Positions 1 to 33,350 of a DNA stretch of 33,350 bases are shown here, one piece after another. Position 1 is the first letter of the stretch, and every line of letters begins with the position of its first letter. The position numbers were made by a program, and so were the translations under genes. The notes under the pieces were generated by a model. The model saw nothing but the letters and a program-made list of their open reading frames with translations. It did not search any database and was not told the DNA's origin. This stretch comes from Candidatus Ryanbacteria bacterium CG10_big_fil_rev_8_21_14_0_10_43_42 (GTDB lineage Bacteria; Patescibacteriota; Minisyncoccia; Ryanbacterales; 2-02-FULL-48-12), in contig PFEF01000004.1 in assembly GCA_002793915.1 (NCBI GenBank), forward strand, positions 1 through 33,350, read 5' to 3'.

Positions 1-43
1 CCGCATCTGACGCCGTTGCTCCCGGATCGGTAAAGGTATCGCC
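1..43. repeat. Direct repeat copy B, inside the surface-protein gene
   Basis: These 43 bases match 1312-1354 with a single difference (A instead of G at position 38). They encode the conserved GDTFTDPGATASDA stretch of the second Ig-like module. The match at DNA level is far higher than in the flanking sequence, pointing to recent duplication or gene conversion. Confidence 0.9.
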
Positions 44-3016
44 TTCGGTGATGATTATCGGATCATCTCCCAGTACGGTTATGAGAGGAGGATTGTTTTT
101 TGGTGTGCAGGAATCTGAAAAGGTAATGGACTTGGAAGCAAGATCGCCCGTTACATAAGCATTATTTTTCAGATGAACATAATAACCTTCAATACCATGC
201 GTTGATGTTTCATGTTCAAGGAATATGTGTCCGTCCGGTGCAAATACGAATGGGACGAATGAGTGATTACGAAGACGGATAGCGCTTTCGGCCGTCGGAT
301 CTTCGCGATAAGCATTGTTTAGGGAAATAACCAAAACCGCACTATCCTCATCTTCCGTTCCGGTAATGGAAGAATAACTTTCCGATATGAAACGACTTGA
401 AGATATGCGGTCATCCGGATTATCTGTGATAATGACTTCGGAATTACCTTCGTAGGATGAATCAAGTGTTATAGAAGAGTTATCATCCATGGTAAGGTTT
501 CCCTTTACCCACAAAGGACCTGTTAGGACAACGCTGTCGGTATCCTTCATGCGCATATCGCAATTTACAACAGCAGGACCGATATGTTGTCCGGGAGTAG
601 GTCTAAATGGACAGGAAACGGGAGTAATATCCTCGCCAGCCGCCGCAACAGCTTTCCATGCGGAAATATCATCAGGAGAAATGGCGTAGTTGCGCTCTGC
701 CAAAGGTGTTGGCGGAGAAACAAGAGGAATAATAGAGCCGCTAACGGGGCTATTTACATCTATGGAAGAAACAACATACGCATCTCCCAAGATAACCGTA
801 TTTATAATTGTATCTGCATATGCATCTCCTCCTATCGTTTTTTGGCCGTTGCCATTGGTGGATGAGAATATTTCCGTTGTGGAAAATGCTGATCCTTCCA
901 CAAAAATATTACGAATACCATATCCGTAAGCATTTCCTTCCACGGTGAGTGTGTGTTTTGTGTGGTCTCCGTTAATGGTTGACTTTCCCGCAACGGAAAG
1001 GTCACCGGTAACGATAGGATCGTTTTTAGAGATTGTTGTTCCATTGGAGAATACCGATCCAAAAACACGAGAATCCGATTCAAAGAATATGCCACCGGTA
1101 TCGGCAAGTACGCTTGCGTCACCAAAAGAAACGGTACGAGAATCATTATCCGTACACTCCGTTGGAATAACGGTAACGATACGCGTTTTCTGATCAGCAG
1201 AAAGACCGTCCGAATCCATTACATCATAGGTGATGGTATAGCTACCGATAGGCGTAGTAGATGAAACACTATCTCCGCCTATAACAATACTGGACGTTAT
1301 GTCTCCATCTTCCGCATCTGACGCCGTTGCTCCCGGATCGGTAAAGGTGTCGCCAACAAGATGAAGGAGGGGATTGTTTCCAATAACGGTAATAACAGGC
1401 TGTTCGTTCACAAGACACATAGGGTTAAAAGGCTTCACCACAACATCTTGGTCGTGAAACCTAAATAACATCGATGATCCTTTTGTGTTTCGTTCTGCAA
1501 AGAATATATCGAATTTCTTTGGTGTTGAAGAAAGCGTAGTGCTTGCAAAAATTGTATTTTCGCTATGTTCACCCGAATTATTCACCACAAGTTCGCCGTC
1601 TATATAAATCCACGAATCATCATCGGACGTTATACGAAACTCGTAGGAGCCGTCCACAGGCGCTGTTACGAGCGCTTGCCAGTGTACGCCAAAGTGAAAT
1701 TCGTGATCTCCGGTAAATCCGGTATGACGCTCCTCTGTAAATGGATCAAATGGGAAATATTCATCTCCAAATTCAAGATCGGTATCAAGAGCGGAAAAAC
1801 GGAAGTAAGGAGCATCGTACCAATCTGCTGTCCATGGAATCGTATCCGAAAGCGGGTCGCCGTACGCATCTACCGGATCAAGGTGGAGTGTTTCCATTGC
1901 CGGATGACTTGCCGGGTAATTAAAGTATTCACCGTACCATCCGGTGCTTTCGGAAATAAGAGAACAGGAAGGTCCTTCGGGAAAATCCCATTCGGTACGC
2001 TGATTTAGTACAACAAGCGTACGATGAGGTTGGTACTCGGTAAGGATGATATGGCCGTCTGCGTTTGTGTCGCGGTTTACATCGTCAGATTCATCCTCTG
2101 TGAAAAGTTCGCCCGAGAAAGGAAAGAAATCGTCGATGGATGAAATTGAAATGGTGTGTTGATCGTTATAACGTGGTTCATTCCAGCCATCGTTCGATAG
2201 AATTTCCTCACCATAAAAGTATCCACCAAAAGGAAGTTCGTCGTAAGTGATACATTCCGCATCGTGTGACGAGCTGATGAAAGTGGTATTTAGGGAAAGG
2301 GGTGTTTGAAAAACCGAATCGGGAAGTGTTCCTGTTGATTCTTTCACCGTACCATTACCGGCAAACGTAAGTCCGGGTATGGTAAATGAAGTTGCATACT
2401 CTGATCCGTCAATTATATCGCCATAAGCATCCAGAGTCATTTTGCAGATAGAAATGGATCCCTGTTCTTCTTCCGGTTCTTCTTCAATGCGGTCAAATGC
2501 GGCACAAATGGGGTGTACGCTGTTATACTCCTCCGCATCGGATGGATATATTGCATGAACAGCTGTTACAGAATTGACATCCGTCGGTATTACAAGGTGT
2601 GTTTCTACCATTTCCGAAACGGTTGCTTGCTCAACGCCATCGGGGATATCAGATACGGGGGAAGTGGAAGTTATGTCGGTGGTGTCGTTTTTAAGCGCGA
2701 CAAGCCATGATTCGTCGGTTTGTGCGGTACTTGATCGGCCCTCATAGCCATCCCATGAATAAAGGGAAACGGCATATGTTCCCGCAGGAATGGAGGTGCT
2801 GACCGGACCAAGGTGCGCATCTTCCTCTGTTCCGTTAGAGACGATGTATTTTGATGTATCGAAAACAGTAATAATACGGCCATCTTCCGCGGCAAATCCG
2901 CACAATGGAGGTACGATAGAATCGTCACTTGCAAGAACATTCGTATTGGAAAGTGCGGAAATGCTGACAAAAAGAAGCATTACGGCAAAAAACACCAATC
3001 GTTTGGTATATGTCAT
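1..3016 (-). CDS. Large secreted surface protein with PA14 and DUF5011/Ig-like domains, C-terminus beyond window
   Basis: Reading the minus strand from ATG at 3016, the frame stays open for 1005 codons to the window edge, so the gene is partial. Residues 1-29 form a signal peptide: Lys/Arg at 5-6, hydrophobic core 7-22, and VLA before a likely signal peptidase I cut at A29/S30. Residues 316-327 match an EF-hand calcium loop (D-x-N-x-D-G-x-I-x-x-x-E). Residues about 358-525 form a PA14-like domain with the typical DDDSWIYIDGELV strand, a fold often used for glycan binding. Residues about 538-616 are a DUF5011/HYR-like Ig module with GDTFTDPGATASDAEDGDIT, and a second copy starts near 976. The stretch between (617-975) is rich in short GDAYV/VTGDL-type beta units, as in beta-solenoid adhesins. 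No sortase or membrane anchor is visible because the end is missing. Role in attachment is inferred from domains only. Confidence 0.87.
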   Translation of the reverse strand, partial: MTYTKRLVFFAVMLLFVSISALSNTNVLASDDSIVPPLCGFAAEDGRIITVFDTSKYIVSNGTEEDAHLGPVSTSIPAGTYAVSLYSWDGYEGRSSTAQTDESWLVALKNDTTDITSTSPVSDIPDGVEQATVSEMVETHLVIPTDVNSVTAVHAIYPSDAEEYNSVHPICAAFDRIEEEPEEEQGSISICKMTLDAYGDIIDGSEYATSFTIPGLTFAGNGTVKESTGTLPDSVFQTPLSLNTTFISSSHDAECITYDELPFGGYFYGEEILSNDGWNEPRYNDQHTISISSIDDFFPFSGELFTEDESDDVNRDTNADGHIILTEYQPHRTLVVLNQRTEWDFPEGPSCSLISESTGWYGEYFNYPASHPAMETLHLDPVDAYGDPLSDTIPWTADWYDAPYFRFSALDTDLEFGDEYFPFDPFTEERHTGFTGDHEFHFGVHWQALVTAPVDGSYEFRITSDDDSWIYIDGELVVNNSGEHSENTIFASTTLSSTPKKFDIFFAERNTKGSSMLFRFHDQDVVVKPFNPMCLVNEQPVITVIGNNPLLHLVGDTFTDPGATASDAEDGDITSSIVIGGDSVSSTTPIGSYTITYDVMDSDGLSADQKTRIVTVIPTECTDNDSRTVSFGDASVLADTGGIFFESDSRVFGSVFSNGTTISKNDPIVTGDLSVAGKSTINGDHTKHTLTVEGNAYGYGIRNIFVEGSAFSTTEIFSSTNGNGQKTIGGDAYADTIINTVILGDAYVVSSIDVNSPVSGSIIPLVSPPTPLAERNYAISPDDISAWKAVAAAGEDITPVSCPFRPTPGQHIGPAVVNCDMRMKDTDSVVLTGPLWVKGNLTMDDNSSITLDSSYEGNSEVIITDNPDDRISSSRFISESYSSITGTEDEDSAVLVISLNNAYREDPTAESAIRLRNHSFVPFVFAPDGHIFLEHETSTHGIEGYYVHLKNNAYVTGDLASKSITFSDSCTPKNNPPLITVLGDDPIIITEGDTFTDPGATASDA
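1312..1354. repeat. Direct repeat copy A, inside the surface-protein gene
   Basis: Partner of the repeat at 1-43, with 42 of 43 bases identical. It encodes the conserved start of the first DUF5011/Ig-like module of the surface protein. Confidence 0.9.
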
Positions 3017-3027
3017 GAATTACAAGA

Positions 3028-3057
3028 TTAATAGTTGTCATTCCCCCAACAAAACAA
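3028..3057 (-). promoter_or_regulatory. Candidate promoter of the surface-protein gene
   Basis: On the minus strand a -35-like TTGTTT (3057-3052) is followed after 18 bp by a -10-like TATTAA (3033-3028). This places the start of transcription about 4 bases before the ATG at 3016. No Shine-Dalgarno sequence is present. Matches to consensus are moderate. Confidence 0.4.
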
Positions 3058-3095
3058 GAAAAATACCCATCCAATGTGTTTGTTATTGGGGGAAT
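3040..3095. promoter_or_regulatory. Inverted repeat ATTCCCCCAA / TTGGGGGAAT, possible operator pair
   Basis: A perfect 10-bp inverted repeat (arms 3040-3049 and 3086-3095, 36 bp apart) lies across the candidate promoter. The left arm is in the -10/-35 spacer and the right arm is upstream of -35. The five-G/C run stands out in an AT-rich region. It could bind a dimeric regulator, for instance the wHTH protein encoded just upstream, or form an RNA hairpin if transcription starts further upstream. Confidence 0.4.
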
Positions 3096-3466
3096 AATGC
3101 TGATAAATTAAGGAAGTTAGATTTTTTTGAGAGAATTGTCCAAGAACAATCCTTTATAAGACAAATTTGATAATAAAAGACATTTCGCGATTATGTCCTT
3201 TATAAGCATACACAAAGAACGAGGAAAGAACGTATAAAGCTTTAAAATAAGTACAATAAAGAACAAAATAGTCAGTATAAAATAGCATTTTTATGGTAAT
3301 AAGTCAATGTTGTGTGTTAAAGTAAAAAACCCTTTCTATAAGGTGCTTTTTGGAGAAATTCTTTATACAACACAAGCTACCTAAAAGGATTAACAAAAGC
3401 ATAAAAAGTAGCGGAATGTTTTTCTTAACACGTCATATGGTGTAAATGATGTGTTTACTATGATAA

Positions 3467-3976
3467 TTATCGCAAACGGTAAAACACGCCCTTGCCTGTT
3501 TTTCCCACTTGTTCAATACTGCCCTCCTTTTCCAAGCGCTCCAAATAGCGAAATGCTGTAGCATCCGATACGCGGAGCGCTTTCTGTACATCGCGATTGG
3601 TAATGCGCCCCTCTTTAAGTAAAAAATCCATGACTTTATTGAGTTTTTTTTGTTTTCGTGCCTGAATTTCGGCGCGCGCTTTTTCTAACAGTTCATATAC
3701 GGCTTTTGAGGGTTCTTTTTTTGTAAGTTCCGGCACAGAGCTTACCGCATCCTGTTTTACGGGATATTCGGGAATATAGCGTGGTACAGATCCTTGTTCG
3801 TTTTCAACCTCTCTTGGCGTATTTCCCTTTTTTTCTGCCGGCTCCTTCGCTGTCGAGAGGGAAGATGTTGTTTCCTCTGGTAAAGCAAATGCTTCTTCAA
3901 AGGAAGGTGTAAGTATTTCTTCGGAAACCGCGTTTTTCGCAGTAATGGCAATAGGAATAAATTTCTGTTCATCCAT
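3467..3976 (-). CDS. Winged helix-turn-helix DNA-binding protein with disordered N-terminus
   Basis: The 169-residue protein has a low-complexity, acidic and Glu/Pro/Ser-rich first 90 residues, a basic helix near 92-112 (ARAEIQARKQKK), then a compact winged helix-turn-helix at about 110-169. In that domain ITNRDVQKALRVSDATAFRY is the helix-turn-helix and the GKGVFYRL end is the wing strand. The fold resembles DeoR/MarR-type wHTH domains; no ligand or enzyme domain is attached. A strong extended -10 lies 7 bases before the ATG, so the mRNA is probably leaderless. It is a plausible regulator of the surface-protein gene 450 bp downstream on the same strand, but that link is inference. Confidence 0.75.
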   Translation of the reverse strand: MDEQKFIPIAITAKNAVSEEILTPSFEEAFALPEETTSSLSTAKEPAEKKGNTPREVENEQGSVPRYIPEYPVKQDAVSSVPELTKKEPSKAVYELLEKARAEIQARKQKKLNKVMDFLLKEGRITNRDVQKALRVSDATAFRYLERLEKEGSIEQVGKTGKGVFYRLR

Positions 3977-3983
3977 ATAATAC

Positions 3984-3992
3984 AGTATATCA
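3984..3992 (-). promoter_or_regulatory. Extended -10 promoter (TGATATACT) of the wHTH gene
   Basis: The minus strand carries TGATATACT ending 7 bases before the ATG at 3976. The TGN extension can compensate for the lack of a clear -35. The same nonamer occurs in front of the histidine kinase gene. Transcription would begin at or next to the ATG. Confidence 0.5.
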
Positions 3993-4040
3993 AAATTTTT
4001 TATGAAATAATGGACTTTATAGCAGGAGGTGTGGACATAT

Positions 4041-4070
4041 TTAAATAAAAAACCCTAATATGTAGGGTTT
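4041..4070 (-). terminator. Rho-independent terminator after the 103-aa gene
   Basis: On the minus strand AAACCCTA (4070-4063), a 5-base loop and TAGGGTTT (4057-4050) form a perfect 8-bp stem, followed by a T-rich tract (4050-4041). It sits 44 bp after the stop codon of the gene at 4114-4425 and before the wHTH promoter, so the two genes are separate transcripts. Confidence 0.75.
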
Positions 4071-4113
4071 GTGAATATGAAGAAGAATATTTAATATGCG
4101 GTAATATTCTTAA

Positions 4114-4425
4114 CTAATCTTTTTCGTCGAACGGGTGTGTCTCCGAAAGGCGTCTTGATGCGTATTCTTTTACGGAAGGTTCAGTTTCGGTGTTTGCGAC
4201 CAATTCTTGGCATATTTCCCGAAATACGGCGTCTTCCATACCCCTTCTATAAGCGAAAGAGTCTTCTACGCTCATTCCTTCTGTTGGGGGTATGCCGTCG
4301 GCATCAACACGAGCATAAAAATCCGCACCAGATATTATCTTGTTTTTATCAAAAAATACCGCATCTTCTTCGCAAAATCCCGAAGAGGGAGTCGGAGATT
4401 TTTTGGGTAAATCGGTAAGAGCCAT
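4114..4425 (-). CDS. Small acidic protein of unknown function
   Basis: The 103-residue product is soluble and rich in Glu, Asp and Ala, with no membrane segment, signal peptide or motif that I recognise. The start is well supported: a perfect AAGGAGG (4439-4433) lies 7 bases before the ATG, and a strong terminator follows the stop codon. These two signals make it a real monocistronic gene although its family is unknown. The middle part (ADFYARVDADGIPPTEGMS) and the C-terminal helix do not suggest a function. Confidence 0.65.
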   Translation of the reverse strand: MALTDLPKKSPTPSSGFCEEDAVFFDKNKIISGADFYARVDADGIPPTEGMSVEDSFAYRRGMEDAVFREICQELVANTETEPSVKEYASRRLSETHPFDEKD

Positions 4426-4833
4426 ATGTGATCCTCCTTATGATATTTCGTGCCTACCGTATCATATATTACAAAAATAAAAAATACCCATCTAAGTGGG
4501 ATGCTTTTTTCAAAAAACCGTAAAATGGAACCAATAACTTTTCCCCAGTATTTTTTATATAGTGTGGTGTTATTCCAGCATTTACGCGAACCTTCTCTCC
4601 GTCGTTCGCGTCGGCCCGAGGCACTTCCTCTCGGCGTTTGGTGGTAACTTGAACGTCCGCTCACACTTCGCAAGCACCTCGCACTGGCCGCTCGCTTCGC
4701 TCACGATGCCTGCTCGGTGCTTGCTTCGTGTTCGCTCTGTGGCTTCGGCGATGTCAGTGGTAGTTCTTTGTGCTTGCCCCACCACCCTGTGCGTGCACAA
4801 GCTCGTCTGCTAACGCAGGCGGCTCCCTAGAAA
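4426..4833. other. Non-coding stretch left of the defence island, GC-rich from about 4575 to 4830
   Basis: The short open frames here read as low-complexity Ser/Arg/Glu strings and look spurious. From about 4575 the base composition is visibly richer in G and C than in the flanking genes, with repeated TTCGC/CTTGC motifs. A 9-bp inverted repeat GCAAGCACC (4670-4678) / GGTGCTTGC (4716-4724) encloses the 12-mer CTCGCTTCGCTC (4691-4702), whose complement recurs at 33210-33221. The left part (4441-4560) is AT-rich and has only a weak hairpin near 4489-4502. Confidence 0.55.
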
Positions 4834-5397
4834 TCAACCAAGCCGAAGATCTTCGGGCAAAAACTGATCAATTTCGGTATCCGACCAAGTGTAGTGTTCT
4901 CCACCCGAAGCGCCAGCCGTATGCAAACGCTTTTGCGCTTCTGCATATTCTTTCGTTCCTGTTTGCGGGGCAAGATCAGAAATTACTTGATATTCAGCTT
5001 GAAGCGAATCGCGGCGAGCAATGACGTTATTTGGCGGTGTTTGTTCGTTCATTGTGTCCACTATTAGAGAACGGTACTTATCCCGCAGTTGCATATATTT
5101 CAGTGCCGAATTTTTATGTGCGAGCGCAATTTGTTCAAAATTGAAAGTGAGCTGAACAATTAAAAAAATTATTTCGCCTGCCGCAATACCTGAGCCCAGA
5201 TAGGAGAAAACAAGATTTGATTGGTTTGCCACTTGAAGAAGAAGCATAATCAGTGCAAGTACCACGATGCCAATGTTCGCAATTTTCACTTTAAGGGCGT
5301 GGCTTCCCGCATTTTCAGCGGCCACCTCCTGAACTTTGTGAGTGAAAACGGTATTTGCGAACGATTGTCGAATATTTGCGAGATTTTTTGTATCCAT
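4834..5397 (-). CDS. SLATT-domain two-helix membrane protein, predicted CBASS effector
   Basis: The 187-residue protein has two adjacent transmembrane helices (about 38-57 and 62-84), followed directly by a long amphipathic helix (FEQIALAHKNSALKYMQLRD) and a polar tail. This is the arrangement of SLATT domains, pore-forming effectors found with cyclic-nucleotide defence enzymes. The ATG at 5397 lies 4 bases after the stop codon of the CD-NTase gene, which fits translational coupling; an upstream in-frame ATG at 5448 would overlap that gene and give an unlikely N-terminus. By known SLATT/SMODS pairing, the nucleotide messenger would trigger membrane permeabilisation and cell death or dormancy. 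The messenger is not predictable from sequence here. Confidence 0.8.
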   Translation of the reverse strand: MDTKNLANIRQSFANTVFTHKVQEVAAENAGSHALKVKIANIGIVVLALIMLLLQVANQSNLVFSYLGSGIAAGEIIFLIVQLTFNFEQIALAHKNSALKYMQLRDKYRSLIVDTMNEQTPPNNVIARRDSLQAEYQVISDLAPQTGTKEYAEAQKRLHTAGASGGEHYTWSDTEIDQFLPEDLRLG

Positions 5398-5401
5398 AAA
5401 T

Positions 5402-6697
5402 TTATCCGATTGGCACAAACACGTGTCCAACGGCCACGCATTGACCATTTTTAATTATGTAACACTCCACATAGTGCTCACCATGATAGAGAGTGCTCTC
5501 TTTTTTTGTTTCTGACCCATCATCATCAGTTATCTCGCCGCGCAGGGCACCCAAATCACGCGCATCATTACCAAAGTTTCTTACCTTCCACTTCACGCTA
5601 TACGGATCGGGAACGTTGTGGGAAATTATCTTAAACAAAAGACTTGCGTTTTTTTGGATACGATAGCCTCGCCTTTGAAACTCACTCAAAAGCCAGTGAT
5701 TCTGTCGCCATCCATTCTGGTTGATGTTTACGTCTACTGTCAATGAATAGGCCGGGTTGAGAACGGTGGCGATGCCGTATTTGCGATCAAGGTGTTCCTC
5801 TGTCGTTGCCGGAAAGAGTGCCTGTAATTTTGATACAATTTGGTGGAAGGTGGCGACGATACCCTTCTCCGTTTCGGCAATAGGAAAATCGTCGCCGAAT
5901 ATCTTTTGCCACTCTTCGGTTGCTTTATCCAGTTTCTGTTCGTTTTCGAGATCACAGGCCTTGGTTGCCCGACTTAGTGCAGTGTTCAAATGGCTTCGTA
6001 GGCTCTCATCCGAGACAGAGTTGTAAAAATATGAGAAGAAATCACGGATTGTCGGCGCATACTCGCCGCCACTGTTGGTGGAGAAGAAATCAAGAACTTT
6101 ATTCTCGATTGCGTACGATTTCACTTGCGCCGTGCATAACTCCGACCATTTCTTAATCATTCGTATCAACGCCTTCGTCTTGCCCGTTTTTTCATCGGAG
6201 GTCTGTATCCTCTTAATTTCAGTACGCGGGTCGACGATTTCCCAACTTCCGCCGTTTTCTGAGTTTGGGATAGTGAATGTGCCGTCCGTGTTTTCCCATG
6301 CAGGTTGCACTTCGACGTTGTGTTGCGGATCCGCAAACTCCAATACAACAACCTTACCGAATGCCTTGATTGGTGTGTCGGGATACTTTTCTTCCAGTAT
6401 CGTCTTGATGTCCTGAAGAAGTTGGGACTGGCAGTTTGAGTTGTTATCGTCGTATTGAGAAAATTTTTCCGGCGGCATAATGAAAATGACATCAATGTCT
6501 CGGGCGGGGCGAATGTGGGTTCGCTTACCATAGGAGCCGATGAGAAATCGTGTACCACCATCGTATTTGGTGTCAGGGTAGTAGTATGAGTGGAGCTTTC
6601 CGCACACGCCGTCATACTTCCGCTTCGCGTCCTCACGTTGGGCTTGCGTCAGTCTTATGTTTTCGTAAAACTTCTCAAATTGTTCTTGGATAGCCAT
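5402..6697 (-). CDS. CD-NTase (SMODS nucleotidyltransferase) with AGS-C sensor domain, CBASS cyclase
   Basis: This 431-residue protein has the Pol-beta-type nucleotidyltransferase signature of CBASS cyclases: G54-S55, then the metal-binding pair D67-I-D69 (RPARDIDVIFIMP) and a third acidic residue E129 in HNVEVQPAW. A helical substrate-recognition region follows (about 160-300). The last ~115 residues match the AGS-C sensor fold that often ends SMODS proteins (WKVRNFGNDAR ... HYVECYIIKNG). All catalytic residues are intact. With the SLATT gene it makes a minimal two-gene type I CBASS; no Cap2/Cap3 ubiquitin-like or HORMA/TRIP13 genes are present. Transcription is predicted from the shared divergent promoter at 6753-6782, giving a leader of about 50 bases with no clear Shine-Dalgarno. 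Confidence 0.88.
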   Translation of the reverse strand: MAIQEQFEKFYENIRLTQAQREDAKRKYDGVCGKLHSYYYPDTKYDGGTRFLIGSYGKRTHIRPARDIDVIFIMPPEKFSQYDDNNSNCQSQLLQDIKTILEEKYPDTPIKAFGKVVVLEFADPQHNVEVQPAWENTDGTFTIPNSENGGSWEIVDPRTEIKRIQTSDEKTGKTKALIRMIKKWSELCTAQVKSYAIENKVLDFFSTNSGGEYAPTIRDFFSYFYNSVSDESLRSHLNTALSRATKACDLENEQKLDKATEEWQKIFGDDFPIAETEKGIVATFHQIVSKLQALFPATTEEHLDRKYGIATVLNPAYSLTVDVNINQNGWRQNHWLLSEFQRRGYRIQKNASLLFKIISHNVPDPYSVKWKVRNFGNDARDLGALRGEITDDDGSETKKESTLYHGEHYVECYIIKNGQCVAVGHVFVPIG

Positions 6698-6731
6698 AAT
6701 TTGGTGCGATGGTTATGTGGATAAGTCGTAC

Positions 6732-6760
6732 TTGTTTAGGTTATGTTTAGGTAGTATACT
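6732..6760 (+). promoter_or_regulatory. Promoter of the lexA-like/R-M operon (TTGTTT-N17-TATACT)
   Basis: A -35 TTGTTT (6732-6737) and a -10 TATACT (6755-6760) are separated by 17 bp. Transcription would start at or next to the ATG at 6767, and there is no Shine-Dalgarno, so the operon's first gene is probably read from a leaderless mRNA. Confidence 0.65.
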
Positions 6761-6764
6761 AAAC
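6734..6764. promoter_or_regulatory. Symmetric operator GTTTAG-N8-CTAAAC with an extra direct half-site
   Basis: GTTTAG (6745-6750) and CTAAAC (6759-6764) form a perfect inverted repeat centred on the 10-bp palindrome TAGTATACTA (6752-6761), which is also the -10 region of both divergent promoters. Another GTTTAGG lies exactly 11 bp upstream (6734), one helical turn away. The size and symmetry fit a LexA-type dimer site, and binding would block both promoters. The LexA-like gene starts 2 bp further on, so autoregulation is likely. Confidence 0.65.
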
Positions 6765-6782
6765 TCATGAAGCAAGAGTCAA
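6753..6782 (-). promoter_or_regulatory. Divergent promoter of the CBASS genes (TTGACT-N18-TATACT)
   Basis: On the minus strand TTGACT (6782-6777) and TATACT (6758-6753) are separated by 18 bp. The -10 overlaps the plus-strand -10 because the centre is palindromic, and the -35 lies inside the first codons of the lexA-like gene. Only one polymerase could occupy the site at a time. Confidence 0.55.
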
Positions 6783-7393
6783 GCACCAAGACAGACAAAC
6801 CAACCAAGCGAGAAGCGGAAGTGCTCCACTTTGTGAGAGAATACCGCCGCGAGAATGGTTACTCACCCTCAATGGTGGAGATAGCCGAGCATTTTAAGAT
6901 ATCTGTTCCAACGGTACACCAACACATATATTCACTTCGCAATAAAAATCTGCTTCTGGTAGACAAGGGTAAAAAACGCTCAATCGTTACTCCACAAGAT
7001 TACAAATCACAGCTTGTGGATATTCCGCTTCTCGGCATTATATCTGCCGGTGGTCCGATTGAAGCGATAAGAGACGAGGAGATGATCGGCGTACCGCGTT
7101 CAATGCTCCCAACGCCATCCCAACACTATGCACTCAAGGTTTCCGGTGTGAGTATGATTGAGGAAGGAATTATGGATGGCGATATCGTTATTGTTCACGA
7201 CCAGCAAACGGTGGATGATGGCGAGAAGGCAGTAGCATATATGCCGGATCGAAACGAGGTTACGCTTAAAAAAATTTATAGAGAAAAAAATCGGATCAAA
7301 CTTGTCCCTGCTAATAAAACCATGAGTCCGTTCTACGAAACCAATGTGCAGATTCAGGGGAAAGTTGTCGGAGTATTAAGAAAAGAAATATAA
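6767..7393 (+). CDS. lexA: LexA-like self-cleaving repressor (HTH plus S24 peptidase)
   Basis: The 208-residue protein has the LexA layout. A winged HTH spans about 10-70 (GYSPSMVEIAEHFKISVPTV), and an S24 peptidase domain spans about 85-205. The cleavage site is A94-G95 (IISAGGPIEA); the catalytic dyad is Ser129 (SGVSM) and Lys168 (VTLKKI). All key residues are present, so RecA-stimulated self-cleavage is expected. Length is normal for LexA. It is the first gene of an operon with the DNA methyltransferase (7-base gap) and restriction enzyme, and its own operator also covers the CBASS promoter. It may be the cell's general LexA or a dedicated defence-island regulator; the window cannot decide, and the symbol is given with that caution. 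Confidence 0.88.
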   Translation: MKQESSTKTDKPTKREAEVLHFVREYRRENGYSPSMVEIAEHFKISVPTVHQHIYSLRNKNLLLVDKGKKRSIVTPQDYKSQLVDIPLLGIISAGGPIEAIRDEEMIGVPRSMLPTPSQHYALKVSGVSMIEEGIMDGDIVIVHDQQTVDDGEKAVAYMPDRNEVTLKKIYREKNRIKLVPANKTMSPFYETNVQIQGKVVGVLRKEI

Positions 7394-7400
7394 TAAATAT

Positions 7401-8975
7401 ATGTCATTAGTAACAATACAAGATGCATCAAAATGGGCGACAGATTATCTCGAAAAAGAGGTATCGCCTACAAACATTTCATATCTTGTACAGTACGGCA
7501 AGGTAAAAAAGCACGGTGAAAACGGCTCTACGCTCGTTGATTTAAATGATTTGAAAAAATACTACGCTTCGTGGCGTGGGCAACGCGAGGTTGATTGGAA
7601 AAAGAAACTTGGTGACGATTTGAACTGGGCACTTTCTTTTGACCATCTGCGTGAGAAAGACACAACAAAACATGTTCATCGGCTCCATCCATATAAAGGC
7701 AAATTTATCCCTCAACTCGTTCAATATTTTATTGATGACCATATGGACGATTTCAAAACGGATGTGTATTTCAAGAAGGGTGATGTTGTTTTAGACCCTT
7801 TCTCTGGCTCGGGTACAACTTTAGTGCAAGCAAATGAAATGGGTATTCATTCTGTTGGAATAGATATATCCCATTTCAATTGCATGATTAGCGATGTAAA
7901 ACTGCACGCATACGATTTTATATCACTAAGACAGGAAATAGATCGTATCAAGAAGGCGATTACAAGCTACGAATATGACAACAGCATTGTCGCTTTCGAA
8001 AACGAGCTTATGCAGGAAATGTATAAGTTTAATACTGAATATTTTCCAAGTCCTGGCTTTAGATATCAACTCCAGCAAGGAAAAATTAATGAAAATAAAT
8101 TTGCAGAAGAAAAAGAAAAGGAATTTTTAACGGTTTATAACCGACTTGTGAAAAGGTATGGTGTTGAACTAAAACAAACTAAAGCTGATAATTTCTTAGA
8201 TAAATGGTACTGCCGCAATGTACGAAAAGAGATTGATTTTGCTTTTAACCTTATCAAAGAAATTAAAGATGTTTGTAATAAGAAATCATTGGCAGTCATT
8301 CTTAGCCGCACAATTCGCTCGTGTAGGGCAACGACCCATTCTGATCTAGCAACGCTCAAAGAGCCGCAACTGACAACGTATTATTGCTGGAAGCACAAGA
8401 AAATCTGCAAGCCGCTTTACTCGATTAAGTGTTGGTTTGACCGGTATGCAAGCGATACACTCGCACGACTCCAAGAATTTGACCGTTTGCGTGGTGAAGC
8501 GCACTTCACTGTATTGCCATCCGATTCTCGGACAGTCAATATTTTTTCGGAAGCTAAAAAGCGCAACAAAGCACTTCATAAAGTTTTGGAAAAACAAAAG
8601 ATTCGTGGCATATTCACTTCGCCACCGTATGTTGGGCAAATTGATTATCACGAACAACACGCTTACGCTTATGATCTGTTTGGTTTTGATAGAAAGGATA
8701 ATCTAGAGATTGGCCCGCTTTATAAAGGCCAAGGATTAGAGGCGCGCCGCTCTTATGTTGAAGGAATTGCTGACGTGCTAAATAATTGCAAAAAATATTT
8801 ACAAGATGACTATGATATTTTCCTCGTTGCCAATGATAAGTATAATTTGTATCCAGAAATTGCAGAAAAATCAGGAATGAAGATTGTTAATCAATTTAAG
8901 CGACCAGTACTAAACAGAACAGAGCGGGATCGCAACCCGTATTCCGAAATAATTTTTCACTTTAAATCACAATAA
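7401..8975 (+). CDS. DNA methyltransferase of a type II R-M system (probable N4-cytosine type)
   Basis: The 524-residue protein has the AdoMet-binding motif I DPFSGSGTT (132-140) followed at 406-410 by the catalytic motif TSPPY, the form typical of N4-methylcytosine enzymes. About 265 residues separate the two and probably contain the target-recognition region. Residues about 1-60 resemble a small MerR/excisionase-like helical DNA-binding unit (NISYLVQYGKVKKHG), which is not part of the core enzyme. The gene lies between the LexA-like repressor and the endonuclease, with gaps of 7 and 4 bases, so the three are one operon. Its role is to protect host DNA from the neighbouring nuclease. The target site cannot be read from the sequence; if the nuclease is TdeIII/MjaII-like it would be GGNCC. 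Confidence 0.87.
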   Translation: MSLVTIQDASKWATDYLEKEVSPTNISYLVQYGKVKKHGENGSTLVDLNDLKKYYASWRGQREVDWKKKLGDDLNWALSFDHLREKDTTKHVHRLHPYKGKFIPQLVQYFIDDHMDDFKTDVYFKKGDVVLDPFSGSGTTLVQANEMGIHSVGIDISHFNCMISDVKLHAYDFISLRQEIDRIKKAITSYEYDNSIVAFENELMQEMYKFNTEYFPSPGFRYQLQQGKINENKFAEEKEKEFLTVYNRLVKRYGVELKQTKADNFLDKWYCRNVRKEIDFAFNLIKEIKDVCNKKSLAVILSRTIRSCRATTHSDLATLKEPQLTTYYCWKHKKICKPLYSIKCWFDRYASDTLARLQEFDRLRGEAHFTVLPSDSRTVNIFSEAKKRNKALHKVLEKQKIRGIFTSPPYVGQIDYHEQHAYAYDLFGFDRKDNLEIGPLYKGQGLEARRSYVEGIADVLNNCKKYLQDDYDIFLVANDKYNLYPEIAEKSGMKIVNQFKRPVLNRTERDRNPYSEIIFHFKSQ

Positions 8976-8979
8976 TCCT

Positions 8980-9759
8980 ATGGCTTTATCTAAAGAACAA
9001 GTAAAAGATGTCGAAGATACGCTCAAAGCGAGTCTTCGAAACAAGTTTAAAAATCACAACCCCGAGCCGGCTTCAATGCCTTTCCATACTCGTTTACTTG
9101 GTAAGGATCGCCTGGCGCTTTATTCATTTATCCATTCGCTAAATACAAATTTTGGTACAACTATTTTTGAACCGGTTGCGCTTGCGCTTGCTCAAAAGAA
9201 TTTTAAGCTTGCTGTTTCGCAAGCAAAAGTAGGAAATGAAATCAGCAGTGGAGCGCAAGCAGAAATTCAGCGGATTATAGACGGACTTACCACGGCGACA
9301 ACATCACCCAACAAGTCGGAGGAAATTGAAAAGATACGAAAAGTTGCGAAAACTGGCGAAATGATAAAAGTAAAACCGACCAAGATTGATCTCATGTTTG
9401 AATCTAAAGGTGGTGAATATTTTTTGTTTGATATAAAAACAGCCAAACCAAATGCTGGCGGTTTCAAGGAGTTTAAACGAACACTGCTTGAGTGGGTTGC
9501 CGTGATGTTGGCGGATAAACCGGAAGCAAAGGTAAACACATTTATTGCCATTCCATACAACCCTTACGAGCCAGAACCCTACAATCGTTGGACAATGCGC
9601 GGTATGTTGGATTTAGAAAACGAGCTTAAAGTAGCCAACGAATTTTGGGATTTTCTTGGTGGCAAAAATACTTACAAGGACTTACTTGATTGTTTCGAGC
9701 GTGTGGGTATTGAATTGAGAGATGAAATTAATAACTACTTTAAGCGCTTTAATAGATAG
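8980..9759 (+). CDS. Type II restriction endonuclease, TdeIII/MjaII-like
   Basis: The 259-residue protein carries a PD-(D/E)XK nuclease core: D137 in KIDLMF, then D151-I-K153 in LFDIKTAKPN, with a candidate helix glutamate at E95. The stretch around DIKTAKPNAGGFKEFKRTLLEW recalls the TdeIII/MjaII restriction enzyme family (known target GGNCC), an assignment made from memory of the family and not from a search. It begins 4 bases after the methyltransferase stop codon, as expected for a paired R-M system where the methyltransferase is made first. Operon position downstream of a LexA-type repressor suggests inducible expression. All putative catalytic residues are intact. Confidence 0.78.
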   Translation: MALSKEQVKDVEDTLKASLRNKFKNHNPEPASMPFHTRLLGKDRLALYSFIHSLNTNFGTTIFEPVALALAQKNFKLAVSQAKVGNEISSGAQAEIQRIIDGLTTATTSPNKSEEIEKIRKVAKTGEMIKVKPTKIDLMFESKGGEYFLFDIKTAKPNAGGFKEFKRTLLEWVAVMLADKPEAKVNTFIAIPYNPYEPEPYNRWTMRGMLDLENELKVANEFWDFLGGKNTYKDLLDCFERVGIELRDEINNYFKRFNR

Positions 9760-10003
9760 CGGCGGAGCAAACCAAAAATTTTCTTCTCCTCTTTCCGCCT
9801 TGCGGCGGGGGGTTGGGGGGGAGGAATTCCGCCGCGCCCGAGCCGAGGCCCCGCCGCCTGTTCATCAGAACAGAAACCGGCAGGGAAGTTTTCTTTTCCC
9901 TAATTAAAAAAATTTGGGGGCGCGCGAAAGAAAAAATCGTAAAGAAAACTTCTCTGCCGGACACGCGAGCAAAGCGAACGGCGACGAGGCGACTAATTCA
10001 ATT
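9760..10003. other. GC-rich non-coding spacer right of the defence island
   Basis: The spacer contains G-runs and a CCGC/GCGG hairpin near 9797-9807, then a long imperfect stem-loop (9877-9960), then GAGCAAAGCGAA-like DNA at 9966-9977. Short frames crossing it are proline/arginine strings typical of spurious translation. It may end the R-M operon and the tRNA-Ala transcript. Confidence 0.5.
9877..9960. repeat. 84-base stem-loop with 20-bp arms
   Basis: Arms at 9877-9896 (CCGGCAGGGAAGTTTTCTTT) and 9941-9960 pair at 19 of 20 positions. The loop contains a further small stem, CCCTAATT (9898-9905) with AATTTGGG, and T- or A-runs. Such a structure could be a bidirectional terminator between the convergent R-M operon and tRNA-Ala, or a miniature repeat element; no second copy is in the window. 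Confidence 0.65.
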
Positions 10004-10079
10004 TGGTGGACCTGATCGGGCTCGAACCGACAACCTCCTCCATGCCATGGAGGCGCGCTACCAATTGCGCCACAGGCCC
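10004..10079 (-). tRNA. tRNA-Ala (GGC)
   Basis: On the minus strand a full cloverleaf of 76 bases runs from GGGCCTG to an encoded CCA end. The anticodon loop ATGGCAT gives anticodon GGC, and the G3:U70 pair that identifies alanine tRNAs is present. It borders the defence island. Confidence 0.95.
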
Positions 10080-10095
10080 ATTATGATGTACTCCG

Positions 10096-10338
10096 CTATT
10101 CCTGAATAATACGCGCATTGCTTTCTGATACGCTTGGCGGGGAATTTGCCGCAAAAAGAATTACAGAAAGAATAATGATAATACCGGCAAAAATAAAGAC
10201 GATTAAAAACAATCCTCGGTTTTGTATTTTTGCGCGTGAAAAGGTATCTGAATGTTCTTCCATACGTGAAGGGGAAGAGATGGGGGATGTGTGGTTTGGG
10301 GATGAATTGCCGGAGGATTCCATATGATGATTAAGCAT
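10096..10338 (-). CDS. Small single-pass membrane protein downstream of VKOR
   Basis: The 80-residue protein has a polar, Ser/Asn-rich first 40 residues and one hydrophobic helix (about 43-65, LFLIVFIFAGIIIILSVILF), followed by a short polar tail. Its ATG overlaps the end of the VKOR gene by 8 bases, which supports a real, translationally coupled gene. There is no cysteine, so a direct redox role is unlikely. The function is unknown; it is the third gene of the dsbA-VKOR operon. Confidence 0.6.
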   Translation of the reverse strand: MLNHHMESSGNSSPNHTSPISSPSRMEEHSDTFSRAKIQNRGLFLIVFIFAGIIIILSVILFAANSPPSVSESNARIIQE

Positions 10339-10789
10339 TATAGATGGGGGTTATGTTTCTTTTTGTTTTCTGTAGGATTATAACGCCAAGAATAAATAAT
10401 GCCGTTGATGATGTGGCTGAAAATATGCAGTACAGACAAAGAGCATCCAGAACAAAAACCTGCAAGCCGATAAGAACGCACGATGTTGCAAAGCCGCCGA
10501 ATGTAAGATAGCTTCCATAGCGCATAACATACGTCTTCTTCGTATCAAGATAAGCAACCGCAGATACGGCAAGTAAGAGATAGTACAAGGCGCCAATAAG
10601 GGCGATGGGTATGATTCCTATAGTGGCATATATGCTCGTTGTTACAACTTCGCATCCTTGTGTGAGGGAGCAGGGGAGAATAGTGTGTGTATAGTGAGCA
10701 TAGGTAAGATATGCCGCATCGGTAAATCCGGCAAGCGCTATTAAGAGGAAAAGAGTAATAAGCCCGTTAGAAAGTATCGGTTGATTCAT
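10331..10789 (-). CDS. Vitamin K epoxide reductase (VKOR)-like disulfide-forming membrane protein
   Basis: The roughly 152-residue protein has four hydrophobic segments and both VKOR cysteine pairs: C40 and C46 in PCSLTQGC, and C118-L-Y-C121 in the CxxC helix, followed by the usual nearby serine. VKOR homologues reoxidise DsbA-type proteins using quinones, replacing DsbB. The ATG at 10789 gives a normal VKOR N-terminus (MNQPILSNGLITLF); an earlier ATG at 10891 would add an implausible basic extension inside the DsbA gene. It overlaps the DsbA gene by 23 bases, so the pair is co-translated and very probably functions together in disulfide formation outside the membrane. Confidence 0.88.
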   Translation of the reverse strand: MNQPILSNGLITLFLLIALAGFTDAAYLTYAHYTHTILPCSLTQGCEVVTTSIYATIGIIPIALIGALYYLLLAVSAVAYLDTKKTYVMRYGSYLTFGGFATSCVLIGLQVFVLDALCLYCIFSATSSTALFILGVIILQKTKRNITPIYNA

Positions 10790-11603
10790 TTGTTTCGGAT
10801 GTTGCCGGTAGGGGTTGGTTTGTTTCTTCAATGGCCGCACGTATAAGAGCACGGAACTCGTCATAACTGTTGGGAAGTATTTGTTTACCATTTAGGAAAA
10901 ATGTCGGCGTTGCATTAACGCGGGATGCATTGCCGCTCTGAATATCTTCCTTAACAAAATTCTCCACATCATTTGCCGTTAAGTCGTCTTCAAACATAGC
11001 AACATCAAGTCCAAGCTCTTCGGCGTACGAAAGGAACATTCCCTTGGCACTTGGACGAAGCGACCACTCCTGTTGGCGTTCAAAAAGAATATCATGCATT
11101 TCCCAAAACATTCCCTGCTTGCCGGCGGCTTCCGCGGCACGTGCACCGGGTTCGGCGTTTGGATGGGCGCGCGTAAGAGGAAAGTGTCGGTATGAGAATG
11201 TAACTTCGTTGGCGAATTCCGATTCAAGCTGTTTTACGAGAGGATAAAAGGCACCGCATGCCGGACATTGAAAGTCGCCATATTCAACAAGAGTGACAGC
11301 CGCATCGGGGTTTCCGCGTATCCAGTCATTGGTTGTCAGCGTGCTTGCAAGAGTGTTTACGGAAGTGTTGTCATGCGGTGTATCGGTATCTTTTCCAAAA
11401 AGAACAACGCTTCCTATAAGGATTCCTATGGTAATAATAAATCCACCCCAGAGAAAGTATCTTTTTGCACTACGGGATGTTTCCACGCTTGTTTCTTTTG
11501 CCCGTCGCTCTTCGCGTTTTTTTGCCCGTCGTTCCTTTTTTGTATAAATCCCCTCGCCTCCTGTCTGTTCAGCAGGAGATGTTGTTTCCTCTTGTGATTC
11601 CAT
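10767..11603 (-). CDS. Membrane-anchored DsbA-family thiol-disulfide oxidoreductase
   Basis: The 278-residue protein starts with a charged Lys/Arg/Glu-rich cytoplasmic segment, then one transmembrane helix (about 50-70) and a thioredoxin-like domain with helical insertion. The active site is C113-P-A-C116 (YGDFQCPACGAFY), and NATPTFF near residue 233 provides the cis-proline loop. This matches the DsbA/BdbD-type family (Thioredoxin_4). Together with the overlapping VKOR gene it forms an exported-protein oxidation system. Likely clients here are the cysteine-rich pilin at 28697-29194 and the large surface protein, both of which carry cysteines; this is inference. Confidence 0.9.
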   Translation of the reverse strand: MESQEETTSPAEQTGGEGIYTKKERRAKKREERRAKETSVETSRSAKRYFLWGGFIITIGILIGSVVLFGKDTDTPHDNTSVNTLASTLTTNDWIRGNPDAAVTLVEYGDFQCPACGAFYPLVKQLESEFANEVTFSYRHFPLTRAHPNAEPGARAAEAAGKQGMFWEMHDILFERQQEWSLRPSAKGMFLSYAEELGLDVAMFEDDLTANDVENFVKEDIQSGNASRVNATPTFFLNGKQILPNSYDEFRALIRAAIEETNQPLPATSETNESTDTF

Positions 11604-11683
11604 AAAATATGTTTTACATGAATAATAGTTTCACTCCAATTGCTACTTTGTATGGATATAGTACACCACGAATGAGCTTCTCG

Positions 11684-11713
11684 CAATAAAAAACGCGCCT
11701 GACAAAAAGCGCG
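11684..11713 (-). terminator. Terminator after the small SGG membrane-protein gene
   Basis: On the minus strand GCGCG (11713-11709 read as CGCGC), a 10-base loop and GCGCG (11698-11694) form a short G/C stem followed by TTTTTTATT. It lies 30 bp after the stop codon of the gene at 11743-12006. Confidence 0.6.
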
Positions 11714-11742
11714 CACGGATGTATAAAACATGCCGGTTATTG

Positions 11743-12006
11743 TTATGTTCGTTGAGAGGGGGGAGGGATAGTAATCATGGGAGTTGGGGGACGCATAATA
11801 TCGTGAAGAAGAAGAAACGTTATAGAGCCGGCAATTATGGTTATAAGGATTAATACTAAAGAAGCACTCCTTTTTGTTTGTATGTGCCCTCCCGAATGTT
11901 CGATAAGGAATCGGGTGAGAGACATTCTTTTTTCGCGCCGTAATTCAAAAGAAGGCGTGTTCGTATTAAATTGTATGCCAAAATCATCACGTTCGTATTT
12001 TGTCAT
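11743..12006 (-). CDS. Small single-pass membrane protein of the SGG family (paralogue of 28353-28715)
   Basis: The product has about 87 residues: a polar N-terminus (MTKYERDDFGIQF), the segment RFLIEHSGGHIQTKRSASLV, one transmembrane helix (SLVLILITIIAGSITFLLL) and a short proline-rich tail. The longer open frame to 12177 reads through tRNA-Arg, so the ATG at 12006 is preferred. The SGG segment, the position of the helix and the proline tail match the protein encoded at 28353-28715 (RWVIKYSGGLVKDEKQASYV, then PPKPW). Both lie beside type IV pilus genes. Function unknown. Confidence 0.65.
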   Translation of the reverse strand: MTKYERDDFGIQFNTNTPSFELRREKRMSLTRFLIEHSGGHIQTKRSASLVLILITIIAGSITFLLLHDIMRPPTPMITIPPPSQRT

Positions 12007-12033
12007 AATGGTGAAACATATAAGATAAGCAGG

Positions 12034-12105
12034 TGCCCTCGGCAGGAATCGAACCTGCATCCAGGGATTAGAAGACCCTTGTTCTATCCGTTGAACTACG
12101 AGGGC
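12034..12105 (-). tRNA. tRNA-Arg (TCT)
   Basis: The minus strand gives a 72-base cloverleaf with acceptor GCCCTCG/CGAGGGC, anticodon loop CTTCTAA (anticodon TCT) and a TTCGATT T-loop. The genome does not encode the full CCA end here, unlike tRNA-Ala, tRNA-Ser and tRNA-Leu in this window. Confidence 0.93.
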
Positions 12106-12189
12106 GGTTATATTCGTTTGGCGCGGAAAACGACAGCGTTCTATAAAGTTACAAGAACATACTACCATACTTTTCACTCTATTCCAGGG

Positions 12190-12567
12190 CTATTCAAAAG
12201 TCTGTCTAAAGATGTCTTCAATAGATTGCTTCACGATTGCCCGATTGTATTGGTTTTGTTTAGTGTTAAGAGTATTTACGATGGGCGTGAAATGATACTC
12301 ATTTAAACGTTCTATGCTTACGGGAGGATTAAGAACAAGTCGGTCAATCTCTTTTACATATGCCCAGAACACATACGCATTAAAAGTGATTATACAAATT
12401 CCCATACCAAGAAGAATAATAAGCGTACTCCCCCAGGCGCGTTCTGGGGTTGCGCGAAAAGAATGCCATCGGGTACGCAGATTTTTTTGAAGTGATTCTA
12501 TTGTTGTACGAATGGAAGACATGCGTGTGTTATGTGATTGCTGATTATTATTTAAGGGTAAGAACAT
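12190..12567 (-). CDS. Single-pass membrane protein, last gene of the pilMNO operon
   Basis: The 125-residue protein has a basic N-terminal part, one membrane helix (about 47-71, TLIILLGMGICIITFNAYVFW) and a 50-residue C-terminal region with conserved-looking LNPPVSIERLNEYHF. Its reading frame overlaps the end of pilO by 20 bases; a later ATG at 12522 (MSSIRTT) is an equally possible start. By position it could take the place of PilP, the lipoprotein that partners PilN/PilO in other bacteria, but no sequence similarity to PilP is evident and there is no lipobox. CPR cells lack an outer membrane, so a PilP/PilQ route is not expected. Confidence 0.65.
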   Translation of the reverse strand: MFLPLNNNQQSHNTRMSSIRTTIESLQKNLRTRWHSFRATPERAWGSTLIILLGMGICIITFNAYVFWAYVKEIDRLVLNPPVSIERLNEYHFTPIVNTLNTKQNQYNRAIVKQSIEDIFRQTFE

Positions 12568-13072
12568 CCACTGTTACCGTACTCCGTATAGGGCCGGTAT
12601 GGCCGTTTTGGTTTATAGTTGCTGTCAGAATACGCGCATGAAACGGTATATTTTCGAGAAGAGTTATATACTGATAGATTTCGGGAAACGTTCCATCAAG
12701 AAAAAGATCAAATACCGAATGCTGTATTTTTTCTTCATCATTAAGCGAAGTAGAAGCGGAGTTAATAGTAAGGTCCGCGCCGCTAATAACAGCAATGCGT
12801 TCGAGTGTTTCTACAAAGGTAACGATATCGGTTGAACGGAGAAAGGCATTATTAATGCGGTTAATGTCGGATTGCTTACTGATAACCGTTGCTTCTAATT
12901 CTTTTAGGAGACGTTCTTTCTTTTTAAGAACGGCAAATTGTTCGTGTGATGCAAGAAGAGATGTATAGGAATTTTGTATAGCTTGAAAAATAAACAAATA
13001 CGCCAAAAGAACAAGAAGAGCGTTTCCCAGAATACCGAATATAACCGTTAGTATAAGTTTATGCTTCTTCAT
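12548..13072 (-). CDS. pilO: PilO-like type IV pilus alignment protein
   Basis: The 174-residue protein has a short basic start, one membrane helix (about 6-29), a coiled-coil stretch (about 40-75, AVLKKKERLLKELEATV) and a C-terminal alpha/beta domain of the ferredoxin-like type (FDLFLDGTFPEIYQYITLLE), as in PilO. It overlaps pilN by 14 bases and follows pilM-pilN in the classic order. PilO pairs with PilN to link the cytoplasmic PilM ring and the pilus base. Sequence divergence from proteobacterial PilO is large, so the call rests on architecture and gene order. Confidence 0.78.
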   Translation of the reverse strand: MKKHKLILTVIFGILGNALLVLLAYLFIFQAIQNSYTSLLASHEQFAVLKKKERLLKELEATVISKQSDINRINNAFLRSTDIVTFVETLERIAVISGADLTINSASTSLNDEEKIQHSVFDLFLDGTFPEIYQYITLLENIPFHARILTATINQNGHTGPIRSTVTVDVLTLK

Positions 13073-13622
13073 CAGGTTCCTTTATAAAGATAGTAATATT
13101 AAACAGCAGATCATGCTCCCGGAGCAGGTTTGCAACCGGTGAATCAACGGATGAGAATGCCGGATAGTTTTCAAGAAGACGGATGAAGGAAAGAAAGTCG
13201 TTGCGTGAAAGGGCAATTCCCCGTATTGCTATTGTATTTTTTTCTCCTTCAAACAGTATAGTATCTATATCAATTGCAGGAGATGTTCGGTCGGCTATAG
13301 CGCGGAGATATGTTGAGAGGGGGGCTGTGGCGGAAATATTCTCGGCAAACAATGTTGTTAATTGTTCGTTGGTAGTATGAATAGTGTCTTCCGCCTGGCG
13401 TACGCGTCCTGCCTCAACGCTCTGTTTGGAAAGAGCTATTTGGCGAAGGATGGAAGGTTCTTTTAAGGAAAGAAAGAAAAAAGAAGGAAGAAGAAGTACG
13501 GAGCCTACTGCTATCAAGAGAGCTGTTATGCCAAAAAATGCAAACAGTAAACGGCTGATTTTTTCTTGACCGATCAGGGCTTGTTCTTCAGGAGAAAGTA
13601 GATTTAATATGGGGCGAATCAT
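13059..13622 (-). CDS. pilN: PilN-like type IV pilus alignment protein
   Basis: The 187-residue protein begins with a short cytoplasmic segment containing INLL-like residues (IRPILNLLSPEEQ), which in PilN proteins docks onto PilM. A membrane helix follows (about 27-51), then a helical segment and a small alpha/beta domain. It lies 56 bp after pilM and overlaps pilO. It should bridge PilM and PilO across the membrane. The motif and gene order support the call; overall identity to well-studied PilN is probably low. Confidence 0.78.
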   Translation of the reverse strand: MIRPILNLLSPEEQALIGQEKISRLLFAFFGITALLIAVGSVLLLPSFFFLSLKEPSILRQIALSKQSVEAGRVRQAEDTIHTTNEQLTTLFAENISATAPLSTYLRAIADRTSPAIDIDTILFEGEKNTIAIRGIALSRNDFLSFIRLLENYPAFSSVDSPVANLLREHDLLFNITIFIKEPDEEA

Positions 13623-13678
13623 AGAGTGACGTGTGTAATGGGTATGGTAATTAGTTATAAAATGCGCGGATGGGATTG

Positions 13679-14791
13679 TTACGCTGTTTGATTCGGAAGA
13701 TGAGACTGTTTCATGGTACCTAGCGCCAGTCCGATGCTTGTTGTGTATCCGAGTGATGTATTAAATTCTATTTCAGGAACGTACGATGGTACGCGTACAA
13801 CATTGGTCCATACATTAGCGTGTTCCACCGGAAGATCGATATTCTTCTCTATGTAGCGGACAAGATGGGTAAGATTTGCATCTCCCCCGCACAGATAAAC
13901 TTTTTTTATAGCCATATCTCCTGCCTGATTAGTTCGAATGTTTTCCGATTGCCAGAAATTAATACGTAATATGATTTCGTTTTGAATGGCTTGTACGAGG
14001 GGGAGGAGGGCGGTGAATAATTTTTTTGTTTCGTCAGATTCTGAAAGGCCGTATCGTTTTTTCATTTTTTCAGCCTCACGAACGGATATATTAAGAGTGC
14101 GCGCGATGGCTTCATGAAAGTGGTTTCCGCCTATGGCGATGGTTGATGTAAAATGAGCAAACCCATGACGCGCAATGAGGAGACTTGTACGAGTAAGACC
14201 GATATCCACAATAAGTGTTGGGTTAGCTAATTCGTTTTGTGGAACTACGGCACGTGCGATAGCTTCCGATTCAATTTCGGCCGCAAGAGGCGTAAGGCCC
14301 GCACGTTGAACGGTTGTCTTATACGATTCAACAATAATTTTCGGATAGGCGACAATTAAAACATCAAGAGTGTCCTTTTTTGTTTCGGATGGTATGACAT
14401 GATGAGCAAACGTAACATCTTCCGGTTGAAGGGGGACGTGTTCATCAAGTTGAAGACGAATGGCCCCGGCGACATCCTTTTCCGGCATGCGGGGGAGCTG
14501 GATACGGCGTACAAACCCCTGTTCTTCCGGAAGAGAAAAGGCCGCATAAGTATATGGTTTTTTATGAAATGTTTGCTTTAATAAATCCGAAAGAGCATCT
14601 TCATTTTTAATAATACCCGCACCCACAATTTCAGAGGGAATGGGTACTGATCCATAGTCTCCGATACGATATCCTCCCTTGGGGTGTTCTTCCAGTTTTA
14701 TATATTTATATGAATTATCCGAAATATCGAGTCCACATGCGTTTAAATGCAAAAAAGGGGGACCGTGAAATAACGCTCGTAAAAAATTCAT
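13679..14791 (-). CDS. pilM: PilM, actin-like ATPase of the type IV pilus
   Basis: The 370-residue protein has the actin/FtsA-like fold markers of PilM. GLDISDNSYKYIKL (19-32) is the first phosphate loop, LIVDIGLTRTSLLIARHG near 204 is the second, and YLCGGDANLTHLVRYIE near 310 is the adenosine motif. GYTTSIGLALG closes the protein, as in other PilM. PilM sits on the cytoplasmic side and binds PilN and the PilB motor. A TATACT element 9 bases before the ATG and a strong terminator between pilC and pilM show that pilM-N-O is transcribed separately from pilB-C. Confidence 0.9.
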   Translation of the reverse strand: MNFLRALFHGPPFLHLNACGLDISDNSYKYIKLEEHPKGGYRIGDYGSVPIPSEIVGAGIIKNEDALSDLLKQTFHKKPYTYAAFSLPEEQGFVRRIQLPRMPEKDVAGAIRLQLDEHVPLQPEDVTFAHHVIPSETKKDTLDVLIVAYPKIIVESYKTTVQRAGLTPLAAEIESEAIARAVVPQNELANPTLIVDIGLTRTSLLIARHGFAHFTSTIAIGGNHFHEAIARTLNISVREAEKMKKRYGLSESDETKKLFTALLPLVQAIQNEIILRINFWQSENIRTNQAGDMAIKKVYLCGGDANLTHLVRYIEKNIDLPVEHANVWTNVVRVPSYVPEIEFNTSLGYTTSIGLALGTMKQSHLPNQTA

Positions 14792-14800
14792 AATGTATTA

Positions 14801-14806
14801 AGTATA
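14801..14806 (-). promoter_or_regulatory. -10 element (TATACT) of the pilMNO operon
   Basis: TATACT on the minus strand (14806-14801) lies 9 bases before the pilM ATG. No good -35 is seen at the right distance (TTTCTT at best). The transcript would have a leader of only a few bases. Confidence 0.4.
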
Positions 14807-14880
14807 AAGAATTACGAATCAAGAAGAAAGAACAAAAAAGAAAAAATGTGCAAAAACTATATTATATGTTTTGTATTATA

Positions 14881-14911
14881 AAACCGCCATACTCGTATGG
14901 CGGTTTTTATG
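14881..14911. terminator. Strong terminator between pilC and pilM
   Basis: AAACCGCCATAC (14881-14892), a two-base loop and GTATGGCGGTTT (14895-14906) make a perfect 12-bp stem, with T-runs on both strands. On the minus strand it ends the pilB-pilC transcript 17 bp after the pilC stop codon. Confidence 0.85.
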
Positions 14912-14922
14912 TTTATGAATGA

Positions 14923-16149
14923 TTAAAATCCTCCGCTCACGGAAGAATAAAGCGGTTGAATCATGGAAATTGCAAAAAATCCGACAACGATACCGATAAT
15001 AACCATAAGCACAGGTTCGATAATACTGGAAAGATCTTTTGTAGCGGCGGCAACTTCTCCTTCATAAAATAATGCAAGCTCCTCGAGCATTTCATCCGTT
15101 TTTCCCGTTTCTTCTCCCACGGCGATCATCTCACCGACCAATACGGGATACAAATCGGTATGGGTTATGAATGATTCCGAGATAGTGGATCCTTTCTGAA
15201 TATTTTTTAACGCTTCTTTCAGAACGTTTTTATACAAATGATTTTGGAGAACATCCTGAGTAATGTTTAACGCTTGAGTTATGGGAACGCCGGATTCAAT
15301 AAGAGATCCCATGGTGCGTGCGGTACGCGCCGAATTCATTTTTTTGAATAATTCACCCAGTACGGGAAGGCGCATTATAATAACATCAAAAATATATTTT
15401 ACCCGGGAAGTGTGCATGGCAAGGTAAAAAAGATACCCTATAACGGGCATTAGAAACACGCTGGTAACGCCCCAGGTTGTGAGTCCGTTGCTTATGGCTA
15501 TGATAAGTTTTGTGCTTGCCGGAAGATCAATGCCCAATTCTAAAAAAGTGGAAGAAAGGGTTGGTACAACATAAACCATCATAAGAATACCGATCGAAAT
15601 CATAACGGTAATAATAACGCCCGGATAGATAAGTGCTCCTTTTACTTTGCGGCGCAGTTCATAATCGTTTTGCATCTGAATGGCAAGTACCGAAAGAGAT
15701 TCATCAAGTTTTCCGGAGACTTCTCCCGCCTGTACCATGGCCGTAAAAATATGTGAAAATACTTTCTGATGTCGTTTGGTGCTTTCAGATAATGATATAC
15801 CGTTCTTTACCTGTTCGGACAGATCAAGAATAACTTTTTTGAATGTGGGGTTTTCGCTTTGCTTGTGCAGTACTTCAAGTGCTTTTGTAATGGAAAGCCC
15901 GGCACGTATCATAACACTCAAGTTGCGCGCAAAAATCATCTTGTCTTCCAAAGAAACTTTCCCCAATTTTTGCAGTATATTTTTTAGAGATACAAGAGAT
16001 TTTTTCCCCGCACCTTCTTCTTCGGCATGTATGAGCATGTACCCTTCCTCCCGAATGGATATGGTAAGATCACGGATGTCTTTTGCCGCGCGTGTACCGG
16101 TTGTTTCTTCTCCGGTTATTTTTTTTGCTCTGAAGGTATATGTAGGCAT
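14923..16149 (-). CDS. pilC: PilC/GspF inner-membrane platform protein of the type IV pilus
   Basis: The 408-residue protein has the standard layout of two T2SF domains. The N-terminal region (YTFRAKKITGEETTGTRAAKD) is followed by the first helical bundle (about 70-190, FARNLSVMIRAGLSITKALE), a membrane hairpin (about 195-265), a second homologous bundle (MGSLIESGVPITQALNI, then VGEMIAVGEETGKTDEML) and a last transmembrane helix with the typical EPVLMVIIGIVVGFFAISM. Length is normal. Its ATG shares a base with the pilB stop (TAATG), so the two are coupled. PilC is the membrane platform on which PilB drives pilin addition. Confidence 0.95.
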   Translation of the reverse strand: MPTYTFRAKKITGEETTGTRAAKDIRDLTISIREEGYMLIHAEEEGAGKKSLVSLKNILQKLGKVSLEDKMIFARNLSVMIRAGLSITKALEVLHKQSENPTFKKVILDLSEQVKNGISLSESTKRHQKVFSHIFTAMVQAGEVSGKLDESLSVLAIQMQNDYELRRKVKGALIYPGVIITVMISIGILMMVYVVPTLSSTFLELGIDLPASTKLIIAISNGLTTWGVTSVFLMPVIGYLFYLAMHTSRVKYIFDVIIMRLPVLGELFKKMNSARTARTMGSLIESGVPITQALNITQDVLQNHLYKNVLKEALKNIQKGSTISESFITHTDLYPVLVGEMIAVGEETGKTDEMLEELALFYEGEVAAATKDLSSIIEPVLMVIIGIVVGFFAISMIQPLYSSVSGGF

Positions 16150-17921
16150 TATTCACTTGTTACGCGCATAATTTCTTCAATAGTGGTGAGACCTTGGGCG
16201 GCTTTAACGATACCATCTTCAAACATAGTCATCATACCATCCTTCTTTGCCGCCGTTTCAATATCATCGGCGGTGGCATTTTGTGCTACGAGGCGTTTGA
16301 TGTTTTCGTTCATAAATAAAACCTCATGAATACCGATACGTCCGTGATATCCATCCGCGCATTCCGCTGTTTTTTTAGGGCGATAAAAGGGAATATCATC
16401 CCATCCGGTTCCTTTTTTTATAATATGTTCGTCTTCAAGAAGAGTTCGCACGCGTTCCAGATCAATTCCCGCTTCAAGATGAGCAATATCTTCTTTTGTT
16501 AATGTATATTGCTCCTTTTCCGCACACAAGGTGCGCACGAGCCGTTGCGCTATAATGACATTTACGGTGGATGCGATAAGGAATGGCTCTACTTTCATAT
16601 CCAAAAGGCGGGGCAGGGAGCCGGCCGCCGAGTTTGTGTGCAGGGTGGAAAGAACAAGGTGTCCGGTAAGAGCGGCATTTATGGCAAGGGAAGCGGTTTC
16701 CTGATCTCGAATTTCTCCCACCATTATAATGTCAGGGTCTTGCCGGAGAAGAGAACGAAGTCCATTTGCAAATGAAAATCCAATATCTGGTTTTACCTGG
16801 CTTTGATTAATGCGCGGCATACGGTATTCCACCGGATCCTCAATAGTGGAGATATTTACCTCCGGCGTGTTGAGTAAATCAAGAACAGTATAAAGGGTGG
16901 TTGTTTTTCCTGATCCGGTAGGTCCGGTTGCCAGTATCATGCCGGTGGGGCGTTTTATATTGGCGTGTATTTTTTCTAGCTGATCTCCATGAAAGCCCAA
17001 TTTTTCAAGGGTGAACCCTTTGGAATTTTCGGGCAAAAGACGTACAACAATCTTTTCTCCTTCTGCAATCGGCAAGATAGATACCCGAAAAGAAACCTTG
17101 TATTCATCGGTTTCTAGCTTAAATCTTCCGTCTTGCGGTAGGCGGTGTTCATCGAGTTTCAGGCTTGAGAGCACTTTAATGCGCGCCACAATACCGGGCG
17201 CCACCGTTTTAGGAAGAACCATGGCGTCATGAAGAATACCGTCCAGGCGATACCGTACAAGCACTTCTTTTTCCATGGGTTCTATATGTATGTCGGATGC
17301 TTTTTGTAATATGGCATGGCGAATAAGCGTATCCACAATTTTAATGATGGGAAGATCTTCAGCGATTTTCTTCAAATCTTCCGGTGTTTGATCCGTTTCA
17401 GAAAAGGAAGATTCTTCCAGGCTTGGAAGTGGCGCCACAGCCGCCGACTCCTGTTTTATAATATCTCCAAATTCTGCTTCAAGACTTTTTTGGTATTGTT
17501 GTAAGGCGTGTTTTATGGACGCTGTAGTGGTAAAGCGCGGTATGATGCGCAGATTGGATTTTTTCTTTATAAAATCAATGGTAGCCATATCTTCCGGATC
17601 TATCATAGCAACTTCAAGATCCTTTCCTTGTTTGCGAAATGCAATAATATTATGCCTGCGCGCAATGGGTTCCGGAATAATGCGGAGTATGTCATCATCA
17701 ATTTTTTCCTTTTCCAGGCTGATAAAAGGAATGCCCAAAATATACGCCTGCAGACGCATGAGTTCGTCCTCCTTTATTTTTCCGGTCGCAATAAGGATGT
17801 GGGATAACTTATCCCCTTTGTCTTTTGCTTGCTTTTCCGCTTCATCCAGATCTTTTTTGGAAAGGAGCTCTGCGTCAAGAATAAACGCCTTAAGTTGTTG
17901 TTCTTCAACGTGGAGTGGCAT
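16149..17921 (-). CDS. pilB: PilB/GspE type IV pilus extension ATPase
   Basis: The 590-residue protein has an N-terminal GspE/MshEN domain (about 1-145) and a C-terminal hexameric ATPase with all motor motifs: Walker A GPTGSGKT (333-340), Asp box IEDPVEYR (from 360), Walker B DPDIIMVGEIRD (395-406) and His box HLVLSTLHTN (421-430). The zinc-binding tetracysteine motif is half lost: only C466 and C521 remain, where the family usually has two CxxC pairs. No PilT retraction ATPase is in the window. A likely -10 (TATAAT, 18088-18083) lies upstream. It powers pilus assembly with PilC and PilM. Confidence 0.96.
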   Translation of the reverse strand: MPLHVEEQQLKAFILDAELLSKKDLDEAEKQAKDKGDKLSHILIATGKIKEDELMRLQAYILGIPFISLEKEKIDDDILRIIPEPIARRHNIIAFRKQGKDLEVAMIDPEDMATIDFIKKKSNLRIIPRFTTTASIKHALQQYQKSLEAEFGDIIKQESAAVAPLPSLEESSFSETDQTPEDLKKIAEDLPIIKIVDTLIRHAILQKASDIHIEPMEKEVLVRYRLDGILHDAMVLPKTVAPGIVARIKVLSSLKLDEHRLPQDGRFKLETDEYKVSFRVSILPIAEGEKIVVRLLPENSKGFTLEKLGFHGDQLEKIHANIKRPTGMILATGPTGSGKTTTLYTVLDLLNTPEVNISTIEDPVEYRMPRINQSQVKPDIGFSFANGLRSLLRQDPDIIMVGEIRDQETASLAINAALTGHLVLSTLHTNSAAGSLPRLLDMKVEPFLIASTVNVIIAQRLVRTLCAEKEQYTLTKEDIAHLEAGIDLERVRTLLEDEHIIKKGTGWDDIPFYRPKKTAECADGYHGRIGIHEVLFMNENIKRLVAQNATADDIETAAKKDGMMTMFEDGIVKAAQGLTTIEEIMRVTSE

Positions 17922-17929
17922 GGTAAAAG

Positions 17930-18073
17930 TTAAATGGATGCTTTAATTTTTTGGCAAATTTCATCTAAGCTGTAGTTTGCCTTTATTAAATTATGTTTTA
18001 GTACCAAGATGCGGTGTCTTTTTTTGTTTCCCCCTAAACTGATTCGTTTTTGATAAAAAGGGATTATAGCCAT
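17930..18073 (-). CDS. Possible 47-residue basic peptide upstream of pilB
   Basis: A frame from ATG at 18073 encodes a Lys/Arg-rich peptide that ends ANYSLDEICQKIKASI and stops 9 bases before the pilB ATG. TATAAT lies 9 bases before this ATG, so the peptide would be the first item of the pilB transcript. No homology is recognised. It may be a leader peptide or a chance frame; the helical-looking C-terminus argues mildly for coding. Confidence 0.3.
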   Translation of the reverse strand: MAIIPFYQKRISLGGNKKRHRILVLKHNLIKANYSLDEICQKIKASI

Positions 18074-18082
18074 GGAAAGTTT

Positions 18083-18088
18083 ATTATA
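18083..18088 (-). promoter_or_regulatory. -10 element (TATAAT) upstream of pilB-pilC
   Basis: A perfect TATAAT on the minus strand (18088-18083) overlaps the stop-codon region of the histidine kinase gene. The -35 region is poor (GTCACA at 18110-18105 is the best candidate). It could drive the small frame at 17930-18073 and pilB-pilC. Confidence 0.4.
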
Positions 18089-19112
18089 TGGTAACGTCAC
18101 GTTTTGTGACTTTTGACGGCACTTGTGAAGAGTCTGTTTTGGTCGAATCTGCATGGAGTAATGTCTTTTTCGGCGTGATGGGTAAGGTAAACCAAAAGGT
18201 TGTATGCTTATCTTCAGCGCTGGTAAATCCCATAGAGCCACCCGCACCGGTAACAATTGCTTTTGCTACATAAAGTCCGAGCCCGCTTCCTTCCGTTTGC
18301 CATTTAATAGATGTTCGTGCGCGGAAAAACTTTTCAAATATACGGCCCTGATCTTCGTAGGGTATGGAAATACCTTTGTTTGTTATGGACCATCGGACAT
18401 ATTTTTTCTCTTTCCGCAAAGAAATAGTTGCCGTAGTACCGGGGTAACTGTAGCGAATAGCGTTATCAACAAGATTTTGCACCACCCAACGCGTATAGAT
18501 GGCATCTCCCATGGTAAGCGGCAAGTCGGAGGGTATATCCTCTATAGCAAGTGTGATCTCGGATTTAGTGGCGGCATCACGATATGCCGTTACGATATCG
18601 GCGGTAAGATCGGCGATGGAGAGGGGTTTTAAGGTAAGGGAAAGTTGGTCATTATCGATTCTGCTAACGGCAAGCAGATCATTTACTAAGCGAAGCATGA
18701 CATCGTTTTGATTATTGATCATTTCAAGCTGTTCTCGTACTTCAGGCAGGTAGTTTTTTTCCTCCAATAAAACTTCCAACTGCCATTTTACGGAGGTAAG
18801 CGGACTTCGTAGTTGATGTGACGCAATGCTTACGAATTCGGCTTTTGCACGTGCGGCTTCCGCCATTTGTTCGAATGAGCGGATAATAATATGGCTAAGG
18901 GCAAATAAAACAGCGGTGACTCCCGGTACAACGATGAGAGTAATTTCGGGAGTAGCATATCGTTCAGCGGCAATAAAGGTACCGAGGATGGCGCAGATAA
19001 TAACGATTCCCATGATAATAAAAAGAAAATGAGGACACGCCCACAACACGACATGATAACGTGCGCACTGTTCTGAAATATTCAGTTCCCGAAAGATGTT
19101 ATGTATAGTCAT
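18084..19112 (-). CDS. Sensor histidine kinase with two membrane helices, no nearby response regulator
   Basis: The 342-residue protein has two membrane helices (about 28-49 and 57-79) with only a few residues between them, so it has almost no extracellular sensor. A short linker leads to a HisKA domain with phospho-acceptor H99 (SIASHQLRSPLTS). The HATPase domain follows with N-box NLVDNAIRYS (N213/N217), G1 box NKGISIP where the usual Asp is Asn245, F-box IFEKFFRA and G2 box GSGLGLYVAK. It is complete but orphan: no receiver-domain gene lies in the window. The pilB operon begins just downstream, so a link to pilus control is possible but unproven. Confidence 0.92.
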   Translation of the reverse strand: MTIHNIFRELNISEQCARYHVVLWACPHFLFIIMGIVIICAILGTFIAAERYATPEITLIVVPGVTAVLFALSHIIIRSFEQMAEAARAKAEFVSIASHQLRSPLTSVKWQLEVLLEEKNYLPEVREQLEMINNQNDVMLRLVNDLLAVSRIDNDQLSLTLKPLSIADLTADIVTAYRDAATKSEITLAIEDIPSDLPLTMGDAIYTRWVVQNLVDNAIRYSYPGTTATISLRKEKKYVRWSITNKGISIPYEDQGRIFEKFFRARTSIKWQTEGSGLGLYVAKAIVTGAGGSMGFTSAEDKHTTFWFTLPITPKKTLLHADSTKTDSSQVPSKVTKRDVTI

Positions 19113-19118
19113 GCAATC

Positions 19119-19146
19119 AGTATATCATGCGTATATTTTCCAACAA
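19119..19146 (-). promoter_or_regulatory. Promoter of the histidine kinase gene (TTGTTG-N16-TATACT)
   Basis: On the minus strand TTGTTG (19146-19141) is followed after 16 bp by TATACT (19124-19119), with a TG extension directly upstream. The -10 ends 6 bases before the ATG at 19112 and there is no Shine-Dalgarno, so the mRNA is probably leaderless. Confidence 0.6.
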
Positions 19147-19204
19147 TGGATAGAAGTCATGTATGTACAAATTAATCCCCAACCTTCATACTTACAATCA
19201 AAAT

Positions 19205-19210
19205 AGGAGG
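19205..19210 (+). promoter_or_regulatory. Ribosome binding site AGGAGG
   Basis: A perfect AGGAGG lies only 4 bases before the ATG at 19215. The spacing is short but workable, and the site decides the start of the small membrane-protein gene. Confidence 0.7.
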
Positions 19211-19214
19211 CTCT

Positions 19215-19496
19215 ATGTCGTTTACATTAATGCTTTGTTTTTTTTCGGGAGCGGTTTTATTTATGATGTGTTCAACCATAGTCGAGAGGTGCAGAGCGTT
19301 CCCCGAAATATTGTACGTGCTGTTGCGGATTTGTTCGGGGGGTTGTCTCTTGGGTGGCGTAGCTCACATACCTTGGATGCTATACGGACCCATGGGGTAT
19401 GTAGGAATAGTGCTGGGCGGCATCATGGCCTGTATCTTATTTGTCATGATCATAGCAATAGCTAATATGTGGATGATTGGTTACGATATTGGTTGA
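19215..19496 (+). CDS. Small three-helix membrane protein of unknown function
   Basis: The 93-residue protein is almost entirely hydrophobic, with segments at about 3-21, 33-57 and 61-86 and a polar break VERCRAF near 23-29. It is Gly-, Met- and Cys-rich (CSGGCLLGG). There is no motif I can assign. A strong AGGAGG site supports the start, and it ends with TGA, which shows that TGA is read as stop in this organism. The stop codon overlaps the -35 of the nusA promoter. It lies in a divergent position to the histidine kinase. Confidence 0.6.
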   Translation: MSFTLMLCFFSGAVLFMMCSTIVERCRAFPEILYVLLRICSGGCLLGGVAHIPWMLYGPMGYVGIVLGGIMACILFVMIIAIANMWMIGYDIG

Positions 19497-19522
19497 CGAC
19501 AGGTCGAAAAATATGGTACTAT
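19493..19522 (+). promoter_or_regulatory. Candidate nusA promoter (TTGACG-N18-TACTAT)
   Basis: TTGACG (19493-19498) and TACTAT (19517-19522) are 18 bp apart. Transcription would begin near 19529 and give a leader of about 118 bases before nusA. Confidence 0.5.
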
Positions 19523-19554
19523 GCACACATATTCGGTTTTGCTTTGTTGTTATT

Positions 19555-19627
19555 GTCTGCTTGAGAGAGCGGACATTTTTATTAGTAGGCATCGGGCGCG
19601 CTGTCGTGGGAAGCGTCTCAATGCCTA
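19555..19627 (+). promoter_or_regulatory. Structured nusA leader with terminator-like hairpin
   Basis: The leader contains a hairpin GTCTGC (19555-19560) / GCGGAC (19569-19574) followed by ATTTTTATT, which looks like an intrinsic terminator in front of the gene. A second stem TAGGCAT (19586-19592) / ATGCCTA (19621-19627) encloses a GC-rich loop and ends 19 bases before the nusA ATG. The arrangement suggests attenuation, possibly by NusA itself. Confidence 0.45.
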
Positions 19628-19646
19628 AATCATAACATCCACTATC

Positions 19647-20951
19647 ATGATGGATTTAAAAGTAGTTCATTCTATGCTCGATCAGCTTGCCGAGGAAAAA
19701 GGTATTTCCAAGGAAAAAGTGCTTGAGACCATAGAAATGGCATTGGCGGCGGCGTATAAAAAAGATTATGGCAGAAAAAGCCAGATCATACGCGCCGAGC
19801 TTGATGCCGCCACCGGTGCGGTGATATTTTCGCAGATAAAAATTGTTGTCGACGAAACGCTGGTAAAAACAGAAGAAGAAATTGAAGCCGAAGAAGAAAC
19901 TCATACGGAGGAGGATCCGACAAAACAAGACGAGGCATTGCGCCGTTCCGGAAGAAAAAATAAAGAATACGAAATGGAAGACCTCCCGAAAGAAGGGGAA
20001 GAGAAGCGTATTCGGTTTAATGCGGAGCGTCATATCATGCTTTCGGACGCCCGTGCCATAAAAAAAGACGCGGAATTGCATGATGAGCTCGTATTTCCCT
20101 TGGAAACCCATGATGATTATGGACGCATCGCGGCTCAAACCGCAAAGCAGGTTATCATTCAGCGCATTCGTGAGGCGGAGCGGGAGGCGGTGTTTGATGA
20201 ATTTCAGGACCGGGAGGGAGAAATTATTTCCGGCATAGTACAGCGTATCGAAGGAAAAAACGTATATGTTGATTTAGGGCGTACCACGGCACTCTTGGCT
20301 CCCGAAGAACAGGTGGTGCAGGAACGGTATCGCATCGGAGAGCGTATGAAAGCACTTTTGTTTTCGGTGGATCGGGAAGCAAAAGGACCGTCTCTTCGCT
20401 TGTCGCGCTCGCATCCCCGATTTGTTATGAAATTATTTGAGCTGGAAGTCCCCGAAATTGCAAACGGAGCGGTGGAAATTAAAGCAATCGCCCGCGAGGC
20501 AGGGGCTCGATCAAAAATTGCGGTTGTGTCTCACGAAGATGGCGTGGATCCGGTTGGTTCTTGTGTGGGACAAAAGGGCGTGCGGGTCAGTACCGTTATT
20601 GCGGAGTTGGGCGGTGAAAAGATAGATATCATCGAATGGGATGAGGATCCTATGCGATTTATCTCCAATGCTGTTGCTCCTGCAAAGGCGCTGGAGGTTA
20701 TTCTTTCAGAAGAGGAGCGTTCCGCTAAAGTGATGGTGGGAGGAGATCAGCTATCTCTTGCAATCGGAAAGGGCGGACAGAATGTACGCTTGGCGGCAAA
20801 ACTGACCGGATGGAAAATTGATGTGCGTTCAAAGGACGGAAGTTCTCCGGAAGACGTATTTGTCGGCGAGGCGGACGAAGAGGATGACATATCTTTAGCG
20901 TCTGACTCTACGGAAGACCCGGACGATTCTTCGGAAGAAGAGAAAGAATAA
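19647..20951 (+). CDS. nusA: Transcription termination/antitermination factor NusA
   Basis: The 434-residue protein has the NusA domain order. The N-terminal RNA-polymerase-binding domain is about 1-180, the S1 domain about 188-255 (GEIISGIVQRIEGKNVYVDL), KH1 follows with DPVGSCVGQKGVRV, and KH2 with LAIGKGGQNVRLAAKLTGW. It ends in an acidic tail of about 40 residues. The N-terminal domain carries a charged insertion of about 45 residues (roughly 75-122, EEEIEAEEETHTEED), longer than in model bacteria. The acidic end replaces the AR repeats of E. coli. It is not next to infB here, unlike the common rimP-nusA-infB-rbfA operon; infB-rbfA lie 10 kb away. Start could be either of two adjacent ATGs. 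Confidence 0.95.
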   Translation: MMDLKVVHSMLDQLAEEKGISKEKVLETIEMALAAAYKKDYGRKSQIIRAELDAATGAVIFSQIKIVVDETLVKTEEEIEAEEETHTEEDPTKQDEALRRSGRKNKEYEMEDLPKEGEEKRIRFNAERHIMLSDARAIKKDAELHDELVFPLETHDDYGRIAAQTAKQVIIQRIREAEREAVFDEFQDREGEIISGIVQRIEGKNVYVDLGRTTALLAPEEQVVQERYRIGERMKALLFSVDREAKGPSLRLSRSHPRFVMKLFELEVPEIANGAVEIKAIAREAGARSKIAVVSHEDGVDPVGSCVGQKGVRVSTVIAELGGEKIDIIEWDEDPMRFISNAVAPAKALEVILSEEERSAKVMVGGDQLSLAIGKGGQNVRLAAKLTGWKIDVRSKDGSSPEDVFVGEADEEDDISLASDSTEDPDDSSEEEKE

Positions 20952-20985
20952 TAACTATCCTATTACGAATTAGAATATAAATATC

Positions 20986-23025
20986 ATGATTGAATTATTT
21001 GCTATCGGTATAAGCGGTATCGCCATTCTTTATGCATTTTTCTTGATGCGTAGTATTACAAAGGCGGATACCGGAAATGATGAAATGCAAAGCATAGCCA
21101 CCGCCATTCAGGAAGGCGCCCAGGCATACTTGAAACGGGAATATCGTGTTATCGCAATTGTTGCCGTTATTGTTGCTGTTTTGCTCGCGGTATTTTTGAG
21201 TATGAATGTGGCGGTTGGGTTTATTATTGGTGCCGTCGCATCCGGATTTGCGGGGTATCTTGGTATGAAAACAGCAGTACTTGCAAATGTGCGCACGGCA
21301 GAAGCGGCGCGGAGTGGTATGGACGGCGCATTTCGTATGGCGTACCGGGGAGGTGCCGTTACAGGATTTTTAGTCGTAGGACTTGGTCTTTTGGTGGTGT
21401 CCGGTCTTTGGTATGTGGTAAAAGATACGCCGGATGGCTTGCAGGCGCTTATTGGTCTTGGATTTGGCGGGTCTCTCATTTCGGTATTTGCGCGTCTTGG
21501 CGGCGGTATCTATACGAAAGGCGCTGATGTGGGTGCTGATCTTGTCGGTAAGGTGGAGGCGGGTATTCCGGAAGACGACCCTCGCAATCCGGCGGTTATC
21601 GCTGACAACGTGGGTGACAACGTGGGAGATACGGCGGGAATGGCTGCTGATTTATTCGAAACATATGTGGTAACAACGGTAGCCGCTATGATTTTGGGAT
21701 CCAGCATCTTTGGCGGTCTGGAAGCTGTACAAAGTTATCCGATTTTATTAGGTGCGGTATCTCTTGTGGCGTCTCTCATCGGATCTTCCTTTGCGCGATT
21801 AGGATCATCAAAATCTATTATGGGAGCACTTTATTGGGCGCTTGGCGTGTCAGTGGTAATTTCAGGAATTCTTTTTATCCCCGCAACGAAATTTTTTGTA
21901 ACAGCCCCGGGAAGTTCTTCATTCGGTCCGTTTGCCGGCATGTCGCTTATTCCCGGTAATTGGACACACGTATACGGAGCCGCGCTGATAGGGCTTGCCG
22001 TTGCCGTGCTTATGGTAGTGGTCACCGAATATTATACATCAAAAAAATTCCGTCCGGTGCAGTCTATAGCTGAAGCATCAGCCCAAAGTCCCGGTACGAA
22101 TATTATTATAGGTCTTTCGGTTGGTATGGAAGCTACCGTACTTCCTATTATTATCATCGCGTTCGGTATGCTCTTCGCCTTTAACTTGTTTGGGCTTTAC
22201 GGTGTTGCCGTAGCGAGTGTTGCCATGTTGTCTCTTACCGGCATTGTGGTCGCTATTGATGCATTTGGTCCCATTACCGATAATGCGGGCGGTATTGCGG
22301 AAATGGCGGGATTGCCGAAAGAAGTACGCGAAATAACCGATGAATTGGATGCGGTGGGAAATACCACGAAAGCGGTTACAAAAGGATATGCCATCGCGTC
22401 TGCCGGACTTGCCGCCTTGGTGTTATTTGCTTCTTATACGGAAGAACTTGCCGCCGCGGGTGCCGATGTTTTATTTGAACTATCCGATCCGTTAGTTATT
22501 ATCGGTATTTTCTTTGGTGCGACGTTGCCGTACCTGTTCGGTTCTCTTGCTATGCGCGCTGTGGGACGTGCGGCGGGAAGCGTAGTGGAAGAGGTACGTC
22601 GTCAATTTCGGGAAATCCCCGGTATTATGGAAGGAACGGCAAAGCCGGAATATGCACGTGCGGTTGATATTGTTACGAAAGCCGCACTAAAAGAGATGAT
22701 ACTCCCGGCCATTATCCCGATTATTGTCACTGTGGCGGTTGCTCTCGTATTTGGCGCAAGTGCGCTTGCCGGACTTCTTATTGGTGTTATTACGTCAGGG
22801 TTGTTTGTTGCTCTTTCCATGACGTCCGGAGGCGCCGCTTGGGATAACACGAAAAAATTTATCGAAGAAGGAAATTATGGCGGCAAGGGTTCGCCGGCTC
22901 ATGCGGCGGCTATTATCGGAGATACTGTCGGAGATCCGTATAAAGATACGGCGGGACCGGCAATTAACCCTATGATTAAGGTGGTTAATATTGTTGCCCT
23001 TCTTCTTGTTAGTTTTCTTGTTTAG
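20986..23025 (+). CDS. hppA: Membrane-bound proton-pumping pyrophosphatase, K+-independent type
   Basis: The 679-residue protein has about 16 hydrophobic helices and the pyrophosphatase signatures [20 protein letters not shown], the metal/PPi-binding [19 protein letters not shown], and the C-terminal [18 protein letters not shown]. At the position that separates potassium classes it has Lys462 in [12 protein letters not shown], the residue typical of K+-independent H+-pumping enzymes. It uses pyrophosphate made in biosynthesis to pump protons, useful in a cell with little or no respiration. It lies 34 bp after nusA, followed by a strong terminator. Length is normal. Confidence 0.97.
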
Positions 23026-23043
23026 AAAAAGAGCGAAGAATAT

Positions 23044-23072
23044 AAAAGCCCCCTCATTGCGGGGCTTTTTTT
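23044..23072 (+). terminator. Terminator after hppA
   Basis: AAAAGCCCC (23044-23052), an 8-base loop and GGGGCTTTT (23061-23069) make a perfect stem followed by T-rich DNA. It lies 19 bp after the stop codon. Confidence 0.88.
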
Positions 23073-23127
23073 ACCGGTGAATATATGATACGCTCTAAGT
23101 CAGTACATTGGAAAAGGAGGAAGGCAT

Positions 23128-23796
23128 ATGCCTAAGGATATTATACTTCTTGTTGATTTTGATGGAACATTAGCTTGTACGTTACATCTGGGGGAGTGCG
23201 TGCGTCTTGCGTTTGCCGAACAAGGATTTGAAGTTGAAGACAATTTTGTCGAAAAATTTCACGGAAATAATTTCTCTGCATTTGTAACGGAGTACTATCC
23301 GAATCTTGATGTGGATAGTTTTAAAAAATCCGTAACACTTCACGAGACTCAAAAAAACAACGGGTTGTATGAAGGAGTTCTCGACATGCTTCTGTGTTGG
23401 AAGAATCTTCCTATTCGATTGTGTTTGTTTACGGCACGTGACGAGTGTTCCGTAGAAAGTCGGCTAGATAATCATGGTATACGACATTTTTTTGATGTCG
23501 TATGTACGAGTGATCACTACTATCCTCTCGGAAAATCGGATGTCGGCAGTATGGAGATGATGCTGGGATATTATAGGGAACGTAATATTGATGGCACATT
23601 TTGGTATGTGGGTGATTCTTATATTGATTTTTTGTCAGCAAAGAATAATGGCATAGGGAATACCTTTTTTAGGGCTGTTGTACACGGAGACGTCACGCGG
23701 CGAGATGAATTAATCAATTCCGGTGTGCCGGAAGAACTCATTATCAACCATCCTTCCGAGATGACTCTTATTATGTTTCCTGAACTTCAACGATAG
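23128..23796 (+). CDS. HAD-superfamily phosphatase
   Basis: The 222-residue protein has the four HAD motifs: DFDGTLA near the N-terminus (nucleophile and acid/base Asp), FTARD for motif II, a lysine in LGKSD for motif III, and GDSYIDFLSAKNNGI for motif IV. A helical cap of subclass C1 lies between motifs I and II. It resembles phosphoglycolate phosphatase/Gph-like enzymes, but substrates of such enzymes cannot be read from sequence. A perfect AAGGAGG (23114-23120) lies 7 bases before the ATG, and terminators on both sides show an independent transcript. Confidence 0.85.
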   Translation: MPKDIILLVDFDGTLACTLHLGECVRLAFAEQGFEVEDNFVEKFHGNNFSAFVTEYYPNLDVDSFKKSVTLHETQKNNGLYEGVLDMLLCWKNLPIRLCLFTARDECSVESRLDNHGIRHFFDVVCTSDHYYPLGKSDVGSMEMMLGYYRERNIDGTFWYVGDSYIDFLSAKNNGIGNTFFRAVVHGDVTRRDELINSGVPEELIINHPSEMTLIMFPELQR

Positions 23797-23819
23797 CCGT
23801 GCATAAACCCGGCTTTTTT
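23795..23819 (+). terminator. Terminator overlapping the HAD gene stop codon
   Basis: AGCCG (23795-23799), a 10-base loop and CGGCT (23810-23814) are followed by a run of six T. The stem begins within the TAG stop codon. Confidence 0.7.
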
Positions 23820-23861
23820 CTTACATAAAACAATAGATAGGCAATAATAACCTTTATACGC

Positions 23862-23867
23862 TATAAT
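23862..23867 (+). promoter_or_regulatory. -10 element (TATAAT) of gpmI
   Basis: A perfect TATAAT lies 39 bases before the gpmI ATG, giving a leader of about 33 bases without a Shine-Dalgarno. No good -35 is seen at 16-18 bp. Confidence 0.4.
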
Positions 23868-23906
23868 GAAAAAACAGTATTATTTTTTAAGTAGAACAGC
23901 GTTTTT

Positions 23907-25499
23907 ATGCCCAATAAAAACAAACCGGTTATTCTTATCGTAATGGACGGCGTCGGGATAAGTCCGTATCCGAATGATTCTCCTTTCGCCCAGGCAACGA
24001 TTCCCACGTTTCATGAGCTGGAAACAAACTGGCCGTTTACCACGCTTCGTGCATCCGGTGTGGCGGTGGGTCTCCCTTGGGGTGAAGAGGGAAACAGTGA
24101 AGTGGGACATCTTACAATGGGGGCGGGACGCATTATTTATCATCATCTGCCCCGCATCATAACCGCCATTCAGGATAAATCCTTTTTCGAAAACGAGGCA
24201 TTTCTTACGGCATCCGCACATGTAAAAAAACGCAACAGCACACTGCATTTAATGGGGCTTTTTTCAACCGGTTCGGTGCATGCTTATATTGATCATTTGT
24301 ACGCACTTCTTGAATTTGCCGAAATGCAGGATATTCCCAATGTCATGATTCATATTTTTACGGACGGACGCGATGCTCCACCCGATGAAGCTCTTGGATT
24401 TATAAAACAATTTCGTGAACGCATGGATACGCTTTATCCCCGGGCGCGAATTGCATCGATTATAGGACGTCATTATGCGATGGACCGCGAAGAAAATTGG
24501 AATCTTACGGAACAGGCATATAATCTTCTAGTAAATAGTGTCGGAAATGCATTTAGGGATCCGGGGGAATACATCAAGCAGTCGTACGCCAACGGAAAAA
24601 CGGATGAATTTATTGATCCGGGATATCTTTTTGGAAACGAGGGTGTTCCGCGGGGAAGGGTGCAGGATGGAGATGCCGTTATTTACTATGATTTTCGCGA
24701 GGATTCCGTACGCCAGCTTACGGAGGCCTTTCTTTCGGATAATTTCTCATACTTTAACAGAGAAAAAAAATTGGAAGATATTTGTTTCGTAACCATGACG
24801 GAATACGAAAAGAGTTTTCCGGCACTGGTGGCATTTCCTCCGTTGGAAGTGGAGTGGCCGCTTGCACGCGTTATTAGCGAAGCGCATTTACTTCAGCTTC
24901 ATGTGGCAGAGACGGAAAAATATGCGCATATTAGTTATTTTTTTAATGGTGGCCGTGAGAAAGTATTTGACGGCGAGGAACGAAAGCTCATATCTTCACA
25001 GGTTGCCGGGCAATTTATAGAGCATCCCGAAATGGCGGCAGAGGAGATTATGCAGACAATACTTTCCGGTATTGATACCTACGATTTTATTCTCGCAAAT
25101 TTTGCAAACGGGGATATGGTGGGACATACGGGAAATTTTAAAGCCACGGTAAAAGCATTGGAGGTTTTGGATACAGTTTTAGGAAAGATTATTCCGCCGG
25201 TGCTCGAAATGGGAGGCGCTCTTGTTATAACTGCTGATCATGGAAATGCCGAAGAAAAGCGCACGCATGACGGCGAGCCGCGAACAAAACATACGGCAAA
25301 TCCGGTTCCGTTTTATGTGGTTGCGAATGGTATGAAGCGCGAAACGCCGCGTACACCGGACGAAATAACGGCCCAAAGAAAAGAAGTGGGCGGCGTACTG
25401 ACGGATGTTGCACCCACTGTTTTAGATCTTATGAATTTACGTCCCTCCGGTGAGATGGCGGGCATTAGTCTACTCTCTATTCTCAAAAACCAAGTATAA
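23907..25499 (+). CDS. gpmI: 2,3-bisphosphoglycerate-independent phosphoglycerate mutase
   Basis: The 530-residue protein belongs to the alkaline-phosphatase-like iPGM family. It opens with VILIVMDGVG (metal ligand D14), has the phosphoserine site S64 in EEGNSEVGHLTMGAGR, and closes with TADHGNAEE and RTKHTANPVPFYV, which supply the C-terminal metal ligands. The transferase-type insertion (IHIFTDGRDAPPDEALGFI, then ASIIGRHYAMDRE) is complete. The enzyme interconverts 3- and 2-phosphoglycerate in glycolysis with manganese. It converges on clpP with only 5 bp between the stop codons and no terminator there, so transcripts must overlap. Confidence 0.97.
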   Translation: MPNKNKPVILIVMDGVGISPYPNDSPFAQATIPTFHELETNWPFTTLRASGVAVGLPWGEEGNSEVGHLTMGAGRIIYHHLPRIITAIQDKSFFENEAFLTASAHVKKRNSTLHLMGLFSTGSVHAYIDHLYALLEFAEMQDIPNVMIHIFTDGRDAPPDEALGFIKQFRERMDTLYPRARIASIIGRHYAMDREENWNLTEQAYNLLVNSVGNAFRDPGEYIKQSYANGKTDEFIDPGYLFGNEGVPRGRVQDGDAVIYYDFREDSVRQLTEAFLSDNFSYFNREKKLEDICFVTMTEYEKSFPALVAFPPLEVEWPLARVISEAHLLQLHVAETEKYAHISYFFNGGREKVFDGEERKLISSQVAGQFIEHPEMAAEEIMQTILSGIDTYDFILANFANGDMVGHTGNFKATVKALEVLDTVLGKIIPPVLEMGGALVITADHGNAEEKRTHDGEPRTKHTANPVPFYVVANGMKRETPRTPDEITAQRKEVGGVLTDVAPTVLDLMNLRPSGEMAGISLLSILKNQV

Positions 25500-25504
25500 A
25501 GAAT

Positions 25505-26101
25505 TTATTTTCCGTTTGACGTTTTTCTCTTAATTATCTCATCAATAATACCGTACTTCTTTGCTTCTTCCGGTTCCATGTGGTAATCACGATCCGTATC
25601 TTTGTCTACTACGGTTATCGATTTCCCGGTGTGTTTTGAAAGGATCTGGTTAAGCTTGTCTTTTAATCGTAAGATGTGGCGTGCTGAAATTTCAATATCG
25701 GTAGCCTGTCCTTCAATGCCGCCCGCCATAATCTGATGAATCATTATCTCCGCATTGGGAAGTGCATAGCGTTTTCCTTTGGCTCCTGATGCCAAAAGAA
25801 GAGCCGCCCCCGATGCCGCAAGCCCTACGCAAATGGTAGAAACGGGCGGTTTTATGTATTGCATGGTGTCATATATGGCAAGCGCGGATGACACGGAGCC
25901 GCCCGGTGAATTTATATAAATCTGAATATCCTTCTTGGGATCTTGTGATTCCAAAAAGAGGAGCTGTGCAATAATGGCGTTTGCCATAGGATCGTTAATG
26001 GGGCCGCCAAGAAAAATAATACGCTCCTTTAATAAGCGCGAATAAATATCATAAGCGCGTTCGCCGTAAGTGGATTTTTCTATAACTGTTGGAATTAACA
26101 T
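25505..26101 (-). CDS. clpP: ATP-dependent Clp protease proteolytic subunit
   Basis: The 198-residue serine protease has the triad S97 ([14 protein letters not shown]), H122 (EIMIHQ) and D172 (DTDRDYHM). YINSPGGSV forms the oxyanion loop. Length and all motifs are standard for ClpP, which forms a 14-mer chamber and works with ClpX or ClpC unfoldases; none lies in the window. It follows the trigger factor gene after 44 bp on the same strand, the order found in many bacteria. No promoter of its own is obvious, so it is probably in one operon with tig. Confidence 0.97.
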
Positions 26102-26145
26102 TTTTTGATGCTAGGTAATAAATAACAGGTCGAAATATTTATATA

Positions 26146-27243
26146 TTACGCCGTCAAATTGTTTTTTTCCGAAGAATCGGACACATTGCCTATACCTTCG
26201 AGAAAGTGGAATACGCTTTCATTTCGCAGTACACCATAAGCATATTCTTTTACGCGCATGGGGTCAATTTGTTTTCGTACTTCCTCATCCTGTTTTTCCA
26301 TATACATATCTGCCCATGCCGTAACTTCTTTTTCCGTAGGATCTAAAGATTCTTTTTTACCGATCTCCTTTAATGTAAGCGCGCATTTTACCCGTCGTTC
26401 GGCATCCCCTCGCCATTCATTAAGCAGATCTTCCTCACCTTTTTTAATGTGCTTCAAGTATTCTTCCCATGGCATACCCATCTGACCTATATTCATCTGA
26501 AGTTCTTGGAGCATTTTTTGTTGTTCGGAAGCAATGAGAAGTTCCGGTAGGTCCATTTCCGCCTTCTCAATTATTGCATCTAAAATTCCCATCTTATGGC
26601 TGTCACGCGCTTTTTGTTCTTTCTCAAGTTTAAGATTTGCTTCAATGGTTGTTTTTAGTTCGGCAAGTGTTTTAAAGTTTCCTACCGATTTTGCAAATTC
26701 ATCGTCAAAAACGATTTTCGTACTTTCGTCAGTTTCGTGTGAAGACGATTCCTTTTTTTCTTCCCCCGCTTCCTTTTGTTCCCGTGTTTTCTTAAGCCAT
26801 TCAAGCGATTTTGTAATCTCTTCTTCCGTTACGGTGATAGGGTCTTTTTTCTCGGTATTCTTCTCCCGTGCAATGGCGGTATAGTCGGGAAGGGTAATGT
26901 CGGGCATAGTCATTACTTCCGCTTCCCATTCAAACGGATTACCTTTTGCCAGTTTTTTTATCTTTATCTGTGGCCGACCAATAGCGTCTATTTTATGTTC
27001 CGTGAGTACATGCGGGTAATGTTCCTCTAGTGCCATTTGTGCGGCTTCCTCCAAGAGTTTACCTTCCCCCACGCGCTCAAGCACCATATGTTCCGGAGCT
27101 TTCCCTTTTCTGAATCCGGGGAGCTCGGCTCCTTCCATAATCTGTTTTGTGGCGCGCGCAACAAAACGGTCAAAATCCTCTGCCGGAAGCACCCCCTCTA
27201 TTAATACAAGTGATTTTGGTTTCTTGGTTACTGTTGTTTGCAT
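26146..27243 (-). CDS. tig: Trigger factor lacking a recognisable PPIase domain
   Basis: The 365-residue protein has the N-terminal ribosome-binding domain with the signature GFRKGKAP (43-50) and an all-helical chaperone domain (about 185-350). Where the FKBP-type prolyl isomerase normally lies (about 100 residues) there is only a charged linker (about 150-185, KKTREQKEAGEEKKESSS), which explains the length below the usual 430. It should bind nascent chains at the ribosome exit but not catalyse proline isomerisation. A -35/-10 pair ends 6 bases before the ATG, so the mRNA is probably leaderless. clpP follows. Confidence 0.93.
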   Translation of the reverse strand: MQTTVTKKPKSLVLIEGVLPAEDFDRFVARATKQIMEGAELPGFRKGKAPEHMVLERVGEGKLLEEAAQMALEEHYPHVLTEHKIDAIGRPQIKIKKLAKGNPFEWEAEVMTMPDITLPDYTAIAREKNTEKKDPITVTEEEITKSLEWLKKTREQKEAGEEKKESSSHETDESTKIVFDDEFAKSVGNFKTLAELKTTIEANLKLEKEQKARDSHKMGILDAIIEKAEMDLPELLIASEQQKMLQELQMNIGQMGMPWEEYLKHIKKGEEDLLNEWRGDAERRVKCALTLKEIGKKESLDPTEKEVTAWADMYMEKQDEEVRKQIDPMRVKEYAYGVLRNESVFHFLEGIGNVSDSSEKNNLTA

Positions 27244-27249
27244 TACAAT

Positions 27250-27279
27250 AGTCTACCATATTTTTGAGAAAAATCAATA
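27250..27279 (-). promoter_or_regulatory. Promoter of tig-clpP (TTGATT-N18-TAGACT)
   Basis: On the minus strand TTGATT (27279-27274) and TAGACT (27255-27250) are 18 bp apart, and the -10 ends 6 bases before the ATG. No Shine-Dalgarno is present. Confidence 0.55.
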
Positions 27280-27497
27280 TATCCGGATGTTTTCTCGATA
27301 TTCTTCCAACACCCCAAACACCCTAATATATAGGGCATATAACGGTTGATTATGGCGTTTGAGGTCATTTTATTGTAGAATTGCGGACATCGGAATGCGG
27401 TATGTTTAAGAATGTCAAAAGCGGGCAGATTCCATTACCTAAGACGCGCCATCCTTCGGCCGGGAATCCCACTTTAATCATATTAAAAGTGAAGAAT

Positions 27498-27587
27498 GGA
27501 GAGGTGGCAGAGTCCGGTTGAATGCGCACGACTCGAAATCGTGTATACCGCAAGGTATCGAGGGTTCGAATCCCTCCCTCTCCGCCA
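27498..27587 (+). tRNA. tRNA-Ser (CGA)
   Basis: A 90-base cloverleaf with the long variable arm of class II tRNAs runs from GGAGAGG to an encoded CCA. The anticodon loop CTCGAAA gives anticodon CGA. The T-arm and acceptor end are partly duplicated downstream. Confidence 0.95.
27568..27586 (+). repeat. Direct repeat within the tRNA-Ser 3' end
   Basis: The 19 bases GAATCCCTCCCTCTCCGCC at the tRNA 3' end recur exactly at 27750-27768. A shorter inverted copy (AGAGGGATTCGAA) lies at 27632-27644. This is the usual look of an integrase attachment site, but no integrase gene is present in the window. Confidence 0.75.
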
Positions 27588-28352
27588 AAAACATATACCC
27601 ATTCCATGGGTATATGTTCCCTAAGTTGGAAAGAGGGATTCGAAGGGTACTTTTTTAGAATGCCGGGGGCATTATAAAAAAGACCCGGGCTGTGAAGGAG
27701 GAGTGAAGCAGGGGCCCGCGAAGCGGGATGCGGAACGACGGGTGAACAGGAATCCCTCCCTCTCCGCCCGTAGGACGAAGACCGCGCGCAGGCTCTTGTT
27801 GTCCTTTGTTCACAACAGGTTTTTCAGGTTCGAACCCGCCTTTTTCTTTGGGTCGACGAGACAGAGACTTTTCGAGGAGGAAGAATGGTTTTTTGGCTTG
27901 CAGACAGAGTTTTTTGTCCTTCAACGTGAGGTTCGAACCTAAGACCGTGAGTATCTCCTTTTTCGTCTTCGGATCACCTTGCGCAAACCATTCTCGGGCG
28001 AAGCAGGCAAACGTAAACGTCTGCTCTGTGGTTTAAGAGGTGTTTGCTCTTTTACATCAGGAGCGATGCGATGCACTTTTTTGGTTGTTGTTATATACTT
28101 CCATGGTACCACCTGTTATATCTCACAGAAAGTTTGTCTGATATTTTGGGTATCTGTCACTTCTTTCCGTTTCGATACCTCAACTGCTAAGCAATTCTAT
28201 GCAGTAGGGATTGCGAATTCTGGCGCCGCTCTTTTTGAGTCTGTTGCGCTGGGCGTAGGAACAGCAGATAATTCAACCTTGTTAAAAATTTTTAATTTCT
28301 ACCATAGCTTATGGGAGGCGATAGTTATAAAATATACTCAAGGAAGCGGATC
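27588..28352. other. Long non-coding stretch with tRNA-like fragments and hairpins
   Basis: No convincing gene is seen in 765 bases. It holds the exact 19-base copy of the tRNA-Ser end (27750-27768), a CCCGC-GAA-GCGGG hairpin (27715-27727), and two palindromic T-loop-like sequences AGGTTCGAACC (27826-27836 and 27929-27939). It also holds another GCGAAGC (27998-28004). The open frame ending at 28356 reads like coding only in its last part (about 28190-28350) and may be a decayed gene. It looks like the scar of past insertions next to tRNA-Ser. Confidence 0.55.
27750..27768 (+). repeat. Second copy of the tRNA-Ser 3' end repeat
   Basis: This is an exact copy of 27568-27586, 182 bp downstream. 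It lacks the rest of the tRNA and stands in non-coding DNA, consistent with an attachment-site remnant. Confidence 0.75.
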
Positions 28353-28715
28353 GTGAAAAACTTTCAAAATCCGCTACACAAATTTATGTATCAAAATGAT
28401 AAAAACAATAAAGGAATAGATTTAAGTGGTTCGACCAAAGATTCCGGCACCGATGTGAAGTTTAAAGAATATCGAATATCGCATCCATATTATCCTGAAA
28501 CGTCAAAGATTATTCGGTGGGTAATTAAATATTCAGGCGGGCTTGTCAAAGACGAAAAACAGGCAAGTTATGTTTTGTTTGGGTTTGTTGTGGCGGCAGC
28601 AGTTATTATTTTAATAGTTTTAATTTTTAGTAGAAGTTCATCAAGTGAGATTAGAAAGATAATACCGAAAAAAGAATATATTGATCCCCCAAAACCATGG
28701 ATACAAAATCTTTAA
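28353..28715 (+). CDS. Small single-pass membrane protein of the SGG family, directly upstream of a pilin
   Basis: The roughly 120-residue protein has a polar N-terminus, RWVIKYSGGLVKDEKQASYV, one membrane helix (LFGFVVAAAVIILIVLIF) and a tail with IDPPKPW. The GTG at 28353 is preferred over the upstream ATG because AAGGA lies 7 bases before it and TATACT (28333-28338) would start transcription near 28345. The SGG segment, helix and Pro-rich tail match the protein at 11743-12006. It overlaps the pilin gene by 19 bases, so the two are coupled, which suggests a role in pilin export or assembly. The function is not known. Confidence 0.7.
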   Translation: MKNFQNPLHKFMYQNDKNNKGIDLSGSTKDSGTDVKFKEYRISHPYYPETSKIIRWVIKYSGGLVKDEKQASYVLFGFVVAAAVIILIVLIFSRSSSSEIRKIIPKKEYIDPPKPWIQNL

Positions 28716-29194
28716 AACATAAATCCGGTTTTACGCTTATAGAGTTATTAGTGGTTATTGCCATCATTAGTCTTTTAGCCAGTATTGTATTAGCGAGTTT
28801 GAACAACGCACGGATTAAATCGAGAGATGTAAAACGACAAGGTGATTTAAAGCAATTACAACTTGCGTTGGAATTATTTTTTGATTCAAACGGAAGCTAT
28901 CCTAACGGTTGTTGGAATTATTATGAAAAAGACGGCATAAATTATATTCCCGGACTTGCCTCTTCATTTATTGCACAACTCCCCAGAGACCCCTTACAAG
29001 GTCAATCTTGCCCGGGGGGAATTGGCGACAACAGTAATTTAAGGACATATTATTATTGTTCAAATGGCCAAGAGTATAAAATTAATGTCTGCTCTGAAAG
29101 CGTAATTCCCCTGGGTAGCCCTTGGTATGATATCTTTCGTCCTGGGTATGCATGGATGGTATGTAGTGGAGAACCAGCTTGTAGTTCATTCTAA
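28697..29194 (+). CDS. Type IV pilin or pseudopilin with six cysteines
   Basis: The 165-residue precursor has a short basic leader (MDTKSLKHKSG) and the class III signal GFTLIELLVVIAIISLLASI, with predicted PilD-type cleavage between G11 and F12 and Glu5 of the mature chain present. The N-terminal helix continues to about residue 60 (RQGDLKQLQLALELFFDSNG), and the globular part contains six cysteines, enough for three disulfides. The family resembles the major pilins and PulG-like proteins of CPR. No prepilin peptidase is in the window. It probably uses PilB/PilC/PilMNO encoded at 12190-17921 and DsbA/VKOR for folding. Confidence 0.92.
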   Translation: MDTKSLKHKSGFTLIELLVVIAIISLLASIVLASLNNARIKSRDVKRQGDLKQLQLALELFFDSNGSYPNGCWNYYEKDGINYIPGLASSFIAQLPRDPLQGQSCPGGIGDNSNLRTYYYCSNGQEYKINVCSESVIPLGSPWYDIFRPGYAWMVCSGEPACSSF

Positions 29195-29360
29195 TCCCAA
29201 GCATTCCCACCCAAACTTTACCAAAAAGTTCCACGGGAACAAAAATTGGAGGAGAATTTTTTGAGGAAAATTTCTGCCCGCCTGTCAGATCTAAGACAAT
29301 TTATTGTAGGTTGGTTAATGCTTTGGAGTGTGATAATCTGACACGGCTGAATTATTATAT

Positions 29361-30101
29361 ATGAAAATACTCAAGATACGGAATAAAAATGCGATGCTAG
29401 AACTTTTGCAGAGCGGAGCTTCGTTCGAGAAGATATCTATTGCAAACGATCTGGATAGAGATAATCTCACGCAACAAATTATTACGGCGGCTGAGAAAAG
29501 ACGAATACCTATCGAGAAAGTGCCTATTCAAAAAATGGTGCGCCGGAGAAGCGGTCTTACCAGAGAAGTATTAGTGGGGTATCTCATACCTGAAAATATC
29601 CATACACTTAGGGATATTTTGGACGATCTTCATGAAAAAGACCGTTATCCGTTCTTTTTGCTTATTAACCGTGTTGATTTTGAAAGTAATATCGGCGTTA
29701 TTGCACGAACTGCCTTTGCCGCCGGTATAAACGGCCTTATTTTTCAGGGGGATGAGGAGAAATTTTTAAACGAAGAAACGGTCCATATTTCCATGGGTGC
29801 CATTATGCGTATCCCTCTTGTTAAAATGACCATTTTCGAAGCACTGAAAGAAATGCAGAAAAATGGCATTGCAACCATGTGTTTACAGATGGGGGGCGAG
29901 ATATATTCGGACGTAGATCTTTCGGGACCGGTTGCTTTTGTAGTGGGAGCGGAAGAAAAAGGGGTATCGGATGAAATACTTGAGCGGTGTGATAAAAAAA
30001 TATCAATTCCTATGCGTGATGGTATTGATTCCCTTAATGTGGGGGTAAGTACAGCTATTGTACTTTATGAAAAAATTCGCCAGGACGGAAAGGTACTTTA
30101 A
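29361..30101 (+). CDS. SpoU/TrmH-family RNA 2'-O-methyltransferase (RlmB-like)
   Basis: The 246-residue protein has an N-terminal substrate-binding domain (about 1-75) and a C-terminal SPOUT knot domain with the three motifs: NIGVIARTAFAAGING (motif 1), VAFVVGAEEKGVS (motif 2) and ISIPMRDGIDSLNVGVSTAI (motif 3). Length and layout match RlmB, which methylates G2251 of 23S rRNA, but TrmH-like enzymes for other rRNA sites look alike, so no symbol is given. Motif 1 has NRVDFESN where many relatives have D-P-x-N. The start has no Shine-Dalgarno; TATTAT sits directly before the ATG. Confidence 0.9.
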   Translation: MKILKIRNKNAMLELLQSGASFEKISIANDLDRDNLTQQIITAAEKRRIPIEKVPIQKMVRRRSGLTREVLVGYLIPENIHTLRDILDDLHEKDRYPFFLLINRVDFESNIGVIARTAFAAGINGLIFQGDEEKFLNEETVHISMGAIMRIPLVKMTIFEALKEMQKNGIATMCLQMGGEIYSDVDLSGPVAFVVGAEEKGVSDEILERCDKKISIPMRDGIDSLNVGVSTAIVLYEKIRQDGKVL

Positions 30102-30153
30102 TTAGAGGGTATGTTTTTGTGGTCTGCTATTCGTTTCCCGTATTGATTTCATT

Positions 30154-30459
30154 TTGTATGATGAAAGAATGTTTCGCAGAACAAAACGACATCAAAAAAA
30201 ACACGACGAATGCGTGCTTCGTTCGGCGAAATGGCATGCATGGAACGGGTATGCTGTTACGGCGGATTTACCCGGATATCCCCGCCCGAAAACAATTTAC
30301 GGCTACATTCCGGACATGATTGCCCGAAAGCGCGGACGAGAGGTGATACTGGAAGTGGAAACACATCTTTCGCTGTACAAGGATTCTGATCAACACAGAG
30401 CGTTTCGCTTGTATGCCAATAGAAAGAAGCACCGGCAGTTTCGGATTAAATTGGTTTAA
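30154..30459 (+). CDS. Small PD-(D/E)XK-like protein of unknown function
   Basis: The 101-residue basic protein has a hydrophilic N-terminal helix and a compact core: YGYIPDMIARKRGREVILEV, then ETHLSLYKDSDQHRAFRLYA. D54 after Pro and E67-x-E69 on the following strand resemble a minimal PD-(D/E)XK nuclease fold, except that the last position is Glu instead of Lys, so activity is uncertain. The DQHRAF helix would be the helix after the active site. Start codon is uncertain: ATG at 30154 or 30169, neither with a Shine-Dalgarno. It stands alone between the methyltransferase and DUF4446 genes. Confidence 0.6.
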   Translation: MYDERMFRRTKRHQKKHDECVLRSAKWHAWNGYAVTADLPGYPRPKTIYGYIPDMIARKRGREVILEVETHLSLYKDSDQHRAFRLYANRKKHRQFRIKLV

Positions 30460-30567
30460 ACGAAACTCGCTTTAGTTGTTATAAAACGTTATTTTTGCTA
30501 CACTTTTTGTATTGTACCTCATATTTTCAAGGATATTTTTTGCAATACGGAATAATATAACTCATTA

Positions 30568-31050
30568 ATGTATTTTATTATGTTTCCATCCACCGATGTT
30601 ATACTTTTTGGTGTTATTGCGGCATTCACTCTTGTTCTCTTGATGGTTATCTATCAGTTGTGGCGTGTGGAGAAGCGATTTGCCAGGCTCATGAAGGGAG
30701 GAGATGCAAAAAGCTTGGATGAAGTAATTGGACTTATGCGTCAAGAAATTGTGGAAGCGAAAAAAAATATACAGCATACCTACAATCATCTAAAAAATGT
30801 GGAAGAGCGCGTGCAGAGCGGTGTGCGCAAAGTGGAAATGGTGCGGTTTAACCCGTTTAAAGATGCCGGAGGAGATCAAAGTTTCTCGATAGCTCTTCTT
30901 GACGAAAAGCATAAAGGCGTGGTTATATCAAGTCTCTACTCGCGCGAAGGCGTGCGTGTATATGCAAAACCGGTAGACAATGGCACATCTACTTATGCCC
31001 TTTCGGTGGAGGAACAGCATGTTATTGATAATGCGACAAAGCAAGCGTAG
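30568..31050 (+). CDS. DUF4446-family membrane-anchored protein
   Basis: The 160-residue protein has one N-terminal membrane helix (about 9-31), a coiled-coil stretch (about 35-95, QEIVEAKKNIQHTYNHLKNV) and the DUF4446 C-terminal block: FNPFKDAGGDQSFSIALLD, then KGVVISSLYSREGVRVYAK. This family is common in Firmicutes and CPR; the function is unknown. A second in-frame ATG at 30580 is possible. It lies 5 bases before infB and likely shares its transcript. Confidence 0.88.
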   Translation: MYFIMFPSTDVILFGVIAAFTLVLLMVIYQLWRVEKRFARLMKGGDAKSLDEVIGLMRQEIVEAKKNIQHTYNHLKNVEERVQSGVRKVEMVRFNPFKDAGGDQSFSIALLDEKHKGVVISSLYSREGVRVYAKPVDNGTSTYALSVEEQHVIDNATKQA

Positions 31051-31055
31051 AAATT

Positions 31056-32588
31056 ATGCCTAAAAAATCTAAAGAACAAAACAATGAAGCGCATACGGTT
31101 CGTCCGCCCGTGGTGGTTGTAATGGGACATATTGATCATGGAAAAACAACGTTTCTTGATTATATCCGGGAGGCAAACGTGGCGGGAGGCGAGTCGGGGG
31201 GGATTACCCAGCATGTTGGTGCGCATGAAATGAAACACAACGACCGCCGCATTACATTTCTCGACACTCCGGGACACGAGGCGTTTTCTCGTATGCGTGC
31301 ACGCGGTGCGGGAGTGGCGGACGTGGCGATTTTGATGGTGGCGGCGGATGATGGCGTAAAGCCGCAAACCATAGAGGCTCTGAAAGCTATTAAAGATGCC
31401 GGCATACCGTTCGTTGTCGGTATTAATAAAATTGATAAGCTCGAAGCGGCTCCCGATAAGGTAAAGGGGGAGCTCGCCGAACATGAAGTTCTCGTGGAAG
31501 GATGGGGTGGAAATATACCGGTAGGGCTTATTTCCGCAAAAACGGGGGAAGGCGTGCCTGATCTTCTCGATCTCATTTTGTTGGTCGCTGATCTGGAAGA
31601 ATTTACCGGGGATCCGTCTTTACCCGGGCGTGGTGTGGTGATTGAATCGCATATGGACGGCCGGCGCGGTGTTACGGTAACGCTTCTTATAAAAGACGGT
31701 ACGCTTAGGCGCGGCGATTGGGTGCGTGTAGGGAATTGTTTGGCGAGTATTAAAATAATGGAGGACTCAAACGGAGATATTCAGAATGAAGCCATATTCT
31801 CAAGTCCGATGCGCGTATTGGGATTTAGTGCGGTTCCTGAAGTGGGGCAGGAGTTTGTTGCTTTTGCCAATAAGAAAGAGGCGGAGAAATTCATGTTTGA
31901 GGACCGTCCTTTAGCGGAAGACTCTACCGATGAATCTAAAACGGAGGAGGAAAAAAAGGATGTGGTTGAAATTCCTATTTTGATAAAAGCGGATGTAACG
32001 GGATCCGAAGAAGCTATCGCACAAAAAATCGAAGAGCTCTCCAAAGGACCAAACATAACACTGCGCGTTCTTAGGAGCGGTTTGGGAGATATTTCGGATG
32101 ATGATGTAAAAGCTGTTTCCGCACAGGAAGGCGCTATTATCGTAGGGTTTAAGGTGCGCGCTTCCGCTTCCGCCCATGCTCTTGCCGAACGTTTTTCTGT
32201 TACGATAAAAACATTTGATATTATTTATGAACTGATAGACTGGCTTAAAGAGGCGGTGGAGAATCGCATTCCGCCGGAGGTAGAGCGCGTGGAAGGGGGG
32301 AAGCTCTTGGTGCTTAAGGTGTTTAACAACGAAAAAAACAAACAGGTATTTGGCGGAAAGGTTACGGAGGGCGCACTGCGCATTAAAGCCATATTCGATT
32401 TGGTGCGAAAAGAGCATGTAATAGGCACGGGCACCATAACGAATCTTCAGCAAAATAAGATGAACGTGCAGGAAGTATTGGCGGGACTTGAATGCGGGCT
32501 TGCGGCGGAGGCGAATGCTGAAATAAAGGAAGGGGATGTGATTGCTACATATTCGGAACAAGTAACGCAAAGAAAACTCTCCGTTTAG
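31056..32588 (+). CDS. infB: Translation initiation factor IF-2, short form
   Basis: The 510-residue GTPase has G1 GHIDHGKT (24-31), switch I with GGITQHVGAH, G3 DTPGHEAF, G4 NKIDK and G5 SAK, followed by domain II, a long helix and the C-terminal initiator-tRNA-binding domain (NVQEVLAGLECGL). It starts only 15 residues before the G domain, so the long N-terminal domains of E. coli IF-2 are absent; a similar shortening is common in reduced genomes. A charged insert (TDESKTEEEKKD) separates domains II and III. rbfA follows after 9 bases. Confidence 0.97.
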   Translation: MPKKSKEQNNEAHTVRPPVVVVMGHIDHGKTTFLDYIREANVAGGESGGITQHVGAHEMKHNDRRITFLDTPGHEAFSRMRARGAGVADVAILMVAADDGVKPQTIEALKAIKDAGIPFVVGINKIDKLEAAPDKVKGELAEHEVLVEGWGGNIPVGLISAKTGEGVPDLLDLILLVADLEEFTGDPSLPGRGVVIESHMDGRRGVTVTLLIKDGTLRRGDWVRVGNCLASIKIMEDSNGDIQNEAIFSSPMRVLGFSAVPEVGQEFVAFANKKEAEKFMFEDRPLAEDSTDESKTEEEKKDVVEIPILIKADVTGSEEAIAQKIEELSKGPNITLRVLRSGLGDISDDDVKAVSAQEGAIIVGFKVRASASAHALAERFSVTIKTFDIIYELIDWLKEAVENRIPPEVERVEGGKLLVLKVFNNEKNKQVFGGKVTEGALRIKAIFDLVRKEHVIGTGTITNLQQNKMNVQEVLAGLECGLAAEANAEIKEGDVIATYSEQVTQRKLSV

Positions 32589-32597
32589 CAAGAGTCT

Positions 32598-32927
32598 ATG
32601 GATGATATACGAAATGAGCGAACATTATCGCTTCTGAAAGAAATTGCGGGAAGGTTTATACAAGAAGAAGTGGACGTACCGCCCGGTATGCTTCTTACGG
32701 TTATGCGCGTGGAGTGGGGAGCAGATAAAACACACGCGATTGTATACGTATCTCCTTTTCCCACAAACCGGGTTGGTATGGTACTTGAGAAATTACGCCG
32801 CTTACAGCTTCCGTTTAATACCTATGCGCGAAAAAAGTTGGGCATGAAGCATATTCCCGATATACGTTTTTATTTGGACGATACGGAGGTAAAAAAAGAT
32901 CGCGAAGAAAAGATGTCGGAGGAATAA
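32598..32927 (+). CDS. rbfA: Ribosome-binding factor A
   Basis: The 109-residue protein has the single KH-like fold of RbfA, with ERTLSLLKEIAGRFIQEE as the first helix, the strands LLTVMRVEWGADKTHAIVYV, and the C-terminal RKKLGMKHIPDIRFYLDD signature. It helps mature the 30S subunit by acting on 16S rRNA. Length is normal to slightly short. It is the last gene of the DUF4446-infB-rbfA operon, matching the usual infB-rbfA pairing. Confidence 0.95.
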   Translation: MDDIRNERTLSLLKEIAGRFIQEEVDVPPGMLLTVMRVEWGADKTHAIVYVSPFPTNRVGMVLEKLRRLQLPFNTYARKKLGMKHIPDIRFYLDDTEVKKDREEKMSEE

Positions 32928-32953
32928 ATTATAGGTATCGTTTTTGGGTATGC

Positions 32954-32982
32954 TTGTATGAAGTGCTTTGCCTGCCTATAAT
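32954..32982 (+). promoter_or_regulatory. Promoter of the tRNA-Cys/tRNA-Leu unit (TTGTAT-N17-TATAAT)
   Basis: TTGTAT (32954-32959) and a perfect TATAAT (32977-32982) are 17 bp apart and end 24 bases before tRNA-Cys. This is the best consensus promoter in the window. Confidence 0.75.
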
Positions 32983-33006
32983 AGGATAGCGCATGTGTTC
33001 TCTTTG

Positions 33007-33078
<72 letters not shown>

Positions 33079-33094
33079 CATAACGGATGTATGG

Positions 33095-33180
33095 GCCCAG
33101 GTGGTGGAATGGTATACACGGGGGACTTAAAATCCCCTGCTCGAAAGGGCTTGTGGGTTCGAATCCCACCCTGGGCACCA
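33095..33180 (+). tRNA. tRNA-Leu (TAA)
   Basis: The 86-base class II tRNA has acceptor GCCCAGG/CCTGGGC, anticodon loop CTTAAAA (TAA), a long variable arm and an encoded CCA. It lies 16 bases after tRNA-Cys, so both are one transcript. Confidence 0.94.
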
Positions 33181-33350
33181 GTTGGGAAAATCCATACGAT
33201 TTGGTCGCCGAGCGAAGCGAGGCGACATCTGAGTCCTTTGCTTTTCGAACGTGGTGTATTTATACAACCACGCTCGAACCTATTTCCAAAATCGCTGACA
33301 ATTCCCACGCGCGGAGCGCGTTGTAGCTTTGAACTAAATTATACGCTCCG
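33181..33350. other. Hairpin-rich non-coding tail after tRNA-Leu
   Basis: Three hairpins follow one another: GTCGCC (33204-33209) / GGCGAC (33221-33226) around GAGCGAAGCGAG, TTCGAACGTGGT (33244-33255) / ACCACGCTCGAA (33267-33278) with one mismatch, and ACGCGC-GGA-GCGCGT (33307-33321). None has a clear T-run. No gene is seen before the window ends. Confidence 0.55.

Follow-up and report, generated by a model that had tools for sequence, protein, structure and literature searches.

A LexA-family repressor gene between restriction-modification and CBASS genes as a likely shared switch in a Patescibacterium

Known controllers of immune operons and the present locus

It is still poorly understood what keeps costly immune systems silent and what links first-line restriction to the cell-suicide systems that act later. 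Among the regulators of restriction-modification (R-M), the C proteins are an integral part of the R-M system, and in HTH-methyltransferase fusions such as M.SsoII the regulator is joined to it; neither kind is known to have an S24 self-cleavage domain. Other regulators, namely CapK with CapS (PMC13373217), CapW/BrxR (PMC9122588, PMC9122601) and CapH with CapP, are found at the promoter of an immune operon and are relieved by DNA damage, relying on a kinase together with a STAS protein, on a WYL domain or on a separate protease. In 88 of 443 cases capKS directly follows an R-M system, placed between R-M and systems such as CBASS, according to a paper that does not mention LexA (PMC13373217). 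RptR is an autoregulated repressor that is encoded with R-M and binds direct repeats in its own promoter, each of which contains a palindrome (PMC12255303); that paper does not mention LexA, S24 or SOS, and its passages covered here report no divergent second module. For LexA itself, the direct repeat GTTC-N7-GTTC has been described in Alphaproteobacteria (PMC8565304), and another paper lists the LexA of Patescibacteria among the direct-repeat binders (PMC7739468, where its ref. 52 is Sanchez-Osuna et al. 2017, doi 10.1111/1462-2920.13826); LexA motifs of this kind have thus already been published for Patescibacteria. Our literature search, which covered the SOS literature on Patescibacteria in part, returned no paper joining LexA, R-M and Patescibacteria and no report of an R-M/CBASS arrangement under LexA.

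The window, by which we mean the whole stretch of 33,350 nucleotides that was analysed, belongs to a genome of 904 kb with an estimated completeness of 98%. On its minus strand lies a CBASS pair with overlapping genes, consisting of a 2TM effector of the SLATT_4 type (4834-5448, 204 aa; PF18186, E=1.4e-28; PDLC00696 effector) and a nucleotidyltransferase with SMODS and AGS_C domains (5402-6697, 431 aa; PF18144 and PF18134; PDLC00796, E=2.6e-107). On the plus strand, a gene for a LexA-family repressor (6767-7393, 208 aa) is followed by the genes of a type II R-M system that are 4 bp apart, which encode a DNA methyltransferase (7401-8975, 524 aa; PDLC03249, E=2.3e-232; N6_N4_Mtase) and an endonuclease of the TdeIII family (8980-9759, 259 aa; PF09520, E=2.2e-93). 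The outer flanks are ordinary chromosomal genes (VKOR, thioredoxin, type IV pilus, NusA).

The repressor has a LexA-type winged HTH (PF01726, 39.9 bits with a cut-off of 23.7) and an S24 domain (PF00717, 92 bits, also over cut-off), and alignments place the A94-G95 cleavage bond and the S129/K168 dyad in it. Its best solved relative is LexA 3k2z, aligned over residues 13-206, and by these matches the window protein is a member of LexA. A RecA gene is present in the genome. The Pfam content of LexA_DNA_bind plus Peptidase_S24 places the protein outside CapW, CapH/CapP and CapK/CapS, and PADLOC gave weak matches of its HTH region to Csa3/CARF models. A second, distant LexA-like gene is found on contig C5 of the same genome (2500-3132 of locus L155); where its protein is probably cleaved it has Cys-Gly instead of Ala-Gly, and TGTGGATAA lies upstream of the gene.

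LexA-like proteins were found in 88 of 384 genomes of the class (E<=1e-30), to which we added 80 further loci from named genomes, in collections where the relatives are mostly Patescibacteria, and more from the phylum. The upstream DNA was aligned for the 16 closest loci including the window, which come from many families and several phylum-level groups. We also considered phage-borne spread of the gene and rejected it, since the P0001 search of viral contigs gave no match, for two operator matches in viral contigs the ORFs of the stretches examined included nothing LexA-like, and the matches in phages and plasmids were ordinary LexA or phage repressors with less than 60% identity.

Divergent promoters and the predicted operator

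The promoter of lexA and R-M consists of a -35 TTGTTT at 6732-6737, of which each position is kept in 13-16 of the 16 loci, and a -10 TATACT at 6755-6760, of which T-A-T-A and the final T are invariant in all 16. On the minus strand, the divergent promoter towards CBASS has a -10 TATACT at 6753-6758 that overlaps the plus -10 (TATAMT in 16 of 16 loci) and a -35 TTGACT at 6777-6782 inside lexA codons (10/12 by the scanner). All of these hexamers had been named in the initial annotation with the right spacings, TTGTTT-N17-TATACT and TTGACT-N18-TATACT. In the relatives the minus -35 reads TTGACT or TTGACA, and its distance to the -10 is 18 bp in 15 loci and 17 bp in the remaining one (L150). Since the plus -10 ends 6 bp from the lexA ATG, the lexA mRNA is probably leaderless; the predicted start sites are 6767 on the plus strand and about 6746 on the minus strand. 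From the predicted minus start site to the divergent gene the distance is 26-55 nt in 14 loci.

The two lexA codons that hold the minus -35 are 100% identical among the aligned loci, the average for the 172 well-populated columns being 46%; columns 43 and 44 are also 100% identical. In one locus (L164) the ATG lies 3 bp further off and the minus -35 is still found at 18 bp, and in another (L149) the box survives though its codon is a stop. In addition, the pattern A[GT]TATA-N16-19-[AT]GTCAA was present in 27 of 105 lexA upstream regions, fused forms included, where shuffles give an expectation of 0.085. Coding constraint alone as the cause of the conserved AGTCAA was rejected on the basis of the codon identity outlier, the spacing in L164 and the promoter pair in fused relatives. 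By these alignments the divergent promoter is real, with selection at the nucleotide level acting on the minus -35 within coding DNA.

L149 itself carries an in-frame TAG near the start of lexA (6797-7481) with operator and divergent promoter intact; its divergent gene is of the PDC-M48B type, and no methyltransferase lies downstream of lexA.

The predicted operator is the direct repeat TTAGGT-N5-TTAGGT at 6736-6752 of the plus strand (copies at 6736-6741 and 6747-6752, 11 bp from start to start), which falls in the -35/-10 interval of the lexA promoter and on top of the predicted divergent start site. The exact pair is present in 13 of the 16 loci; the second copy is invariant in all 16, and the first is degenerate in three (L154, L042, L045). 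More distant lexA genes have TTCGGT half-sites at the same spacing, so that GTTCGGT-N4-GTTCGGT equals the geometry of GTTC-N7-GTTC. The general form TTHGGT-N5-TTHGGT occurs exactly in 36 of 103 lexA upstream regions versus 0.03 expected. When the window's own genome was searched for a regulon, by pattern matching only, TTAGGT-N5-TTAGGT was found once, just upstream of lexA, and TTHGGT-N5-TTHGGT twice, the match away from lexA being TTCGGTTCGCCTTCGGT. An SOS-regulon operator shared by several repair genes was not found in this genome, where the TTAGGT form is confined to lexA, and a global SOS regulon was rejected in the absence of a second TTAGGT repeat. Because the repeat occurs about once per genome, it points to a dedicated local switch rather than an SOS regulon, and by this test the protein would be LexA-like in mechanism and no global SOS regulator.

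The initial annotation had instead proposed the palindrome GTTTAG-N8-CTAAAC as the operator. It is indeed present at 6745-6764 and ends 2 bp before the LexA ATG (6767), but of the 16 loci the window alone has it in full, and alone carries the right arm CTAAAC; in the other 15 the arms match 1-4 of 6 positions. Since this arm is confined to the window and the TTAGGT repeat at nearly the same place is kept, the direct repeat is the operator candidate, and the palindrome was rejected for its poor conservation across the 16 loci. Lack of conservation in relatives was one of the refuting conditions set in the initial annotation; it applies to the palindrome and not to the repeat. A search of the 904 kb genome for the palindrome gave one exact match and no enrichment of the motif, with 13 places at up to 2 mismatches versus 59 for the reversed control. 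The palindromic centre TAGTATACTA exists at 6752-6761, but it is not concentric with GTTTAG-N8-CTAAAC, their centres being 2 bp apart. Likewise, the GTTTAG at 6734-6739, 11 bp upstream, is where it had been reported, but what was taken for a third half-site belongs to the direct repeat. The palindrome is probably a chance overlap of the second repeat copy with bases past the -10.

About 11 bp before the operator lies a perfect DnaA-box sequence, TTATCCACA (6716-6724, minus strand), of which this is the only copy in the window. Its position is kept in most relatives, and it is also found upstream of LexA-methyltransferase fusions. TTATCCACA or TGTGGATAA was present in 58 of 103 lexA upstream regions, versus about 1.5 expected from the density in the same loci. 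Over whole genomes, TTATCCACA was over-represented in most of the 12 tested; in the window's own genome the enrichment is modest, with 28 matches versus 17 for the control.

Exchange of methyltransferases and divergent cargo

On the LexA tree, the lexA genes with a TTAGGT-type repeat form one group (95 with four neighbours; 15 of the 16 at 99). They are nearly always followed by a gene for a DNA methyltransferase, and the types of these enzymes are unrelated. Within the TTAGGT clade and its nearest kin, the methyltransferase is TdeIII-type in the window, L144, L146, L147, L041 and L164; C5 in L145, L042, L043, L165, L166 and L152; D12 in L045, L148 and L150; N6_N4 in L154; and Eco57I-like in L151 and L153, those of L146, L150, L164, L165 and L166 being typed by homology or sequence resemblance and not by a Pfam scan of their own. 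The divergent cargo is mixed as well and frequently a defence system, with CBASS in the window, L041, L166, L167 and L147 (where it starts 460 bp away), PDC-M50/ThsB (ThsB-TIR) in L144, bSEFIR in L165, PDC-M48B in L149, GIY-YIG in L145, L146 and L045, and DUF2130 in L150 and L154. The GIY-YIG and DUF2130 cargo was not recognised as defence, nor was that of other loci, for example SDH_protease and unknown proteins. Five different CBASS pairs adjoin such LexA genes, and a sixth lies beside a LexA-methyltransferase fusion (L171). Placed on the LexA tree, these states imply a minimum of 8 switches in methyltransferase type, 9 in cargo type and 5 between CBASS and non-CBASS. As the cargo is variable and in part not recognised as defence, the switch is not specific to CBASS; as it recurs in distant relatives with other R-M and defence genes, it appears to be an immunity control cassette that can be reused.

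In a sister clade, the LexA HTH-S24 half is fused to DNA methyltransferases and precedes them. All 48 of the fusions scanned match LexA_DNA_bind and S24, and the A-G cleavage bond and the Ser/Lys dyad are invariant among them. The methyltransferase parts belong to several unrelated families (N6_N4, 29; C5, 10; D12, 9; and related families), with examples in L011, L024-L038, L051-L117 and others. A third LexA clade looks like the ordinary SOS LexA, judging from the one case checked, which adjoins uvrB-uvrA. In this locus (L103, 1785-7603) the LexA gene is divergent from uvrB and uvrA, which is how the gene of an ordinary SOS regulator should lie.

Few genomes of the class encode SMODS proteins, namely 10 of 384, with 11 hits in all. 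Three of the 11 (G000, G085, G110) have a LexA-methyltransferase locus in divergent orientation no more than about 0.5 kb away, where random placement of about 110 such loci in roughly 300 Mb gives, by our estimate, about 0.01 expected, a null that is lenient since defence genes cluster anyway and inflate the co-location. In G019, a distant LexA-S24 gene sits between a DpnII/methyltransferase pair and a CBASS pair; here (L174, 4547-9064) the genes for DpnII, an N6_N4 methyltransferase, LexA-S24, a TM protein and the CBASS nucleotidyltransferase are all on one strand. Two other loci (L172, 1645-9045; L173, 1050-8497) have a SMODS protein and a small membrane protein inside an apparent type I R-M operon, between what appear from sequence resemblance only to be hsdM and hsdS. 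In a further one (L175, 7077-8753), a RadC (UPF0758_N plus JAB) fused to a C5 DNA methyltransferase adjoins an HpaII-type endonuclease and a CBASS pair.

A shared switch and competing explanations

Our preferred reading, to which we assign a probability of about 0.7, is that an autoregulated, dedicated LexA-family switch governs both immune modules from a single bidirectional promoter. A dimer of LexA would bind the repeat at 6736-6752 and cover both the -35/-10 spacer of the lexA-methyltransferase-endonuclease promoter and the CBASS start at about 6746; because the repeat spans key parts of both promoters, one bound dimer would lower both. RecA filaments forming on damaged or phage-derived single-stranded DNA would lead to LexA self-cleavage at A94-G95, upon which both modules would rise together, with a presumable benefit against phage. 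As judged from sequence comparison, the mechanism as a whole is likely. The locus description in the initial annotation is partly confirmed and its interpretation partly supported: the LexA-family gene does lie between the TdeIII R-M and CBASS pairs, the divergent promoters are kept in 16 of 16 loci, and defence cargo is repeatedly found on their divergent side, but the palindrome did not stand up as operator. CBASS is not an obligatory partner, the divergent position being taken by many kinds of gene. The idea of a shared switch gains support from the relatives, though its operator was misread.

This proposed switch resembles the direct-repeat LexA of SOS systems in its HTH and S24 domains, cleavage bond, Ser/Lys dyad and 11-bp repeat period, and in the GTTC-N7-GTTC geometry of GTTCGGT-N4-GTTCGGT in distant relatives; moreover, one LexA clade of these same groups stands beside uvrB-uvrA. 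It differs from such systems in having one operator per genome, on its own promoter, with a TTAGGT variant of the half-site, and in belonging to a clade that is tied to DNA methyltransferases with defence cargo on the divergent side. With the Cap regulators it shares the location at the promoter of an immune operon, this location and the predicted operator being conserved across the 16 loci, and presumably the relief by DNA damage. Unlike them, it consists of one LexA, predicted to be self-cleaving, with a single operator between overlapping divergent promoters. The LexA repeat also differs from those of RptR and their internal palindromes.

One alternative is that LexA governs its own operon and R-M only, as a homeostatic or establishment controller like the C proteins, and that CBASS is its neighbour through the general clustering of defence genes and is transcribed from a promoter of its own or from a weak one that is not regulated. 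The linkage to methyltransferases, seen in 48 of 48 fusions and nearly all standalone copies of the clade, is much tighter than that to CBASS, the cargo is variable, and in this class CBASS is frequently a neighbour of R-M also where a LexA of this type is absent (L172, L173, L175, L176), all of which speaks for this explanation. Co-repressing a methyltransferase with its endonuclease, moreover, needs a tight balance, which counts against a shared switch. However, restricting LexA to its own operon does not account for a divergent promoter kept in every aligned locus and in 27 of 105 regions, with selection at codon level, short leaders to the cargo and the operator on its predicted start site, and we therefore consider it unlikely. 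A different possibility accepts the switch and replaces the signal: negative autoregulation, possibly with DnaA acting at TTATCCACA, would time expression according to the cell cycle or to arrival in a new cell. The frequency of TTATCCACA upstream of lexA and its over-representation in most of the genomes tested are consistent with this, but the S24 active site and A-G bond kept in the window protein and the 48 fusions are hard to explain without self-cleavage, the enrichment in the window's genome is modest and DnaA binding is putative, which makes this option somewhat less probable still. As for a symmetric LexA operator at 6745-6764, known LexA sites are often palindromes and the 6+6 match is perfect and single in the genome; given the loss of its arms in the relatives, and given that a direct repeat of the same geometry recurs widely upstream of LexA genes, we regard it as very improbable.

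Under the preferred reading, restriction would be coupled to a cell-suicide system in the simplest way, by one LexA operator that lies between R-M and CBASS, the known regulators CapW, CapH/CapP, CapK/CapS and RptR all being of other kinds. It would also provide a function for the LexA-methyltransferase fusions that are widespread in these mostly uncultured bacteria with very small genomes. More tentatively, and with the balance slightly against it, LexA may serve Patescibacteria-type bacteria as a general immune socket, self-cleaving and acting at one bidirectional operator, into which unrelated R-M and abortive-infection modules have repeatedly been swapped. If this were true, restriction damage or phage DNA would raise the second line of defence, and self-cleavage of the fusion proteins would in addition release their methyltransferase from the DNA-binding half.
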